A stretch of DNA of 64,000 bases from an uncultured Poribacteria bacterium. Lineage in GTDB: Bacteria; Poribacteria; WGA-4E; WGA-3G. The translations under genes were made by a program, and so were the position numbers. Under the pieces are notes generated by a model that was not told where the DNA came from, made no database searches, and saw nothing but the letters and a program-made list of their open reading frames with translations. Positions 1 through 64,000 of the stretch are shown one piece after another. Numbering within the stretch: the first letter of the stretch is position 1; each line of letters begins with the position of its first letter. The stretch lies in assembly GCA_951812525.1 (NCBI GenBank), contig OX638316.1:2390630-2454629 (forward strand), read 5' to 3'.

Positions 1-899
1 TCGGGGATGAGTGCCGGACAGTGAATGATGAGTGGAACGTGGCAGTTAGTCTCATAAAGCCCGTGGTGATCGTACCAGAGTTCGTGTTCGTCCAGCTCCT
101 CGCCGTGGTCCGCCGTGATGATGAGTAGCGTTTCCTCAAGCTGATCACAGTCTTGTAGATAACGGAAAAGCTGCGCCAGGCAAGCATCCATATAAGCAAT
201 CGAAGCATCATACGTGGCATTTACATATCGCCTGTCTGTCCATAACCGCTTCTTCGCTATATTTTCGGGATCCGCCGGATCCGGCGTGCACATCCACTGT
301 CGGAAATAGTCCGTAAAAGGTTCGCAGGCGTAAACAGCGTCCATACTTCGGTTGTTTGGATCACACTCGTCGCCGCTATAGAACATCCGTTCAAACGGTA
401 GAGGCGGCAGATACGGCGTGTGTGGATCCCAATAGTGAAGGAAAGCGAACCAAGGTTTATCCTGCGCCTGTGCCTGATCCAATAGTTCGATGGCTACCTC
501 GTTAACTGCCTCCGCTTTTCGAGCTTTGCGATAACTGTTTTCCCACTGATACCCGCGGTACTGTGTCTCTGGAAAACCACGCTGAAACCACCGCCGCATG
601 TTGTCCACAGCAACAGTAAAGTATCCAGCTTCACTCAACAACTCCGGAACAGTCTTTATATCGCCTGACAAGTCTAACGTCCCGCCCTGTGTGATGATTT
701 GGTGGGATAAGACATCCTTGCCGGTGAACATCGTTGTATGCGCCGGATGCGTTGGGATGTGCGGACTGATACATTTCTCAAAAAGCGTCGAGCGTTCCGC
801 AAGTGCATCGAGATGCGGTGTCGTTAGATTGCGATGCCCGTAGCAACTCATGCTGGATGCCCGCAGGGTATCTAATGAAATAAGGATGATGTTGCGCAA
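1..899 (-). CDS. Sulfatase/alkaline-phosphatase-fold hydrolase, C-terminus cut by window edge
   Basis: The reading frame runs from a TTG at 899, preceded by an AAAGGA-type ribosome binding site, through the window edge without a stop, so the C-terminus is missing. The N-terminus NIILISLDTLRA carries the first metal-binding Asp. ITADHGEELDEH near the edge is the late metal-binding motif of the alkaline phosphatase superfamily. The nucleophile loop reads T-H-P-A-H (residues 50-54), followed by a TTMFTG helix start. Formylglycine sulfatases have C/S-x-P-x-R here, so this member has Thr in place of the Cys/Ser and His in place of the Arg. Thr nucleophiles are known in phosphodiesterase-type members of the superfamily, so a phosphate ester or diester substrate is as likely as a sulfate. 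No signal peptide is visible from this start. The fold is secure; the substrate is not. Confidence 0.85.
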   Translation of the reverse strand, partial: MRNIILISLDTLRASSMSCYGHRNLTTPHLDALAERSTLFEKCISPHIPTHPAHTTMFTGKDVLSHQIITQGGTLDLSGDIKTVPELLSEAGYFTVAVDNMRRWFQRGFPETQYRGYQWENSYRKARKAEAVNEVAIELLDQAQAQDKPWFAFLHYWDPHTPYLPPLPFERMFYSGDECDPNNRSMDAVYACEPFTDYFRQWMCTPDPADPENIAKKRLWTDRRYVNATYDASIAYMDACLAQLFRYLQDCDQLEETLLIITADHGEELDEHELWYDHHGLYETNCHVPLIIHCPALIP

Positions 900-990
900 A
901 AACTCTGTTCCTTTCCACGTACTACCTTGATAGCGAGGTTACTTTTCTTACTTATAAGGTGAGATGAGTTTAGTGCTATGTCTATAAATG

Positions 991-2136
991 CTAATCGCCG
1001 GCGGCAACTTCAGCCGTTGAGGTCTGCGCTTCACGTATCGCTTCACACAGATAGGTAATCCCTTCGGGAATATCGTCTACGTGACAGTAAGCATACGCCA
1101 ACCGAATTGCTTTCACTGGGGCGTTCGCATAGTGGAAAGCGCTCCCGTAGCTGAAACCGACACCTTTCGCCGCAGCGAGGTCCCGTAATTTATCGAGGTC
1201 TGTCGTCTCTGGTAGATCTATCCAGAGGAAAAGCCCACCTCTCGGACGCGTCCATGTGCAGAGATCGCTCACGTGTTTATCGAGCGTTTCCACCACGGCG
1301 CGACATTTCGCACCAACAGCAGCGTTCGTCTTCACAAGATGTGTTTCGAGGTGTTCCATGAAGAATTCCGCAACGATTGCACTCGCCAAAGCACTCGTTC
1401 CACCATCCCACCGATTCTGGTGAATTTGCCCATAATACGGTTCCCGTGCAACGAAGTAGCCTTGTCGAACACCCGCACCTAAGATCTTCGAGAACGTAGC
1501 AATAAAGATCACCCGGTTTGAGGTATCCAGCTTAAAAAGCGAAGCCGGGGTCGGTGTCGATGTAAAGTCGATGTCGCCGTAGCAGTCGTCCTCAACGATG
1601 AGTGTATCATATTCCTCAGCCAACGCCAGCATCCGTTTTCGGCGTTCAAGTGAGAGGATCGCGCCTGTTGGGTTCTGATGGTTCGAGGTTGTGTAGATGA
1701 ACGATGGACGGATATTTTTTTCCTTGAGTGCCTTCAATCTCGACGCCAAGTCGTCCATATCCATGCCGTCAACGTAGTCCATCGACACGCCTTCGATATT
1801 CGCTTTGAAATGCCGCATGATCCCTAAGGTGCCGCTGTAAGTGTATTCCTCAGTCAGTACCGTATCGCCAGGATTGATGAGCGTTCCCAGCACCAATTCC
1901 AGTGCTTGCATAGAACCGGAGGTGATTGAGATGTTATCTATAGGCAACGGGACACCTTCGCGCCGCTCGAAGCGCATGGATGCGAGCTCCCGCAAACCTT
2001 GATAGCCGGATTCGCCCGGATAATTAACCAAATCGCCGCCCAACTTACGGAGTGCCTTTGCACTCGCTTCAATTAACCCCTCTGTCGGGAACGTATATGG
2101 ATCCGGACGCCCACCTGTAAAAGCAAAGTCTTTCAT
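991..2136 (-). CDS. PLP-dependent aminotransferase, class I/II fold
   Basis: This is a fold-type I aminotransferase of about 381 residues, similar to 2-aminoadipate/valine-pyruvate type enzymes and to the catalytic half of MocR proteins, but with no DNA-binding domain. Visible motifs are the glycine-rich region NYPGESGYQGLRELA, the TTSNHQNPTG substrate/PLP segment, the VEDDCYGDI Asp that binds the pyridine nitrogen, and the Schiff-base lysine in TFSKILGAGVR. I start at the ATG at 2136 because it has an AAAAGGAG site seven bases upstream. A 13-codon N-terminal extension is possible but has no site. It stands alone, divergent from rimI. The amino acid substrate cannot be read from the sequence. 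Confidence 0.88.
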   Translation of the reverse strand: MKDFAFTGGRPDPYTFPTEGLIEASAKALRKLGGDLVNYPGESGYQGLRELASMRFERREGVPLPIDNISITSGSMQALELVLGTLINPGDTVLTEEYTYSGTLGIMRHFKANIEGVSMDYVDGMDMDDLASRLKALKEKNIRPSFIYTTSNHQNPTGAILSLERRKRMLALAEEYDTLIVEDDCYGDIDFTSTPTPASLFKLDTSNRVIFIATFSKILGAGVRQGYFVAREPYYGQIHQNRWDGGTSALASAIVAEFFMEHLETHLVKTNAAVGAKCRAVVETLDKHVSDLCTWTRPRGGLFLWIDLPETTDLDKLRDLAAAKGVGFSYGSAFHYANAPVKAIRLAYAYCHVDDIPEGITYLCEAIREAQTSTAEVAAGD

Positions 2137-2289
2137 AAGATACTCCTTTTCTCGGCAGATGCCATATACGTTCAATTATAACAGACTTATCAAAAAAAAG
2201 CAACAAAGCAGATTCACGGTCTGACTACTGACCCCCGACTGCCGCGGCTATCTCAGCGTTCACTATTAAACGAGGGCCTCCCTTTTCAG

Positions 2290-2319
2290 TTGACATGTAT
2301 TTCCGCGTCATGTTATACT
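2290..2319 (+). promoter_or_regulatory. Sigma-70 type promoter for rimI
   Basis: TTGACA at 2290-2295 and TATACT at 2314-2319 are separated by 18 bp. Transcription should start about 2326, leaving only about a dozen untranslated bases before the rimI ATG at 2339. No Shine-Dalgarno sequence fits in that leader, so rimI may be translated as a near-leaderless message. Confidence 0.65.
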
Positions 2320-2338
2320 CACTTCACTTTTACTAAAA

Positions 2339-2821
2339 ATGACAACCCAAAAACCACTCCAACACCTCATATTTGAACCCATGTGCTTATCTGACCTGCA
2401 GCAGGTCCTTGAGATCGAAAACGAATGCTTTGAGGACCCGTGGAGCGAAATCTATTTCACGCTGTCCTTGAAGCGACCGAGATCATACGAGTACTTTTAC
2501 GTCGCACGCTGTGAAAACACCGTCATGGGCTACATTGTGTTCGCCGTTCTCTATGAGGAGGCGCACATCCTGAATATCGCAGTGCCAACGGCTTATCAGC
2601 GGCAGGGCATTGGCAAGTATCTCCTCGCTTCAGCTTTGGATAAGATACAGACACTTGATGGGTGGGAAGTCTTCTTAGAAGTCGCTGTTAGCAACTTACC
2701 GGCACAATACCTCTACCGACAGTTCGGGTTCCGCATCTGTGGCATCCGAAAAAACTACTACGGTCGTCATAAAGACGCTTACGTTTTTCGCAAAGGAGCA
2801 CCAGAAACCGATGCTACTTAA
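2339..2821 (+). CDS. rimI: Ribosomal protein S18-alanine N-acetyltransferase
   Basis: RimI acetylates the N-terminal alanine of ribosomal protein S18 using acetyl-CoA. The 160-residue protein is a single GNAT domain. It shows the acetyl-CoA pyrophosphate loop QRQGIG (about residues 88-93), the LEVAVSNLPAQYLYRQFGF strand-helix with the Asn and Tyr typical of RimI, and the C-terminal RKNYYGRHKDAYVF segment matching the RNYY signature of the family. The start has no ribosome binding site, consistent with the very short leader predicted from its promoter. The next gene starts inside its last codons, indicating translational coupling. Confidence 0.88.
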   Translation: MTTQKPLQHLIFEPMCLSDLQQVLEIENECFEDPWSEIYFTLSLKRPRSYEYFYVARCENTVMGYIVFAVLYEEAHILNIAVPTAYQRQGIGKYLLASALDKIQTLDGWEVFLEVAVSNLPAQYLYRQFGFRICGIRKNYYGRHKDAYVFRKGAPETDAT

Positions 2822-3590
2822 CCTCTTAAGTCACACCTTTTCAGCCACTGGCGCATTGTCACTCTCAACCCGTCGACAGGAGGCGCGAACCGTCGGCAGG
2901 AACGGCTGGCGCGTTATCGAAGAAGAGGTACATTGGAATACCTCTGAAACCGCTATTGTTGTCGTTGATATGTGGAATGAACACTGGTCTTGGGGGGCAA
3001 CAGAACGCGTAAATGTAATGGCACCTCGGATGAATATCGTGCTTGGGCGGGCGAGAGAGCAAGGTGTGAAGATTATTCATGCCCCCTCCGATACGATGGA
3101 TTTCTACGAGGCACATCCGGCGCGCCGCTCGGTCTTAGAACTACCGAACGCAGACCCTCCTACTGAACGTGAACTGCCGGATCCGCCTTTACCTGTCGAT
3201 GCCTCTGATGGAGGTTCAGACACCGGCGAGCCCGATTCCTACAAAGCTTGGCATCGTCAGCATCCAGCTATTGAAATCTCTGATACAGACGCCATCAGCG
3301 ATAACGGACAGGAGGTTTACAATCTCTTCCATCACAAAGGCATCAAGAACATTATCTTCATGGGGGTTCACACTAACATGTGTGTCCTTGGACGCTCTTT
3401 CGCGATTAAGCAGATGGTGCGTTGGGGATTCAACGCCGTTCTCTCTCGTGATCTCACCGATGCGATGTACAACCCGTTCAAACCGCCTTATGTCAGCCAT
3501 GAAGCAGGCACGCAACTCATCATTGAGTATATTGAGAAATTCTGGTGCCCCACAATCCTCAGTGGTGATCTAACGACCCCAAAAGCTTGA
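2811..3590 (+). CDS. Isochorismatase-like cysteine hydrolase
   Basis: This 259-residue protein belongs to the isochorismatase-like hydrolases, which cleave amide or vinyl-ether bonds with a Cys-Asp-Lys triad. The first beta strand gives the catalytic Asp in VVVDMWNEHW (about residue 54). The nucleophile elbow is GVHTNMCVLGRSF, with Cys at about residue 190. The segment ends with an SRDLTDAMYNP loop typical of the family. I choose the ATG at 2811, which has AAAGGAG upstream and overlaps rimI by 11 bp. A GTG at 2739 would add 24 residues read out of frame through rimI. No signal peptide is visible. Substrate unknown; nicotinamidase and N-carbamoyl hydrolase relatives share this fold. Confidence 0.82.
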   Translation: MLLNLLSHTFSATGALSLSTRRQEARTVGRNGWRVIEEEVHWNTSETAIVVVDMWNEHWSWGATERVNVMAPRMNIVLGRAREQGVKIIHAPSDTMDFYEAHPARRSVLELPNADPPTERELPDPPLPVDASDGGSDTGEPDSYKAWHRQHPAIEISDTDAISDNGQEVYNLFHHKGIKNIIFMGVHTNMCVLGRSFAIKQMVRWGFNAVLSRDLTDAMYNPFKPPYVSHEAGTQLIIEYIEKFWCPTILSGDLTTPKA

Positions 3591-3605
3591 TATGCCTTCA
3601 AATCC

Positions 3606-3626
3606 GGTGCGGTTAGAAACCGCACC
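3606..3626. repeat. Short palindrome, GGTGCGGTT family
   Basis: Perfect 9-bp inverted repeat GGTGCGGTT / AACCGCACC with a 3-nt loop, directly after the isochorismatase-like gene. Similar palindromes occur at 13257, 24283 and 27213 in this window, which suggests a dispersed REP-like family. Confidence 0.6.
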
Positions 3627-3719
3627 TACCATTTTTGAGGCACCTACCATTTTTGGGATAAGTCGGTTTCCAGTTCCGCTTTTCTTCTCCCTGATGCTGA
3701 CCACCAAAAGCCAACAAAA

Positions 3720-3750
3720 AAGCCCACGGTCACGAGAGGACCATGGGCTT
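3720..3750 (-). terminator. Rho-independent terminator between convergent genes
   Basis: A 12-bp stem (AAGCCCACGGTC with GACCATGGGCTT) has a 7-nt loop and a T-run in either direction. Read on the minus strand, the single imperfect position is a G-U pair, so it best serves the gene ending at 3774. It can also stop transcripts of the isochorismatase-like gene. Confidence 0.8.
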
Positions 3751-3773
3751 CTTTTTGAAATTCAATTCACAGA

Positions 3774-4421
3774 CTACTGGCGGTTGCCTTTCAGCGCGCC
3801 CCATGTCGTAGTGAGTTTCTGTTGCGGGTCAACGGCTAAGGCGGGAATCACTTCTATCCCGCTGAACATCGCATTGAGATCGCCTGCGCCGGTCTTCGGG
3901 TTGCCAGCAAACTCAAGACTCATCACCTTGTCTTTAACCTCGATACCCTCGTATCGTTTAATATCTATCTCGTTATTACCCGGGGTGACATACTCCTCTT
4001 CAACGATTTCGTCTTCAATGATAATGTCAAAACCGCGGTTGTTCGGTGACCAGTGTTCACCCACAAGATAGGTTACGGTAAACATACCTTTGCCAGTATT
4101 CAGTTCCATCTTAACGACATCGGGGAACTGAGCCCAGCTAACGGCATAGAAGAGTTCCTCATCGTATCCTTCCGCTTTCGCGAGTTTTTCAGCCTCTTTC
4201 GTGAGGTTTTGAACTTCTGCTATGCGCGGGAGTTTCTCAACCCATCCGCCCCACTCTTTCTTCTCATTCTGCCCGCCGTGCCAGATACGACCCTTGGAAT
4301 CTTTAAAATCATCCATCTTACCGCCCCATACGCGAATCTCTTCAGCAGGTTGAGCATCGTAGGCAATCGTTACCGCAACGAATACGGCAAGTAAAACGAC
4401 TAACAATAGGTTTCCTTGCAT
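3774..4421 (-). CDS. Secreted protein of unknown function with TWG-type C-terminal tail
   Basis: I do not recognise a family. The 215-residue product starts at an ATG with a strong AAGGAGG site eight bases upstream and has a classic signal peptide (MQGNLLLVVLLAVFVAVTIA). The mature part is acidic and rich in Trp and Asp, with beta-strand-like stretches (GMFTVTYLVGEHW, MSLEFAGNP) suggesting an all-beta carbohydrate-binding or malectin-like module. This is a guess from texture only. The last 15 residues (QKLTTTWGALKGNRQ) closely match the tail of the unrelated LamG protein at 56358-57206. It stands alone upstream of the 3720 terminator. Confidence 0.75.
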   Translation of the reverse strand: MQGNLLLVVLLAVFVAVTIAYDAQPAEEIRVWGGKMDDFKDSKGRIWHGGQNEKKEWGGWVEKLPRIAEVQNLTKEAEKLAKAEGYDEELFYAVSWAQFPDVVKMELNTGKGMFTVTYLVGEHWSPNNRGFDIIIEDEIVEEEYVTPGNNEIDIKRYEGIEVKDKVMSLEFAGNPKTGAGDLNAMFSGIEVIPALAVDPQQKLTTTWGALKGNRQ

Positions 4422-4505
4422 GTTTCCTCCTTGATTATTGTGCTTAAAAAAAGCACTGAAATTAAAACATAACACATCTGGTTGCGGTTTTCAACCCTTT
4501 TTCCT

Positions 4506-6113
4506 TTACTCACCACGCTCAACCACAACAAGCCGCTGATTCGCCTGCACATTCGTCAACGTCTGCACAATACCGCTGGACCACTGGATAACAATCCGAT
4601 CTACGTTTTCGTGATGCGCAAGCCCAAACTCGACATCGAGACTGCTCTGTGAGAGGTAACTATCTCCTGCTGTTACCTGCTGAATTTGGTGGAGGTCCCC
4701 CGCACTCACTTTCACGAGTGCCCCAACGCCGTCCCGATTGCTCACCGTGCCAACTGTGCGAATCTGGAGCCAGTTCTGCCGATTTCCACCGTCGTTTCGG
4801 AGGAGCATAGGTTTCCCACCACTGTTGACAATGAACAGATCCAAATCGCCATCAGCATCGTAATCGCCGACGGCTACGCCTCTACCAACACCGTACGCGC
4901 CGAATTTTCGGAGACCGACAGCCTCAGAAGTATCCGTGAAAGTGCCGTCGCCATTGTTAAGGAGAAAAACATCGGATTGTCCATGTGCTTCCCACGAAGC
5001 TGGATCGATGTGTCCCGCCGAAAAAAATATATCCAAATCGCCATCGTTGTCGGCATCAAACAGCGCAGTGCCCCAGCACGTTTTCCCCAGTCCAGACGCG
5101 AAGACTCCACTCTGTGCCGAGACATCGCTGAAAGTGCCGTCACCGTTATTTCTATAAAGTACGTTGTTTTCATCAAGCCAGTTCGTAACGAAGAGGTCCA
5201 GATCTTCATCGGTATCATAGTCACCCCATGCGATACCCATACCGCTTCGGATGTCACCGGTTCGACTCCTGGCGTCTGGTTGGTTTGTATTCGTGAAGGT
5301 TAACTCCCCGTCGTTGCGATAAAGGATATTCTGGTCGGTATCGTTGGCGAGATAGATGTCCAAATCCCCGTCAGTATCGTAATCCGCTGCGGCGACACCG
5401 AGCGTCAGATGAAATCCACCGTTTACCTTGGCAGCATCGGTGATGTTGATGAAACCACCGTCCCCTTTGTTCAGGTAGAGAAGATTCGCTTGTCCGAAGA
5501 AATCGTAAGGGAAGAAAACTTCATCACCCTGTGGCACTTTGGTATATTCAATATAGTTACCCACATAGAGATCGAGGAATCCATCCTGATCGTAATCTCC
5601 CCATGCGATGCCTGATCCGAAGCCGTTATGTCCAATGCCGCCCGCGCCTGATGAGAAACGCTTGAAAGTCAGATCGCCGTTGTTTCGATAAAACACGTTT
5701 GCTTTGTAGTTGGTGACGTAAAGATCCGCATCACCATCGTTATCGTAGTCGGCGAAGGCACACCCCATACCCCATCCGGTATCTCCGACCCCGGTGGCTT
5801 CTGTCACATCTGTGAAAGTACCATCACCGTTATTCTGAAAGAGAGCGTTTTTCGGCAGAACCGCATCTGGTTCTGGACGTACCAGAGCACTGTTGGCAAT
5901 ATAGAGATCGAGCCAACCGTCGTTGTCGTAGTCGTGCCACGCCGCACCTGAACCTACAAGGGCAGGGACTACGCGTAGGTCGATACCACCCGCATGCTCG
6001 AAATGGATACCGGCTTGTTCGGTGACATCCACAAATTGGAGGTCGGAGGCATGGCTATTCAAGGTAAACGCGAAACTCAAAATTGCGATAAATTTTCGTA
6101 AGCAACTGTCCAT
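4506..6113 (-). CDS. FG-GAP/VCBS repeat protein with ASPIC/UnbV domain (CRTAC1-like)
   Basis: The 535-residue exported protein has a signal peptide ending about residue 22 (HAS-D). It then carries about seven FG-GAP/VCBS beta-propeller repeats, each with a calcium-binding loop of the type D-Y-D-N-D-G-D-x-D-L (AWHDYDNDGWLDLYI, AFADYDNDGDADLYV, AWGDYDQDGFLDLYV, and so on). The C-terminal 90 residues (NWLQIRTVGTVSNRDGVGALVKV to IQWSSGIVQTL) form an ASPIC/UnbV domain. This architecture is that of the CRTAC1 family, which is probably extracellular and calcium-stabilised. Its binding partner is unknown. The ATG at 6113 has AAAAGGA upstream. No neighbour shares its strand closely enough to form an operon. 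Confidence 0.88.
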   Translation of the reverse strand: MDSCLRKFIAILSFAFTLNSHASDLQFVDVTEQAGIHFEHAGGIDLRVVPALVGSGAAWHDYDNDGWLDLYIANSALVRPEPDAVLPKNALFQNNGDGTFTDVTEATGVGDTGWGMGCAFADYDNDGDADLYVTNYKANVFYRNNGDLTFKRFSSGAGGIGHNGFGSGIAWGDYDQDGFLDLYVGNYIEYTKVPQGDEVFFPYDFFGQANLLYLNKGDGGFINITDAAKVNGGFHLTLGVAAADYDTDGDLDIYLANDTDQNILYRNDGELTFTNTNQPDARSRTGDIRSGMGIAWGDYDTDEDLDLFVTNWLDENNVLYRNNGDGTFSDVSAQSGVFASGLGKTCWGTALFDADNDGDLDIFFSAGHIDPASWEAHGQSDVFLLNNGDGTFTDTSEAVGLRKFGAYGVGRGVAVGDYDADGDLDLFIVNSGGKPMLLRNDGGNRQNWLQIRTVGTVSNRDGVGALVKVSAGDLHQIQQVTAGDSYLSQSSLDVEFGLAHHENVDRIVIQWSSGIVQTLTNVQANQRLVVVERGE

Positions 6114-6209
6114 TTAGATTCCTTTTTGTAACAGTATTGGTGTCGTCTGAATATTATCACAAAACTGTGGGTGCGTGTGTTATAATTTTCTATAGGTTCG
6201 ATATCTGTG

Positions 6210-6443
6210 CGTAGGTTGGGTCGAGCGGAACAGGAAAAATCACACGCCCCTGAGATCGGAAGCTCTGCATTTTCAAGCGACACGGGTATTCGGAAATTTC
6301 AGCGAAACCCAACACTTCATCTTACCGGCGTTCAGTGGGCATGTTGGATTTCACTATTGCTTTCCTGCATGGAGGTTTGCACAGGGAAACAGGGTTTCTT
6401 TGTATGATAGTGCTTCGGTTTTTCCCGTTCAACCCAACCTACG
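6210..6443. mobile_element. MITE-like non-coding element with inverted termini
   Basis: A 234-bp non-coding block is bounded by inverted copies of CGTAGGTTGGGT, extending with mismatches to about 25 bp (6210-6239 and 6419-6443). An internal GAAACCCAACA at about 6302-6312 pairs with the left end, giving nested inverted repeats. Its only ORFs are short and unconvincing. The termini resemble GTAGGTTGGGT-type intergenic repeats that I know from many environmental genomes. No clear target-site duplication is visible. It fills most of the 458-bp gap between the FG-GAP gene and the HNH gene. Confidence 0.6.
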
Positions 6444-6490
6444 AGGACTGTAGCCGACAGTCGATAGCCCACTACTAACAACTAATTTAG

Positions 6491-6519
6491 TTGCAATTTC
6501 ACTGAAAATATGTTAGAAT
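6491..6519 (+). promoter_or_regulatory. Promoter for the HNH-rnpA-yidC-mnmE block
   Basis: TTGCAA at 6491-6496 and TAGAAT at 6514-6519 have a 17-bp spacer. They lie immediately downstream of the MITE-like element and about 50 bp before the HNH gene start. Confidence 0.55.
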
Positions 6520-6571
6520 ACATAAGAGATAATGTCGTTTGAACCTATCATTCAAGTTAGAGGAGATGCAA

Positions 6572-7084
6572 GTGGAAATATCTGTCTTAGTTCTTAATGC
6601 CAGTTATGAAGCAATCAACGTTTGCAACCTCCGGCGTGCTATGAAAATGGTTTTCAAAGGCACCGCACAGACCGAAGAAGTCTCCGATATTCAGATTCGT
6701 TCACCGAGTGCAGCAATGAAAGTGCCGCATGTCATTCGTTTGGTGAACTACGTTCATGTTCCCCGTAGTGTTGTCAAGTTTTCACGTAGGAATGTCCTCG
6801 TTCGAGACCAGTACACGTGTCAATACTGCCGTAGGGAATTCCCAACAGCGCAGCTCACGCTTGATCATGTGGTTCCGATCTCTCGCGGCGGACAAACACA
6901 CTGGGAAAATGTCGTGACGGCGTGCAAGAAATGTAATAACAAAAAAGGGAATAAGATGCTCTACGAGGCATCACTCAAACTCGCACGCCAACCGAAGACC
7001 CCATCAATCTTAACCTATTTACAACTCAACCGTCATTTTCGAGGATGTCATCCGTCGTGGAGAAAATACCTGTATATCAACTAA
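6572..7084 (+). CDS. HNH endonuclease family protein
   Basis: The 170-residue protein matches the common bacterial HNH proteins whose N-terminus reads VLVLNASYEAINVCNLRRA. A zinc-binding HNH module sits at about residues 80-135: CQYC, then LDHVVPISRGG, then W-x-N-V-V-T-A-C-x-x-C-N. The metal-binding His pair and both CxxC pairs are intact, so nuclease activity is plausible. I choose the GTG at 6572, six bases after AGAGGAG. A TTG at 6539 would extend it by 11 residues without a site. It lies three bases before rnpA, in the position where rpmH normally stands. Its cellular role is unknown. Confidence 0.85.
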   Translation: MEISVLVLNASYEAINVCNLRRAMKMVFKGTAQTEEVSDIQIRSPSAAMKVPHVIRLVNYVHVPRSVVKFSRRNVLVRDQYTCQYCRREFPTAQLTLDHVVPISRGGQTHWENVVTACKKCNNKKGNKMLYEASLKLARQPKTPSILTYLQLNRHFRGCHPSWRKYLYIN

Positions 7085-7087
7085 ATC

Positions 7088-7453
7088 ATGTCAGATCCCA
7101 AAAAACTAAAAAAACGTTCAGAATTCCAGCGTGTCTATCAGAACGGCAGTAAGTATTGGAATCGCTACTTTGTGATATACGTGCTACACACACACTTCGA
7201 TCACCTTCGGTTGGGAATAACCGTTAGCAAAAAAGTCGGAAAGAGTGTCCAAAGGAATCGTGTTAAGAGATTAATTCGTGAATCGTTTCGGCACTTGCGT
7301 CCTCAGATACAGACGGCATACGATGTCGTGGTTGTCGGTAGAACTCCGGCATCTCGACTTAAATGCCAAGAAGCACAGAGTGCTCTCTACAACTTGTTCC
7401 GGAGAGCCTCTATTTTAATGAATGATAAATCTCACCGCAACGGTGTAGCGTAG
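7088..7453 (+). CDS. rnpA: Ribonuclease P protein component
   Basis: RnpA is the protein cofactor of RNase P, which removes 5' leaders from pre-tRNAs. The 121-residue product has the normal length. It opens with LKKRSEFQRVYQNGSKY and contains the RNA-binding signature RLGITVSKKVGKSVQRNRVKR, followed by REsFR and the closing VVVGR segment. It follows the HNH gene by 3 bp and precedes yidD by 15 bp, so it is clearly co-transcribed with the membrane insertase genes. Confidence 0.95.
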   Translation: MSDPKKLKKRSEFQRVYQNGSKYWNRYFVIYVLHTHFDHLRLGITVSKKVGKSVQRNRVKRLIRESFRHLRPQIQTAYDVVVVGRTPASRLKCQEAQSALYNLFRRASILMNDKSHRNGVA

Positions 7454-7468
7454 GAACTGAAGCAGCCC

Positions 7469-7765
7469 ATGAGGAACACAGGCGTGCGACACTGCAAGCA
7501 ACACCATGAAGTGATAAAGCAAATTGGGAACCAGCGTATACATCACAAAACACGTCCGGCGATCCTGCTTATGCTACCGATCCGTTTTTATCGCCGCTTT
7601 ATATCACCGCTGTTCCGCCCTTCGTGTCGTTTCTATCCCTCATGTTCACAATACGCACTCCAAGCGTTAGAGCGCTATGGGACTTTCAAAGGGGGCTGGC
7701 TAACTCTTAAACGACTTTCAAAATGCCACCCTTATCATCCCGGTGGTTTCGATCCGCTGAAATAG
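7469..7765 (+). CDS. yidD: Membrane protein insertion efficiency factor YidD
   Basis: YidD is a small amphipathic membrane-associated protein that helps YidC-dependent insertion. The core signature [34 protein letters not shown] and the closing [13 protein letters not shown] are complete, including the three conserved Cys. The ATG at 7469 gives 98 residues, about 30 longer than usual. An ATG at 7571 would give a typical 64-residue protein but lacks a ribosome binding site. The start is therefore uncertain. It sits between rnpA and yidC as in most bacteria. Confidence 0.9.
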
Positions 7766-7834
7766 CAGCACAGATACGCCGGGTCAGAAACGGCTGGTTT
7801 TAGGAATATAAATAAATCAGGAGCCCTAATTTCA

Positions 7835-9667
7835 ATGGGAGCACGTTACATTATCGCACTCGTCCTAATGATAGTTGTGATGATTGCATGGAGTGTATTT
7901 TTCGGTAACCGCTTTGCACCCGAACCAGATGAATCAGCAACAACCGAAACGCCTGCCTCATCTGCTACGCGCGAAATGCAGTCCGATGCTACAACTCAAG
8001 CACCATCCGATGGAACCGAGGCATCCATCGACACAGATCTCTGGACACCGGTACAGGAAAGCCCCGATGACGCAAAGATTACCGTCCAAACAGATAACTA
8101 TAATATCGTCTTTAATGAAAAACTCGCAGTCGCAAAACTGTGGGAGCTAAACCAGTTTCCAGACAGGACAGTTGAGGAGGATATACCGCTAAATCTGATT
8201 CCGGAGAATGCACTCAACTGTCTCGCACTTCGGTTCGGAAATGACCAACTACAGCTTGATTCGCTCCGTGCCGGATGGAAGGCAGATAAATCCGAAATCG
8301 TCCTCGCGAATGGAGAAGAAAAAGAGACACTCACTTTCAGGACAATAATTGGAGAGAAGTTAAGGGTTACCAAACAGTTTACTTTCGTCTCCGGCACGTA
8401 TTTTGTAGACGTGACAGTGGCTTTCCAAAACGTCTCCGATGAGCCTTTGCTTATGGGCGGAAACGAACCAGCGAATGGGTATGAACTCCAATGGGGGCGG
8501 GGCATCAATGCCGACCTGTTACCGCACGAAAAGAGAAGCGGGAAACGTGGACAACGCGGCAAAGAGGGTGCTAAAGTTTACATCGGCGAAGGGAATCCGC
8601 ATCACAAACTTAAAGAAGAACAGGCTTTGGCGACAGTCCTCTGGGCAGGGCTCGATAGTCAGTACTTCAGCGCAATGATGATTCCAGACCCTCGGATTGC
8701 AGCAACGTATAAGCTGATAGAGACGCCAAACGCAGGTGCCGGAGCGGATATCACTGTCGTCGCACCGACTGAGACGGTTGCTCTCGTTGTCCCCGGTTTT
8801 TATCTTCCATCTCAACAGAAAATGAGGCACGATTTTCGGGTCTACGTCGGACCGAAAGACGACAAAATTCTAAAAAATATTGAGGCACCTAACGCTCCAG
8901 AAACACCAATCCGTCTCTCTAAAGTTATCGATTTTGGGTTCTTCTGGCCCCTCGTATGGGGGATGCTCTGGCTATTCCAAGGGTTTCATAGTATCTTCGG
9001 GAATTACGGACTTTCGATTATTTTGTTGACCGCCTTAGTGAAGATAATCACTTATCCTTTTACTCGTAAAGCGCACGGATCGATGAAGAAGATGCAGAAT
9101 CTTCAGCCTCAACTCGTGGAATTGAAAGAGAAGTACAGGGACGATCCGCAGAAACTCAACCGTGCCACAATGCGGCTTTATAAGGAAAATGGGGTCAACC
9201 CACTCGGTGGTTGTATTCCATGGCTCCCGCAGATTCCGCTTTTCTTCGCTCTTTTCTCACTCCTTGGGGGCGCAGTGGAACTACGCGGGGCACCATTCCT
9301 GCTCTGGATTAACGATCTTTCTGCCCCGGATACTTTGATCGACTTGCCTTTTACGATTCCGCTGATCATTACGCAGATAGATGCTGTCCGATTACTGCCG
9401 ATAATAAACGGATTAACGACTTGGCTCCAGCAGAAATTCGTAGGTAATGTAGCGCCAACAACGGACAATACCCAAATGAAAATCATGCAGTTTATGCCTA
9501 TCATCTTTATTTTTATTTTTTATAACTGGGCATCAGGGTTTGTATTGTATTGGTTGTGCAATAATGTGTTTACCATAGCACAACAGTATATACAGAATCG
9601 AGGCGCGGCTGACGAGGATGCGCTATCCATGGATACTAAAGGACGGAACGCTTCCAAGCGGAAATAG
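7835..9667 (+). CDS. yidC: Membrane protein insertase YidC/Oxa1
   Basis: The 610-residue protein has the Gram-negative form of YidC. It has an N-terminal transmembrane anchor (residues 5-24), then a large periplasmic beta-sandwich domain (about 70-370). The five-helix Oxa1 core starts near FGNYGLSIILLTALVKIITYP, where the Arg in FTRKAH lies in the cytoplasmic loop. Later helices include WLPQIPLFFALFSLL and FIFIFYNWASGFVLYWLCNN. The long periplasmic domain implies an outer-membrane (diderm) cell plan. A Ser/Thr/Glu-rich linker follows the anchor. The next gene begins 61 bp after its stop. Confidence 0.95.
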   Translation: MGARYIIALVLMIVVMIAWSVFFGNRFAPEPDESATTETPASSATREMQSDATTQAPSDGTEASIDTDLWTPVQESPDDAKITVQTDNYNIVFNEKLAVAKLWELNQFPDRTVEEDIPLNLIPENALNCLALRFGNDQLQLDSLRAGWKADKSEIVLANGEEKETLTFRTIIGEKLRVTKQFTFVSGTYFVDVTVAFQNVSDEPLLMGGNEPANGYELQWGRGINADLLPHEKRSGKRGQRGKEGAKVYIGEGNPHHKLKEEQALATVLWAGLDSQYFSAMMIPDPRIAATYKLIETPNAGAGADITVVAPTETVALVVPGFYLPSQQKMRHDFRVYVGPKDDKILKNIEAPNAPETPIRLSKVIDFGFFWPLVWGMLWLFQGFHSIFGNYGLSIILLTALVKIITYPFTRKAHGSMKKMQNLQPQLVELKEKYRDDPQKLNRATMRLYKENGVNPLGGCIPWLPQIPLFFALFSLLGGAVELRGAPFLLWINDLSAPDTLIDLPFTIPLIITQIDAVRLLPIINGLTTWLQQKFVGNVAPTTDNTQMKIMQFMPIIFIFIFYNWASGFVLYWLCNNVFTIAQQYIQNRGAADEDALSMDTKGRNASKRK

Positions 9668-9728
9668 ACCTGATCCATACCGTACGACTTCACTGCCGGA
9701 AACGTTTATACGAGGAGGATATCAACCC

Positions 9729-10352
9729 GTGCAACATTATATTGAAACCGAAGGTGACACAGTCGAGGAGGCAATTGAACAGGCACTCAACGAACTTGAG
9801 GTTACGCGGGAGCAGGTTACGATTGACCTTATTAATGAACCCACCAAAGGTATCTTAAATTTTGGCGCAAAGCGTGCGAAAGTTCGGGTGACAATTAAGC
9901 AAGATGTTTCTTCCGCACCGGATACAATTCTCAAAGAGATGCTTGACCGGATGGGGGTTACGGCAGAAGTTGAATCGCGCTTTGTTGACGGCAGTACACA
10001 TCTCGATATCCTCACGGACAGTCCTGCTTTGCTCATTGGGAAACATGGTCAGACCCTTGACGCAATTGAGCGAATCCTCAATTGTATCGTTAATAAAACG
10101 TCACTGGCGAAAAGACGGGTCTTTGTTGATACCGAGGGCTACCGAGAACGTCGAGAGGAACGGCTCGTCGAAATGGCGCACCAAATGGCGGAGCAGGTCA
10201 AGTATACCAATCGGGAGATGGTTCTTGCACCTATGTCCGCACGCGATCGCCGCATCATTCATGTTGCCTTAAAAGACGACGATGTTGTATCGACCTACAG
10301 CCAAGGTGAAGGCGATATGCGACGGGTCGTCATCACAACGCAGAAATCGTAA
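9729..10352 (+). CDS. khpB: RNA-binding protein Jag/KhpB (Jag_N, KH, R3H)
   Basis: The 207-residue protein binds RNA. The Jag N-terminal domain (about residues 1-50) includes EGDTVEEAIEQALNEL and GILNFGAKRAKV. A KH domain (about 75-150) has the loop IGKHGQTLDAIERI, and an R3H domain at the end shows R-x-x-I-H. The order Jag_N-KH-R3H is the usual one. The GTG at 9729 has GAGGAGG ten bases upstream. A longer frame reading from within yidC is rejected because it lacks a site and adds an unrelated N-terminus. It sits between yidC and mnmE, its usual location. Confidence 0.92.
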   Translation: MQHYIETEGDTVEEAIEQALNELEVTREQVTIDLINEPTKGILNFGAKRAKVRVTIKQDVSSAPDTILKEMLDRMGVTAEVESRFVDGSTHLDILTDSPALLIGKHGQTLDAIERILNCIVNKTSLAKRRVFVDTEGYRERREERLVEMAHQMAEQVKYTNREMVLAPMSARDRRIIHVALKDDDVVSTYSQGEGDMRRVVITTQKS

Positions 10353-10440
10353 GGACTCACAACGACGCTACCTCCTCATCTCCTGTTGCTTCGACGCGAC
10401 AGCATCGGTTGTTACCGTCTTCTCCGTCGGATTTGATACG

Positions 10441-11829
10441 ATGAAATTCCACGATACCATCGCAGCCATCGCAACAGCACGCGGCGAAGCAGGTATCGGC
10501 ATCGTCCGAGTTAGTGGATCACTCGCACTGCCGATTGCTGCCAATTTATTCCGATCTCCGCGCCCTGTGTCTCCCGCACAACTACCGACGCATACCCTTA
10601 CATACGGACATGTCGTGGATACCACCGCATCTGATAATGTTGTTGACGAGGTTTTGCTTGCGGTCATGCACGCACCGAAAACGTATACCGGTGAAGACAT
10701 TGTCGAATTTAACTGCCACGGCGGGATCGTGCCACTCACAGCTGTGCTGGATTTGGTCGTGAAGCGGGGTGCTCGGCTCGCAGAACCCGGCGAGTTTACA
10801 AAACGCGCTTTCCTCAATGGTAGACTCGACCTTGCGCAAGCGGAAGCCGTCGCAGAACTCATCGCCTCGAAAACAGATCTGAGCCGAAAGATCGCAATAG
10901 AGGTGCTTGCTGGGAAACTCTCTGATACTGTAAACCGATTGAGTGACCGGATCGCAGACTTGCTTGCAGAAATCGAGGCGTCTGTCGATTTCCCTGAGGA
11001 AGACCTCGACTTCATGAAAGTGGAGGCACAGCTCGAATGCGCACGTGCTGTTCAAACCGACTTAACCACGCTGCTTGAAACCGCATCTGAGGGGAGACTC
11101 ATCTCAGAGGGTGTCAACGTCGCCATATTAGGTAAACCAAATGTCGGGAAATCCAGTTTACTTAATGCACTCGTTGGAACAGCACGCGCTATCGTCACGG
11201 ATATCCCTGGCACAACGCGCGACACGATTGAAGAGGCAGTTAACATCAGTGGCATACCCTTGAAGCTCTTTGACACTGCTGGCATCCGACAGACAGATGA
11301 TATTGTTGAACAACAGGGCGTTCAACGGAGCAGAGCAGTCTTAGATAGGTCGGAATTGCTACTTCTAATGTTCGATGCGTCGCAGCCTTTAAACGATGCG
11401 GATCTGAATCTTTTACAGACCGCTCAATCGCATAAGGCGATTCTTGTTTTGAACAAAACAGACTTACCGGTTGTGACGACATCGGAGGCACTGTTGGTGC
11501 ACTGCCCGAAAAAACGCGTCGTCGAGACAGTAATCCCTGAAGGCAAGGGGCTTGACTCGCTAAAAGCTGCTGTCTGTGAGGAGCTGCTTGGCGGCGAATT
11601 GGTTGTGGGTGAGTCGCCGATTGTAACGAACGCTCGCCATCAAGATGCCCTGCGGCGTGCACACGAAGGGCTTAATTATGCAATAGGGAGTCTCGCGGAC
11701 GGTATGCCGCCTGAACTCGTTGCTGTCGATTTACGAATCAGTCTCGATGCCCTCGGCGATATTGTCGGCAAGACGACAACTGAAGATATACTCGATAGAA
11801 TTTTCTCTCAATTCTGCGTCGGAAAGTAG
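10441..11829 (+). CDS. mnmE: tRNA uridine-5-carboxymethylaminomethyl modification GTPase
   Basis: MnmE, with MnmG, modifies wobble U34 of several tRNAs. The 462-residue product is full length. It has an N-terminal folate-binding domain (DTIAAIATARGEAGIGIVRVSG) and a helical domain. The inserted G domain has the P loop GKPNVGKSSLLNAL, switch motif TDIPGTTRDTIEE, DTAG and NKTD. The C-terminus ends DRIFSQFCVGK, with the catalytic Cys of the C-(I/L/V)-G-K motif. The start is placed at the ATG at 10441, because the upstream in-frame sequence is unlike the family. Confidence 0.96.
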   Translation: MKFHDTIAAIATARGEAGIGIVRVSGSLALPIAANLFRSPRPVSPAQLPTHTLTYGHVVDTTASDNVVDEVLLAVMHAPKTYTGEDIVEFNCHGGIVPLTAVLDLVVKRGARLAEPGEFTKRAFLNGRLDLAQAEAVAELIASKTDLSRKIAIEVLAGKLSDTVNRLSDRIADLLAEIEASVDFPEEDLDFMKVEAQLECARAVQTDLTTLLETASEGRLISEGVNVAILGKPNVGKSSLLNALVGTARAIVTDIPGTTRDTIEEAVNISGIPLKLFDTAGIRQTDDIVEQQGVQRSRAVLDRSELLLLMFDASQPLNDADLNLLQTAQSHKAILVLNKTDLPVVTTSEALLVHCPKKRVVETVIPEGKGLDSLKAAVCEELLGGELVVGESPIVTNARHQDALRRAHEGLNYAIGSLADGMPPELVAVDLRISLDALGDIVGKTTTEDILDRIFSQFCVGK

Positions 11830-11942
11830 TGTTTGTTGAGGCAACCAGAAAAAAGGAACTTTTATCGTAATATAGTGTGTCTATTCTCTGCTTACCAGCG
11901 GAGGACATCGATACCGGGCACAACATCATAAAGGAGATACCG

Positions 11943-12134
11943 ATGTTAGGAGCAAAGCAACAGTGGTGTCCTCGCTGCCAAAGACACGTACAAACAGAGC
12001 AGAAACAATCTCATATTGGCAGACAAAAGAAACTCGTCAAAATCATTATTACGTGCGGCAGGTGTCGGATAACGTTGTCAAGCAAAACAACCAGCGCGTC
12101 CGTACTTGAGCAGCAGGAGAACGAGGAAGCCTAA
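11943..12134 (+). CDS. Small zinc-ribbon protein
   Basis: A 63-residue protein starts at an ATG seven bases after AAAGGAG. It has CPRC near residue 10 and CGRC near residue 40, about 27 residues apart. The spacing and basic residues between them look like a zinc ribbon. I do not recognise a named family. It follows mnmE by 113 bp on the same strand. Confidence 0.65.
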   Translation: MLGAKQQWCPRCQRHVQTEQKQSHIGRQKKLVKIIITCGRCRITLSSKTTSASVLEQQENEEA

Positions 12135-12326
12135 ACGAAGTGTATCGTAAACGGAAGAAGAGAAAATGGGTATTTGATTCTGTTTTTTTAGATTTTTCCG
12201 TTCAAATGTGCTATTATTTTAAAAATTGATTGAGCCGATGCGCGGTTCGGCGGGTTTTCCGCTTCTGATCCCTGTTAGGCAAAACCGTTGGCTGTTTATC
12301 GCTTAGATTAAAAAAGGAGAAAAGTA

Positions 12327-13247
12327 ATGTTTTATCCCGTTTTTCACCGTACCTCTACGCGTCTGGCAGGACTCCTTGTTCTGCTATTGATGGTCGGTAC
12401 GATACCCGCGCTCGTCGCGAGTGAAGAAATTCAGTGGCGTGAGACAGTTGAAGACACCATGTCAGAAGCGGCAAAGACTGGCAAACCGATTATGATGGAT
12501 TTCTATACCGACTGGTGAGGGTTTTGTAAGCGGCTGGATGCCGAAACGTTCACAGATACTCACATCGTCACGCTCGCTGAAGAGTTTATTTCTGTCAAAG
12601 TAAATCCGGAAGACACGGAACGTCCGATCAATGAGGAGACGCGAAGCCGATACGGTGTCACTGCTTATCCGGCAGTCCTGTTTATCAGTTCAGACGGAGG
12701 ACTCATCAAATATCACTCAGGATACGTTCCACCGGATCAATTTGCCCCTGTTATGGAAGATGCCTTGGAAAAAGAGACTGAATTCCAAGAAACACTGGAG
12801 AAATTGAAAGCAAAATCGGATGATGCCAAACTCAACGTTCAAGTCGCACTTATCTACTTGGAACGGAAGCAATTGGACAAGGCTATCCCGTTAAGCGAGA
12901 AAGCGTTTGCACAGGATCCGAGAAACAGGTCGAAACTCATCCCGAACTTACACAACCAATTAGGACTCACTTATGGCAACCTGCTTGAAGGCACAAGTGC
13001 TGAAGAATCAGAGGTATACTTTGAAAAGGCGGTCTCTCACTTCAAAACTGTCATAGACAAGTATCCGAATAGTATAGTCTACGAACAGGCACAATATTAC
13101 CTCGGTGTAACCTATGCCATCAGAGAGCATTATAAAGACGCTATTGCGGTGCTTGAGAAGCTATCGCATCACGCCAAGGATGCAAACATCAGGCAGAATG
13201 CTGAAGCGATGCTCGAACGGGTTAAGGATTTGGCTAACGCCAACTAA
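12327..13247 (+). CDS. Exported thioredoxin-TPR protein with in-frame TGA (candidate selenoprotein, Sec64)
   Basis: Reading through one TGA (12516-12518) gives a coherent 306-residue protein. It has a signal peptide (residues 1-31), a thioredoxin fold (about 35-145) and at least two TPR-like helix pairs (about 150-306). The active site reads D-F-Y-T-D-W-(TGA)-G-F-C-K-R-L-D. The TGA replaces exactly the first Cys of W-C-G-x-C, giving a U-x-x-C redox motif, and the cis-Pro segment TAYPAVLF follows. The frame stays open for 243 codons after the TGA. The start has AAAAAAGGAG upstream. Many neighbouring genes use TGA as stop, so codon reassignment is unlikely. Alternatives are a nonsense mutation or a read error. 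The sel genes are not in this window. Confidence 0.75.
12516..12547 (+). promoter_or_regulatory. Candidate bacterial SECIS hairpin after the in-frame TGA
   Basis: Starting after the TGA, CGGC (12531-12534) pairs with GCCG (12540-12543) around the loop TGGAT. GTTT (12521-12524) pairs with AAAC (12544-12547), leaving a 6-nt bulge. The loop begins 16 nt after the TGA and has G at its second position. This fits the general pattern I know for bacterial SECIS elements, at the short end of the distance range. The stem is weak, so this is suggestive only. Confidence 0.4.
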
Positions 13248-13256
13248 CAGTTTCCA

Positions 13257-13283
13257 ATAGGCGCGGTTTCTGACCGCGCCTAT
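13257..13283. repeat. Palindrome between convergent genes (GCGCGGT family)
   Basis: Perfect 11-bp inverted repeat ATAGGCGCGGT / ACCGCGCCTAT with a 5-nt loop. It overlaps the end of the rluB-type gene by a few bases. It may act as a bidirectional terminator and belongs with the palindromes at 3606, 24283 and 27213. Confidence 0.6.
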
Positions 13284-13993
13284 AACATCAATAGCTCGGA
13301 TACCTCATCCGATGTCAGAAATCGATACCTTCCTGACGGCAAACTCCCTAACTTTAAAGTGCCAACTTGAATCCGCTTTAGACGGATGACTGGGTGCTTC
13401 ACGGCTTTAAACATCATCCGAACCTGCCGTTTTTTCCCTTCATGAATCGTTACCTCAAACTGTGTTGACTTGTGATCCTTGCTTGGTTTCAACCGTTCGA
13501 TCTTCGCTGGTGCCGTTGTCCCACTCGGAATGGTGACACCGCGACGCAACCTCTGAATTGCGTCGTCGTTAGGTACACCTTGTACCCACGCGAGATAGGT
13601 CTTATCTATTTCATGGCTCGGATGTAGCAGCCGGTAGGCGAAATCGCCGTCGTTCGTGAAAAGGAGAAGCCCCTCGGTTTCCGAATCTAAGCGTCCGACA
13701 GGATAGATTGTATCGGGAAGGTCTCTAATGAGGTCCATAACTGTCGGGCGCCCGCGTTCATCGCTACGTGTTGTTATGTACCCTGCTGGTTTGTTCAGCA
13801 TCAGATAGATGTGTTCCGTTAATGGTTCAACCCGTTTTCCTTCAAATTCAACAGCGTCGGTTTCTACATCAATTGGATGCCCTGGAACCAGCACAGGTTC
13901 ACCGTTGACTGTAACAGCACCAGCAAGGATCCTCTTTTTCACTGACCGCCGAGAGGCGATGCCTGAGGTAGCAATATATTTTTCAAGCCGCAT
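13280..13993 (-). CDS. rRNA pseudouridine synthase, RsuA/RluB family
   Basis: The 237-residue enzyme isomerises a uridine in rRNA. It has an N-terminal S4 RNA-binding domain (MRLEKYIATSGIASRRSVKKRI). The catalytic core includes the Asp motif VGRLDSETEGLLLFTNDG, LNKPAGYITT upstream, and the family segment EGKKRQVRMMF. The ATG at 13993 overlaps the stop of the GNAT gene by 11 bp, pointing to coupled translation. A 64-codon extension reading through the GNAT gene is rejected as a frame artefact. Whether it is RluB, RluE or RsuA is not clear; its length best fits RluB. Confidence 0.9.
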   Translation of the reverse strand: MRLEKYIATSGIASRRSVKKRILAGAVTVNGEPVLVPGHPIDVETDAVEFEGKRVEPLTEHIYLMLNKPAGYITTRSDERGRPTVMDLIRDLPDTIYPVGRLDSETEGLLLFTNDGDFAYRLLHPSHEIDKTYLAWVQGVPNDDAIQRLRRGVTIPSGTTAPAKIERLKPSKDHKSTQFEVTIHEGKKRQVRMMFKAVKHPVIRLKRIQVGTLKLGSLPSGRYRFLTSDEVSELLML

Positions 13994-14585
13994 CGTGTCG
14001 ATCCTGGACCCCTTCACCACTGTTTGTAAGCTGGAGTTTGCGTCTTTCTCTGTTCTCCGCGCATTCAATCGTATAGACTTGGTCTGGATGGGTGTATCCT
14101 TTAAACATAACGTCTTTTTCGTAATACATGCCAAGTTTTTCGACGACGCGAATTGAGCGAACATTAAGGGGGTCGATGATCGCAATCAACCGTGGCATCC
14201 GTAAAACGTTAAATGCGTAATTGAGCACAGCGCGTGCTGCTTCAGTCGCATAACCGCGTCCCCAATACGGACGCGCCAATCGGTAACCAATCTCCGTTTC
14301 CGGTTGTCCGCATACATCAGGAAAATAGAACAGCCCACAGTAGCCAATTACCTCTTCGTTGCTTTTTTCAATAACCGCCCACGGTCCGATTCCTGATTTC
14401 TGACGATAGTTCTTAAGACAATCGTGGAGCCAATCGTGAACCTGTTCAGGGGTCAGGGTACCGCTACCAAAATGCATCACTTCTGGATCTCCGAAGATGT
14501 GGTTCATGGCATTGGCATCGGAGAGTTGGAAGGGTCTAACAATCAGTCGATTGGTTTCGACAATAACTGCGGTGGGATGGGTCAT
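13983..14585 (-). CDS. GNAT N-acetyltransferase, RimJ/RimL type
   Basis: The 200-residue protein is a GNAT acetyltransferase of the RimJ/RimL branch. It opens with VETNRLIVRPFQLSDANAM, continues with WAVIEKSNEEVIGYCGL, and has the acetyl-CoA loop RPYWGRGYATEAARAVLNYAF. The closing NVRSIRVVEKLGM motif is typical. The ATG at 14585 forms an ATGA stop-start overlap with the upstream HAD gene. The substrate is unknown; relatives acetylate ribosomal proteins or small molecules. Confidence 0.85.
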   Translation of the reverse strand: MTHPTAVIVETNRLIVRPFQLSDANAMNHIFGDPEVMHFGSGTLTPEQVHDWLHDCLKNYRQKSGIGPWAVIEKSNEEVIGYCGLFYFPDVCGQPETEIGYRLARPYWGRGYATEAARAVLNYAFNVLRMPRLIAIIDPLNVRSIRVVEKLGMYYEKDVMFKGYTHPDQVYTIECAENRERRKLQLTNSGEGVQDRHDAA

Positions 14586-15223
14586 TTTTCTATCTGCCAA
14601 CCCCTCTCTGTTGCGATTTGACGCAACTTCCGATCAGGATTGACTGCAACTGCGTGTCCAAACAATTCCAGCTTGTGTGCATCCGTGTGGTGGTTTCCAT
14701 AGGCGTAAGAAGTACTTAGGTCAAATCCATGTTCGGTAGCAATTTGTTGGGCGAGTTTGGCTTTGTTTTCGGCAAACGGGTGTAACCCGACGCGTTCTCC
14801 CGTAAACTTGCCATTGACCACTTCCAGTTGATGTGAAACCATCAGATCGGTCTCGAAATGCTCATGGAATGGTTGAACAAGGAACGACAGCGAACCCGAC
14901 ATCAAAATAACCGTTTGTCCTTCCGCACGGTGGGCAGAGATCAATTTAGCAATATGGGGTGCTATACTCGGACGAAGCGTCTCGACAAAGCAACGCTGTG
15001 CAATTTCATGGAGACGTGCCTGTGCCAAACCGCGAAGGTGAATTTTGTTAGATTTTGCCACCGGAAGCGACTTAACTTTCAGAAAATTAGATGCCCATGC
15101 TAGAAGGTTTGATATCGGTATTTCACCTTGGTCCAATAGATAACGCAGAAAAACCTGCTCTGAGGAGAGACGGATAATCGTACCATCTAAATCGAAGATA
15201 GCACACGTTTTAGATGCCTTCAT
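14582..15223 (-). CDS. HAD-IB family phosphatase
   Basis: This 213-residue protein is a haloacid dehalogenase-type hydrolase of the phosphoserine phosphatase-like IB group. Motif I is FDLDGTI (nucleophile Asp), motif II is VILMSGS, and a Lys lies in FAENKAKL. The motif IV position reads YGNHHTDAHKL, carrying the metal-binding Asp. It overlaps pdxJ upstream and the GNAT gene downstream by ATGA junctions, so these genes form a tight operon. The physiological phosphate ester is unknown. Confidence 0.82.
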   Translation of the reverse strand: MKASKTCAIFDLDGTIIRLSSEQVFLRYLLDQGEIPISNLLAWASNFLKVKSLPVAKSNKIHLRGLAQARLHEIAQRCFVETLRPSIAPHIAKLISAHRAEGQTVILMSGSLSFLVQPFHEHFETDLMVSHQLEVVNGKFTGERVGLHPFAENKAKLAQQIATEHGFDLSTSYAYGNHHTDAHKLELFGHAVAVNPDRKLRQIATERGWQIEK

Positions 15224-15972
15224 TTTATCTGCTGTCCCAGTGCGTGCCGATATGCTTTGACGGCAGCTTCCATCCCGATATAGAGTGCATCTGCCATTAA
15301 ATGATGACCGATGGAGACTTCAAGGAGTCCCGGTAATTTCTGCATCAGGGGTAGGTTGTCGAGGTTCAAGTCGTGACCAGCATTAATCCCAAGCCCTAAA
15401 TCCATCGCCTTCACCGCAGCATTTTTTAATAGCGCGAATTCGCGTTCAATCTCTGTTTTGGTTTCTGCCATAGCGTAAGGGGCGGTGTAAAGTTCAATTC
15501 TGTCTGCCCCAATGTCACGTGTCATCGCTATCTGATCAACATCGGTGCCACTAAACAAGCTCACGCGGATACCCGCACTTTTCAAAGATGCGATAATCGG
15601 CTTCAACATATCACCATCTTTGAGGATGTCCCAAACGGTATGGCTCGTTATCTCACCCGTCACAACAGGGACAAGCGTGCATTGGGTCGGTTTTGTGCGG
15701 AGGACCATATCAATCAGATCGGGTCTCGGATCGCCTTCAATATTGTATTCAATCGTGGGTGATTTTTGGGTGTTGATTTCTATTAACCGTTCGGCGATGT
15801 TCTGTACATCTGTAGGTGTGATATGGCGTTGGTCTTCGCGGGGATGCACGGTAATACCTTGTGCGCCGGCAGCGACACAGGTATCGACAGCAGTGAGCAT
15901 ATCCGGGATATCGCCGCCACGAGAGTTTCGGAGTGTTGCGATTTTGTTTACATTAACGCTGAGGGAGATCAT
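15220..15972 (-). CDS. pdxJ: Pyridoxine 5'-phosphate synthase
   Basis: PdxJ condenses 3-amino-2-oxopropyl phosphate with 1-deoxy-D-xylulose 5-phosphate to pyridoxine 5'-phosphate in the DXP-dependent vitamin B6 route. The 250-residue TIM barrel has the expected markers: SVNVNKIATLRNSRG near the N-terminus, GITVHPREDQRHI, the EYNIEGDP segment, VSLFSG, IELYTAPYA, GINAGHDLNLDNL and VSIGHHL. The ATG at 15972 has AAAAGGA upstream. It is the first gene of the overlapping run pdxJ-HAD-GNAT-rluB type. Confidence 0.95.
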   Translation of the reverse strand: MISLSVNVNKIATLRNSRGGDIPDMLTAVDTCVAAGAQGITVHPREDQRHITPTDVQNIAERLIEINTQKSPTIEYNIEGDPRPDLIDMVLRTKPTQCTLVPVVTGEITSHTVWDILKDGDMLKPIIASLKSAGIRVSLFSGTDVDQIAMTRDIGADRIELYTAPYAMAETKTEIEREFALLKNAAVKAMDLGLGINAGHDLNLDNLPLMQKLPGLLEVSIGHHLMADALYIGMEAAVKAYRHALGQQIK

Positions 15973-16020
15973 ATTTCTTCCTTTTTTGTGTTTTTATTTT
16001 CTTGCCGCTGCGATTACAAA

Positions 16021-17442
16021 TTATGGGAAAATGCCCAGTTGCATGTAAGACTGCGCGATTCTATGGATGGCATTGATGAATGCCGCTGTCCGATAGTTTA
16101 CATCGTTCTTGTTGTTTCTGTATTGCATCCGGGTTTCGCGTATTTCTTGATAGGCTGTTATCATTGTGTCCTGAAGTCCAGAGTTGACCAGATCTTCCTC
16201 ATCTGCACCGTGTATTAACTCACGTTCATCCTCTGAAAATTGGTAGCCGGTCGCTTTCTCAACAGCACGCCGCATAGCGTATTGGGATTGATCCTCAAAA
16301 CGTTTGCCGAGTCTTCCAAATTGCACATGCGACAGGTTTCGGAGCCACTCGAAATAGGAGACGGTGACACCACCTGCATTGAGGAAGGTGTCGGGTATAA
16401 TCAGAATTCCGCGTTTTTGGAGTATTTCGTCGGCATCTGGCGCGGTGGGACCGTTTGCAGCCTCGGCAATAATAGAGGCTTTGATTCGATATGCGTTTTC
16501 TGCCGTGAGTTGGTTTTCGAGTGCCGCTGGCACGAGGATATCACATTCTAACTCCAAACCGTCGTTCGGATTCTCAATAAGTTCAGCACCCGGATATCCT
16601 CGGATTGATCCAGTTTCTTCACGATGCATGGCGACTTTTTCTGTATCAAGCCCTTGTGGATTGTAGATACCCCCATTTCGCTCAATAATCCCGATAACGC
16701 GTGCATCCGCCTCCATCAGATACTTGGCAGTATGGTAGCCAACATTGCCAAAACCTTGGACAACAACGCTTTTTCCCTCTAACCCCGGAGATAACCCAAG
16801 CGGTTTCATATCCTCTGCGAAGCTGCATGCCTCTTCTAAACCAAAAACGACACCGCGTCCAGTGGCACCTTTGCGTCCATGGATCCCGTTTTGTTCGATT
16901 GGCTTACCTGTCACACATGCGATGGCATTGAGTTTGTCTGGCGCCATCGCGAAATATGTATCGAGAATCCATGACATCTCAGTCTCACCGGTTCCGAAAT
17001 CAGGAGCTGGCACGTCTACCCCAGGTCCAATGTAATTCTTTTGGATCAACTCGTAAGTATAACGGCGAGTGATACGCTCCAATTCACTTTCTGAATATTC
17101 GCGTCTATCCAGTTGGATACCACCCTTCGCACCACCGAACGGGACATCAACAAGCGCGCATTTGTAAGTCATCAATGCTGCGAGTGCCATTATCTCATCT
17201 TCGTTGACGAGGGTGCTGTAGCGGATACCACCTTTTGTCGGGAGTTTATGATGGCTATGCTCCGCTCGCCAGCCGTGAATGGTTTGGATAGTTCCATCGT
17301 CCCGCTTTAAGGGAAATGTGAAGTGGCAGGAACTGTTACAAATCTTTATCTGATCCAAAAGCCCACGCGGGTATTCGGTGAATTGGGCAGCCTTATCGAA
17401 ATCCCTGTTCACTTTCTGGAAAAATGAGAAATTTTCTGCCAT
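16021..17442 (-). CDS. Glu/Leu/Phe/Val dehydrogenase family, probable glutamate dehydrogenase
   Basis: The 473-residue enzyme catalyses reversible oxidative deamination, most likely of glutamate. The substrate domain shows KGGIRYST, the catalytic Lys in [19 protein letters not shown], and the Asp in [14 protein letters not shown]. The cofactor domain has [13 protein letters not shown], a Rossmann glycine motif. It is longer than the 420-residue norm because of a short C-terminal helical tail ([22 protein letters not shown]). The cofactor preference cannot be read with confidence. It stands between pdxJ and the beta-propeller gene, on the same strand. Confidence 0.9.
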
Positions 17443-17547
17443 GGTACTTTGCCCCTAATGCAGGAATGGGCGAAGCACTGAGACCCGCCCTACAATAATT
17501 TAGATTGACAGTGGCGGGGTATGTGTACTTCGCCTTAAAAACCTATC

Positions 17548-18408
17548 CTACCGTTGTCGAACGAATTTCTGGAGTCGAGCGTCTTCTTGAACTTCGCCGA
17601 CATACATATCTCCGTGTGAGTCTAACCATATCCCATGCGGGCATGCAAAAAACTCGCCGGGAACGGTGCTGCCAGGCTCGCTACCCCATTGGGAGACGAC
17701 TTCACCATCCAATGTCATGATGGTGATGCGTTGGTCCAGTTCAGCGATGTAAACGAAATCCTCGTCGTCAATATAGATAGTGTCTGGATGTGCCAAGTCG
17801 CTCCATTCTTCGATGTACTCTCCATCAAGTGTGAAGAACTGAATCCGATTATTCTCGCGGTCAGCGACCATGAGTCTATTGCGCGGATCAACTCTAACAC
17901 AGTGCGGAAGGTTGAACTCCCCAGGCCCACTGCCTGGCTGTCCCCACGACTTAATCAGTTCGCCATCGGGTGAGTATTTATGGACGCGGGCATTGCCGTA
18001 ACCGTCGGTAATATACATTTCGCCGTCAGGTCCGAGTGCTAAATCCGTCGGTTTATTGAAGGGTTCACCGTCTGCGCCGGGTTCGTCCGGTGTTCCAAGC
18101 GTCATCAGCAATTCACCTTCCGACGTAAACTTCCGTATGACGTGTGTGTCGCGTTCCGTACAATAGATATTATCGTCAGCATCGATGAAAATCCCGTGGG
18201 CATCCTTGAGAATGTCATCACCCCAGGAAGTAAGAAAGTTACCATCCGTGTCGAAGACGACCATCGGGTGTTCACTCCGACTATAGACGTAAATGCGGTC
18301 TTGTGAGTCAACAGCGATGGCAGGAACCCAGCCAAATTGCCAACCCTCTGGAAGTGTCCACCAATTTTCTTGCACAGTATACTGATGTGTACCTTGTCCG
18401 TAAACCAT
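17548..18408 (-). CDS. NHL-repeat six-bladed beta-propeller protein
   Basis: The 286-residue protein consists of NHL repeats. Recurring blade signatures include AVDSQDRIYVYSRSEHPMVVFDTDGNF, IFIDADDNIYCTERD and LALGPDGEMYITDGYGNARVHKYSPDGEL, with the SWGQPGSGPGEFNLPH linker typical of the family. The ATG at 18408 has GGAGAAA upstream; the longer frame is rejected. There is no signal peptide, which is unusual for this family. It resembles peptidyl-alpha-hydroxyglycine lyase-like propellers, but catalytic residues cannot be assigned. It follows the alkaline phosphatase gene by 70 bp. Confidence 0.85.
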   Translation of the reverse strand: MVYGQGTHQYTVQENWWTLPEGWQFGWVPAIAVDSQDRIYVYSRSEHPMVVFDTDGNFLTSWGDDILKDAHGIFIDADDNIYCTERDTHVIRKFTSEGELLMTLGTPDEPGADGEPFNKPTDLALGPDGEMYITDGYGNARVHKYSPDGELIKSWGQPGSGPGEFNLPHCVRVDPRNRLMVADRENNRIQFFTLDGEYIEEWSDLAHPDTIYIDDEDFVYIAELDQRITIMTLDGEVVSQWGSEPGSTVPGEFFACPHGIWLDSHGDMYVGEVQEDARLQKFVRQR

Positions 18409-18478
18409 AAGTTTCTCCAAACTCCGAAAAGAATTGGCACCTATTTTAGCAGGTTTATGACAATTTCTCAAGTAGAAT

Positions 18479-19540
18479 TTAGTGGGTATTTGAATCTGGT
18501 TGGTAAGTCTGGTTTGGCGGATAGCCTGCCACTTTAACCAGATCTGTGTTGTTCATGAGTCCGCTTATCCGATCGGCGTTCACACCCCACGCGTAGAGCG
18601 GGACGTTGCTAACGGTATGCCCACCCGTGCTCCAAGAGATTTCAGGTACATGCCCTTGTCCGTTGTTCTTATGCACCTGTAAACCACCTGTCTCGTGGTC
18701 AGCGGTGACAAGGATGAGAGTATCGTTGCGGTGAGAAACTCGGTCAAAAATGGTTCGCACGGTCTTGGAGAACTCGATCGTCTCCAAAATATTGCGCTCG
18801 ATGTCGTTAGAGTGTCCGGCATGGTCGATGCGTCCGCCCTCAACAAGCAGGAAGAAGTTATCTTTCGCGTTAGAGAGGAGGTTGAGTGCTACTGACACCA
18901 TCTCTGACAGATGTGGTAGGTCGTTCGTGCCATCAAACATATACGGGATATTGGTATCTCCGAACTGCCCGGAGATATGCGTTTCAGCGTCGGTATTCAG
19001 GTCAAATAGACCTTCACGGTCAGTTACGACGGTATATCCCGCGTCTTGGGCATCTTTCTCAGAGAGTCCATTACCACCGCCGCCGAAGAGGATATTGGGA
19101 CGGGTCAGATGGAGATAGTCGTGTGCGATGTCAGAGAGATTGTTGCGGTTGGGATTATGTGCAGCGAACGCTGCGGGGGTTGCGTGGGTGATATAGGTGG
19201 TTGACACAAGTCCTACAAGTTTGTCTTCTGCCTTGAAAATCTCTAAAATCGTTTTTAGTGGAACACCGCTGCCGGGAAGTTCCATACTAATAACACCATT
19301 GTTGACTTTGTGTCCTGTCGCCATAGCGGTTGCAGCGGCAGCAGAATCGGTCATTGGGGTGTTTGCGGCGTAGGTCCTCATTTCTGCTTGGTACGGAAAC
19401 ATTTCATAGGAGAGATGACCAGTTTCTCCATAGGCATAATAACCGGCGGCTTTCACCGCTTCAAAACCCATCCCGTCCCCGATGCAGAAGATTACATTTT
19501 TCGGAGAACGGGACTCAAAAGACGACAATTCAGGTGCCAT
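18479..19540 (-). CDS. Alkaline phosphatase (PhoA family)
   Basis: The 353-residue metalloenzyme hydrolyses phosphomonoesters. All catalytic parts are present: GDGMGFEAV (metal Asp), MTDSAAAATAMATG with the Ser66 nucleophile, THATPA, LVEGGRIDHAGHSND, TADHETGG and STGGHTVSNVPLYAWG. It is near the minimal length of the family. It begins MAPELSSFESRSP with no signal peptide, although the enzyme is usually periplasmic. The ATG has AAGGAG upstream, so the start is firm. The beta-propeller gene follows closely and may be co-transcribed. Confidence 0.9.
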   Translation of the reverse strand: MAPELSSFESRSPKNVIFCIGDGMGFEAVKAAGYYAYGETGHLSYEMFPYQAEMRTYAANTPMTDSAAAATAMATGHKVNNGVISMELPGSGVPLKTILEIFKAEDKLVGLVSTTYITHATPAAFAAHNPNRNNLSDIAHDYLHLTRPNILFGGGGNGLSEKDAQDAGYTVVTDREGLFDLNTDAETHISGQFGDTNIPYMFDGTNDLPHLSEMVSVALNLLSNAKDNFFLLVEGGRIDHAGHSNDIERNILETIEFSKTVRTIFDRVSHRNDTLILVTADHETGGLQVHKNNGQGHVPEISWSTGGHTVSNVPLYAWGVNADRISGLMNNTDLVKVAGYPPNQTYQPDSNTH

Positions 19541-19659
19541 GAATATCTCCTTAACGCTTGTCTCTTAGGACAAGCATGTTGGACGACGTTTGAAGCCACA
19601 CTGATGCGTGCTTGCAAATAAGGTTTAAGGACCTAATAGATATGTTTGATTGATGTTGT

Positions 19660-22600
19660 TTAATTGACAAGGATTTGATTAAAAAGTGAGCGGGTTGTCT
19701 CGGTCCACTTTCCGTAATCCTGTAAAAAAGCCTCCGCGGTAGATGTGTTTTCAGTGTCTGTGTATCCGAGGCGTCGTGCCAGTTGTCCTAATTCTGTGCG
19801 ATTTGTGGGCAAGGCATCTAACGCTCGGTCATGGACAATCCGCAATGCATTTTCGACGCGTCTCAGGAATTGATACGCCTCGGACAATCCATCGCGTTGC
19901 GCTTCTGTTAACACTCCGATCTTGTGCAACATATCAATCGCGAGGGGTGTGTTTTGGACACGGACAGAAGGTACCTCGCCGCCATGCACCAATTGAAGGG
20001 TTTGCACGACGAATTCAATGTCTACAAGTCCGCCGTATCCTGATTTGACATTGGCGGCAGGAATCTGTGTTTTGATGCGTCGTCCACGACGCGTAGATGG
20101 CTTTCGAGTCGCTTGTGCCTCTTTCCGTTGGCGTGTATGCACAATCTCGGCGATCTCCTCAGATGTCAGCGGATCCGCATAACAGAAGGCATGGGCGATT
20201 TCCATAAATCGGTTTCCGAGTTGTTCGATATCTCCAGCGACAACGCGTGCTCGCGTCAACGCCTGACGTTCCCAAACTTCCGCAGTGTTATTGTAGTAAT
20301 TCTGGTATCCTACTAACGGCAGCGCGATTGCGCCACCTGTCCCGTGTGGACGAAGCCGCAGATCGATTTCATAGATACCCATTCCTTGATTGCCAGCAAG
20401 TCGTTTAACTAATTCTAAACCGATAGCTGAAAAATAGTCCGCATTTGACATGCCATGTGTCGTCTCACCAACTGCTGAGTAGACGTACATAACATCTAAG
20501 TCCGAACTGAAGTTCAATTCGCGACCGCCAAACTTACCCATCGCGATAATTGCGAACGTCGCGGGCGATCCATCGGGAGTGAGGGGCGTGCCGTGTGTTT
20601 CGCGGATCTCTGCTTCAACCTCTGGATAGATGGCTTGCAAGATTGCTTCGGCTAAGTCAGAGAGTTCTTGCGTTGTGTCCGGGAATGTGGCGTTCCCGAG
20701 GATATTCCGTAGAGCGACGCGCCAGATCTCGTCGTTTTTATATCGCCGTAGTAAGGACAGCATTCTTTCAGCTGGTGCCTGCGTCGCGATTTGCAGTGCC
20801 TCTTCCTGTTTCTCAACGATCGTCTTGGAACGTTCTATCAACGTCGGTACCGTCAACAGATCAAAAAGTTCGGGGCTCGCAATTAGCATGTCTGCTAGGT
20901 ATAAGCTGCTCCCACAAACGCGGGTTAGTACTTCAAGGGTTGACGGTTTTTCGGCGAACATTGTGTAGTAGCTGCTTCGCGCACCGACCTTATCTGTAAA
21001 CGCTGAGAGGTAACGGAGTGCCATGTCTGGATTTGGGGAATCGCGTAAAACGTTTAGAAGCGTCGGGGCGAGTTTAAAGAAGGTACGTCTGACTCCCGGA
21101 GAGAATTGGACACCATCGCCTCCGTTCGCAAGTTGCCTTAAGAGACGTTGTGCATCCCTCACATTCTCAAAACGGAACGCGCTCAAGAAGTTCTCCAGCT
21201 GCTGCGGATCTTCTTCGGACAGCAGGAGGGCAATATCTATCTCGCCTTCAGATTCAATCGAAGTCGTAGTGATCTTCTGAAAAATAGCACGCACGTGTTC
21301 GGTATGCGTCTGGTAGTCTTTCCGAAACGCTTCGAGTGCATCGGCTTCTGGAGTGTGTTGGTAACCAATACGCCGAGAGAGTTCGCGTTCTTCAGTTTCT
21401 CCCTCTGGGATAGAGTAACGCTGCTGATCGGCTTCGATTTGAATGCCATTCTCAACGGTGCGTAAAAACCTGTAGGCAGCGGTGAGTGCATCCGCATCTT
21501 CTGGACTGAGGAGCGCGTTATCTTTCAACGCTGCGAGCGTTTCCAATGTGTTGTGTGAACATAACGATTTTCGCTTGGCACCGTGGATCATCTGGAGACA
21601 TTGGACGGTGAATTCGATATCCCGAATACCGCCGCGACCTAATTTCACGTGCTTTTCAAGGTTCGCTCCTTCACCGACGAGTCGCTCTTCTATTCGCGCT
21701 TTGGTGCGTCGAATGTCCGCCTTTATTTCGCTGAGTGTCACGCCATCTAGGTAGCGTTGATAGACAAACGGCTGAATCATACGAATGAACTCTTCGCCAA
21801 ACGCCATATCTCCAGCGACAGGTCGCGCCTTAATCAGAGCCTGACGCTCCCACAGATCGCCCCATCCTTCATAGTAGCTTTCGTAACTCTCCATAGAACG
21901 GATAATAACGCCTGCGCTACTTTCAGGACGTAAACGGATGTCAACCCGAAAGACGTAACCATCTGACGTTATCTCACTCATTGCCTTAATTATAAATTCG
22001 CAGAGGCGTGAGAAATATTCACTATTCTCATTTCCCATATCAGTGAGTGCCTCGTCTGAATACACAAACATAAGGTCGATGTCCGAGCTAAAATTGAGTT
22101 CATAACCCCCTAATTTTCCCATCCCAATGACAGCGAAACGGCAAGGGGTATTCCTCTCTTCAGTGAGTGGGGTCCCGAATCTCGGTTTCATTATCTGGTC
22201 GCGTCCGATCTCATAACAGTGTTGTAACGCTGCCTCTGCCAAATTACTCAACTCCAGCGTCGTTGTTTCGACATCTGCTATTTTGAGCAGGTCGCGTATC
22301 CCGATACGAAGCGTCTCTCGTCGTTTGTATCGCCGCAGGATGCGGAGTTTCTGCTCCACTGAAGCGAATCGAGAGATTGATTGCGCGAGTTCTTGGTACA
22401 TTATCTCGGCAGTTTTCTGTATTCCTGTTACATTTGTATCGATGATGTCATAGAAATATTCAGAATTGCGAATTAAGATTTCAGAGAAATAAATGGAGGC
22501 ACCGAAAGTTAAGATAACGGCACGTATGAGAAACGGGGCATCGCGTAGCAGTTGATAGATTGCTGTGCGATTAAGCGCTACCTGCGCGAAGCGTGAAAAG

Positions 22601-22827
22601 TGATTTAAAGCGGCTTCAGGGTTAGGTGAGTCTATGGAAGTTTCCAACAAGCGAATGACGATATCTGAAAAGCAGGCTTGGGTGTCTGCATCGTCAGTAG
22701 CGAGTGCTTGTAGGCTTCGCAATATAGATTCGCTATTTATACCACCGGCTCTGTTGGAAGCATTGGATAAAATCCGATGAATTTCTTCTCTCTGACGTTG
22801 TGGGAGCGATAATTCTGTGTAATTCAT
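19660..22827 (-). CDS. glnE: Glutamine synthetase adenylyltransferase/adenylyl-removing enzyme
   Basis: GlnE adjusts glutamine synthetase activity by adding or removing AMP. The 1055-residue protein has the expected duplicated layout. Two nucleotidyltransferase domains carry GMGKLGGYELNFSSDIDLMFVYS (about residues 230-255) and AMGKFGGRELNFSSDLDVMYVYS (about residues 790-812). Each is followed by GYGGLVDIEF or GRGGIRDIEF and helical linker domains. Both GS..D-x-D metal motifs are intact, so both activities are predicted. The ATG at 22827 has GAGGAGG upstream; an earlier TTG is rejected. Confidence 0.95.
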   Translation of the reverse strand: MNYTELSLPQRQREEIHRILSNASNRAGGINSESILRSLQALATDDADTQACFSDIVIRLLETSIDSPNPEAALNHFSRFAQVALNRTAIYQLLRDAPFLIRAVILTFGASIYFSEILIRNSEYFYDIIDTNVTGIQKTAEIMYQELAQSISRFASVEQKLRILRRYKRRETLRIGIRDLLKIADVETTTLELSNLAEAALQHCYEIGRDQIMKPRFGTPLTEERNTPCRFAVIGMGKLGGYELNFSSDIDLMFVYSDEALTDMGNENSEYFSRLCEFIIKAMSEITSDGYVFRVDIRLRPESSAGVIIRSMESYESYYEGWGDLWERQALIKARPVAGDMAFGEEFIRMIQPFVYQRYLDGVTLSEIKADIRRTKARIEERLVGEGANLEKHVKLGRGGIRDIEFTVQCLQMIHGAKRKSLCSHNTLETLAALKDNALLSPEDADALTAAYRFLRTVENGIQIEADQQRYSIPEGETEERELSRRIGYQHTPEADALEAFRKDYQTHTEHVRAIFQKITTTSIESEGEIDIALLLSEEDPQQLENFLSAFRFENVRDAQRLLRQLANGGDGVQFSPGVRRTFFKLAPTLLNVLRDSPNPDMALRYLSAFTDKVGARSSYYTMFAEKPSTLEVLTRVCGSSLYLADMLIASPELFDLLTVPTLIERSKTIVEKQEEALQIATQAPAERMLSLLRRYKNDEIWRVALRNILGNATFPDTTQELSDLAEAILQAIYPEVEAEIRETHGTPLTPDGSPATFAIIAMGKFGGRELNFSSDLDVMYVYSAVGETTHGMSNADYFSAIGLELVKRLAGNQGMGIYEIDLRLRPHGTGGAIALPLVGYQNYYNNTAEVWERQALTRARVVAGDIEQLGNRFMEIAHAFCYADPLTSEEIAEIVHTRQRKEAQATRKPSTRRGRRIKTQIPAANVKSGYGGLVDIEFVVQTLQLVHGGEVPSVRVQNTPLAIDMLHKIGVLTEAQRDGLSEAYQFLRRVENALRIVHDRALDALPTNRTELGQLARRLGYTDTENTSTAEAFLQDYGKWTETTRSLFNQILVN

Positions 22828-22864
22828 TACTACCTCCTCTATATGCAACGCTACGATTAATTCT

Positions 22865-22893
22865 ATTTTAGCACGTTATCACCTTCATTGCAA
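22865..22893 (-). promoter_or_regulatory. Promoter for glnE
   Basis: On the minus strand, TTGCAA (22893-22888) and TAAAAT (22870-22865) have a 17-bp spacer, about 40 bp upstream of the glnE start. Confidence 0.6.
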
Positions 22894-23090
22894 ACCGATT
22901 TTCCAAAACCGTAAGGGATGCCAACGAAAAACACTCATATCACGCCAGTCAATAGTTTTCGACTTTTCATATTTGGTTTAAATTGTGAGTCGAAATTCAG
23001 TAAACCTTTATTGTATTCATACCGTTAGTAAAAAAATAATACAAAATTATATTTTTAATCTCAATATACTTGTCTTACAAAGGAATTATT

Positions 23091-24209
23091 ATGATACATC
23101 AATTTGTGAATCGAAAAACAGCCATCTTAAGTTTAGCGACAGTGTTGTTAGCCTATGGTATAGCAGGTATTGGTTATACACATAACGGTCTCTATCCGCA
23201 TTTTCATGATGATAGCACAACCCGATCCGTAGCCGAAAACGTTGCGGAAAACACAAGGATTGGCAATCCAGTGTCAGCAGATGACCTTGGTACTTACTAC
23301 AAGTATGTTCTCGGTGGAACGGATGCCGGGTCATTTAAAATTAACGAAGACAACGGTCAGTTAAAGACCAAATCGGCACTTGACTATGAAACAGAAACTT
23401 CCTATAGTGTGACGGTCACTATCCAGTCCGGCAGCATTAACCCTCTATCAGATAGTATTACAGGTCCCATAATCAACTACACGGATCGCGACTCAATTAG
23501 TGTCACCATCAATGTCACAGATATAGACGAGACCTCAGCAGATCTACATCGGGATATTTTGAATGGTTTGGGTTCGGCTCCGCAAGGTGCTGGACACGGT
23601 GGAGCGGATGCCAACATCTTGGATCTTGTGTTGATCGCTTCTCAGATTGGAAAGTCTGGTGAAACGATTGCTGATTTGAATGGTGATGGCATCGTTAATA
23701 TTCGAGATCTCCTTGTGATTGATAGTGGATTACAGAATAGTGCAGCGGAGCGTTCTGCACGGACACTGACGGCAGTACAAGTGGAAGAGTGGCTGAATCT
23801 TGCTAAGCAAGAGATCTCTCGCCCGATTCAAATCCAGATATCGGTATCCGAGCACAAGTTATCTTACGAACGGGGAATTCAGGTGCTGGAAAACATTTTG
23901 AGGATGTTGAAACCCAGAATGACTGCACTGTTGGCAAACTATCCGAACCCATTCAACCCAGAAACATGGATACCCTATCAGTTGGCAACTTCAAGTGATG
24001 TGCAGATTACTATCTATGATGCGCACGGTGTCGTAGTGCGCGATCTGGAATTAGGACATCAATTGGAAGGCTACTACACGAGTCGGAGTCGTGCGGCGCA
24101 TTGGGATGGTCGCAATAATTTCGGCGAACATGTTGCGTGTGGTATCTATTTCTACCAACTCCAAGCCGATAATACTTCGACACTCCGCAAGATGGTTATC
24201 TTGAAGTAG
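23091..24209 (+). CDS. Secreted cadherin-like/dockerin-like protein with FlgD-type C-terminal tail
   Basis: The 372-residue exported protein begins with a signal peptide (residues 1-30). A cadherin-like domain follows (about 40-145), with Y-V-L-G-G-T-D-A-G-S-F-x-I and the late motif SVTINVTDIDE. A dockerin-like EF pair comes next (about 165-215): LDLVLIASQIG and DLNGDGIVNIRDLLVI, with calcium-binding Asp/Asn positions. The last 85 residues begin LLANYPNPFNPETWIPYQLA and end GIYFYQLQADNTSTLRKMVILK. They form a FlgD Ig-like tail of the kind used as an outer-membrane secretion/sorting signal. It is probably surface exposed. Start at 23091 after AAAGGAA. No co-transcribed neighbour. Confidence 0.85.
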   Translation: MIHQFVNRKTAILSLATVLLAYGIAGIGYTHNGLYPHFHDDSTTRSVAENVAENTRIGNPVSADDLGTYYKYVLGGTDAGSFKINEDNGQLKTKSALDYETETSYSVTVTIQSGSINPLSDSITGPIINYTDRDSISVTINVTDIDETSADLHRDILNGLGSAPQGAGHGGADANILDLVLIASQIGKSGETIADLNGDGIVNIRDLLVIDSGLQNSAAERSARTLTAVQVEEWLNLAKQEISRPIQIQISVSEHKLSYERGIQVLENILRMLKPRMTALLANYPNPFNPETWIPYQLATSSDVQITIYDAHGVVVRDLELGHQLEGYYTSRSRAAHWDGRNNFGEHVACGIYFYQLQADNTSTLRKMVILK

Positions 24210-24282
24210 TTGGATATCATCTTCACTTTTATTTGTTGGCGAGTTTGCCCAACCTCGGCCTGCTGAGATTTTAGGCAAAACC

Positions 24283-24303
24283 GGTGCGGTTGTAAACCGC
24301 CCC
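24283..24303. repeat. Palindrome, GGTGCGGTT family, one mismatch
   Basis: GGTGCGGTT and AACCGCCCC arms with a 3-nt loop. It lies just after a second stem formed by GTTTGCC (about 24246) and GGCAAAAC (24274-24281). The TTAGGCAAAACCG word here also occurs at about 12276, so these belong to a set of dispersed hairpins. Confidence 0.5.
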
Positions 24304-24465
24304 TACTTATTTTAAGGTGCCTTCTGCGCTGCTGATAACTAATTGATATATTGGTAAATGAGGTTAGATACCTCGTTAGGAAAGCTGAGCATCATAAAAT
24401 CCCACTTGCCATTAACACTACAGTGTGCTAACATATCGTCAAAGTTTCAAAGGAGACGGACAACT

Positions 24466-25338
24466 ATGTTTAAACTCGGCGTTATCAACGACGAAGTCTC
24501 ACAGGACTTCGCTACCGTTGTTAATTTTGTAAAAGAATTCAATCTACACTCCATCGAAATTCGCTCGGTCTGGGACAAACTGCCCAACGAACTTACCGAT
24601 GCCGACATCGACGAGATGAAACGACTACTTGACGGCACCGACATTGAGATTATCGGCGTTGCATCCCCGTTCTTTAAGTGCGATATAGACAATGCTGCAG
24701 AACGAAAAGAGCATCTTGATATACTCAAAGGGTGCATCCGAACAGCAAAGGCATTCGATACCAATCTTATCCGCACCTTCGTCTTCTGGGACACGGGTGA
24801 AACCGAGGAACGGTGGGACGAAATTATTGCCTCCTATGACGAACCGCGCAGAATGGTGGACGGTGAAGGCATTGTGCTCGGTATGGAAAACGAATCCACT
24901 ACCTCGCTCCGCACTGCCAAACTCACAGCGGAATTTATTGAGCAGATTGATTCTCCCAATGTCCGTGGCATCTGGGATCCTGCCAATGAGGCGCACGCGA
25001 AGGGTGGCGAAACCCCATATCCTGATGCCTACAATCGCATGAAATCGACGATGATCCATGCACATCTCAAGGATGCCGGTCCGAACCCCGATACCGGCGA
25101 AATCGAATCCGTTCCGGTCGGCGATGGTATTATCGACTGGCAAGGGCAGCTACAAACTTTGATTGATGATGGATATGAGGGACATCTCTGCCTTGAAACG
25201 CACTGGCGTCCGTCACTCAAAATTGACGAAGCCATCCTCAATCGTCCAGCAGGACAAGCGTTCTCTGAAGCCGGTGAGGAAGCCTCACGCATCTGTATCC
25301 AAAACTTGTTGGTGATGATTGAGAACTTAAAGCAGTAG
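24466..25338 (+). CDS. Sugar phosphate isomerase/epimerase-like TIM-barrel protein
   Basis: The 290-residue protein is an AP endonuclease 2/xylose-isomerase-like TIM barrel. Visible metal-site candidates include the Glu in LHSIEIRSVWD, LGMENES, the GIWDPANEAHA Asp, MIHAHLKDAG His, and the Glu of HLCLETHW near the C-terminus. The chosen ATG at 24466 follows AAAGGAG. It is followed within 10 bp by an enolase-superfamily gene and then an SDR gene. The three probably act on one sugar or sugar acid. The exact substrate cannot be inferred. Confidence 0.85.
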   Translation: MFKLGVINDEVSQDFATVVNFVKEFNLHSIEIRSVWDKLPNELTDADIDEMKRLLDGTDIEIIGVASPFFKCDIDNAAERKEHLDILKGCIRTAKAFDTNLIRTFVFWDTGETEERWDEIIASYDEPRRMVDGEGIVLGMENESTTSLRTAKLTAEFIEQIDSPNVRGIWDPANEAHAKGGETPYPDAYNRMKSTMIHAHLKDAGPNPDTGEIESVPVGDGIIDWQGQLQTLIDDGYEGHLCLETHWRPSLKIDEAILNRPAGQAFSEAGEEASRICIQNLLVMIENLKQ

Positions 25339-25348
25339 GTAGGCTTCA

Positions 25349-26434
25349 ATGAAAATTAAAGCAGTTCGCACATCTCTTTACGACATCCCACCTGAAGTTG
25401 AACGGGTTGATGCCATCCAGACCTTTGTCTCTATGGAATTCCCTTTCATCGAAGTTGAAGATGCAGATGGGGTTGTAGGGACTGGATTCTCCTACACCAT
25501 CGGGACAGGTGGGGAAGCGATCAAACAGATTATGGATGCCTATCTCACACCTATCCTCCTTGAGGAGGATGCCTCCAACATCGACCGAATTTGGAATCGG
25601 ATGTGGATGGATACACACTGGGTAGGAAGAGGTGGCATCGTCACTTTAGGCATGGCAGCGGTAGATATTGCCCTCTGGGATCTCATGGCGAAGCGCGCCG
25701 AGTTGCCGCTCTATCAGCTTCTTGGTGGTGCGAGAGCTGCTGTTCCAGTTTACAACACAGATGGCGGTTGGCTTCACCTCACCGAGGACGAACTCGTTAG
25801 ACAGTCCGTGGAATTCGTCGAGCAAGGCTTCAAAGGCATCAAGATTAAAGTGGGACGCGACAGCCTTCACGAAGACGTTGCACGGATCTTCGCTGTCAGG
25901 AAGGCGATTGGACAGGAACCGTATCTCATGGTTGATGCCAATATGAAGTGGAATGCTCGCGAAGCGATTCAACTTGCATGTCGTGTCGAGGAGGCAGGAC
26001 TTTTCTGGTTTGAGGAACCGATCGAGGCGGATGATGTGGATAGCCATGTTACGCTGCGCGAGAAAACAACGATTCCGATCGCCATTGGCGAGACAATTTA
26101 CAATAAATACGTCTTTAAGGAATACATCGCACAAGGCGCAGCGGATATCCTTCAGCCGGATGCGGTCCGCGTCGGTGGTATCTCTGAATGGATGAAGGTT
26201 GCGCATACAGCGGAATGTTTCGGACTTTCCGTATCGCCACACTTCCTGATGGATCTGCACGTCCATCTCTCAGCTGCTGTGCCACATTCACTCTTTGTGG
26301 AATATATCCCATCTCTTGATCCAGTGTTGATGGATACTTTGACGCTCAGAGACGGGCATTTTTCACCACCAGACCGTCCAGGACACGGCATTCTGTTCGA
26401 CAAACAGAAACTCGCCCAGTATCAAATATCGTAG
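25349..26434 (+). CDS. Mandelate racemase/muconate lactonizing enzyme family (enolase superfamily)
   Basis: The 361-residue protein has the two-domain enolase-superfamily layout: an N-terminal capping domain and a barrel with catalytic residues in order. K-I-K in GIKIKVGRD (about residues 168-170) and the metal ligands Asp in LMVDANMKWN, Glu in WFEEPI and Glu in IAIGETIYN are all present. VSPHFLMDLHVHL carries the candidate catalytic His. This suits an acid-sugar dehydratase or racemase. It lies 10 bp after the TIM-barrel gene and 47 bp before the SDR, suggesting one catabolic operon. Confidence 0.88.
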   Translation: MKIKAVRTSLYDIPPEVERVDAIQTFVSMEFPFIEVEDADGVVGTGFSYTIGTGGEAIKQIMDAYLTPILLEEDASNIDRIWNRMWMDTHWVGRGGIVTLGMAAVDIALWDLMAKRAELPLYQLLGGARAAVPVYNTDGGWLHLTEDELVRQSVEFVEQGFKGIKIKVGRDSLHEDVARIFAVRKAIGQEPYLMVDANMKWNAREAIQLACRVEEAGLFWFEEPIEADDVDSHVTLREKTTIPIAIGETIYNKYVFKEYIAQGAADILQPDAVRVGGISEWMKVAHTAECFGLSVSPHFLMDLHVHLSAAVPHSLFVEYIPSLDPVLMDTLTLRDGHFSPPDRPGHGILFDKQKLAQYQIS

Positions 26435-26481
26435 GTGAATGAGAATCCACGATGTGTGCCTATTATCTTTAGGAGCAATTT

Positions 26482-27192
26482 GTGAAACTTGAAAACCGTA
26501 TTGCAATTATTACAGGGGGTGGGCGCGGTATCGGTTATTCAACCGCTTTAGCGTTCGCTAGAGAAGGTGCCGATGTCGTCCTTGCCGCACGGACCGATAC
26601 CGAAATAAACGCTGTTGCCGAAGAGGTGAAGCAACTCGGTAGGCGCGCGCTTGCTATCAAAACGGATATTCAGCTGAAAACGGATGTTGATGCGATGGTT
26701 GCCCGGACACTCGATACCTTCGGTAAAGTGGACATTCTCGTCAATAACGCAGGCGTGGCGATCCACAACCCGATTCCGAAGATTCGAGAAGAGGATTGGG
26801 ATCTGACAATGGCAGTTAACCTCAAAGGTGTATTTCTCGGCACACAAGCCGTCTTCAGCCACATGTGCGAGCAGAAATATGGGCATATCGTCAATATTTC
26901 CTCGGTCTCTGGCAAATTTGGGCATGTCAACGGCGGCGCGTATTGTGCCTCTAAATTCGCCGTTGTCGGCTTCACGGAGACGACGAATAATGAGGGCAGG
27001 TCACACGGTGTAAAAGCTTCGGTTGTCTGTCCCGGTCCTGTGGATACCAAAATGCGCCGTGACAATCATCCAGACGATGTGATTGAGCATCTCACACTCC
27101 CAGAGGATGTAGCGGATCTGATTCTGTTCTTGGTAACACAACCACCCCGCGCCCATACACTTGAGACCGTTATCCGAACCCCTTTGATGTAA
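26482..27192 (+). CDS. Short-chain dehydrogenase/reductase
   Basis: The 236-residue classical SDR reduces or oxidises a hydroxyl/keto group with NAD(P). Motifs are ITGGGRGIGYSTA (cofactor loop), VNNAGVAI, the catalytic Ser in NISSVSG, and Y-C-A-S-K-F-A with catalytic Tyr and Lys. An Arg at AARTD after strand two suggests NADP preference. It starts at a GTG with AGGAG upstream. As the last member of the TIM-barrel/MLE/SDR set, it may oxidise the same sugar-derived substrate. Confidence 0.88.
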   Translation: MKLENRIAIITGGGRGIGYSTALAFAREGADVVLAARTDTEINAVAEEVKQLGRRALAIKTDIQLKTDVDAMVARTLDTFGKVDILVNNAGVAIHNPIPKIREEDWDLTMAVNLKGVFLGTQAVFSHMCEQKYGHIVNISSVSGKFGHVNGGAYCASKFAVVGFTETTNNEGRSHGVKASVVCPGPVDTKMRRDNHPDDVIEHLTLPEDVADLILFLVTQPPRAHTLETVIRTPLM

Positions 27193-27212
27193 TTAAACCT
27201 GTCTTTCAAATC

Positions 27213-27235
27213 AGGTGGGGTTACAAACCGCACCT
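27213..27235. repeat. Palindrome, AGGTGCGGTT family, one mismatch
   Basis: AGGTGGGGTT and AACCGCACCT arms with a 3-nt ACA loop, between the SDR gene and tatD. It has the same core as the palindromes at 3606 and 24283. Confidence 0.55.
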
Positions 27236-27252
27236 CCCGGGATTAGGGCGGA

Positions 27253-28017
27253 ATGTTTATTGATTCACACGCACATATTCAACTCTCTCAATTTAACCGT
27301 GATCGCGATGGGGTGCTAAAACGCGCACAGGAATCCGCGGTCTCCACCATTCTCGTTATCGGATTTGACATAGAGACCAGTCTTGGTGCAGTGGAATTGG
27401 CGGACAAACATACACAAATCTACGCCACCGTTGGGATGCATCCGCACGACGCAAAGGATCTAACACCGGATGCCCTTAAAACCTTTCGTGAACTCGCTAC
27501 ACATCCAAAGGTGATTGCGCTCGGCGAAATGGGGTTGGATTACTACCGGAATCTCTCGCCGCGTCCGTTGCAAAAAGAGGCATTTGAAAGACAGTTGGAT
27601 CTCGCCGAAGAGATGCAGATGCCTATTATTATCCACAACCGTGATGCGTATATGGACATTCTACCTATCTTGGAGACACGTCAAGGAAGAATTCGAGGTG
27701 TGCTGCACTGCTTTACCGGTGATGTGGCGTTAATGCACAGAAGCCTTGCTGTCGGGTTCCATATAGGTATCGGTGGAATTGTGACCTACCCGAATGCCAA
27801 AGATGTTCAAGCGGTCGCGAAGGAAGTATCTGAAGACCGACTGCTCATAGAGACCGATTGTCCATGGTTGACGCCGCAATTCCGCCGCGGCAAACGGAAT
27901 GAACCCTCCTATGTGCGTGCTGTGGCAGAAAAGATCGCGGAACTTCGCGGCACCTCTATAGAAACAATTGGCGAAGCAACAACAAGAAATTTTGAGATTC
28001 TGTTCGCACAAGCATGA
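27253..28017 (+). CDS. TatD family hydrolase/deoxyribonuclease
   Basis: The 254-residue metal-dependent hydrolase shows the full TatD set. It has FIDSHAHIQL with the HxH metal site, GMHPHDAK, LGEMGLDYYR with the bridging Glu, PIIIHNRDA, the GVLHCFTGD His, and LLIETDCPWLTP with the metal Asp. Family members act as 3'-5' DNA exonucleases or D-aminoacyl-tRNA deacylase-like enzymes. A GGGCGGA site precedes the ATG. The following permease gene overlaps it by an ATGA junction. Confidence 0.9.
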   Translation: MFIDSHAHIQLSQFNRDRDGVLKRAQESAVSTILVIGFDIETSLGAVELADKHTQIYATVGMHPHDAKDLTPDALKTFRELATHPKVIALGEMGLDYYRNLSPRPLQKEAFERQLDLAEEMQMPIIIHNRDAYMDILPILETRQGRIRGVLHCFTGDVALMHRSLAVGFHIGIGGIVTYPNAKDVQAVAKEVSEDRLLIETDCPWLTPQFRRGKRNEPSYVRAVAEKIAELRGTSIETIGEATTRNFEILFAQA

Positions 28018-29129
28018 AGCACCTGAATCTTCGCATGTATGCAATGGTGCTTGCCCTCGTCTGTGTCTGGGTGATTTTTACACTCCTGACCGGCGGCACC
28101 TTCCTCAGCACTCGGAATCTGTCCAACCTTTCCCGTCAAGCGGCGGTCACAGCCATCCTCGCCGTCGGTATGACGCTAGTTATTGTCTCTGCTAACATCG
28201 ATCTTTCTGTCGGTTACGGTGCCGGATTACTCGGTGCTATTGCGGCGATCGTACACGTGCGGTGGGGGCAACCGATTATTGTGACGCTCCTTGCTGTTAT
28301 CTGCATCGGCATTCTGATGGGACTAATGCAGGGCTATCTCGTAGCGTATCAACGCATCCCCGCGTTCATCGTCACATTGGGTGGATTTTTGGCGTATCGC
28401 GGTTTAATGTTAGCCTTTACTAAAGGCGAAACCATCCTACTTCCAGACAATTGGCTCAAAGCGATTGGGAATGCCTACCTCTCGCCGACACTCGGCTGGG
28501 GACTCATGATTGCGGGACTCGGCATCAGCGGATACCGATTTTACCGACAACGCACCGCGCAACTGCAATATGGCACTGAGAAAACGTCTCCGGGTATCTT
28601 GCTATTGAAAATAGTCGGAATATCGGCACTGGTTGTAGTGTTCATCGTCGTGATGAATGCTCACAAGGGGGTTCCCTTTCCGGTAGGCATTCTATTTGGA
28701 CTGGCATTTGTATTTCATTTTATCGCCAATCACACCCGTTTTGGACGTTATGTCTATGCAGTCGGAGGGAACGCGGAGGCGGCATACCTCTCCGGGATCA
28801 ACGTACGCGGCATCACGTTACAGGTGTTCGCAACGATGGGAGCATTAATGGCGATTGCTGGTGTTGTGCTAACGGCACGCGTTGGGAGTGCAAGTCCAGA
28901 AGCCGGACGGTTGCTGGAGTTAGATGCCATCGCTGCGTGTGTTATCGGCGGTGCCAGTTTGATGGGTGGACGTGGGAGCATCTTCGGTGCGATTTTAGGG
29001 GCATTCGTCATGGAGAGTCTCAATAACGGGATGAGCATGGCGAATATGGATGCCTCGTGGCAGGATATTATCAAGGGTGTGGTACTTGTTGCAGCGGTAG
29101 GGTTTGACATGGTATCGCGACGGCGGTAA
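28014..29129 (+). CDS. Sugar ABC transporter permease, XylH/RbsC type
   Basis: The 371-residue membrane protein belongs to the BPD_transp_2 permeases of monosaccharide ABC importers. About ten hydrophobic helices are visible. Diagnostic segments are TLVIVSANIDLSVG, GLMQGYLVAYQRIPAFIVTLGG, YAVGGNAEAAYLSGINV and the closing GGASLMGGRGSIFGAILGAF. It overlaps tatD by 4 bp. The usual ATPase and sugar-binding protein genes are not adjacent, so it must pair with subunits encoded elsewhere. Confidence 0.88.
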   Translation: MKHLNLRMYAMVLALVCVWVIFTLLTGGTFLSTRNLSNLSRQAAVTAILAVGMTLVIVSANIDLSVGYGAGLLGAIAAIVHVRWGQPIIVTLLAVICIGILMGLMQGYLVAYQRIPAFIVTLGGFLAYRGLMLAFTKGETILLPDNWLKAIGNAYLSPTLGWGLMIAGLGISGYRFYRQRTAQLQYGTEKTSPGILLLKIVGISALVVVFIVVMNAHKGVPFPVGILFGLAFVFHFIANHTRFGRYVYAVGGNAEAAYLSGINVRGITLQVFATMGALMAIAGVVLTARVGSASPEAGRLLELDAIAACVIGGASLMGGRGSIFGAILGAFVMESLNNGMSMANMDASWQDIIKGVVLVAAVGFDMVSRRR

Positions 29130-29130
29130 G

Positions 29131-29393
29131 TGCTAATTATTTTTATTTTTTTAAACCTTTTCCCCAAAAATCTCCCTCTTTATAACTGAAATTTAAATAG
29201 GAATCTGTTTACGCGGTACGATGCGTCATCAGTGGTGCTAGTTTAATGGAAAACATTGAGTACTTGCGGTCGGATTCATGTGGCATCACGGTGGTGCTAG
29301 AATACGTACTTTTTTTAAACCCTTTTCTCGAATATTATCCTCTTTATAACCGAAATCTAATTGGGAATTTTCTATGCGATACGATTCATCAAC
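29131..29393. repeat. Imperfect direct duplication of the sigma/clamp gene leader
   Basis: Bases 29131-29233 and 29295-29393 are imperfect copies about 164 bp apart. Both contain TTTTTTTAAAC-C-TTTTC, CTCTTTATAAC-GAAAT and a GCG-TACGAT-C-TCATCA end. The second copy includes the start and first codons of the sigma/clamp ORF. In the first copy the corresponding start reads ACG. This looks like a decayed duplication of the gene leader. Confidence 0.6.
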
Positions 29394-31116
29394 GCACACT
29401 GATCTGACAGATGAGGAGCTCATTCTACTTGTACAAGCAGGAGATGAGTTAGCGTTTGCGCAACTGGCAACTCGCCATAGTTTCCGGATCTGGCAGTTGG
29501 TTGTTCTAAACTCCCGCCAGACTCGCGATGCTGAAGAGATCTTTCAGAACATTTGGATATCGGTTTGGGAGAACATCGGCAGCTTACGTAGCGTTGACAG
29601 TTTCGGGGGATGGCTGCAAAAGATAGCGTACACGGCTTGCAGCAGATACTACTCTGTCAAGCCGCACACCGCAGGTGAGATTCTGCAGAGCGCGGAGAAA
29701 CTCACTGAAACTATTGACCACGATGCCGTTGCCCGTTTTCGAGAGATGGAACTCCACTCCGCTGTAACCGAAGCAGTCCATCACCTTCCTGAAAAGGTAC
29801 GTGCTGTCGCTGTGCGATACTACTTAGAGATGTGGACTGTCAAAGAAATTGCGGAAGAACTTGACTTGGCGGTTGGCACCGTTAAGACGAGACTGAGAGA
29901 CATTCGTACACTTCTACGCAAGGAATTCGGTGTTGAAGAAGTTGAGAGGCGAAGAATTGTGGCACATGGAAAAGAAATATCCGAGCCATCACGAGACAAA
30001 ATTAAGGAGGGTTATGGAATGGAATTTACCTTTGAAAGAGATGAACTTTTGCTGTTTTTGCAAACACTGCAAGGTGTCACAGGTGGGCAAAATGCTATAC
30101 CTGTACTTTCAGATGTACTCATTCGCGCCGAAGGGGGCACGATTGATGTACAAGTCGACCTCAAAATGAGGGTTGAGGGGACGGTCAAAGCGGAAGGGGC
30201 AATTACTGTCCCTGTCAAGAAAATGGTGGATATTCTTAAAGAGTTACCAGCGGATAAACCGATAGATTTGGTAGCGACAGTCAAAGACAGCGTTGAGATT
30301 ACCTGCGACGATGGTGTTTACAAAATCCCCGGAACGTCTGATGAAGACTCCGTACAACTACCTTCTATTGAAGGTGAAGTGCTGTCGATTGGCGGAGGAA
30401 TATTGCGCGATGTGATCCAAAAAACAGGATATGCTGCATCTACGGAGAAGATTCGTCCTTTCCTAAACGGTCTCTACTTTAACTGCCTTGAAGACAGAAC
30501 AGAAATCGTCGCGACTGACGGCAAACGTCTCGTTCTTGCACAGTGTGGCCCACTCAGTTCACGAGCGGAAACCAACGGGTTTATCGTGCCACTTAAGGCG
30601 GTTCAAGAGATTCCGAAAACCTTCTCAGAATCTGTTGAAGTCGATATCTCTGTTTTAGAAAATGAAATCCGTTTTACCGATGGAAATGCTACCTTAACGA
30701 CCCAACTTGTGGATAGAGAATATCCAAACTATCAGAAAATCATCCCGAAGACGAGTATAGGCAAAACGGTCGTTTTGAAAGACCAGATTTTGAGCGTAAC
30801 GCGACGTATAGCACTGCGATCAAATCCCAAGAACCATGCAATCTGTTTAGAGATTGATACAGAACGTATTCGGGTTTCCACAATGACATCAGAATTAGTG
30901 GAAGTGCATGAGACAGTGCCTGTGGCGTTTGGCACCGGAAGCGTGAGAGTCGGTTTTGATGCTCGCTTGTTGATAGAGTCGTTGGCTCACATTGATACCG
31001 AGTCGGTGTCGATTGAATTTACAAAGGAATTAGAACCTGTCCTTATTAAACCGGTAGGCGACGATAGATATATTTCCCTTGTCATGCCGTTGCTTTTGGA
31101 TGCGTCTTGGGTATAG
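29374..31116 (+). CDS. ECF sigma factor joined in-frame to DNA polymerase III beta clamp
   Basis: One uninterrupted 580-codon frame encodes two normally separate proteins. Residues 1-200 are an ECF sigma factor. Region 2 contains DAEEIFQNIWISVWENI and FGGWLQKIAYTACSRYY; region 4 contains LPEKVRAVAVRYYLEMWTVKEIAEELDLAVGTVKTRL. Residues 216-580 are a full-length DnaN-like clamp, with NAIPVLSDVLI, AITVPVKKMVDILKELP, KIRPFLNGLYF, TDGKRLVLA, LVDREYPNYQKIIP and YISLVMPL. Between them are about 20 charged linker residues and no stop. An internal AAGGAGG (30004-30010) lies eight bases before the ATG of codon 216, so the clamp could also be made separately. Upstream is a duplicated leader. Confidence 0.85.
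   Translation: MRYDSSTHTDLTDEELILLVQAGDELAFAQLATRHSFRIWQLVVLNSRQTRDAEEIFQNIWISVWENIGSLRSVDSFGGWLQKIAYTACSRYYSVKPHTAGEILQSAEKLTETIDHDAVARFREMELHSAVTEAVHHLPEKVRAVAVRYYLEMWTVKEIAEELDLAVGTVKTRLRDIRTLLRKEFGVEEVERRRIVAHGKEISEPSRDKIKEGYGMEFTFERDELLLFLQTLQGVTGGQNAIPVLSDVLIRAEGGTIDVQVDLKMRVEGTVKAEGAITVPVKKMVDILKELPADKPIDLVATVKDSVEITCDDGVYKIPGTSDEDSVQLPSIEGEVLSIGGGILRDVIQKTGYAASTEKIRPFLNGLYFNCLEDRTEIVATDGKRLVLAQCGPLSSRAETNGFIVPLKAVQEIPKTFSESVEVDISVLENEIRFTDGNATLTTQLVDREYPNYQKIIPKTSIGKTVVLKDQILSVTRRIALRSNPKNHAICLEIDTERIRVSTMTSELVEVHETVPVAFGTGSVRVGFDARLLIESLAHIDTESVSIEFTKELEPVLIKPVGDDRYISLVMPLLLDASWV
30004..30021 (+). promoter_or_regulatory. Internal ribosome binding site and start for a separate beta clamp
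   Basis: AAGGAGG at 30004-30010 is followed after eight bases by the in-frame ATG at 30019. Initiation here would give a 365-residue clamp, the normal DnaN length. Both a fusion and a free clamp may therefore be produced from one frame. Confidence 0.65.
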
Positions 31117-31179
31117 CGGATGTGATTTTAGGGAACCACGCGCGGAACACGAGATGCGAGTTTCTCAACCGACTTCGCA

Positions 31180-32517
31180 CTATTTTGCCAGATTCCGTGC
31201 CTCTTTGAACTTCTCTTTGGCGAATTGCCCCCATTCCTTGATTTTTTCGTTGCGAATGCTCGGATCTTTCCAGTCGGCAGACGCCATCTGCATCGCTTCT
31301 TCTTCGGTAATAGGCATCTTCGTGAGAACCGCAATCGCCGCATCGCGTTTTGCTGGATCTTTACACTTTCGGATCGCTTTCCAGGCGTTGACGAGGTCTT
31401 TATGGGAATCAATGATGAGAACACCGAAGAGATCGTTGACTATATTCCACCGATTACCGCCTTTATCTGAGTCGTATTGAAACGGTGTGCCTTCCATGGC
31501 AAACGGATTTGGAACGATGCATCGTTCCCCGAGTTTATCATAGAGTGTTGGCAGGACACTCGCACGGTTCAAGCCACCCTTCCACTTAGGTCCCTCCGGA
31601 TCGTCATTTCGGAGCATCCAGAGTTTCTGTGCATCATCCGACAGAACAAATTCAAGAAACTTTTGCGCGACTGGAAGATTCGGTGCTCCTTTGAGAATAG
31701 CAATTGGATCTGCGGTAACAACTGCACCATCGGCTGGTACGGTGTATTTAATTTTATCCTCACCAATAACAGCAATTTGTCCGTATGCATAAAAATCGAT
31801 CGCCAGTCCATAAATGACTTGTCCAGCGACGACGTCTGTCGGAATAGCATTAGCACCGGCGGAGAAGCCTCGGACATTGCCACCGATTTTGGTCAGGAGC
31901 GCAAATCCTTCTTCCCAACCGACGGTTTGAAGGATAATCTCGTACACCATGTGTGCAGAACCACTTTCTCTCGGATCGGCTGCGCCAATTTTACCAAGTA
32001 AGGCAAAGTCCCCTAAATCCTGCCATGCTGTGGCTTTGGGGAGTTGGAGCATTTCACGGAGTTCATCGTTGTACATGATGCCGAAGCTGGACAGTGCTGC
32101 GCCGTACCATTGGTGTTCAGCGTCATAGAGTGGGATTCCGTGGAAGGATTGCATCATCTGCTTGAGTTGTGCATCAGGCAGCTTGTACGCGTGCAGCCAG
32201 CCCATATTTGAGAGACGGAGGTAGTTGTCAGTGCCCCCGCCAAAAAAGATGTCAATACTGATGCCATCTGGTACCCTTTTAAACTCCGATTCGATAAACC
32301 GGTAATTAGAGGAAGTGCCACCCACATCTCGCCAGTCGGTCTTGACTGTCCTACCGGTCTGTTCTTGGTACCATTTCTCAAAATTTGTGCCGAATTCTGT
32401 TTCAATACCTTCTGGATGTGGAGAGATAATAATAAGTTCGTCTTGGGAAAATGAGAGAGGGGAAAGTGCGAGAAGGCATAGAACTGTACCCCAAAATAGG
32501 GGCTTAAAGTAGGACAT
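31180..32517 (-). CDS. Extracellular solute-binding protein (family 1/iron-spermidine type)
   Basis: The 445-residue protein has a signal peptide (MSYFKPLFWGTVLCLLALSPLSFSQ) and a periplasmic binding-protein fold. Supporting segments are LIIISPHPEGIETEFGTNFEKWYQEQTG near the start, DIFFGGGTDNYLRL, GIMYND, and AKGAPN-type region ILKGAPNLPVAQKFLEFVLSDDAQKLW. This arrangement is typical of binding proteins for ferric iron or polyamines. No lipobox is seen. No permease or ATPase lies beside it, so the transported ligand is unknown. It converges with the sigma/clamp gene. Confidence 0.85.
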   Translation of the reverse strand: MSYFKPLFWGTVLCLLALSPLSFSQDELIIISPHPEGIETEFGTNFEKWYQEQTGRTVKTDWRDVGGTSSNYRFIESEFKRVPDGISIDIFFGGGTDNYLRLSNMGWLHAYKLPDAQLKQMMQSFHGIPLYDAEHQWYGAALSSFGIMYNDELREMLQLPKATAWQDLGDFALLGKIGAADPRESGSAHMVYEIILQTVGWEEGFALLTKIGGNVRGFSAGANAIPTDVVAGQVIYGLAIDFYAYGQIAVIGEDKIKYTVPADGAVVTADPIAILKGAPNLPVAQKFLEFVLSDDAQKLWMLRNDDPEGPKWKGGLNRASVLPTLYDKLGERCIVPNPFAMEGTPFQYDSDKGGNRWNIVNDLFGVLIIDSHKDLVNAWKAIRKCKDPAKRDAAIAVLTKMPITEEEAMQMASADWKDPSIRNEKIKEWGQFAKEKFKEARNLAK

Positions 32518-32635
32518 TTTTTAAGGCTCCTTTTTTCATACGTGTGGTAATACCCGATTACCCGTGATTCGTACTGTTTTTGCGTAGTGTTGACGTGCGG
32601 CACACTCACAGCGCACTAAAATCGAGGGCAGTCAA

Positions 32636-33607
32636 TTAAGGTGAAAACGTCGGTTGTTGATCGAAGACGTACGCCAACGGGTTTACCCACCTTTTTTTAT
32701 TTTCGTCGTAAACAGCATAATGCAAGTGTGCCCCGGTGCTACGGCCCGTGTTTCCGACGTAACCGATAATCTGTCCGCGCGTCACTTTTTGCCCGACTTT
32801 GATTCCATCTGCATAATCTTTCAAGTGCGCATACAACGTTTTGAACTGGTGTCCATCATGGGAGATTTCGACTGTTTTTCCCAAGTAACCGTCCCTTTTA
32901 GCCTTCAAGATTGTTCCATCAGCGGCAGCGATAACAGGGACTCCAGCGTGAGTTTTAATATCCAACCCTTGGTGAAATTCGCGTTTCCTTGTTAATGGAT
33001 GTATGCGCCACCCAAACCGGGAAGAATACCAGAAAGCATGTTTTTCTCCCTCCCGTTTTTGGAGTTCCACTGGTAAGATCGAAGGATATCCATCAATCTG
33101 TTTTTGGTGTTCGCTGACGTAATTGTAGAGAGGCTGCACCTCTTGTTTTAGGATGCTGGGTGTTATTAATCCTAGCGTCTCGTGCGCGTGTGGATCGACA
33201 TCAGCGATAGTTGAAATATTTTCCTGTTCGGAATTGGCTTGTCCTTCAGCGTCTTCGGGGTTCCACTGCATACTACTGTCGCCGCCACCCTGTCCGAGAA
33301 TTCCCAAAGCCTCTTGAATCTTTTCTGCCATGCGGCGGATACTGTTCATCTCCTCATTAACTGCAGCGAGTTCCAACTCGACTTGGAGTTTGCCATGCAC
33401 TAATTTTTTGATTTCCTCCGCGCTCGCCTGTAATTCTGTCTCAGATTTGTTTCTCTGATACTTCTGAAAGATCCCATAGCCTATTCCGCTGATCGCTGTC
33501 AAAAATAGTGCAAGGATGAGACAGAAAAAAATCAGTAAGCGTCCTTGACTAATGGCATGCTGACGGACAGAGTTTCTACGGGCGGATAGAAGAATAAATG
33601 TGTACAT
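32636..33607 (-). CDS. M23 family metallopeptidase with membrane anchor and coiled coil
   Basis: The 323-residue protein has an N-terminal transmembrane helix (about residues 22-48) and a coiled coil (about 53-97: KSETELQASAEEIKKLVHGKLQ). The C-terminal M23 (LytM) peptidase domain shows the zinc ligands in EFHQGLDIKTHAG (H-x-x-x-D) and GAHLHYAVY (H-x-H). It also has GWRIHPLT and GYVGNTGRSTG. It probably cuts peptidoglycan cross-links or acts with divisome factors from the periplasmic side. It starts after AAGGAG and follows a leader of about 300 nt. Confidence 0.9.
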   Translation of the reverse strand: MYTFILLSARRNSVRQHAISQGRLLIFFCLILALFLTAISGIGYGIFQKYQRNKSETELQASAEEIKKLVHGKLQVELELAAVNEEMNSIRRMAEKIQEALGILGQGGGDSSMQWNPEDAEGQANSEQENISTIADVDPHAHETLGLITPSILKQEVQPLYNYVSEHQKQIDGYPSILPVELQKREGEKHAFWYSSRFGWRIHPLTRKREFHQGLDIKTHAGVPVIAAADGTILKAKRDGYLGKTVEISHDGHQFKTLYAHLKDYADGIKVGQKVTRGQIIGYVGNTGRSTGAHLHYAVYDENKKRWVNPLAYVFDQQPTFSP

Positions 33608-33885
33608 TCAATAAAAACTCCTTCACAATTTAAGACCTGTGCCACCTAAATCTAAATATGGACGCGTATCCGGTGTGTATGTGAAAACGTGTACGTTAGG
33701 CAATTTCGTACAATGTCAGGGCGAAAAATGGTGTGCCTACAGCAAAAACAAGCGGCAGTATGATTATAGGTCGAAAGCCGCACAATGGCAACAGAAGTGG
33801 TGAACTTGTTGGATTTTCCTAATCCAAATGTGTTTTTTACATCTCTGCTGCATATTATGTTGCACTTATGGTTCGCCTGTAGGCG

Positions 33886-33909
33886 TTGGATAATTCACAA
33901 ATTATCCAA
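33886..33909. promoter_or_regulatory. Operator-like palindrome in M23 leader
   Basis: TTGGATAATT and AATTATCCAA form a perfect 10-bp inverted repeat with a 4-nt spacer. It lies about 7 to 30 bases downstream of the predicted M23 gene transcription start. That position suits a repressor site or a 5' RNA hairpin. Confidence 0.5.
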
Positions 33910-33922
33910 ACGTTATGTGATA

Positions 33923-33951
33923 ATTATACCATAGTTGACTAATTAGGTCAA
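33923..33951 (-). promoter_or_regulatory. Promoter for the M23 metallopeptidase gene
   Basis: On the minus strand, TTGACC (33951-33946), a 17-bp spacer and TATAAT (33928-33923). Transcription would start near 33916 and leave a leader of about 309 nt before the ATG at 33607. Confidence 0.65.
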
Positions 33952-34020
33952 ATTAATTAAGAAAAACCTATTGGTATTGTCTGTTTGTTCAAGAGCGCAC
34001 GCGTCTATGATTCGTGTGTA

Positions 34021-34155
34021 TTACAAACGCAAAACGATTGCTGGCATTTTCCAAACAAGGATGATGATACCGCCAAGCAGAATGAGGTACCACACAATTA
34101 ACATTCGAATGCGTGTCCCTTTAAAAAATCGATGGCGGGAACGTTTCAGTTTCAT
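34021..34155 (-). CDS. Small single-span membrane protein
   Basis: A 44-residue frame starts at an ATG with a strong AAAAAAGGAG site seven bases upstream. It has a basic N-terminus (KLKRSRHRFFKGTRIR) followed by one hydrophobic helix (LIVWYLILLGGIIILVW). I do not recognise it. The strong site and the positive-inside pattern support a real small membrane protein. Confidence 0.6.
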   Translation of the reverse strand: MKLKRSRHRFFKGTRIRMLIVWYLILLGGIIILVWKMPAIVLRL

Positions 34156-34331
34156 GGTGTCTCCTTTTTTAGAAAAGTGCGCGCTACGCCAAAAAACCAC
34201 CAAATTCGATGCTTATTCCTTATGAAAGTGCACTTCGCACGGAGGATTAGGGATGTAAAGGGAAAAGGACATAAATCTTGAATGCGTTTTCCTTTCTGAT
34301 AAATACGCTCAATATTGGATTTATCGCTTTA

Positions 34332-35228
34332 TCACCTGCTTTTTTTTATAGCTCGAATCTGGGAGATACCGTACTTGGAGACAGCGTCTATATTAAATTC
34401 AAAATCTTCATACTCGATCGTTTCGCCTTTTTGTGGGAATCGCCCGAGCAGCAAGAGGATAAAACCACCGATGGTATCACACCGATCTGTGGGGATTGGG
34501 GTATCTAACGCTTTATTGACATCAGCAATTAACATACGTGCGTCAATGCGCCAGTCGTTTCTGCCAAGCTTCTCAATATGAGGCGTTTCCCGCTTGCGAT
34601 TAGCCGTTACTTCGCCTATAACCTTCTCTAAAATATCTATCAATTCTACAACTCCGATACAACTGCCATGCTCGTTAACCACAATCGCAGCAGGTGTCTC
34701 GGCTTGTCGCAGTTCACCCATTAAATCCATTGCAGATTTCAGTGCAGGTGTGTAATATACATCTCTCACAAATGGCGATAAATCAGTTTGGTCTTGTTCG
34801 CTTGTAAGTACATCCATACCATCGACGACACCGAGTAACCAATCGACGCGCTCACTATAGACGGGGATGTAACGATAGTTGGAAGAGCGACAGAGCCTAA
34901 GAACTTCAGAGGGTGGTGATCCCACTATCAAAGGGGTTATTTCTGATAAAGGCATCATTACCTCCTGCGCTGTCAATATTTTCAAATCGAAGACGGCGCG
35001 TAACAGTTGTGCCTCGTGTTCTGAGAATGCCTCGATATTCTCCAGAAGTAATTCCTCAAGTTGCCCGCCAGATGGTGTCTCTTTTCGCCCCAAGTTCCTA
35101 AAGACTCCTTGTTTACGAACACTAACTCCTTGTTTGTCAAAAACAGCAAGTGTATTAGATTTAGATAACTCTATGTTCACACCATCTTGCTGTCTACGAG
35201 CAGGTGCCTGGTCGTTTTTGTCTGCCAT
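34332..35228 (-). CDS. CBS-pair protein with CorC/HlyC C-terminal domain
   Basis: The 298-residue protein has a CBS pair (about residues 85-205: VMMPLSEITPLIVGS, YRYIPVYSERVDWLLGVVDG, TPAAIVVNEHGSCIGVVELIDILEKVIGEV). A CorC_HlyC transporter-associated domain follows (about 215-298: WRIDARMLIADVNKALDTPIPTDRCDTIGGFILLLLGRFPQKGE). The membrane DUF21 domain found in longer relatives is absent, so this resembles the soluble CorC form. It is likely linked to magnesium or cobalt homeostasis or to a membrane-transport partner. The ATG at 35228 is used. Confidence 0.85.
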   Translation of the reverse strand: MADKNDQAPARRQQDGVNIELSKSNTLAVFDKQGVSVRKQGVFRNLGRKETPSGGQLEELLLENIEAFSEHEAQLLRAVFDLKILTAQEVMMPLSEITPLIVGSPPSEVLRLCRSSNYRYIPVYSERVDWLLGVVDGMDVLTSEQDQTDLSPFVRDVYYTPALKSAMDLMGELRQAETPAAIVVNEHGSCIGVVELIDILEKVIGEVTANRKRETPHIEKLGRNDWRIDARMLIADVNKALDTPIPTDRCDTIGGFILLLLGRFPQKGETIEYEDFEFNIDAVSKYGISQIRAIKKSR

Positions 35229-35392
35229 GTAGTATAACCCTCCGTAAGATGTGAAGTTTCCACACAGTTCCTGAATTCCAGCATCATTTCATTTTCTTCC
35301 TAGAGGGTGGACATCCATGAGTATCTGTCTGCTGTAAAAGGGAAACCAAACGCCATAAATTCAGAATTCTGCGAATACCTTCACGTTGGGGT

Positions 35393-36211
35393 CTATGTTT
35401 GAGCGACGAGTGTTAACTCTGTTTTGCCACCGAGTCCGGCGACAACAGGAAACGTTTTCTCCGCCGGTTTTCCACCTTGTGGGACGTATCGTACCTGTGG
35501 TGAGAAGTAGGCATACAATGCCGTATTCCGGGGATTTGGAGTCGTATTTGGACCCGAACCATGTACCATCAAGCTATGGAAAAACAGTGCGCTACCCGCG
35601 GGAAGCGGAACGTCCATTTGTTGTTCTGCTACCTCTTTCCGATCAGTGAGTTCTGCATCTTGTTGACGAGCAATGTGTCCCCAGGACTGTATGCCCCATA
35701 AGTGACTCCTCGGAATCACTTTAAAACACCCGTTTTCCGGAGTAGCGTCGTTGAGCGCGATGCTCACTGTAACAAGGTTGGGTGGCTCCATGGGCCAGTA
35801 CGCCGAGTCCTGATGTAATCCGTGCGAAGATCCGTGGAAAGCAGGCTTGAACATCAATGTGCTTCTGAAAAGTAACAGATCCTGTCCGATGAGTTCTTGA
35901 ACGACTGCGATGAGTTTCGGATGTTCTGCGAGATTGTGAAATATATCGGAGTACTGCCGTGTATTTTCTGCTTTCCGTAGCACCGGCAAGTCGTCTTTTT
36001 GCTTTTCGTCTTCTGCAAAGGGTTCACGTTGCACGTGCCGACGCGCGACATCCGCTCGCTTTCTGTCGGCATCCGACGCATGCCCCGCAGCAAACTGATG
36101 CAACCGGTGAATCTCTGCTTGGCAGTCCGCTATTTCTTCTGCTGACAACAGATTTTTAACAACGAGATAGCCTTCTTTTTCAAAAAAAGTTTTTCGCGCA
36201 TTCAGATCCAT
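35393..36211 (-). CDS. Phytanoyl-CoA dioxygenase (PhyH) family protein
   Basis: The 272-residue protein is an Fe(II)/2-oxoglutarate-dependent oxygenase. The metal triad is visible as H-Q-D in GLHQDSAYW and the distal His in SLMVHGSGPN. A following Arg (NPRNTALYAYF) can bind 2-oxoglutarate. The N-terminus KEGYLVVKNLLSAEEI is typical. The ATG at 36211 has GGAGG upstream and begins one base after the stop of the Nramp-like gene, so the two are probably co-transcribed. The substrate is unknown. Confidence 0.88.
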   Translation of the reverse strand: MDLNARKTFFEKEGYLVVKNLLSAEEIADCQAEIHRLHQFAAGHASDADRKRADVARRHVQREPFAEDEKQKDDLPVLRKAENTRQYSDIFHNLAEHPKLIAVVQELIGQDLLLFRSTLMFKPAFHGSSHGLHQDSAYWPMEPPNLVTVSIALNDATPENGCFKVIPRSHLWGIQSWGHIARQQDAELTDRKEVAEQQMDVPLPAGSALFFHSLMVHGSGPNTTPNPRNTALYAYFSPQVRYVPQGGKPAEKTFPVVAGLGGKTELTLVAQT

Positions 36212-36212
36212 T

Positions 36213-37634
36213 TTAGCCTCCAATCAATTGTTTAATTTCCCAGATGATACTTGAAATCGCAAAGCCTATATAGATGCATGAAGCGACGAGCATCATAAAA
36301 GTAGAAAACCGTTTCGGTTTTGCAAAGTCAGGCAGGAAGCGATAGTTCATGTAAAGTGTGAGTGGCACGTAAATCGCCATAGCAAAACCGCCCATGTATG
36401 CTGCATTAAAGAGGAATCCTAATTCACTGACATTCAACTGCTCCATTACGAAGGTTATCACACACCCACCGACGATCCAGATACCCGCGATAAGGAGATA
36501 CCACCAACTCAAGCTGCGTTTTTGTGCTCCTTGAAAGTTGGTGTAGATAATGTCAGAAATGGAACGCGACACCCCATCAACCAGTGCAAGTTGGGTCCCA
36601 AAAAGTGTTGCAACACCGACGAGTAAAAAAATCTTCTGTCCCGCCACGCCCCAGATTTCACCTAATATCTGTGCTTCGTCGTAGATAAGCCTGCCTTGCT
36701 CTGGGACAATCCCTTGCGGGTGTAAAACCGCGAGCGCGCCGAAAATAAAAAGCAGTATGGTAAATGTATTAAGTGCCCAAAAGAAAAGTATCTGGTCGTT
36801 TTTCACATATTGCCACCATTCAATGAAACGTTTGCGGTTTTCCTCTGTTACTTCAAAGAGGAACCCTGTTGCAGGCACCTTCTCGCTCCTACCGCGAAGT
36901 GGATTCTGTAGTCCTGGCAACTGTGCACCCATGCCGATGTTTTTATCGCGTAGATAAAATGTATAGAATAGGTTTGCCGTCCCACCCGCACCTGCGAAGA
37001 CTAAGGCACTAAACAACTTTTTCACTGACATACCTGGCTCTATGTGCCCAACGTTTATCAAGCCAGCACCGAGTTCTTTCCATGTATCCATTGAGCCGAC
37101 GGCGATAGCAACAAGAATCAATCCTATCGTTACGATAGCGACGAGCACTTCAACAGTATTTTCAACAGACTGATAGACCATCTTCGGTCCGAAGAGAATG
37201 AGCGCAACCCCTGCAAACGTCACGATTGTCCAAAAGGTGTCAGAGCCCCAGCCGCCAGGTCCAAGCAGGAGTGCCTTCAAAGCAAGCCCTGATGTTCGTG
37301 CCCATCCCGGTGCTATCCAGCCCACTACTGTGAGTAGAATGAACAACGGTGCGAAACCGCGCCAGATGCGGCTATAGCCTGTATACACCGTTTCACCTGT
37401 AGCGATTGTCCAGCGACCGACCTCAAAGTTAATCCAAAGTTGGAGGAATACACCAAGTGCCGCCGCCCAGATCATGCTTCCGCCATACTCAGCGGCGATG
37501 AGGGGCCAAATCACACTCTCACCGGCACCGATGGACAAACCGACCAAGATAGCCCCTGGACCCGCAATTTTCCAAAAAGGCAACTGCTTCTCTGGTAACT
37601 CAACAATTTTAAAATCGTCAAGCGGTTGATACAT
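36213..37634 (-). CDS. Nramp-related transporter with non-canonical metal site
   Basis: The 473-residue membrane protein has about 11 helices and the overall LeuT-like Nramp layout. Helix 1 reads GPGAILVGLSIGAGESVIWP. Canonical manganese/iron Nramps have GPG followed by DPGN, so the metal-binding Asp and Asn are replaced here (G-A-G-E). Helix 6 reads VFAGAGGTANLFYTFYLRD where M-P-H is expected. Ion selectivity should therefore differ, possibly toward another cation or a non-metal substrate. It is likely co-transcribed with the downstream PhyH gene. Confidence 0.8.
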   Translation of the reverse strand: MYQPLDDFKIVELPEKQLPFWKIAGPGAILVGLSIGAGESVIWPLIAAEYGGSMIWAAALGVFLQLWINFEVGRWTIATGETVYTGYSRIWRGFAPLFILLTVVGWIAPGWARTSGLALKALLLGPGGWGSDTFWTIVTFAGVALILFGPKMVYQSVENTVEVLVAIVTIGLILVAIAVGSMDTWKELGAGLINVGHIEPGMSVKKLFSALVFAGAGGTANLFYTFYLRDKNIGMGAQLPGLQNPLRGRSEKVPATGFLFEVTEENRKRFIEWWQYVKNDQILFFWALNTFTILLFIFGALAVLHPQGIVPEQGRLIYDEAQILGEIWGVAGQKIFLLVGVATLFGTQLALVDGVSRSISDIIYTNFQGAQKRSLSWWYLLIAGIWIVGGCVITFVMEQLNVSELGFLFNAAYMGGFAMAIYVPLTLYMNYRFLPDFAKPKRFSTFMMLVASCIYIGFAISSIIWEIKQLIGG

Positions 37635-37664
37635 TTTATTTCCTCCGGTGCGTGACCATTAAGC

Positions 37665-40595
37665 TTACGTTATGGCATCCCGTAACACTTCAATGGGATG
37701 CTTCGGTTGCACACCTGTCCCGTGTTCAAGTTGGTGTCTACAGGAGAAACCAGCAGCACTAAGTGTGAAGCTTCCGGGTGGTTTCTCACGAACAGCTCCG
37801 AAGAGCCGCAATTCGCCGATATTCATAGAGAGTTCATAGTGTGCCTTCTCGTATCCGAACGCACCCGCCATACCACAGCAGCTCGAATCGATTACTGTGA
37901 CCTTGTGTGCAGCGGGTAGACTTAACATCTTCACAGTTGGCTGTATACCGACAAGTGCCCGCTGATGGCAGTGTCCGTGCAGCAAGATATCCCGCTGTTC
38001 CGTCGAGAATTCCAGAGGCAATTCACCATTTTCAATCAGTTGTACAAAAAATTCCTCAAACGAATAGGTTGCTTCAGCGACACGTTTCGCGTCAGGTGTC
38101 CCGATTAATTCGACATAATCATCGGTAATCGCGGATGTACAACTTGGCTCACACCCGATAATAGGGATTCCTTGGTCAACGTAGACGCTAAGCGCGTTGA
38201 TGTTGTAACTCGCATTCTCGATTGCTCGATCAAGCATCCCTTCTGAGATGAGTGGACGACCGCAGCAACGCTTTTCAGGCAGAAGCACCTCGAATCCGCA
38301 GGATTCCAACAGTTCCACTGCAGCTTTGCCAATAGAAGGTTCGCTGTAGTTCATAAAGGTATCGGAAAAAAGAACAACTTTCTTGTCTGATGTCCGTCGG
38401 GAACGACGCTTCCGAAACCACTGTTCATAGGTAGGACGTACAAAGGTGGGCATATCCCGTCTTCGGTCAACACCAATTACTTTCTCAGCAATCCATTTGG
38501 AAAGTGTATTGTTGACTGCCCAGCTGGAGAGCGGGGCAAACATTGAACCGAGCGGCGCGAGTGCCCCGATTTCACCGAACAACCGTCGGTGCAACGGTAA
38601 GCCGTTTGCTTTGTGATAGTGCGCAAGCACCTCATACTTAATCTTCGCCATATCCACGTTGGATGGACATTCTGCCTTGCAAGCTTTACACCCAAGGCAT
38701 AAATCCAAAACATCTTGTAGCCGTTCACCCGTGAGTTCCGTATGTGGTAATGCCCCTGAAATAATAGACCGAAGTGCATTCGCGCGGCCACGCGTAGAGT
38801 GTTCCTCTTCACGTGTGCCGATGAAGGAGGGGCACATGGTGCCAGTCAGCGTTTTTCTGCATGCACCGACCCCATTACACATCTCAATTGCTCTACCAAA
38901 CCCTTCTTGGCTGGAAAAGTCAAAGTAGGTGTCAACTTTAACAGTACTGTAATCTGTGCCGAAGCGAAGGTTTTCTGTCATCGGCGGGGCATCAACGATT
39001 TTACCCGGATTCATAATACCATCCGGATCAAAAGCTTTTTTCACCTCCGTGAATGCTTGGTATAGTTGCGTACCGAACATACTTTCTATCCATTCACTCC
39101 GGACGAGTCCGTCACCGTGTTCTCCACTCACCGCACCGTCCAATTCCAGGAGTAGGTCTCGGACTTCACGAGCGATGTCATGCATCTTCTGAATATCAGT
39201 TTCGGATTTTAGGTTGACGATAGGGCGGTTGTGCAACAGTCCAACACTTGCATGCGCGTAGTAAGCGGCGGTAGTGTCATGCGATGTAACGATCTCGTCA
39301 AAACGGCGGACATACTCTGGTAGATTCTCTATCGGAACTGCGGCATCTTCGACGAAGCCGACCGGTTTTGCATCACCTGTCATACCCATCAGCAAGCCGA
39401 GTCCGGCTTTTCGTGTTTCCCAGACACGTGATTTTTCTTCAGCAGTAAGGCAGCGCACGAAGGCGTACCCGAACCCTGTACTTTTCAACGTCTTTTCAAG
39501 TCTATCCAGCTGCGATTCCAATTCCGCTTGCGTTTCACCGTAAAATTCGACCGCAAGAAGCGCAGCCGGTTCACCTTGTATGAAGGTTGTAAGCCGTGAA
39601 AACTCTAATGAGCTTCGCGCCATATCGAGGATTGTTTTGTCTATGAGTTCTACGGCAGTGGGGTTGCATTCCAGGATGGGTTGCATTGCCTCCATAGAGG
39701 CGATGAGTGATTCAAAATGGACGACACACAGTGCCGTTAGTTTGGGAATTGGAACAAGGTTCACTGTTGCCTCAACGGTTGTGGCGAGTGTCCCTTCAGA
39801 ACCGATGAGGATTTTTGTCAGACTGAATGGGTGATTTTCATCGCATCCGTCGCGACGATAGGGCGTGACCTCTTTTGAACCGGCATCTGTAATGAATTCA
39901 TCAAGATTATAACCCGCAACACGGCGTAAGATACGCGGATAGCGTTTGCGGATTTCTGCTTCGTTATCTGCGCATATTCGACAGAGTTCTCGGTAGATAT
40001 TTGATTCTAATGTATCCGCCCGCTTTTTAGTTTCTAATTCTTGAAGTGATATAGGTGCTGCTGTGATTTCGTCGGCATTGGAAAGCACTAAATCAATCGA
40101 CATGACGTGATCAATGGTTTTACCATAAATAAGCGAATGTGAACCTGCTGAATTGTTTCCGATGGTGCCACCGACGTTTGCTCGACTACTCGTGGCAACA
40201 TCAGGAGCATACATCAAACCGTGTGGTTTTAGCTTATCGTTCAACTCATCTAAGACGATACCAGGCTGAACACGTGCCCAGCGTTCATCGACGTTCACCT
40301 CAAGCAGTTGATTCATGTATTTGGACATATCCAGCACAATTGCCTCACCGACGCTTTGCCCAGCAAGGCTCGTACCTCCACCACGCGGAAGGATCGGAAC
40401 CTTGTGTTCTGACGCGATTTGTACTGTTCTTATAACGTCTTGCTTGTTTTTTGGAATTACGACACCTATCGGTTGGATCTGGTAGAGGCTTGCGTCTGTG
40501 CTATAGAGTGCTTTAGAATACAGATCGAAGCGAACCTCTCCGGCAAGCGTGTCGGATAATTGCTGTTCAAGGGTTTCCGATATGGAGGTATTCAT
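37665..40595 (-). CDS. FAD-linked oxidase fused to Fe-S domain (D-lactate/glycolate dehydrogenase type)
   Basis: The 976-residue fusion combines a GlcD-like flavin half with a GlcF-like iron-sulfur half. The FAD half (about residues 1-530) has ILPRGGGTSLAGQS and GGTIGNNSAGSHSL, then the FAD-linked oxidase C-terminal domain with SGEHGDGLVRSEW. The second half has one visible CxxCxxxC cluster motif (CLGCKACKAEC) plus an earlier Cys pair region (CNGVGACRK), then CCG-type cysteine motifs (CCGRPL, CEPSC, HCHQRA, SSCCGMAGAFG). It oxidises a 2-hydroxy acid and passes electrons to the membrane chain. Substrate is uncertain. The start at 40595 is chosen over an upstream ATG at 40628. Confidence 0.88.
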   Translation of the reverse strand: MNTSISETLEQQLSDTLAGEVRFDLYSKALYSTDASLYQIQPIGVVIPKNKQDVIRTVQIASEHKVPILPRGGGTSLAGQSVGEAIVLDMSKYMNQLLEVNVDERWARVQPGIVLDELNDKLKPHGLMYAPDVATSSRANVGGTIGNNSAGSHSLIYGKTIDHVMSIDLVLSNADEITAAPISLQELETKKRADTLESNIYRELCRICADNEAEIRKRYPRILRRVAGYNLDEFITDAGSKEVTPYRRDGCDENHPFSLTKILIGSEGTLATTVEATVNLVPIPKLTALCVVHFESLIASMEAMQPILECNPTAVELIDKTILDMARSSLEFSRLTTFIQGEPAALLAVEFYGETQAELESQLDRLEKTLKSTGFGYAFVRCLTAEEKSRVWETRKAGLGLLMGMTGDAKPVGFVEDAAVPIENLPEYVRRFDEIVTSHDTTAAYYAHASVGLLHNRPIVNLKSETDIQKMHDIAREVRDLLLELDGAVSGEHGDGLVRSEWIESMFGTQLYQAFTEVKKAFDPDGIMNPGKIVDAPPMTENLRFGTDYSTVKVDTYFDFSSQEGFGRAIEMCNGVGACRKTLTGTMCPSFIGTREEEHSTRGRANALRSIISGALPHTELTGERLQDVLDLCLGCKACKAECPSNVDMAKIKYEVLAHYHKANGLPLHRRLFGEIGALAPLGSMFAPLSSWAVNNTLSKWIAEKVIGVDRRRDMPTFVRPTYEQWFRKRRSRRTSDKKVVLFSDTFMNYSEPSIGKAAVELLESCGFEVLLPEKRCCGRPLISEGMLDRAIENASYNINALSVYVDQGIPIIGCEPSCTSAITDDYVELIGTPDAKRVAEATYSFEEFFVQLIENGELPLEFSTEQRDILLHGHCHQRALVGIQPTVKMLSLPAAHKVTVIDSSCCGMAGAFGYEKAHYELSMNIGELRLFGAVREKPPGSFTLSAAGFSCRHQLEHGTGVQPKHPIEVLRDAIT

Positions 40596-40670
40596 ATTTT
40601 TGTCCAAAAAAACGATGATGTATCTCACGAACTGTAGCTTGGTTATGCAGCGATAAAAAAATAGAAAAAT

Positions 40671-40699
40671 TTGACATCATCGTCTGAGTAAGGTATAAT
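40671..40699 (+). promoter_or_regulatory. Consensus promoter for tRNA-Leu
   Basis: TTGACA at 40671-40676, a 17-bp spacer and TATAAT at 40694-40699 match the sigma-70 consensus exactly. The tRNA begins 13 bases after the -10 box. Confidence 0.85.
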
Positions 40700-40712
40700 T
40701 AACTTACAGAGT

Positions 40713-40795
40713 GCCCCTGTGGTGGAATTGGTATACACGGCAGGTTGAGGGCCTGTGCCTTAATTGGCATGCTGGTTCGAGTCCAGTCGGGGGCA
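40713..40795 (+). tRNA. tRNA-Leu (GAG)
   Basis: An 83-nt class II tRNA has a 7-bp acceptor stem (GCCCCTG with CGGGGGC) and the discriminator A. The anticodon loop is TTGAGGG, anticodon GAG. It has a long variable arm and the TTCGAGT T-loop. No 3' CCA is encoded. It is preceded by a perfect promoter and lies between the two minus-strand genes around it. Confidence 0.93.
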
Positions 40796-40817
40796 TTACT
40801 CCTTTTTTTGGTCCACT

Positions 40818-41969
40818 CTATCCAGCATTTCCCAGCAATTCTTGGTATACCTGATACGTTCGTTCTGCAATTGTTTCCCACGTAAAATTTTCGATGCGAG
40901 AGAGCCCTCGGGCTACCAGCGTATTCCGAAGGCTGGTATCGTGTGCGATTTGATGTATGCGCTCTGCCAAGGTATCCGCATCTGCTTCAGGAAAAACCAG
41001 TCCTGCATCATCAATCACGTGTGGAATTTCGCCAGAGTCGGAACCAATGACGGGCACTTCGCATGCCATTCCTTCTATGAGCACTCTCCCAAAGAATTCA
41101 ACCCATTCTGCTGTTGTCCGAGAGGGTAGGACTAAAGTGTCCATACAATTAATATAAGCGGGCACCTCTTCAGGTGGCACCGCATCTATCCACACAACCT
41201 GTTCGGAAATACCGAGAGTTTCAGCAATCTTCTGGAAATGAGATTTATCTTCTCCTTGTCCGACGATAAGGAGTTTGTAGGCGTATGAGGTATCTTGACT
41301 TATAAGGCAGGCAAGTGCCTCAAGCAGTGTGTCTATACCCTTCATTCGTAGCAGCCTGCCAACATAACCGATGACGAAACAGTCCTTGAGTCGCAATGAA
41401 TTTCGCAGTTCGCTGACATCCATCTTATAGAAGTGGCGCACGTCAACGCCATTTGGAAACGGAGTCTGTTGTCCGGTGTAACCTCGTTTGGTTAAAATTT
41501 CGCCGGCGTTTACACTGAGCGGAAAGGCTCTATCGGTTTCCCGAAAAACGCGATGTTCGATCCACACAGGCAGTACGCCAAATCGCTGTTTGATAGGTAT
41601 ACTGAGTGAGGTGCGAAAGATAAAACGGCTGTTCGGACAATACTTGCGTTTCAAGCGAACTGTCTGTAGCGCGTTAAGGCTCCATGCCTCTTCCTCTAAG
41701 TGAATAATATCCGGTTGGAAGTCCCGAAAATGGGGCTTCACGCCGCGGTGGTAGTAAAAACGGCTCCCATACCCGGAGAAGCGGATTGGACACGGAAATT
41801 CCTCACAAGGTGTATCTGGTTCCCGCTCAAAAACAATATCTTGAAAGCTTTCATACCAGCGTGTAGGCGTGATAACACGTAGCGTGACATCCGGACGCTC
41901 AGCGATAAGCGCGAATTTCCGCCGGTACGGCTTCATAATATAGGAATGAGAGAGGACTAAGACACGCAC
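40818..41969 (-). CDS. Glycosyltransferase family 4
   Basis: The 383-residue protein is a GT-B fold retaining glycosyltransferase. The C-terminal donor-binding domain shows FVIGYVGRLLRMKGIDTLLEAL, LLIVGQGEDKSHFQ and the E-x7-E motif region EFFGRVLIEGMACEVPVIGSDSGEIPHVI. The N-terminal half carries the acceptor domain (VLVLSHSYIMKPYRRKFALI). The GTG start at 41969 lacks a clear ribosome binding site. It probably adds a sugar to a surface glycan or lipid. No other surface polysaccharide genes lie close by. Confidence 0.88.
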   Translation of the reverse strand: MRVLVLSHSYIMKPYRRKFALIAERPDVTLRVITPTRWYESFQDIVFEREPDTPCEEFPCPIRFSGYGSRFYYHRGVKPHFRDFQPDIIHLEEEAWSLNALQTVRLKRKYCPNSRFIFRTSLSIPIKQRFGVLPVWIEHRVFRETDRAFPLSVNAGEILTKRGYTGQQTPFPNGVDVRHFYKMDVSELRNSLRLKDCFVIGYVGRLLRMKGIDTLLEALACLISQDTSYAYKLLIVGQGEDKSHFQKIAETLGISEQVVWIDAVPPEEVPAYINCMDTLVLPSRTTAEWVEFFGRVLIEGMACEVPVIGSDSGEIPHVIDDAGLVFPEADADTLAERIHQIAHDTSLRNTLVARGLSRIENFTWETIAERTYQVYQELLGNAG

Positions 41970-42019
41970 AACTGTTTGTTATTTCGGTTTTATTGAGAGC
42001 ATTCTGAATTTGCTACTGA

Positions 42020-42412
42020 TTATTCCTCCTCCGAGTTCTCTGTAGATCCAATAAACACTGTATTCGGTTCCTGATTCCGGATGGTAAAATCCATTTCGGG
42101 GCCTGTCTCTACCTCTACTTCTGCGTCATTTGATGCAGCGAGGACATCCATCAAACCCTCAAGACGTTCTCGGACGTCGGTACGCTCTTGCGCAATAGCT
42201 AATCGTTCTAAATTCAGTTCTTCTTCAAGGTCGCGATTACGCTCTTCGAGCCTTTGAATCTGGGCATCGCGTTGTACCACCTCATTATTGAGCCTCGCAA
42301 TCTCCGCCTCGAGTTCAAGTTTATCAGCTCTCAACTCTTGAACAATCGAAATTGCAAGTTCAACATGCTCTTCCAAGTGCGATACAATACTTTGTTCCAA
42401 TGATTCAGCCAT
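42020..42412 (-). CDS. Coiled-coil protein of unknown function
   Basis: I do not recognise a family. The 130-residue protein is strongly helical and charged from about residue 10 to 90, with heptad-like leucines (SIVQELRADKLELEAEIARL and ERNRDLEEELNLERLAIAQE). An acidic unstructured tail rich in Glu and Asn follows. It has no signal peptide. Size and texture recall small division-associated coiled coils such as ZapB, but this is speculation. It lies between the GT4 and ogg genes, all on the minus strand. Confidence 0.7.
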   Translation of the reverse strand: MAESLEQSIVSHLEEHVELAISIVQELRADKLELEAEIARLNNEVVQRDAQIQRLEERNRDLEEELNLERLAIAQERTDVRERLEGLMDVLAASNDAEVEVETGPEMDFTIRNQEPNTVFIGSTENSEEE

Positions 42413-42498
42413 AGTTGAGTCTCCTTTTCAAAATTTCAGGATTGTCTGTTTGTTCGTTTTACTATAGATTCAGAACTCTCTACTGCCAGGTTCGGTTT

Positions 42499-43380
42499 CT
42501 ATTTTAAATTAATAAGCGATAGATGTTCAGCGTCTGCCCAGTCCGGACATTCATGAACGTAGTGGAAGAGATACTGCTGGGCATATCCGACACCATCTCC
42601 GAAATAGTTGTACGCGAATTCACGTATTTCGCGATGCGTGGCACGCCGGCGCAGATAAAGGGTCTCAAAAATGCGTTTTATCCAGACATCAATCGGCAGT
42701 GCTGCAAGATGTCCAAGCGAAAATAAACAGATGCAATCTGCTACCTTTTCACCGATACCTTTTCGCCGGATTAATGCTTGTTTCGCTTCAGGATATGACA
42801 ATTTTTTTAGTGAAGTGAGTTCAAGTTCACCACTAATTACTGCACGCGCGGTGTCCTGAAGGTAACTGGCTCGGTAACCGGTGCCGCATGCAAGGAGATC
42901 AGCCTCAGTTGCTGTCGCAAGGGCATGCGGGCTCGGAAAACTATAGTCCTCGTACGCTGCGATCCTTAATTTTTTCCCGTAACGCTCAGAAAGCCTACGG
43001 ATAATCCCGCGGATTCGAGAAACATTGTTGTTTTGTGATAAAATAAAGGAGGCTATTGTTTCCCAGAGTTCTTGGTTCAAAATGTGCATGCCCCAGAGGG
43101 TCTGGATTGTCCGATGAATGTAGGGATCGTTGTCAACTTCCGCAAGGAGTTTCGGGACATCGCGCCCCAGATCCAGGTAGTGACGAAGATATGGGAGAAA
43201 AGTCGTCTCGTCTTCGCTGGTGGAACTCTCAACATGTAGCACTGTCTCTTGTTGGGAAATTTTGAGTATCCGTTCCTCCACAACACCATAGTAGGCATCA
43301 TCTATCTTGTTCCATCGAAATGATTGTCCAGATTCCAAGGTGTATTTCAGACTAAAATCTGTTACATTCTGAATTTGCAT
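42499..43380 (-). CDS. 8-oxoguanine DNA glycosylase/AP lyase (Ogg1 type)
   Basis: The 293-residue repair enzyme excises 8-oxoguanine and nicks the abasic site. It shows the Ogg1 N-terminal domain (SLKYTLESGQSFRW) and the helix ETIASFILSQNNNVSRI. The helix-hairpin-helix segment is LIRRKGIGEKVADCICLFSLG, with the catalytic Lys in GEKVADC. The catalytic Asp lies in LPIDVWIKRI. Length and order match Ogg1-like bacterial enzymes. A promoter at 43441-43469 lies directly upstream. Confidence 0.92.
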   Translation of the reverse strand: MQIQNVTDFSLKYTLESGQSFRWNKIDDAYYGVVEERILKISQQETVLHVESSTSEDETTFLPYLRHYLDLGRDVPKLLAEVDNDPYIHRTIQTLWGMHILNQELWETIASFILSQNNNVSRIRGIIRRLSERYGKKLRIAAYEDYSFPSPHALATATEADLLACGTGYRASYLQDTARAVISGELELTSLKKLSYPEAKQALIRRKGIGEKVADCICLFSLGHLAALPIDVWIKRIFETLYLRRRATHREIREFAYNYFGDGVGYAQQYLFHYVHECPDWADAEHLSLINLK

Positions 43381-43440
43381 TGCATATCTTGCTAATTTTT
43401 CACAAGGGCTTCCAGTCAGAACCCTTGTAGTTTCCTAATT

Positions 43441-43469
43441 AGTATATAGCATATTTCAAAAATTAGCAA
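43441..43469 (-). promoter_or_regulatory. Promoter for the Ogg-type glycosylase gene
   Basis: On the minus strand, TTGCTA (43469-43464), 17-bp spacer and TATACT (43446-43441). Confidence 0.6.
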
Positions 43470-43516
43470 ATTTTTATCTGATTCATTGTGATTTGCTATC
43501 CATGAACTACTACAAT

Positions 43517-43545
43517 TTGACATTCGTTGTGTTTATATGTATAAT
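43517..43545 (+). promoter_or_regulatory. Consensus promoter for the PpiD-like gene
   Basis: TTGACA at 43517-43522, 17-bp spacer and TATAAT at 43540-43545. Transcription should begin near 43552, giving a leader of about 60 nt. Confidence 0.8.
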
Positions 43546-43611
43546 ATTAATACCTCTTCATGCATGAAAGTCTGTTAGACAGCAACCAAACAGGAGATAC
43601 GTTAATAAGAC

Positions 43612-45567
43612 ATGATTATCTTTCTACGCGAAAAATTTATTGCGCAACTCTTTATGTGGATAATCGCCATTGTGTTCTTAGTGGGGACTGTATTCCTCTA
43701 TAGTAACACGCAAGGTGGAGGCGAGGGTCCGGAAGGAGATGTTGTTCTCAGGATTGATGGTACTGAGGTCAAACGTGGTGAGTTTGAAAACGCAGTCGCT
43801 AATGCCTTGGAATCTGAGAGACAAAATCAGAGATTCGACACCACTGATCGAGAGCAAACGCAGAAGTCGGTCATTGATCGTTGGGTACAGCAAACGATCC
43901 TTGGAAGTGTAGATATTGCTGATGCCGACATAAGACGTTATATTCGGAGCGATGCAAATCGAGTCCAGCAGTACAATCTTTACGAACAATTTGGAGCAGC
44001 CGACGTCTATACGGAGAATATACGTTTGCAGCTTAGTTCGGCCGCACTACGAGATAGCATACAAGCCTTGGAATTGGTAACCGATTCCGAAGCAGAACAG
44101 GCATATCGACTCGAATCTGATAAGGCGAAAGTCAAATTTATCGAATTTAAGCATAGCGATTACAATGCAACGGTTGAAGTTGACGACGGGGAAGCAGAAG
44201 CCTACTATGAGAAGAACAAGAACGACTATAAATCCCAAGAACAGGTAAATGTCAAGTTTATCAGGGTAAACCCTGCCAATTTCGTTGCAGATCAAGCGGT
44301 TAAGGAACATTACGATGCGAATCAGTCGGCGTTTACCACCCCGGAAGCCGTCAAAGCACGCCATATCTTGAAGAAGTTTCCTGACAACGCAACTGATGAA
44401 CAGAAGGCGGAAACCAAGGCAGCTGCAGAAGAACTGCTTAAAACCATTAACGCAGAGCTTGCAGCGGGTGCCGATTTCGCCAAGCTTGCAGAAATACATT
44501 CGGAAGGTCCCTCCGCAGCACGCGGTGGCGCGCTAAGAGGTTCCAATCCAAAACTCCCCGCTGGCGACTATTTCGCGCGCGGTGAAATGGTGAAACCTTT
44601 TGAAGAGACTGCGTTTGATGTGCTGCAACCGGGAGAAGTGAGTGGTTTAGTCGAGACGCAATTCGGATATCATATAATTAAGTTAGAAGAGAAAAAGGCA
44701 CCGGAGACGCAACCTTTTGCTCAAGTCCAATACGAAATCCAACAAAAACTCGTTCAAGTCAGTGGCGTTGATGAAGCGAAAAGGATTGCTGACGACTTAT
44801 TGTATGAAGTCGAAATTCAAGACTATGATGCTGCGCTCGCACATGAGAATTACAAGGACCTCTCGCTCACTGTTTTGGAGACTGGATTCTTTAGCCGCGA
44901 TGCTACAACGATCCCACAAATCGGTGCGAGATGGGGATATGAAGGGTTAATCGAAGAAGTCTTTGATATGGAAGTGAACGTGATAAAGGTAGTTGAGGCG
45001 AAAAAGCGGACTGGTGAGGTGGAAGCCTATTTTGTTGCCACCGTCTTAGAGAAGAAACCCACGGCTATCCCACCATTCGCCGAGGTGAAAACAGAGGTGG
45101 TTGAAGCACTGAAAGAAGAGAAGACCGCAGCTCTTGCCTTAGCGGATGCGAAAAGCCTGTTTGATCAACACGCCAGCGGCGAATCATTGGAGGAATTGCT
45201 TAAAAAGTATAATGCCCCTGAAGATTTGACAACAGATCGACTCTCGGTACAAGAAAGCAATCTGTTCTCGCTGAGCGCAAATAGCAACTATATTTCTGGT
45301 ATGGGAAATTCTGCTGAAGTGATGTTTGCCGCGTTTCGGATGAAGATGGATGAAATCGGAGGTCCCTTTAAAGGTGCTTCTTCTGTGTACATTGTTCAAC
45401 TTGTTGAACGACAGGAGCCAGATGTTGAAGCATTCCAGATGGATCCGGCTGAAAAGGCTCGACACCTTCAAACGCTCATCCAGGCCAAAAAACGAGAGGC
45501 ATATTTGAATTGGTTCGCTGCACGGAAAAAAGGAAGCGAACTCTGGATTCATCCGGATTACCGTTAG
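43612..45567 (+). CDS. Membrane-anchored parvulin peptidyl-prolyl isomerase (PpiD/SurA type)
   Basis: The 651-residue protein has one N-terminal transmembrane helix (about residues 10-30) and a long periplasmic region. A SurA-like chaperone segment follows (about 48-160). A parvulin domain (about 245-350) has KARHILKKFPDN, FAKLAEIHSEGPSAARGGALRG, FARGEMVKPFEETAFDVLQPGEVSGLVETQFGYHIIKL. A large C-terminal chaperone-like domain closes it. This is the PpiD plan; the protein folds exported proteins at the inner membrane. A consensus promoter precedes it and a terminator hairpin follows. Confidence 0.88.
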   Translation: MIIFLREKFIAQLFMWIIAIVFLVGTVFLYSNTQGGGEGPEGDVVLRIDGTEVKRGEFENAVANALESERQNQRFDTTDREQTQKSVIDRWVQQTILGSVDIADADIRRYIRSDANRVQQYNLYEQFGAADVYTENIRLQLSSAALRDSIQALELVTDSEAEQAYRLESDKAKVKFIEFKHSDYNATVEVDDGEAEAYYEKNKNDYKSQEQVNVKFIRVNPANFVADQAVKEHYDANQSAFTTPEAVKARHILKKFPDNATDEQKAETKAAAEELLKTINAELAAGADFAKLAEIHSEGPSAARGGALRGSNPKLPAGDYFARGEMVKPFEETAFDVLQPGEVSGLVETQFGYHIIKLEEKKAPETQPFAQVQYEIQQKLVQVSGVDEAKRIADDLLYEVEIQDYDAALAHENYKDLSLTVLETGFFSRDATTIPQIGARWGYEGLIEEVFDMEVNVIKVVEAKKRTGEVEAYFVATVLEKKPTAIPPFAEVKTEVVEALKEEKTAALALADAKSLFDQHASGESLEELLKKYNAPEDLTTDRLSVQESNLFSLSANSNYISGMGNSAEVMFAAFRMKMDEIGGPFKGASSVYIVQLVERQEPDVEAFQMDPAEKARHLQTLIQAKKREAYLNWFAARKKGSELWIHPDYR

Positions 45568-45649
45568 ACATTCAGATTGAGCGGTTAGTGTGCTGAAAAT
45601 TCGATGCTGGGAAGCGAAAGTTTCCTAATATCATATCAACGAACTAGTT

Positions 45650-45672
45650 GGGCGAGGTTCCATGCCTCGCCC
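45650..45672 (+). terminator. Terminator after the PpiD-like gene
   Basis: GGGCGAGG and CCTCGCCC form an 8-bp perfect stem with a 7-nt loop, followed by TTTTT. It lies between convergent genes. Confidence 0.8.
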
Positions 45673-45751
45673 TTTTTCGCGCCCGTTGGTAAAATTGGGA
45701 ACCTTGCCAATTCACTGTGTCCAAGGATTTTAAAATCTACCATAAGTAGAT

Positions 45752-47197
45752 TCACAGGTAAGGATAGGTGGCGTCGGGTTGATAATCCGGCAGCAAGGCA
45801 TCGTGTGTTTGCCCGGCTATAAGATTTGTGCCGTCAGTAAAACCTTCGGGACGGTGACGGAGGAATTCAATCAATCGATTTCGCCAAAGGGTCAATTGGT
45901 TTTCAGCCCCGCTCCGGTTCACTAGATCATGTGTTTCGTGAGGATCGTCCTGCAAATTAAAAAGATGTTCCCGACCGGTCTGAGAATACCACACATACTT
46001 ATAGCGTCCGTCGGTCACATAGTGGTTACCATGACTGTACTCATAACAACCAGAATGCTCACCGTGCAGGCAGTCTCGCACACGATCGGTATCTCCGCGC
46101 ATGATAGGAAGCAGACTCCTACCGGTACAAGTACTCGGAATCTTGATCGCAGCGGTGTCCAAGATAGTGGGCATGATGTCCTGTAGACCCACTGGACTGT
46201 CGCAGACGGATTCTTTCGGATATCCCCAGTTCGCCGGTGCGCTCATTAGAAAAGGGACTCGTGCTGAGGCTTCGTAGGGCCAGGTTTTCCGGTAAAGATT
46301 ATGATCTCCCAGCATCTCGCCGTGGTCGGATGTGAAAATAACGAGGCAATCCTTTAGACCACCGGTGTATTGAAGCAGACGACCGATCTGATCATCAATG
46401 AAATTGATCATTCCATAATAAGCAGCGCGGGCACAGCGCATGTCGTGGTCATCGAGACAGATTTCCCAAGCATTTGGATCCAGTCCCTTCTCGGCTCTCT
46501 CAAATTCTGGTGCCCAGTCGCTGGTCACAGGTGGCGGGAGATCCCGATGGATATAGCGTTGGTAATAGTGAGCCGGTGGTGTAAGTGGTGGGTGTGGATC
46601 TATAAAAGAGATGTTGAGAAAAAAGGGCACCGTTGGGTCGCGTTTTTGCAGAAAATTGAGGGCGCGATCGATGCACCAGAAAGTATGCATCTGCTCTTCG
46701 GGTAGATGATGTGGACGTCCGACCCATCCGTTGGCAGAGACACCGTGTGCCATGCCCGGGTCAACATCGTTACGACGGTGATGTTTCTGCAGCCAGTCTA
46801 CGTAGTCATTATGGTTGCCTCGGGTGGCATCAGCCAATTGGAGGTGATCGAAGCCGTATCGCTTGCGTGGTGGGATCAGATGCAGTTTGCCGATCATCTC
46901 GGTTTGATAACCTGCTGCAGACAGTTCGCCAGCCAAGGTGTGAGGTGGATTCCACTCCGCTCCTTTGAATCCCACTGCACCGTTTGCCGCCGGTGCGGTA
47001 CCGGTCATCAGGCTACGCCGTGCTGGAATACAACTCGGGCATTCAGCGTACCCGCGACGAAAGTGGGTGCCAGTGCGACCAATCCAGTCCAAGTTTGGTG
47101 TCTGCAAGCAGTCGGGACCATCGGGATCTAGACTCAGACAGTCGCCGCGTTGTTGATCGGTGGTAATTAACAGAATGTTGGGACGGGTATCAGGCAT
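45752..47197 (-). CDS. Type I sulfatase (formylglycine type)
   Basis: The 481-residue sulfatase has the canonical activation motif C-I-P-A-R (Cys56-Arg60), where Cys56 is expected to be converted to formylglycine. Other landmarks are PNILLITTDQQRGD (metal Asp pair), FTSDHGEMLGDHNLYRKT, and LHGEHSGC. No signal peptide is visible from the ATG at 47197, which has GGGAG upstream. A longer frame is rejected. The substrate may be an organic sulfate ester or glycan sulfate. It contrasts with the Thr-type enzyme at the start of the window. Confidence 0.92.
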   Translation of the reverse strand: MPDTRPNILLITTDQQRGDCLSLDPDGPDCLQTPNLDWIGRTGTHFRRGYAECPSCIPARRSLMTGTAPAANGAVGFKGAEWNPPHTLAGELSAAGYQTEMIGKLHLIPPRKRYGFDHLQLADATRGNHNDYVDWLQKHHRRNDVDPGMAHGVSANGWVGRPHHLPEEQMHTFWCIDRALNFLQKRDPTVPFFLNISFIDPHPPLTPPAHYYQRYIHRDLPPPVTSDWAPEFERAEKGLDPNAWEICLDDHDMRCARAAYYGMINFIDDQIGRLLQYTGGLKDCLVIFTSDHGEMLGDHNLYRKTWPYEASARVPFLMSAPANWGYPKESVCDSPVGLQDIMPTILDTAAIKIPSTCTGRSLLPIMRGDTDRVRDCLHGEHSGCYEYSHGNHYVTDGRYKYVWYSQTGREHLFNLQDDPHETHDLVNRSGAENQLTLWRNRLIEFLRHRPEGFTDGTNLIAGQTHDALLPDYQPDATYPYL

Positions 47198-47236
47198 CTC
47201 AAACTCCCGGTGGGGAAACGCCAAACCAGGACGCAG

Positions 47237-48304
47237 TTAATTAAGGAGTTTGTAGAAGAAGTTACGGCGTTTAGGAGTATATCCCAACTCACTAATAGTC
47301 CTTTCAATCTCCTCAATTGGCATGCAGTAGACGGTTCCAGCTTGGCTAACAACGTTTTCTTCTATCATTGTGCCACCCATGTCGTTTGCGCCGAACTTGA
47401 GAGACAGCTGCCCAATCTTGGGACCTTGGGTAACCCACGAAGACTGAAAATTTTCAAAATTATCTAAAAATAATCGGGAGATGGCAAGGGTCTTAAGGTA
47501 TTCAAAACTTCCTGCTGGCGGTACATGTTCCATGCGGGTATTAGCGGGTTGGAGGGACCAGCAGATGAAGGCAGTAAATCCACCTGTTTCGTCTTGCAAG
47601 TCACGCAGACGGACAAGGTGCTCAACACGTTCGGCGTAGCTTTCTACGTGTCCATACATCATTGTCGCACTCGATTTGAGTCCGACCAGATGTCCCTGAC
47701 GCATCACTTCCAACCATTCATCAGCAGTGCATTTTTTGGGGCTAATTTCATTGCGGGCATGCTCAGTAAGGATCTCAGCACCACCGCCGGGGATTGAATC
47801 GAGTCCCGCATCCCGTAAGCGAATGAGCATTTCTCGCAACGACATGCGGTTTATCTTGGCAAACCAGTCCAATTCTGGTGGTGAAAATCCGTGGATGTGG
47901 ATGCGGTAGTTCGCTTTGATCCAGCGGAGTAGGTCTTCGTACCAGTCCAATTTTAGCTTCGGGTGTAATCCACCCTGCATGAGAATCATCTCACCTCCAA
48001 GGTCAAGCGTCTCCTGAATTTTTTTTCCAAGTTCGTCCCGTTCCATGACGTATGCATCAGGATCGCGACGGTGGCGGTAAAATGCACAGAAGTCGCAATC
48101 AACATAACACCAATTAGTGTAGTTGATATTCCGGTCAATGATATAGGTGACGTGACCTTCAGGATGCTTCCGTTGCCGGATAACATCTGCCGCGTGTCCT
48201 AACGCCAGTAAATCGTGACTTTTGAAAAGCGTAAGGCAATCATCAAAGTCTAACCGTTTCCCCGCAAGTGATTTTTCGAGAATAGGTTGGATGTTCGTAT
48301 CCAT
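47237..48304 (-). CDS. mqnC: Cyclic dehypoxanthinyl futalosine synthase
   Basis: MqnC is a radical SAM enzyme of the futalosine route to menaquinone. The 355-residue product carries the radical SAM cluster motif C-x3-C-x2-C in NWCYVDCDFCAFY, then LMQGGLHPKLKLDWYE, GFSPPELDWFAKI, GGGAEIL, SSATMMYGHVE and AFICWSLQPANTRM. These fit MqnC rather than the related MqnE by length and sequence. No other mqn gene lies in this window. A good promoter precedes it. Confidence 0.9.
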   Translation of the reverse strand: MDTNIQPILEKSLAGKRLDFDDCLTLFKSHDLLALGHAADVIRQRKHPEGHVTYIIDRNINYTNWCYVDCDFCAFYRHRRDPDAYVMERDELGKKIQETLDLGGEMILMQGGLHPKLKLDWYEDLLRWIKANYRIHIHGFSPPELDWFAKINRMSLREMLIRLRDAGLDSIPGGGAEILTEHARNEISPKKCTADEWLEVMRQGHLVGLKSSATMMYGHVESYAERVEHLVRLRDLQDETGGFTAFICWSLQPANTRMEHVPPAGSFEYLKTLAISRLFLDNFENFQSSWVTQGPKIGQLSLKFGANDMGGTMIEENVVSQAGTVYCMPIEEIERTISELGYTPKRRNFFYKLLN

Positions 48305-48355
48305 TTAGCAGTTCCTTTAGTTTATAAACATACAGATGCGAAACTCAATATTCCA

Positions 48356-48384
48356 ATTTTACCACTTTAAAGTTAACTTGTCAA
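48356..48384 (-). promoter_or_regulatory. Promoter for mqnC
   Basis: On the minus strand, TTGACA (48384-48379), 17-bp spacer and TAAAAT (48361-48356). It overlaps nothing coding and faces away from the rpoZ promoters. Confidence 0.75.
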
Positions 48385-48402
48385 CCTTTCCGCCGTTTTA
48401 AT

Positions 48403-48430
48403 TTGACTTTTCTGGAGAATTGGGTATAAT
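48403..48430 (+). promoter_or_regulatory. Distal promoter upstream of rpoZ
   Basis: TTGACT at 48403-48408, 16-bp spacer and TATAAT at 48425-48430. The transcript would include a hairpin with 8-bp stem at 48493-48512. Confidence 0.6.
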
Positions 48431-48542
48431 TAATAGTTGTTCTTGATCTAAATCCGTACCCAATAACGGGAACGACCGAAATTTTTGAGATGCCCAAGTC
48501 TTTGGACTTGGGTTCAAATACGTTTATTCTGCTTAAAAAACA

Positions 48543-48572
48543 TTGGCATTCTACCAAAATTTGTGGTATAAT
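48543..48572 (+). promoter_or_regulatory. Proximal promoter upstream of rpoZ
   Basis: TTGGCA at 48543-48548, 18-bp spacer and TATAAT at 48567-48572. Transcription should begin near 48579, just before the structured leader. Confidence 0.6.
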
Positions 48573-48578
48573 TGCAAT

Positions 48579-48720
48579 ATCCGTTGGGTGAGAATGCAAG
48601 CATGTGAACCTCGCACGTGTCTCGCCGAATATCTCTATAAGAAGCAGAAAGATATCCAACCGCTGAAATAGGATGGTTACTAAGGAAATCCTAACTCCTT
48701 TAGGTGTCGGAGCAGTCAAA
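48579..48720 (+). ncRNA. Candidate structured leader RNA before rpoZ
   Basis: Several pairings fold compactly. GTTGG (48583-48587) can pair with CCAAC (48656-48660), enclosing a long arm (GGTGAGA/TCTCGCC, 48587-48593 with 48620-48626, and CATGTG/CACGTG inside it) and a short arm (ATATCT/AGATAT, 48629-48634 with 48650-48655). This gives a three-way-junction shape. I do not recognise a known riboswitch class. The 300-plus-bp gap upstream of rpoZ otherwise holds two promoters and one hairpin. Confidence 0.4.
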
Positions 48721-49068
48721 ATGAATGAAGTTGTTTACAATGAGGACTTGGTGAAAACAGTGGAAAATAAATATCTCGCAGTGAATGTTGTCGCAAAACG
48801 TGCGCGCCAAATAAATGCGGACGGTTTGCCTATTGTTCCCTCAAGCGTAGCGAATAAAAAACAGAAACCGGTCGCTATTGCTACGCAGGAATTGATTGAT
48901 GGTAAACTTCGTTATGAACAGAGCGAAGCGACAGTGCCAGTTTCCAGCCCACCCTCAATTTTTACGGATCCTCAGGATTCAGATGATGGAAGCGATATAT
49001 TCGGTGAAGAGGTCGTTCATGACGGAGAGGAAAATGTTGAAGCAGAGGAACCCGAAGAAGGACTCTAA
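48721..49068 (+). CDS. rpoZ: DNA-directed RNA polymerase omega subunit
   Basis: Omega helps assemble RNA polymerase around the beta' subunit. The core NKYLAVNVVAKRARQIN and the later KPVAIATQELIDGKLRYE match the omega signature. At 115 residues from the ATG at 48721 it is somewhat longer than usual because of an acidic C-terminal tail. The longer frame from 48673 is not supported because GGAG sits just before 48721. It stands downstream of a structured leader and upstream of the tRNA cluster. Confidence 0.85.
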   Translation: MNEVVYNEDLVKTVENKYLAVNVVAKRARQINADGLPIVPSSVANKKQKPVAIATQELIDGKLRYEQSEATVPVSSPPSIFTDPQDSDDGSDIFGEEVVHDGEENVEAEEPEEGL

Positions 49069-49128
49069 CCCGGGTTAACCGAGAGATGACTTCTGTTGGA
49101 AGCACCTCTTGAAAAAAACAAAAATCAC

Positions 49129-49157
49129 TTGACAATCTACGATAAAGCGGTTATAAT
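49129..49157 (+). promoter_or_regulatory. Consensus promoter for the tRNA-Thr/Tyr cluster
   Basis: TTGACA at 49129-49134, 17-bp spacer and TATAAT at 49152-49157 match consensus exactly, 12 bases before tRNA-Thr. Confidence 0.85.
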
Positions 49158-49169
49158 TATATGATGTCT

Positions 49170-49241
49170 GCTGACGTGGCTCAATGGTAGAGCAAGTGAT
49201 TTGTAATCACTAGGTTGGAGGTTCGATTCCTCTCGTCAGCC
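49170..49241 (+). tRNA. tRNA-Thr (TGT)
   Basis: Acceptor stem GCTGACG/CGTCAGC, anticodon loop TTTGTAA (anticodon TGT) and T-loop TTCGATT. No CCA is encoded. It is first in a four-tRNA cluster. Confidence 0.93.
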
Positions 49242-49249
49242 TTTATAAT

Positions 49250-49331
49250 GGGGGTATGCTTGAGCGGTCAAAAAGGGCAGACTGTAAATCTGTTGGCTAC
49301 GCCTACGGTGGTTCGAATCCATCTGCCCCCA
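49250..49331 (+). tRNA. tRNA-Tyr (GTA)
   Basis: An 82-nt class II tRNA with acceptor GGGGGTA/TGCCCCC, anticodon loop CTGTAAA (anticodon GTA), long variable arm and discriminator A. Confidence 0.93.
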
Positions 49332-49478
49332 TCTGCTACCGGACAAGGTAGTATTATCGGGTATTTCGGTTTAGGATATTTTACGGGTTTACCGTAACGC
49401 TAAAGAGTTTTCTTTATAGGTAAGGCACCGTTCCTCAACCGCCCACAGCGTTATTATTGTTCATGTGTTATAAAGTGT

Positions 49479-49551
49479 GCGGGAGTAGCTCAGCTGGTAG
49501 AGCATTGGCCTTCCAAGCCATGTGTCGCGGGTTCAAATCCCGTCTCCCGCT
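49479..49551 (+). tRNA. tRNA-Gly (TCC)
   Basis: A 73-nt tRNA with acceptor GCGGGAG/CTCCCGC, anticodon loop CTTCCAA (anticodon TCC) and discriminator T. Confidence 0.93.
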
Positions 49552-49570
49552 TGTTGGGGTCTTTATTTGT

Positions 49571-49643
<73 letters not shown>

Positions 49644-49670
49644 CCACTTACGGAAAGTAGAGCGTCTATT

Positions 49671-49823
49671 ATGCCAAGAGATATTGTAACATTAGCATGT
49701 GATGCATGCAGTCGGCGAAATTATGTGACAACACGCAATCGCCGAACGCAGCAAAATCGGTATGAACGTAAGAAATACTGCCGGTTCTGCCGAAAGCATA
49801 CAGCTCATAAAGAAACACGATAA
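49671..49823 (+). CDS. rpmG: Ribosomal protein L33
   Basis: The 50-residue protein has the zinc-ribbon form of L33, with C-D-A-C and C-R-F-C pairs and the core YVTTRNRRTQQNRYERKKYC. The ATG at 49671 starts 28 bp after tRNA-Thr. It is followed by tRNA-Trp, secE and nusG, the standard order in many bacteria. Confidence 0.95.
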   Translation: MPRDIVTLACDACSRRNYVTTRNRRTQQNRYERKKYCRFCRKHTAHKETR

Positions 49824-49907
49824 CTTCTAGTAGGTACCGCAGACAGCAACGCTTTGAGTGTGAAGTCTTCTCGCTTAAAGTGGTGTACTGCCCTACAAAA
49901 CTCTTGC

Positions 49908-49981
49908 AGGCCAGTAGCTCCAACGGCTAGAGCGCCGGTCTCCAAAACCGAATGTTGGGGGTTCGAATCCCTCCTGGCCTG
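49908..49981 (+). tRNA. tRNA-Trp (CCA)
   Basis: A 74-nt tRNA with acceptor AGGCCAG/CTGGCCT, anticodon loop CTCCAAA (anticodon CCA) and discriminator G, as expected for Trp. Confidence 0.93.
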
Positions 49982-49992
49982 CCTTTTAATCT

Positions 49993-50427
49993 ATGATAGC
50001 TCGTTTAAAAAATTACATTCAGGGAATTACTCTGGAATGGCAAAAGGTGACCAAACCCGACATGAAAGAGGTTCAAGGCAGTACCATTACTGTCATTGTC
50101 GCCTCCGCATTGTTAGGTCTTTTCATCGGTTTAGTGGATGGTAATTCTGCCCTTCCTAAATGGAGCAGCCCTTTAAGTTGGATTGTTTTGATAGCACTCC
50201 CAATCGTCGTTTTCTTTTTCGTGAGGAGCTGGGAAAACCAACCTCAAAGCAGCAGAGAAGCGAATGCTGCTGGCGACTCGCTCTTCGGAAACGAAAAAAA
50301 CCGAAAACTGGTAGCAACAGCGATAGCTTGTATTCCTTTAATTGCTGTCCTTGTTAGTCAGTATGTTTTGAACACTTCTCTTCAAGGTTTCGGTATGGCG
50401 TTTCTCAGAACACTTTTTATCCGCTAA
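49993..50427 (+). CDS. secE: Preprotein translocase SecE subunit with extra membrane segments
   Basis: SecE stabilises SecY in the translocon. The N-terminal part (MIARLKNYIQGITLEWQKVTKPDMKEVQGSTITVIVASALLGLFIGLVD) is a typical SecE amphipathic helix plus transmembrane segment. The protein continues to 144 residues with two more hydrophobic helices (about 58-77 and 108-125), whereas simple SecE proteins have one helix and about 60 residues. It begins 12 bp after tRNA-Trp and has no clear ribosome binding site. nusG follows at 30 bp. Confidence 0.85.
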   Translation: MIARLKNYIQGITLEWQKVTKPDMKEVQGSTITVIVASALLGLFIGLVDGNSALPKWSSPLSWIVLIALPIVVFFFVRSWENQPQSSREANAAGDSLFGNEKNRKLVATAIACIPLIAVLVSQYVLNTSLQGFGMAFLRTLFIR

Positions 50428-50457
50428 CGACTTTGGGTTTTTAACAGCGTAATTAAC

Positions 50458-51042
50458 ATGAGCATGAGTCGGAATATGGATGGATACTGGTACGTTGTTC
50501 AGATATATACAGGACATGAAAAGAAGGTCAAACTCAGCCTTGATAATATGATTACCAGGGAGGAGTTAAAGGACGAAATCTTGCAGGTTAATGTCCCCGA
50601 AACCGAAGTGGTGGAGGTAAAGGACAGTCAGCGCAAGGTCAGTGTCCGTCCTTCTTATCCGGGATATGTCCTTATTAATACCTCTCATGAGCTCGGACCA
50701 CATGTCGATAGTCAGATTGGACAGAAAAGTTGGGCACTCATACAAGAGACCCCGGGCGTTATGAATTTCTTGGGACCCCCAGCACATCCATCGCCTCTGA
50801 GTCCTGAAGATGTTGAGGCGATGTTGCAGATGTCAACCGAGGAAGAGGAGGTCCCACCAACGCCACTGGTCGAATACGAGATTGGCGATAAGGTGAAGGT
50901 GATCAATGGTCCCTTTAGTGGATTTCCGGGCGAAATTGAAGAGGTTGACATGGTGCATCACCGTTTGCGTCTCAGTATTTCGCTTTTCGGGCGCTCGACC
51001 TCTGTTGACTTGGGAATGCTTGAAGTTGAGCAGTTGAACTAA
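50458..51042 (+). CDS. nusG: Transcription termination/antitermination factor NusG
   Basis: The 194-residue protein has the NGN domain (YWYVVQIYTGHEKKVKLSLDN, RPSYPGYVLI, ETPGVMNFLG) and a C-terminal KOW domain (IGDKVKVINGPFSGFPGEIEEVD). NusG binds RNA polymerase and couples it with Rho or ribosomes. The start could also be an internal ATG at 50464 or 50473; no site separates these choices. It precedes rplK as usual. Confidence 0.95.
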   Translation: MSMSRNMDGYWYVVQIYTGHEKKVKLSLDNMITREELKDEILQVNVPETEVVEVKDSQRKVSVRPSYPGYVLINTSHELGPHVDSQIGQKSWALIQETPGVMNFLGPPAHPSPLSPEDVEAMLQMSTEEEEVPPTPLVEYEIGDKVKVINGPFSGFPGEIEEVDMVHHRLRLSISLFGRSTSVDLGMLEVEQLN

Positions 51043-51105
51043 AACTAAATGGTGTTCTTTGGTGGATACACCGTAGAATTCACAAAATTCAGGACAGGAA
51101 AAACA

Positions 51106-51528
51106 ATGGCAAAAAAAGTGGCAGGTGAGGTTAAACTCCAATTGGTATCAGGACAGGCAACACCACAACCGCCCGTCGGCCCCAGTCTTGCACCTTATAT
51201 GATTAATCTACAGGAGTTTATTAAATCCTTTAACGCCCAGACGCAGCATCAAACCGGTATGGTGGTCACAACTGTCATCACTTGTTATAGTGATAGGTCG
51301 TTTGCGTTCGCTGTAAAATCACCGCCCGCCGCAATCTTATTGAAGACCGCAGCGAAGATCGCTAAAGGTTCAGGCGAACCCAACCGAAACAAGGTCGCTT
51401 CCGTCACAATGGAACAGATTCGTGATATTGCACAGACAAAGTTACCTGATTTGAATACCACAGACATAGAGGCTGCAACGCGGATGATAGAGGGTACTGC
51501 TCGCAGTATGGGGCTTACTATTGAATAG
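51106..51528 (+). CDS. rplK: Ribosomal protein L11
   Basis: The 140-residue protein opens with the conserved VKLQLVSGQATPQPPVGPSLAPYMINLQEF region. It continues with TVITCYSDRSFAFAVKSPPAAILL, IAKGSGEPNRNKV and TKLPDLNTTDIEAATRMIEGTARSMG. The ATG at 51106 is chosen because an upstream frame lacks family similarity. It is 64 bp after nusG. Confidence 0.96.
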   Translation: MAKKVAGEVKLQLVSGQATPQPPVGPSLAPYMINLQEFIKSFNAQTQHQTGMVVTTVITCYSDRSFAFAVKSPPAAILLKTAAKIAKGSGEPNRNKVASVTMEQIRDIAQTKLPDLNTTDIEAATRMIEGTARSMGLTIE

Positions 51529-51629
51529 TGTGTCTTAGTGTGGGCGAGTAACAGCATTGCCCATATAAGAGAAAATTCGTTTTGAAACGGGGCGTATGAG
51601 GAAATACCTCGCAATTATCGGAGAACAAC

Positions 51630-52328
51630 ATGGCGAAAAAAGGGAAGCGATACCGCGAAATTAAAGAGCAGGTGGACAGATTCAAACTTCACACGGTTGA
51701 TGAGGCTGTTTCGCTCTTAAAAAACACCAGCGCGGCAAAATTTGATGAGACCGTGGATTTGGCATCACGCCTCGGTGTAGACGCGCGACAAGCAGACCAA
51801 AATATCCGCGGCACCGTCACGCTGCCACACGGAACTGGTAAGTCTGTCCGCGTTGTTGTCTTTGCCCAAGGTGATCCGGCGCGGCAAGCCGAGGAAGCCG
51901 GGGCAGATTTCGTCGGAACAGACGAACTGGTCGATAAAATTGCTGATGGATGGCTTGAGTTTGACGCAACAATCGCAACGCCAGACTTGATGCGGAGTAT
52001 TATGCCAAAGCTTGGACGTATCCTTGGTCCGCGGGGCTTAATGCCTAATGCCAAGGCAGGCACCGTTACAATGGATGTCGCTGACACCATCCAGAGTATC
52101 AAAGCAGGACAGATTGAATACAGGATAGAACGATCATCTGGTGTCATTCATGTCCCAATTGGAAAAGTCTCTTTTGAAGAGGAAAGTATCAAGGGGAATC
52201 TCAACGCAGTGATGGGTGCACTTGTTGCCGCTCGACCGGCTGCCGTGAAAGGCAGATATATTCGGACTGTGGCGATCTCATCAACAATGGGAGCTGGGAT
52301 CCGCATAGATCCGCAGCAATTTGCGTAG
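51630..52328 (+). CDS. rplA: Ribosomal protein L1
   Basis: The 232-residue L1 binds 23S rRNA and its own mRNA. Characteristic segments are [62 protein letters not shown] and [20 protein letters not shown]. Length is normal. It follows rplK by about 100 bp; the L10 leader and terminator lie downstream. Confidence 0.96.
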
Positions 52329-52366
52329 AACCCATAGAGTGCTAAGACTATATGGAATGAATGTAG

Positions 52367-52430
52367 CCCTACAACTGAATAGAGTCGTAGACCGTAGGTG
52401 CCATTGGCTTAATTGCCTACCGAGGCTTGA
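52367..52430 (+). ncRNA. Ribosomal protein L10 leader
   Basis: The segment AGACCGTAGGTG (52387 region) followed by TTAATTGCCTACCGAGGC matches the conserved core of the L10 leader. GTAGG and CCTAC form the closing stem. L10(L12)4 binds such leaders to reduce expression of its own operon. Limits are approximate. Confidence 0.75.
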
Positions 52431-52511
52431 ATGGGATGGAAATAACAGGAGATTTTCTCGGTAACTATCCGTGAAATTGCTTCGTTCGCCTTTTTCTTCC
52501 TTTTTAATGTG

Positions 52512-52537
52512 AGCCTCCAACAGCCTGGGGGCTTTTT
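52512..52537 (+). terminator. Terminator/attenuator in the rplJ leader
   Basis: AGCCTCC (52512-52518) and GGGGGCT (52527-52533) form a 7-bp stem with an 8-nt loop and a T-run. Downstream of the L10 leader it can serve as the attenuator controlling rplJL. Confidence 0.7.
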
Positions 52538-52628
52538 GCATGTAATTGTATGCCGAATTAAACGGTTTGTAGGGAATCGGGGACCGTGCCTCAACTATTA
52601 TACAACACGGGCAGAAAGGAGCTGACAC

Positions 52629-53195
52629 ATGCCGAATCAGGCAAACGTTCAGCAAGTAGAACAAATTCGTGAGCTTTTTGACAGTGCTGATGTTGTTCTT
52701 TTGACAGACTTTCAGGGGCTGACCGTCGAAGAAGTGAATGAACTTCGCAATCAGCTTCGGGCAGCAGAGGTCCGATACAGAGTCTGCAAGAACACGTTGA
52801 TAAATGTCGTCGCACAGGAGAGAGGTATCGAAGGCTTGGACCCTTATCTTAAGGGAAATACAGCCCTCGCCACCAGTACAGATCCGGCGGCATCGTCAAA
52901 AATTTTGCTCGACTTTGGTGAAGAACACGAAAATCTTAAGATTAAAGGCGGAATTCTTGGAACACAGGTAGTAGACGCAGCAGGTGTCGAAGCTCTCCGA
53001 GATATGCCGTCACGAGAAGTCATGATTGCCCGAACAGTCGGGACTATCGGAGCACCTATCACCGGGCTCGTCAATGTCTTACATCAAGGCTCACCGATTA
53101 CAGGTATGGTGAGTGTGCTCAGTGGAACAATACGTCAGGTAACCTCGGTGCTAACACAGGTTGCTGATCAAAAGAAAGAGGCGGAAAACGCCTAA
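52629..53195 (+). CDS. rplJ: Ribosomal protein L10
   Basis: The 188-residue L10 anchors the L7/L12 stalk. It shows VEQIRELFDSADVVLLTDFQGLTVEEVNELRNQLRAAEVRYRVCKNTL, then KGNTALATS and a C-terminal helix for L12 binding. An AAAGGAG site lies eight bases before the ATG. The product can bind the L10 leader at 52367-52430 and so limit its own synthesis. Confidence 0.96.
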   Translation: MPNQANVQQVEQIRELFDSADVVLLTDFQGLTVEEVNELRNQLRAAEVRYRVCKNTLINVVAQERGIEGLDPYLKGNTALATSTDPAASSKILLDFGEEHENLKIKGGILGTQVVDAAGVEALRDMPSREVMIARTVGTIGAPITGLVNVLHQGSPITGMVSVLSGTIRQVTSVLTQVADQKKEAENA

Positions 53196-53325
53196 CGCAG
53201 GGTGCATACCGCGCCTACACTAAACATCGCAGGGCAACCGAGTCCTCACGACTTGACCCTGCATTGCTTGATCAGAAAACCTCTAATCAAGTTAATTTAG
53301 TACTATTTACAGAAAGGATACAAAC

Positions 53326-53721
53326 ATGGCCGCAGATATGGAAAAAATGATTGACGAAATCAGTAATATGACCGTTTTGGAACTTTCCGAACTGGTCAAA
53401 GCGTTGGAAGATAAATTTGGTGTCAGCGCATCAGCTGCCCCGGCGATTGCTATGCCAGGGATGATGCCTGCTGCTCCAGGTGCCGAAGAAGCTGCCGAAC
53501 CGGAAGAGCAAACGGAATTTGACGTTCAACTCAAAGATTTTGGTGGAAAGAAAATTCCGGTTATCAAAGAGGTTCGCGCTATTACTGGACTCGGCTTGAA
53601 GGAAGCGAAAGAGAAAGTCGAATCCGCACCAGTCGTCATTCAGGAAGCCGTCTCCAAAGAGGATGCTGAGAAAACGAAAGAGCAGCTCGAAGAACTTGGT
53701 GCTACAGTCGAGATTCTCTAA
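53326..53721 (+). CDS. rplL: Ribosomal protein L7/L12
   Basis: The 131-residue stalk protein has an N-terminal dimerisation segment ([21 protein letters not shown]), an Ala/Pro hinge and the C-terminal domain [69 protein letters not shown] strong terminator follows, and rpoB is not next. Confidence 0.97.
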
Positions 53722-53779
53722 GTGTAGACACACCGTCTCGCACGATAAACAGCGCGTGCTTAAACCGCACACGACAGGT

Positions 53780-53848
53780 AAACCCATTATGGTTCTTGAA
53801 CAAGCGATGCCCGAATCCATCGCACTACAGCGAACTATAATGGGTTTT
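53780..53848 (+). terminator. Strong terminator after rplL
   Basis: A 16-bp stem (AAACCCATTATGGTTC with GAACTATAATGGGTTT, one G-U pair) encloses a second small stem GCGATG/CATCGC. TTTT follows. It ends the ribosomal-protein transcript, leaving any rpoBC genes to be expressed separately. Confidence 0.75.
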
Positions 53849-53897
53849 CGTTTTTCGTGAAAAATAATCTCTGCAAATGTAGGCATATTTTTAAACG

Positions 53898-54770
53898 ATG
53901 CCTGCCGGAAATTACCAAGCAGTTCGGATGTTTAGTATAATCGACGTTTTTTATCTCGTTTTCAGCCAACTCGCAGTTGGTGGATTTGTTCTTCTTTTCT
54001 TGGTCCCAAAGGAGTTGGTAGGGGCAAATTTCTACCGTTTAATGGGTGGTATCTATCTATTCGTGAGCGGTTTATCGCGGTGTGCAAACCTCGCCCTTTA
54101 TCAACAACCTGTCACATTTAGCAACTTTTTTGGATACTGGCAGAATCCCGAATCCGTTTTCGTTATCAGTTTTTTTCTCATTATTCTTGTGTATACACTG
54201 CTGTGGTGGTTCAAAATGCCGCTGCTTACGCAAATCGTTTTCTTTGGTGGTGTGATTTCCGGTGTGACATCAATTGTTTTGAGTACCCAGCGCTACCTTC
54301 CAGTTATTCAAATCCCTAATGAAATGTTCCTATTACCGCTCCAATTCTTGATGGCTGCTGCCTTACTTGGTGCTGTCCACACTGGCATGTGGTTTGGACA
54401 CTGGTACCTCGTGATGCCCGATTTGCCGGTGACCTATCTAAAACGGTTTAACAGCGGGCTGCTCTATGCCCTTTTAGGTATGACGCTACTGCTCTGTCTG
54501 AATCTCTTTTTCAGACATCAATCTACGGATGTTGTCCCTTTTAATCTCTTTTATCAGATTATTTTCAGTATGCGACTCCTTATAGGCATCGGTGGCACGT
54601 TGTTCCTCTATTTCATTACGTGGGATTGCTTGCGTCCTAAATCCGTTGCCCGCGATGAACTTGGCGCGACGCGGGCTGCAACCGGTTTCCTGTTCATTGC
54701 TATCATCACAGTCTTCATGGGCGAGTTCTGCAGCCGATTGCTGTTTTTGGAGATGCGATTTATCTTTTAA
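53898..54770 (+). CDS. Multi-span membrane protein of unknown function
   Basis: I do not recognise a family. The 290-residue protein has seven or eight hydrophobic helices and a central His/Trp-rich segment (GAVHTGMWFGHWYLVMPDL), with further His in RHQSTD. The first ATG at 53898 gives a short polar N-terminus, while an ATG at 53928 starts directly at the first helix. Neither has a good ribosome binding site. It follows the rplL terminator. Heme or metal binding is possible from the His positions but not shown. Confidence 0.65.
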   Translation: MPAGNYQAVRMFSIIDVFYLVFSQLAVGGFVLLFLVPKELVGANFYRLMGGIYLFVSGLSRCANLALYQQPVTFSNFFGYWQNPESVFVISFFLIILVYTLLWWFKMPLLTQIVFFGGVISGVTSIVLSTQRYLPVIQIPNEMFLLPLQFLMAAALLGAVHTGMWFGHWYLVMPDLPVTYLKRFNSGLLYALLGMTLLLCLNLFFRHQSTDVVPFNLFYQIIFSMRLLIGIGGTLFLYFITWDCLRPKSVARDELGATRAATGFLFIAIITVFMGEFCSRLLFLEMRFIF

Positions 54771-54867
54771 CCTTTTATGGTATGTTTGCTGGAACGATTA
54801 CTATTTTTTTCCTAAAATCAGGGTGTCTCGCTTTTTAATAATGTCGTGAGTCTTGGGTTGAATTGCG

Positions 54868-54896
54868 TTGTAATTTAAATTCAGGTATGCTAAAAT
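54868..54896 (+). promoter_or_regulatory. Promoter for the zinc-type dehydrogenase gene
   Basis: TTGTAA at 54868-54873, 17-bp spacer and TAAAAT at 54891-54896, about 35 bp before the gene. Confidence 0.55.
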
Positions 54897-54932
54897 AACA
54901 TCATGCATTAGAAGCTTAAGGAGGCATATCGA

Positions 54933-56003
54933 ATGAAATCTCAAATTTTCTATGAACCCGAATCAATGAGCCTTGAAGACCGGCCCGTACCACAAGCTGG
55001 CGGCAGTGACTTGTTAGTTCAAGTCCGTTCGGTAGGCATCTGTGGTTCGGATGTCGCATACTATTTCGGGAACAGTTCACTTGAAACCGACGATGGCAAA
55101 GGACCGCTTATCCTTGGACACGAATTCACTGGTGAAGTCGTTGAAGTTGGTAATGAAGCAGAAGCAACAGGTGGATTTAAAGTCGGTGACCGGGTGGTTG
55201 TTAACCCTGTCCAATCAAATCCGAATTCCTTCTGGAGCAAGAAAGGGTTGTCCAACTTGTGTCCGGAAAAACGTGTTCTCGGTGTCGGTGTTGATGGCGG
55301 CTTCGCAGAATACGCAGTTTCTGACTATCGCTGGACGGTCAAACTACCCGATAACGTTACATACGATCAAGGAGCACTAACAGAGCCGCTTGCCTGTGGA
55401 CTCTATGCTGTCAACAATCTCAATGCTGAAGAGGGACAAACCGCTGTCGTTTTCGGACCGGGACCTATCGGTCTGATGATGGTGCAAGTGCTGAAGAGCC
55501 GCGGTTTAAAAAACGTCCTACTCGTTGGAACTCGCGACTATCGCTTGGATTGTGGTAAGGAGCTTGGCGCGGATGTGGTTGTCAATGTCAGCGATACTAA
55601 CTCTCCACATTACGTTGAAGACTTAGGGGCTGCAATTCAGGAACTCAACAATGGTGAATTGGCAGACCGCGCAATTACGGCAACCAGTTCTCTGGACGCA
55701 ATTCACACTGCCTTGGAAGTTACCGGCAGGCACGCAACCGTTGTTATCTTCGGACTCCCTGGCGATACAGATGTGATGCAGGTTCCAATTCTTGATACGA
55801 TCCTCATGGATAAGACTATCAGATTCTCTTGGCTCGCACCCGATACTTGGGAAGAAGCGGTACAACTCATTTCGAGTGGTGATGTCAACATGGACAAAAT
55901 TATCAGCCACGAATTCTCGCTTGAATCGCTTGTTGAAGGGATAACGAAGGTACGCAACCGCGAAGACGGTTGTACAAAAGGCTTAATAAAAGTCTCTGAC
56001 TAA
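54933..56003 (+). CDS. Zinc-type alcohol/sorbitol dehydrogenase family, structural zinc site lost
   Basis: The 356-residue MDR dehydrogenase has the catalytic zinc residues: Cys in VGICGSDV, His-Glu in LGHEFTGEV and Glu in TEPLACGLY. The cofactor motif is VVFGPGPIGLMMVQV. The loop that normally holds four structural-zinc Cys reads VVNPVQSNPNSFWSKKGLSNLC and retains one Cys, so the structural zinc appears lost. The sugar, polyol or amino-acid alcohol substrate cannot be inferred. The small membrane protein at 56017 follows after 13 bp, so the gene may begin a short operon with it and the LamG gene. Confidence 0.85.
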   Translation: MKSQIFYEPESMSLEDRPVPQAGGSDLLVQVRSVGICGSDVAYYFGNSSLETDDGKGPLILGHEFTGEVVEVGNEAEATGGFKVGDRVVVNPVQSNPNSFWSKKGLSNLCPEKRVLGVGVDGGFAEYAVSDYRWTVKLPDNVTYDQGALTEPLACGLYAVNNLNAEEGQTAVVFGPGPIGLMMVQVLKSRGLKNVLLVGTRDYRLDCGKELGADVVVNVSDTNSPHYVEDLGAAIQELNNGELADRAITATSSLDAIHTALEVTGRHATVVIFGLPGDTDVMQVPILDTILMDKTIRFSWLAPDTWEEAVQLISSGDVNMDKIISHEFSLESLVEGITKVRNREDGCTKGLIKVSD

Positions 56004-56016
56004 GTTGAATAGGTAA

Positions 56017-56361
56017 ATGGGCATTCCATTTTTCATTGTTTTTGTCCTTTCAATCGCTTTTTTGTCCCTCGGAATAACGGGGTGGGGTGACTTTGTTTCG
56101 GTGCAGTGGGATCAACAGAACACGTCCGATGCAAACAGCGACACCGCAGCTGTCACCCCCTACCTGAGTTTTCAATCCAATTATTGGGCAATCGCACGGT
56201 GCTTTACAGGATTTCTGCTCTTTTTAGTGAGCCTTTATTTTATGGGCTTTTTTCTCTATCTCGAAGAACGAGAAAGTGGCAGAATTATGAAAAACATCAA
56301 AAGTTTCGCCAAACTGCGACAGTTTCTTGAACGACGTCAGAAGGAGGACCTTTCACAATGA
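56017..56361 (+). CDS. Small two-helix membrane protein
   Basis: The 114-residue protein has two hydrophobic helices (about residues 3-21 and 62-85) with a polar loop and a basic C-terminal tail. It resembles no family I can name. It overlaps the LamG protein gene by an ATGA junction, so both are probably made together. No signal peptidase site is evident. Confidence 0.7.
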   Translation: MGIPFFIVFVLSIAFLSLGITGWGDFVSVQWDQQNTSDANSDTAAVTPYLSFQSNYWAIARCFTGFLLFLVSLYFMGFFLYLEERESGRIMKNIKSFAKLRQFLERRQKEDLSQ

Positions 56362-57206
56362 ATTCTCTCATAAGATGTTTGGTCAACGAACCAAAGCGAT
56401 ACCGGATGCTAATAGGCTTCGGATTTGCGCTCTTCACAGTATGCTTTGCTGCAACGAGCAGTGCCAAAATTGATCCAAAGACGGTTGTTGGAATCTGGCT
56501 TTTCGATGAAGGTAATGGGAAAATTGTCGAAGATTTATCTGGGAACGGCCACGATGGCGAACTCATGGAAGGAACAAAATGGGAAGATGGAAAATTCGGG
56601 AAGGCCGTTATATTTGACGGAAAAGATGATTACGTTGAAATAGCACCTTCACTTGAATTTAACCCGGAGGTATTTACCGTTACTTTCTGGATGTATCCAA
56701 CATCTGTTGGGGGCAACAACCCAGCAGGTAAAGGTTCAGCTACCCTCATTATCGCAAACGGTAATCCTGGCGATGGTGGAGGAGCGAATTGGTGGTTTGA
56801 ATACTGGAATAGTGGAAACTTTGAGTTCAAAAGCTGCCAGGCGGGGTGTGCCGCCGCGAACACACCGGTGGATAAACCAGACGAATGGTATTTTATTGCT
56901 GGTATTTACAACGGTACTGAATACGAACTCTACGTTGATGCCCAATTTAAAGCAAAGGGACCGAATAAGGTCGGTGCGCCCGAAAAGGGTTTGCTCATCG
57001 GAAGCGGACTTTGTCCAGCTGGTCATGGATGTGATGAGGGTTATTTTGAAGGCATCGTTGACGACGTGGCAATGTTTAGTGATGCCTTGAGCGAAGGGGA
57101 CCTGGAAACTATTATGGAAGAAGGCGTGGGCAAAGTGCTTGGTGTTGCTCCAGTGGAACCTACAGGCAAATTGACAATAACATGGGGCGATTTGAAAGTA
57201 CGTTGA
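56358..57206 (+). CDS. Secreted LamG-domain protein with TWG-type C-terminal tail
   Basis: The 282-residue protein has a signal peptide ending about residue 36 (TSSAK-I) and a LamG/concanavalin-like jelly roll (about 45-255). Evidence is VGIWLFDEGNGKIVEDLSGNGHDGEL, KAVIFDGKDDYVEIA, TVTFWMYPT, EWYFIAGIYNGTEYELYVD and GIVDDVAMFSDALSE. The last residues GKLTITWGDLKVR match the tail of the unrelated secreted protein at 3774-4421. The start overlaps the preceding gene. Probably a surface carbohydrate-binding protein. Confidence 0.88.
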   Translation: MNSLIRCLVNEPKRYRMLIGFGFALFTVCFAATSSAKIDPKTVVGIWLFDEGNGKIVEDLSGNGHDGELMEGTKWEDGKFGKAVIFDGKDDYVEIAPSLEFNPEVFTVTFWMYPTSVGGNNPAGKGSATLIIANGNPGDGGGANWWFEYWNSGNFEFKSCQAGCAAANTPVDKPDEWYFIAGIYNGTEYELYVDAQFKAKGPNKVGAPEKGLLIGSGLCPAGHGCDEGYFEGIVDDVAMFSDALSEGDLETIMEEGVGKVLGVAPVEPTGKLTITWGDLKVR

Positions 57207-57225
57207 AAAGGTAAACCTTGGCAAG

Positions 57226-58305
57226 ATGAAACAGGTATTGAAAAACGACTTACTTCTTCGCGCTTCGCGATGCCTGCCGGTGGAACGCGTGCCTGTATGG
57301 ATGATGCGGCAGGCTGGAAGATCAGACCCTCTTTATCGGCAGATTCGGCAAGAGCTTAACCTCCCTTTAGAACGGCTTTTCCGAACCTGCCCTACACCGG
57401 TGTCGGAGACTGATATTGAATGGGCAGTCAAAATTTCACTTCTGCCTAAACGTATCGGTGTGGATGCCATCATCGTCTATAAAGATATTCTCACACCCCT
57501 CGCACCGATGGGAGCACATTTCCGATTTGCCCCCGGACCTATCTTAAACTCGCCGATTCGGACGCAGGCACAAGTAGATGCACTGCAACCGCTCCATGAC
57601 CCACCAACACAATTGGCATTTACCGGACAGGTTATTCGCAAACTGCGCGAAACCTTGAATAGTGAACTGCCCCTCATCGGTTTTGCTGGTGCGCCTTTGA
57701 CGCTCGCATTTTTCCTTATCGCAGGTGAAAGTCCGATCAAACGCGGAACCGGAGTGTCAGAAAAAGCAACGCCGGTTTTCCAAATGATGGAAGAAGTGCC
57801 TGAACGCTTGCATTGTCTGCTGGATAAATTAACAGATATGACAATTCACTACTTGAACTACCAGATTAGCGAGGGTGCCCAGATAGTTCAACTCTTCGAG
57901 TCAGTCGCCGATGTCTTACCACGGCAGGTGTACGAAAACTTTGCCGCTCCTTATCACCAACGAATTTTCACTGAAGTAAACTCAGAAACACCACGAATAC
58001 TCTTCGCAAAAGAATGCTCCTATATCGATTTAATGCACCAGAGTGGCGCGGATGTACTGAGCGTTGGAAAATGTGTTGATCTCGACGAAGCCAGAGACCT
58101 GACAAACGGTACAGTCGCTTTTCAGGGAAACGTTGACAACGATATTCTCCGAGATGGGACCTTTGACGACATCACGGCAGCTGTTGAGACCTGTTTAAAA
58201 CAAGGCGGGAAAACTGGACATATTTTGAATCTGAGCCATGGGCTACATAGAGACACACCGTTTGAAAATGTTAAACATTTCGTGAATATTGCAAAAACAC
58301 TATAG
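57226..58305 (+). CDS. hemE: Uroporphyrinogen decarboxylase
   Basis: HemE converts uroporphyrinogen III to coproporphyrinogen III. The 359-residue barrel shows VPVWMMRQAGR near the N-terminus, IVYKDILTPLAPMG, LIGFAGAPLTLAFFLI, IVQLFESVADVLP, DVLSVGKCVDLDEAR and FQGNVDNDILRDG, with LNLSHGLHRDTP at the end. It is the first gene of a four-gene heme block and is separated from the MBL gene by 8 bp. Confidence 0.95.
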   Translation: MKQVLKNDLLLRASRCLPVERVPVWMMRQAGRSDPLYRQIRQELNLPLERLFRTCPTPVSETDIEWAVKISLLPKRIGVDAIIVYKDILTPLAPMGAHFRFAPGPILNSPIRTQAQVDALQPLHDPPTQLAFTGQVIRKLRETLNSELPLIGFAGAPLTLAFFLIAGESPIKRGTGVSEKATPVFQMMEEVPERLHCLLDKLTDMTIHYLNYQISEGAQIVQLFESVADVLPRQVYENFAAPYHQRIFTEVNSETPRILFAKECSYIDLMHQSGADVLSVGKCVDLDEARDLTNGTVAFQGNVDNDILRDGTFDDITAAVETCLKQGGKTGHILNLSHGLHRDTPFENVKHFVNIAKTL

Positions 58306-58313
58306 GAAAGTTG

Positions 58314-59771
58314 ATGAGAAATATTTTGGAAAATCCCTTTGCACCACGACAATATGGACAACTTGTTAAAGTAACAGAACGCGTGTATCTGTTTCGTAAT
58401 ATTGTCAACTCCTCTATCATCATCGGGGATGAAGGGATCGCTGTAATTGATACACAGGTGAACCAGATGATGGCACAGCGACTCCTTAAAGCGGTTCGCA
58501 CCATCACAAATAAACCTATCCTGTACGCGATTAACACCCACTATCACTGGGACCATACGAATGGAAATACTATTTTTCATGAGGCAGGCGCAACTGTTGT
58601 CGCGCGTGAAATGACAAAAGACTTTATGGTGAACAGATCACCGCGGCAAGAAGCGTTCCTTCGTTCTCGCGGGTTTACGCTTGGCGATGCTCCTTTTCTG
58701 CCACAGAAGACGTTTGAACACGAAACCGAACTCGATTTAGGTAATCAACCTCTGCACCTCGTTCACTTAGGAAAGGCGGAAACGGATGACGCAACTGCTA
58801 TCAGGATCCCCGCGGAAGGGTGCATTGTCTCTGGCGATACCGTCATGACAGGGAGTTTCCCTATCTTTGGACAACCCGTGATGAATGAAGGGCTTATGGC
58901 GAACCACGATTGGGTTAACACAATTCGGGAGCTCCGCACATACACGCCGAAACACGTGCTACCTGGGCACGGTCCCTTAGCACACGACGCAGAAATAGAT
59001 CTGCTTCTCCAGATTGAAACTTATTTCCTAACTGAGGTACGTAAACGTTTTGAACAGGGTATGTCCTGGCCAGTTCTATTAGCTGACATGGAAGCCAACT
59101 TACCCGACTGGATTCGGAATATCGCTGAAGTCTGGGGAACCCCGCGTTATGCAATTTTAAGAGTATACCGCGGGTTGATCGATGATCCAGAACCCGGTTG
59201 GCAGCATTTCAAACCCTCGGCTATTCCCGCTGCTGACCCCGAAAAGCTGCATCAACGGACACGCGAACTTGAAGAATTTGAAGCCTATTGTGAGACTGCT
59301 GAAGAGGTGGCAGAGGGAAGCGACTTAGGTTTAGCTATAGCCATTTTAAAAACCGCGACCGAAAAGTATCCGAATCTACCTGACGCGTGGACGGCTTATG
59401 CTGATATGCTTACACAAGCGTCCCGAACGGTATCAAGCGTGCTCGAAAAGGGTGATTTCTTCGCTGAGGTGGAAAAGGCTTTAAATATTGCACTCGAACT
59501 AAATCCCGATTATGCGCCTGCACATCTCCTGCGTGGTTACAACCGCATTCTTGCTGCTTACCGCAACGGTGATGAAACAAAATCCGGACTTGAGTCTATC
59601 TATAAGGCATTGGTCACTGGTATCCAAGGGACACAACTCGCGCAGGCGTATTTTTCCATTGGACTCGCACATCGCGCAAGTGGGGACGAGACACTCGCAC
59701 GAGAAGCTTTTACCAACGCAATTGCCGCTGATGCAAGGTTCATGCCAGCACAACTCGCCAATATGGCATAG
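58314..59771 (+). CDS. MBL-fold hydrolase with C-terminal TPR-like region in the heme operon
   Basis: The 485-residue protein has a metallo-beta-lactamase domain (about residues 1-240) with the zinc motif H76-Y-H78-W-D80-H81, DTQVNQ before it, SGDTVMTG, and the late His in LPGHGPLAHD. The following part resembles the dimerisation region of alkyl sulfatase-like enzymes and TPR repeats (about 340-485). The ATG at 58314 has AGGAAA upstream. It lies between hemE and hemH with close spacing. A role in heme synthesis is possible but not shown. Confidence 0.8.
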   Translation: MRNILENPFAPRQYGQLVKVTERVYLFRNIVNSSIIIGDEGIAVIDTQVNQMMAQRLLKAVRTITNKPILYAINTHYHWDHTNGNTIFHEAGATVVAREMTKDFMVNRSPRQEAFLRSRGFTLGDAPFLPQKTFEHETELDLGNQPLHLVHLGKAETDDATAIRIPAEGCIVSGDTVMTGSFPIFGQPVMNEGLMANHDWVNTIRELRTYTPKHVLPGHGPLAHDAEIDLLLQIETYFLTEVRKRFEQGMSWPVLLADMEANLPDWIRNIAEVWGTPRYAILRVYRGLIDDPEPGWQHFKPSAIPAADPEKLHQRTRELEEFEAYCETAEEVAEGSDLGLAIAILKTATEKYPNLPDAWTAYADMLTQASRTVSSVLEKGDFFAEVEKALNIALELNPDYAPAHLLRGYNRILAAYRNGDETKSGLESIYKALVTGIQGTQLAQAYFSIGLAHRASGDETLAREAFTNAIAADARFMPAQLANMA

Positions 59772-59783
59772 GAGGTGGATAAA

Positions 59784-60731
59784 GTGAAGTATGATAGTAT
59801 TTTGTTAGTCGCATTTGGGGGACCAACACCTGGATGCTGTCAAAAATACGATAACGATACCTGTCCGGGTGAAGCCTACTGCTTTGTCGAAGGAATTGCT
59901 GGGACGGCTGAATCTCAAAAAGAACGTGTAAAAGACATCTCTGCGCATTACGTAAAATTAGGCGGGTTTTCGCCATTCAACAAATTGACTTTCGAACAGG
60001 CTGCAGCGTTAGAAAACGCACTACAAAAACGAGATTTACCCCTTCCTGTTTATGCCGGGTTCAGACATTGGACACCGTATTTAAAAGAAGTTATCGCGCA
60101 AATGGGAGAAAAAGGACACCGCAAAATACTCGGGATTATCATGGCACCACACCAATCCAAAGTCAGTTGGGAATGGTATCAACAAACAGTGAGGAAAGGA
60201 ATAGACGCAGTTGATGGTGAAAAGCCGACAATCGATTATCTCGACCCATGGTACACACACAAAGGCTATGTCGGTGCTATCTCTGAAATTATTAAAACCG
60301 TATGTGGTGACAAGTTAGAGCGTGCCGAGCTTGTTTTCACAGCACACGCAATTCCCCAATCAGCGGCGGATACCTCTCCTTACACACAACAGTTCCGAAA
60401 AACCGGTGAAGCCGTCGCCCAAGAGATTGGAAAAACCCGGTTCGGCTTGGCGTATCAGAGTGCCGTAGAAAATAGTCCGATACCGTGGACACAACCCGAT
60501 ATTAACGGCTGGATTAAAGCACGAAAAGCAGAAGGTGTTGATACAGTTGTCGCCTCCCCAATCGGGTTCCTCTGTGACCACGTTGAAGTTCTCTACGATC
60601 TGGATATAGAGGCAAAAGAAACTGCTGCAGCGTGCGGCGTTGATTTCATTCGGGCAGGGACTGTCGGTTCTCATCCTAAATTTATCAACATGTTGGCAGA
60701 TTTCGTTTATGAGAAATCTGTTAGCCCGTAA
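59784..60731 (+). CDS. hemH: Ferrochelatase with Cys-rich N-terminal segment
   Basis: HemH inserts Fe(II) into protoporphyrin IX, or into coproporphyrin in the alternative route. The 315-residue protein has LLVAFGGP at the start, HYVKLGGFSPFN, FRHWTPYL, FTAHAIPQSA with the catalytic His, GLAYQSAVE and PIGFLCDHVEVLYDLD with the metal Glu. C18, C19, C27 and C33 form a cluster in the segment after FGGP where other family members have none. The GTG at 59784 has GGAGG eight bases upstream. An adjacent earlier GTG is rejected. Confidence 0.93.
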   Translation: MKYDSILLVAFGGPTPGCCQKYDNDTCPGEAYCFVEGIAGTAESQKERVKDISAHYVKLGGFSPFNKLTFEQAAALENALQKRDLPLPVYAGFRHWTPYLKEVIAQMGEKGHRKILGIIMAPHQSKVSWEWYQQTVRKGIDAVDGEKPTIDYLDPWYTHKGYVGAISEIIKTVCGDKLERAELVFTAHAIPQSAADTSPYTQQFRKTGEAVAQEIGKTRFGLAYQSAVENSPIPWTQPDINGWIKARKAEGVDTVVASPIGFLCDHVEVLYDLDIEAKETAAACGVDFIRAGTVGSHPKFINMLADFVYEKSVSP

Positions 60732-60802
60732 GAGAAATCTCGCGTTTATGGGTACGTGGCGACGGGAAACCGTAGATAGAAAGTTCTCAATTGAGGGTGC
60801 TT

Positions 60803-62218
60803 ATGTCAGAAAATGCGGGTAAAAAACGTGCAATTGTCGTCGGAGGGGGCATCACAGGGTTAGCGGCGTGTTATCGCTTGCGACGCGAGGCGGCACAGCG
60901 CGATATTTCGCTTGATGTTACACTCCTTGAAGCGACTGAACGCGTCGGTGGTGTTATTCATACCGAGCACCGCGATGGATTCCTCCTTGAGCACGGTCCT
61001 GACGCTTTTCTCTCAACAAAACCGGCGGCAAAAGCCCTTTGTGAAGAACTCGGCATCGCAAATCAATTCATCGGAACCAACCCCAAAGTCCGTCGCAGTT
61101 TTGTCATCCGAAACGGAGAATTGCACCCCGTTCCTGAAGGCTTTTACATGATGGCACCGGGATCTTTCAAGCCGTTTCTAAAAAGTCCACTCTTCAGTTG
61201 GCGAGGTAAGCTGCGAATGGCGATGGAACTTTTTATTCCACGCCGTGGAAGAGATACAGATGAAGCCGTAGCACACTTCGTCAGACGACGGCTTGGGACC
61301 GAAGCTTTCACACGGATAGCGCAGCCTATGATAGGAGGCATCTATACCTCTGATGCCGAAAATCTAAGCCTGAAGGCAACCTTTCCAAGATTCTTAGAAA
61401 TGGAAAACGCACACGGGAGCATTATCAAGGCACTTCGGGCACAAAAGAAACAGGCAGCCCAAACCAGTCAGGACACGAGTGGTCCTCGCTATAGCCTTTT
61501 TCTCTCATTCAAATCCGGAATGCAGACCTTAGTTGATACGCTCACCGAAGCTGTATCTGACTGTATTAGATTAGGTGCCAGTGTTGAGCGTATCCAGCAT
61601 ACTTCCAGTGCTGGATGGAATGTTTCGCTGGCTAACGGAGAAACACTCAATGCGGAATTTCTCTGCATTGCCCTACCAGCACTACAAGCAAGTGCACTTA
61701 TTCAGAACGTCTCCATGCCACTCGCTACCCAAATCAGCGAGATTCCCTATGCCTCCTCTGCCACTGTTAATTTAGCGTTCCGCCGTACCGATGTTGCCCA
61801 TCCGTTGGACGGTATGGGATTCGTCGTCCCTGCTACCGAGAACCTATCTCTTATCGGTTGTTCGTTCAGTAGCGTTAAATTTCAAGATCGCGCACCAACC
61901 GAACACGTCCTGTTACGTGCCTTCATCGGTGAGCCTAAGTCTAAAAAATCTGAAAGTGAACTTATTGAAATGTGTCAAACAGATCTGGCACCGATCCTCG
62001 GAATCAAAAGTGATCCATTGTTTGCTGTTGTTAGCAAGCATCCGCAGGCAATGGCGCAGTATCAGGTAGGGCATCAAGAGGTTGTTGGCAGTGTGGAACG
62101 ACTTGCAGGTGAATTGCCAGATTTCGCTGTCGCAGGAAATGGTTACCACGGCGTGGGTATCCCTGACTGTATCCGCAGTGGAGAGATGGCAGCGATTTCA
62201 CTCTTAGATGCATTGTGA
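60803..62218 (+). CDS. Protoporphyrinogen/coproporphyrinogen oxidase, HemY type
   Basis: The 471-residue flavoprotein has an N-terminal FAD loop AIVVGGGITGLAACYRLRREA, LLEATERVGGVIHTE, GPDAFLSTKP, the central MIGGIYTSDAENLSLKATFPR and the C-terminal GNGYHGVGIPDCIRSGEMAA. It oxidises the ring system to a porphyrin. It belongs to the oxygen-dependent HemY/PgoX type and not to HemG. The start at 60803 is chosen because it follows GAGG. hemH ends 71 bp upstream. Confidence 0.92.
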   Translation: MSENAGKKRAIVVGGGITGLAACYRLRREAAQRDISLDVTLLEATERVGGVIHTEHRDGFLLEHGPDAFLSTKPAAKALCEELGIANQFIGTNPKVRRSFVIRNGELHPVPEGFYMMAPGSFKPFLKSPLFSWRGKLRMAMELFIPRRGRDTDEAVAHFVRRRLGTEAFTRIAQPMIGGIYTSDAENLSLKATFPRFLEMENAHGSIIKALRAQKKQAAQTSQDTSGPRYSLFLSFKSGMQTLVDTLTEAVSDCIRLGASVERIQHTSSAGWNVSLANGETLNAEFLCIALPALQASALIQNVSMPLATQISEIPYASSATVNLAFRRTDVAHPLDGMGFVVPATENLSLIGCSFSSVKFQDRAPTEHVLLRAFIGEPKSKKSESELIEMCQTDLAPILGIKSDPLFAVVSKHPQAMAQYQVGHQEVVGSVERLAGELPDFAVAGNGYHGVGIPDCIRSGEMAAISLLDAL

Positions 62219-62227
62219 GGAGATGTA

Positions 62228-63247
62228 ATGGATTTCCCAATAACGCGCCGAGGCATAACCGTCGTCAGTTTTGGGTTTCTCGTGTGCGTCTTGGTCGCGT
62301 TAATCAGTAGTCTCGCCCTCCGAGCTGAAAACCAGATAGACCGCGTGGCAGAAGCATATCAAGGATTTCAGGACGGGAAATGTAAAAGCTGCCATCCGGC
62401 AATTTGGAGAGAGTGGGAAAATTCGATGCACGCGAAGGCATGGGTTGATGAAATCTATCAGTTTGCCGCGAACCAAGTCCCGGATAGAGAAACGAAGTGC
62501 GATCAGTGTCATGCTCCCCAACCGATTCTCATCACCGGTGTTGGAAAAATGCCGAAGTTGAGAGACAACCAGCGGGAAGTAGGCGTTTCATGTCTCGTCT
62601 GCCATCTTGATGCGCATGGTGCGATGCACGGACCTCCCGCGAGCGCGGAAACTTATTTTCATGCTAACGTAACCAATCCTATCTACACGGATCCAACAGC
62701 ACTCTGTAAGACCTGTCACGGTCAGCCAAGCGTTCCAGAACACGATCAAGTCTCCAGTTTTCTCGACAGTCGATTTGCCGAGAAAGATCAAGGGTGCGCG
62801 ACGTGTCACATGCCAATTGTGAGCCGACTGCAAAGCACAGCGAGTTATGAGAGCATCAAAGGCAGGAAACATACTTGGCGTGGTAGCCGGAGTGTCGCAC
62901 AACTCAAGCGTGCGGCGAGCCTTCAACTTGAATATGTATCTGGCGAGGTCGGCGTGAAAATTCAGAGTAAAACGGGACACGTCTTACCGGGAGGGACTTT
63001 GCGCACCATGATACTTGAGGTTACGCTTCTTGCACCAGATGGTGCCGAACGTCAAAAGCAGCAAATCCCAATATCTGCCAAAGATGGGAACCGCCTTTTT
63101 CCGGATGAAAACAGAACTTCCGTTTTTGATGTTCCATCCACTACAGTTGGGGACACCATTAAAGCCCGATTGATGTATCAGTTGACACCCGAAACGCCAG
63201 AATCTGCGTGGATATTAATGGCAGAATCGGTTCATATTGTGCCGTGA
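62228..63247 (+). CDS. Pentaheme c-type cytochrome
   Basis: The 339-residue protein has one N-terminal transmembrane/signal-anchor helix (about residues 10-31). Five heme-binding C-x-x-C-H motifs follow at about residues 52, 91, 122, 160 and 190. Further His residues (for example MHAKAW, HGAMHGP, HANV, PEHDQ) may be axial ligands. The C-terminal 120 residues have no heme motif and look like a beta domain. It resembles the cytochrome c554-like family and is likely periplasmic, facing outward. It follows the heme-synthesis block by 9 bp. Confidence 0.88.
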   Translation: MDFPITRRGITVVSFGFLVCVLVALISSLALRAENQIDRVAEAYQGFQDGKCKSCHPAIWREWENSMHAKAWVDEIYQFAANQVPDRETKCDQCHAPQPILITGVGKMPKLRDNQREVGVSCLVCHLDAHGAMHGPPASAETYFHANVTNPIYTDPTALCKTCHGQPSVPEHDQVSSFLDSRFAEKDQGCATCHMPIVSRLQSTASYESIKGRKHTWRGSRSVAQLKRAASLQLEYVSGEVGVKIQSKTGHVLPGGTLRTMILEVTLLAPDGAERQKQQIPISAKDGNRLFPDENRTSVFDVPSTTVGDTIKARLMYQLTPETPESAWILMAESVHIVP

Positions 63248-63257
63248 TGAGAGTGCG

Positions 63258-63998
63258 CTAAGTGTTCGTATTGGGTAAGGAATCGAAGCCGAGTAACCTT
63301 TTTAATGTCGGCGTTGCGCGTGAAATAACATCATCTGATACAAGATTCATGTGGGCTTGTTGAGGTTTCAGAATAGAACGGCAGAAGAAACCCAGTAACC
63401 CAACACGTGGAGCATTCGTTTTATTTTCTGAAGAACCGTGCCATATTGCACCATTGACAATCAAAACTGACCCTCGCGGTCCACAAATTTGTAGCTCGTC
63501 GGTGTATTCGACTCCCGATTCAGGTAATGCCTCAAGTCTCCGATGACTTCCGGGCACACAACTGGTTGCTCCATTTTCAAGGGTGAAATCGTCTAAAAAC
63601 CATACGCTGTTGGCAACCATCGGAAAGCTCGGACGCGGTGTCGGTAGTGCAGATAACGGGTAATCGATGTGGAGGCCCGCGTCAGGTGCTCCAGGATAAA
63701 GCACGTTCACTGTAAAGGAACTCAGTGTACAATCGGGACCGAGTAAATACTCCATCGCCGCGAGCATCTTTGGTTGTTGAATAGCTTCTTCAAAGATCTC
63801 GCCTTTGTCAACGAGGTTCCAGACGCGTTGTGCGCTGTCATTAGCGAGGTATGTGTAACTTTTGCTGGCTTGTTGCTCCAACGCGGCTAATGATAAAGAG
63901 CATTTCCGAAGCTGCGTAGTTATATCAGTGGGTATCAGGCTTTCCAGAAGCAGAAAACCGTCCTTATCAAGTCGGTTTTTTTCAGATTCGGTCAACAT
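63258..63998 (-). CDS. Phytanoyl-CoA dioxygenase (PhyH) family protein
   Basis: The 246-residue Fe(II)/2-oxoglutarate oxygenase has the metal triad in GLHIDYPLSA (H-x-D) and AIWHGSSENK (distal His), with a 2-oxoglutarate-binding Arg in APRVGLLGFF. The N-terminus KDGFLLLESLIPTDI is typical of the family. The start lies at the window edge and a longer version reaching outside cannot be excluded. It is a distant paralogue of the enzyme at 35393-36211. The substrate is unknown. Confidence 0.85.
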   Translation of the reverse strand: MLTESEKNRLDKDGFLLLESLIPTDITTQLRKCSLSLAALEQQASKSYTYLANDSAQRVWNLVDKGEIFEEAIQQPKMLAAMEYLLGPDCTLSSFTVNVLYPGAPDAGLHIDYPLSALPTPRPSFPMVANSVWFLDDFTLENGATSCVPGSHRRLEALPESGVEYTDELQICGPRGSVLIVNGAIWHGSSENKTNAPRVGLLGFFCRSILKPQQAHMNLVSDDVISRATPTLKRLLGFDSLPNTNT

Positions 63999-64000
63999 AA

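Follow-up and report, generated by a model that had tools for sequence, protein, structure and literature searches.

Several ECF sigma factors carry a fused C-terminal regulatory domain, namely, members of ECF41, ECF42 and ECF56/SigG1, and SigJ with SnoaL_2, in which regions 2 and 4 are followed by a domain that modulates sigma activity, a role otherwise taken by an anti-sigma factor (PMC8103513, PMC7730460). In T4 late transcription, a sigma factor works together with a sliding clamp: gp55 (sigma) and gp33 (coactivator) are tethered to the clamp gp45 via clamp-binding motifs (PMC2988020, PMC7892883). Second copies of dnaN outside a replication role are known from a small-molecule context, where the makers of griselimycin and mycoplanecin keep the self-resistance copies griR and mypR (PMC10817943). 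Nargenicin targets another replication protein, DnaE (PMC8922275). The protein analyzed here (hereafter P0001), from sponge-type Poribacteria, resembles the first group in having regions 2 and 4 and a C-terminal domain that would modulate the sigma part, but the extensions noted in those two papers are SnoaL-type and similar, whereas in Poribacteria this place is taken by a paralogue of the clamp, FtsZ or DnaE that has an internal start of its own. P0001 shares with T4 the pairing of a sigma-like factor with a sliding clamp; however, the T4 proteins are separate and the trimeric clamp is loaded on DNA, whereas P0001 is a covalent fusion with an apparently non-closing clamp. By contrast with griR and mypR, which are free resistant clamps in biosynthetic clusters, the clamp of P0001 is sigma-fused, altered and exporter-linked. 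We found no description of sigma-clamp, sigma-FtsZ or sigma-FtsZ-DnaE fusions in the open-licence literature, in agreement with the initial annotation of P0001, which knew of no sigma-clamp protein; an earlier mention elsewhere is possible. Thus, C-terminal extensions of ECF sigma factors are already known, but the clamp, FtsZ or FtsZ plus DNA polymerase III alpha as the partner is apparently new.

The window, that is, the whole stretch of 64,000 nucleotides that was analyzed, covers positions 2390630 to 2454629 of a 5.06 Mb single-contig genome. A single frame of 580 codons encodes ECF sigma regions 2 and 4 and then all three DnaN domains (Table 1). The initial annotation had described both halves as complete. 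For the sigma factor, this was borne out by Pfam and NCBIfam cut-offs: Sigma70_r2 matched residues 47 to 93 with 24.8 bits (cut-off, 24), Sigma70_r4_2 matched residues 130 to 178 above its cut-off, and sigma70-ECF (TIGR02937) scored 61.7 bits (cut-off, 42.9). The absence of region 3 also fits the ECF make-up. For the clamp, completeness held at the level of domains, since DNA_pol3_beta domains 1 to 3 each exceeded their cut-offs across residues 216 to 573 and dnaN (TIGR00663) scored 212 bits (cut-off, 137.65), but not at the level of ring-closure and DNA-contact residues. The C-terminal domain lies in the same chain as the sigma part and is conserved among relatives. The genome also contains two free dnaN genes (L041 and L042, at 668 kb and 4462 kb), one dnaA (1472 kb), one ordinary ftsZ and one dnaE. 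Neither free dnaN adjoins dnaA, and no dnaN was found in the stretch read around dnaA. In the family, free dnaN is often present in two or three tandem copies (L129, L130, L036 and sister-genus genomes). An AlphaFold2 model of P0001 (6 sequences; pLDDT 50) was usable only for the last clamp domain and was set aside as a basis for sigma-clamp contacts. A PADLOC defence-model search found no system and gave weak partial matches only.

Table 1 Features of the sigma-clamp locus, in window coordinates
Feature	Position	Strand	Remarks
Ribose-type permease gene	27996–29129		Precedes the P0001 locus
Promoter-like element, copy 1	29147–29182	+	TTTTTTAAACC-N18-CTCTTTA; exact match
Promoter-like element, copy 2	29311–29346	+	27 bases before the P0001 ATG; position conserved before sigma-A-family genes
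Sigma-clamp fusion ORF (P0001)	29374–31116	+	ATG start, 580 aa, TAG stop, 0 internal stops
ECF sigma part	29374–29943	+	Residues 1–190; region 2 at ~47–93, region 4 at ~130–178
Linker	29944–30018	+	Residues 191–215
Internal ribosome-site-like stretch	30003–30010	+	TAAGGAGG; identical in 6/6 type A fusions
In-frame ATG	30019–30021	+	Start of the clamp part; possible free-clamp start
DnaN-type clamp part	30019–31113	+	Residues 216–580
Solute-binding-protein gene	31180–32517	opposite strand	After the P0001 locus

The fused frame was found in related genomes, and the relatives therefore do not all carry two separate genes. Seven other genomes have a fusion of the P0001 kind (type A): six encode full-length orthologues with 65 to 81% identity (G081/L034, G084, G022, G012, G074 and G075), and the seventh (G083/L037) encodes a protein of 473 aa from which most of clamp domain I has been deleted in frame. 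A second sigma-clamp family (type B), with ORFs of 575 to 606 aa, was found in a further 26 genus genomes and in one sister-genus genome, and its sigma part is 27 to 31% alike to that of P0001. Among the matches listed, type A was present in at least 8 and type B in at least 26 of the 38 genus genomes, and the two were never found together; the remaining four genomes had neither type among these matches. Beyond the family of the window (f1), no fused sigma-clamp appeared among the matches listed from 85 phylum genomes, and phage records gave clamp-region matches only, with no sigma-clamp fusion. A maximum-likelihood tree of 78 clamps placed type A in one clade (100/100) inside the free clamp 1 family and type B in a separate clade (100/100), with moderate support for the deepest branches. 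Because the two types of clamp fall into separate clades and their sigma parts are so little alike, the simplest reading is that a sigma factor was joined to a clamp twice, separately. The named relatives are metagenome-assembled genomes, a point in favor of an assembly or sequencing artefact, but over 30 genomes, each assembled separately and several consisting of one to three contigs, share this architecture, and the flanks are syntenic. The orthologues and the second family indicate that P0001 is neither a chance product nor an assembly join; the probability of an artefact is negligible, and the relatives rule this reading out.

Other partners are joined to the same sigma module. A sigma part with 70 to 75% identity carries FtsZ in place of the clamp in L073 and L080, and in most relatives the sigma part, FtsZ and a DNA polymerase III alpha core form one chain of 1350 to 1439 aa. 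These sigma-FtsZ-DnaE ORFs (L075:3023-7324, L077, L079 and L081–L092, from most same-genus genomes) contain a full FtsZ and the PHP, palm/NTPase and fingers regions of DnaE, with the catalytic Asp present in most, and the chain stops ahead of the clamp-binding and OB regions of DnaE. In G022, the sigma module is fused to SAICAR synthetase (PurC; L076:5356-6867), in tandem with a sigma-FtsZ copy. The partner-swapped genes occupy the syntenic place of P0001, whose neighbors in the window are not exporters. The P0001 linker (IVAHGKEISEPSRDKIK) resembles the linker and FtsZ N-terminal tail of sigma-FtsZ proteins (TMARGKEVSKPIRDKLK), which suggests that the clamp took the place of FtsZ in an older fusion; a GTG in the linker (29959–29961) stands at the position of the internal ATG of sigma-FtsZ fusions. 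A nearer paralogue group (sigma-prime-FtsZ, ~60% identity, 399–417 aa) has half an FtsZ, which ends just before the T7 catalytic loop and in most members shows the GTP-binding signature. It occurs in the window genome (L112:11968-13167; genome position 171968) and in about 19 relatives. Yet another sigma paralogue group has WD40 repeats as its partner. The sigma-prime-FtsZ gene is immediately preceded by up to five tandem secreted-protein paralogues that share the motif KPTIMILGSxHLANPG (L112:6905-11863, L121 and L243). Many other ECF sigma factors of the window genome (L133–L148) have a long C-terminal part (frames of 440 to 1040 aa), in which repeat-like regions come after one likely membrane helix.

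The fused clamps (6 type A and 26 type B) were compared with 44 free clamps of the same bacteria at the DNA, dimer and cleft sites of the E. coli clamp, mapped via a Pseudomonas clamp sequence; R24 and Y153 are DNA contacts in E. coli. In type A, R24 is replaced by Q and Y153 is lost in all six sequences; in type B, 16 of 26 sequences lack R24 and 22 of 26 lack Y153. The equivalents of the dimer contacts R96, I272 and L273 are altered in many fused clamps, and the window protein has R24Q, Y153P and changes equivalent to R96S and L273R. The cleft equivalents of L155, T172, L177, P242 and V360–P363 are retained in 6/6 type A sequences and are less well kept in type B (T172 in 14/26, P364 in 16/26). 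A column-sampling test scored departures from the free-clamp range against random columns in 400 draws. Type A cleft columns departed in 5.6% of cells versus 21.5% at random (as low in 4/400 draws), and type B cleft columns were average. DNA and dimer columns departed in 48% versus 19% in type B (0/400 draws) and were weakly raised in type A (31% versus 21%; 42/400). Thus, although P0001 has three clamp domains, its ring-closure and DNA-contact residues are changed, and the fused clamp appears unable to close on DNA. The dN/dS values were 0.09 to 0.20 for the sigma part (four orthologues), 0.23 to 0.31 for the fused clamp and 0.04 to 0.07 for free clamps; the linker, at 0.57 to 1.45, evolves nearly neutrally. 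These values indicate that both halves are under purifying selection, with a looser and different constraint on the clamp half.

The initial annotation had proposed that the fusion links transcription initiation to the replication machinery. P0001 could in that case be a covalent analogue of the T4 late system, whose gp55 and gp33 are tethered to gp45, with a DNA-loaded clamp part carrying the sigma factor to promoters and coupling transcription to replication. The presence of all three clamp domains agrees with this proposal. However, R24, Y153 and dimer residues are lost in both independent fusions, L037 lacks most of clamp domain I while staying in frame, most relatives have FtsZ or FtsZ-DnaE as the partner at the syntenic locus, and exporters rather than replication genes are the predicted targets. 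On the residue and target evidence, we set aside replication coupling of the T4 kind as very unlikely, and the proposed link is unsupported.

In all the fusions, the sigma part is followed by a start codon in frame, which in nearly every case is accompanied by a purine-rich stretch resembling a ribosome site. The AAGGAGG at 30004–30010, eight bases before the ATG at 30019, is as first noted, and TAAGGAGG-N8-ATG is found at the clamp start in 6/6 compared type A sequences. Type B has an in-frame ATG with GGAG(GT) or GAGG 6 to 8 bases ahead in 26/26 sequences, and the ATG after the sigma part of sigma-FtsZ genes is mostly preceded by AAGAGGGGA or GAAAGAGGGAG. In type A, AAG accounts for 40% of Lys codons and GAG for 32% of Glu codons; given this codon use, the common AAG GAG at the internal site is suggestive, even if the sequences are related. 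Since the start and the stretch are kept in the fusions, two products per gene are likely, and the earlier suggestion that free clamp is also made is plausible. Alternatively, the fusion could be incidental: a stop was lost between adjacent genes, a free clamp paralogue is made from the internal start, and nothing in particular depends on the fused form. In keeping with this are the internal starts conserved in the type A, type B, sigma-FtsZ and sigma-prime-FtsZ fusions, the nearly neutral linker and a fused-clamp dN/dS about five times that of free clamps. Nevertheless, the linker frame is intact in 32 compared sigma-clamp ORFs (of two origins) and in about 40 sigma-FtsZ-type ORFs, and purifying selection acts on both parts; we therefore regard an incidental fusion as improbable.

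Two copies of a bipartite promoter-like element lie ahead of P0001 (Table 1). These two and a third ahead of the sigma-prime-FtsZ gene are the three perfect matches in the 5.06 Mb genome, and the element is conserved ahead of the sigma-A, sigma-prime and sigma-second genes (clamp, FtsZ, FtsZ-DnaE and WD40 types). With at most one mismatch, 37 of the 38 genus genomes have 1 to 6 matches, against a single match in all for a reversed-pattern control. A three-mismatch scan of the window genome was dropped as evidence because it was hardly better than the control (14 versus 10 matches). Among 40 element sites chosen away from the sigma genes known at that point, 23 precede a MacB-type permease gene, 5 precede an ABC-2 permease gene, 4 precede secreted WD40 proteins (two more WD40 calls were sigma-WD40 genes), and 3 precede further sigma-A genes. 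There are only 17 to 19 MacB domains per genome. These positions suggest the element as a putative promoter for the P0001 sigma part.

Most sigma-clamp genes sit within exporter clusters. At least one co-directional MacB and/or ABC-2 permease gene was found in 24 of 26 type B loci, with the co-directional cluster MacB, sigma-clamp, ABC-2, ABC-2, sigma-prime-FtsZ. Type A genes adjoin MacB genes in G012, G022, G074, G075 and G084, and the order in G012 is MacB, sigma-clamp, MacB, MacB, MacB, HlyD. The window genome has the same MacB-MacB-MacB-HlyD operon at 1.90 Mb without a sigma-clamp gene; its gap measures 247 bases, compared with 2271 bases holding the sigma-clamp gene in G012, and contains an element copy with two mismatches, which counts as support by its position.

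These results are consistent with P0001 being a one-protein regulator of exporters, with the replication-protein paralogue as its sensor or inhibitory domain, a reading that we consider somewhat probable. A sensor is favored over replication machinery because the ring features of the clamp are lost and the predicted targets are export pumps. In the proposed mechanism, the activity of the ECF sigma part would depend on a C-terminal domain that arose from a duplicated sliding clamp. This domain, no longer a DNA-encircling ring, would stand where an anti-sigma factor usually stands and probably act via its retained peptide-binding cleft. The released sigma part would transcribe the P0001 gene itself along with MacB-type ABC exporter operons (at 1.90 Mb in the window genome). 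The internal start probably also gives a separate clamp domain, with a possible part in tuning the switch. Against the exporter-regulator reading, we counted the PurC and WD40 partners, which misfit a drug-target theme, the non-exporter neighbors in the window, the two mismatches at the exporter site and the weaker cleft of type B.

Candidate signals are a natural product of the griselimycin kind that binds the clamp cleft and a protein with a clamp-binding motif. A rival reading is a sensor of replication or division stress, in which the clamp or FtsZ part senses free cellular partners (clamp-motif proteins, FtsZ state or GTP) and not a drug, and the exporters belong to an envelope or stress response. 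The retained type A cleft, the clustering of sigma-clamp and sigma-FtsZ genes with exporters and the GTP-binding signature of most sigma-prime-FtsZ proteins, even though these end just before the T7 loop, are in keeping with such a sensor. The MacB and ABC-2 outputs, however, are a better fit to small-molecule or peptide export than to the control of division, and we consider a stress sensor unlikely. Returning to the exporter regulator, a clamp-cleft antibiotic as its signal is attractive, if speculative, since there are cyclic peptides that bind the clamp, their producers hold spare DnaN copies, and nargenicin targets DnaE. In BlaR1 and MecR1, membrane protease receptors for β-lactams, the sensor domain that controls the resistance response derives from a drug target or from a relative of one; these receptors have no known sequence relation to P0001 and resemble it in logic alone. 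We tentatively suggest, as a possibility that we rate below the regulator itself, a class of intracellular drug or toxin sensors in which crippled paralogues of essential targets (the clamp, FtsZ and DNA polymerase III alpha) are attached to one ECF sigma factor and swapped at one locus between species; a target inhibitor that binds the decoy would free the sigma part to switch on MacB and ABC-2 exporters. Should the clamp and FtsZ parts prove to be sensors, core proteins of replication and division have come to regulate export pumps, and the natural products met by the host bacteria could be read from the sensor domains. The family would then offer a clean test case of a regulator that changes its input domain while its target promoters stay unchanged.
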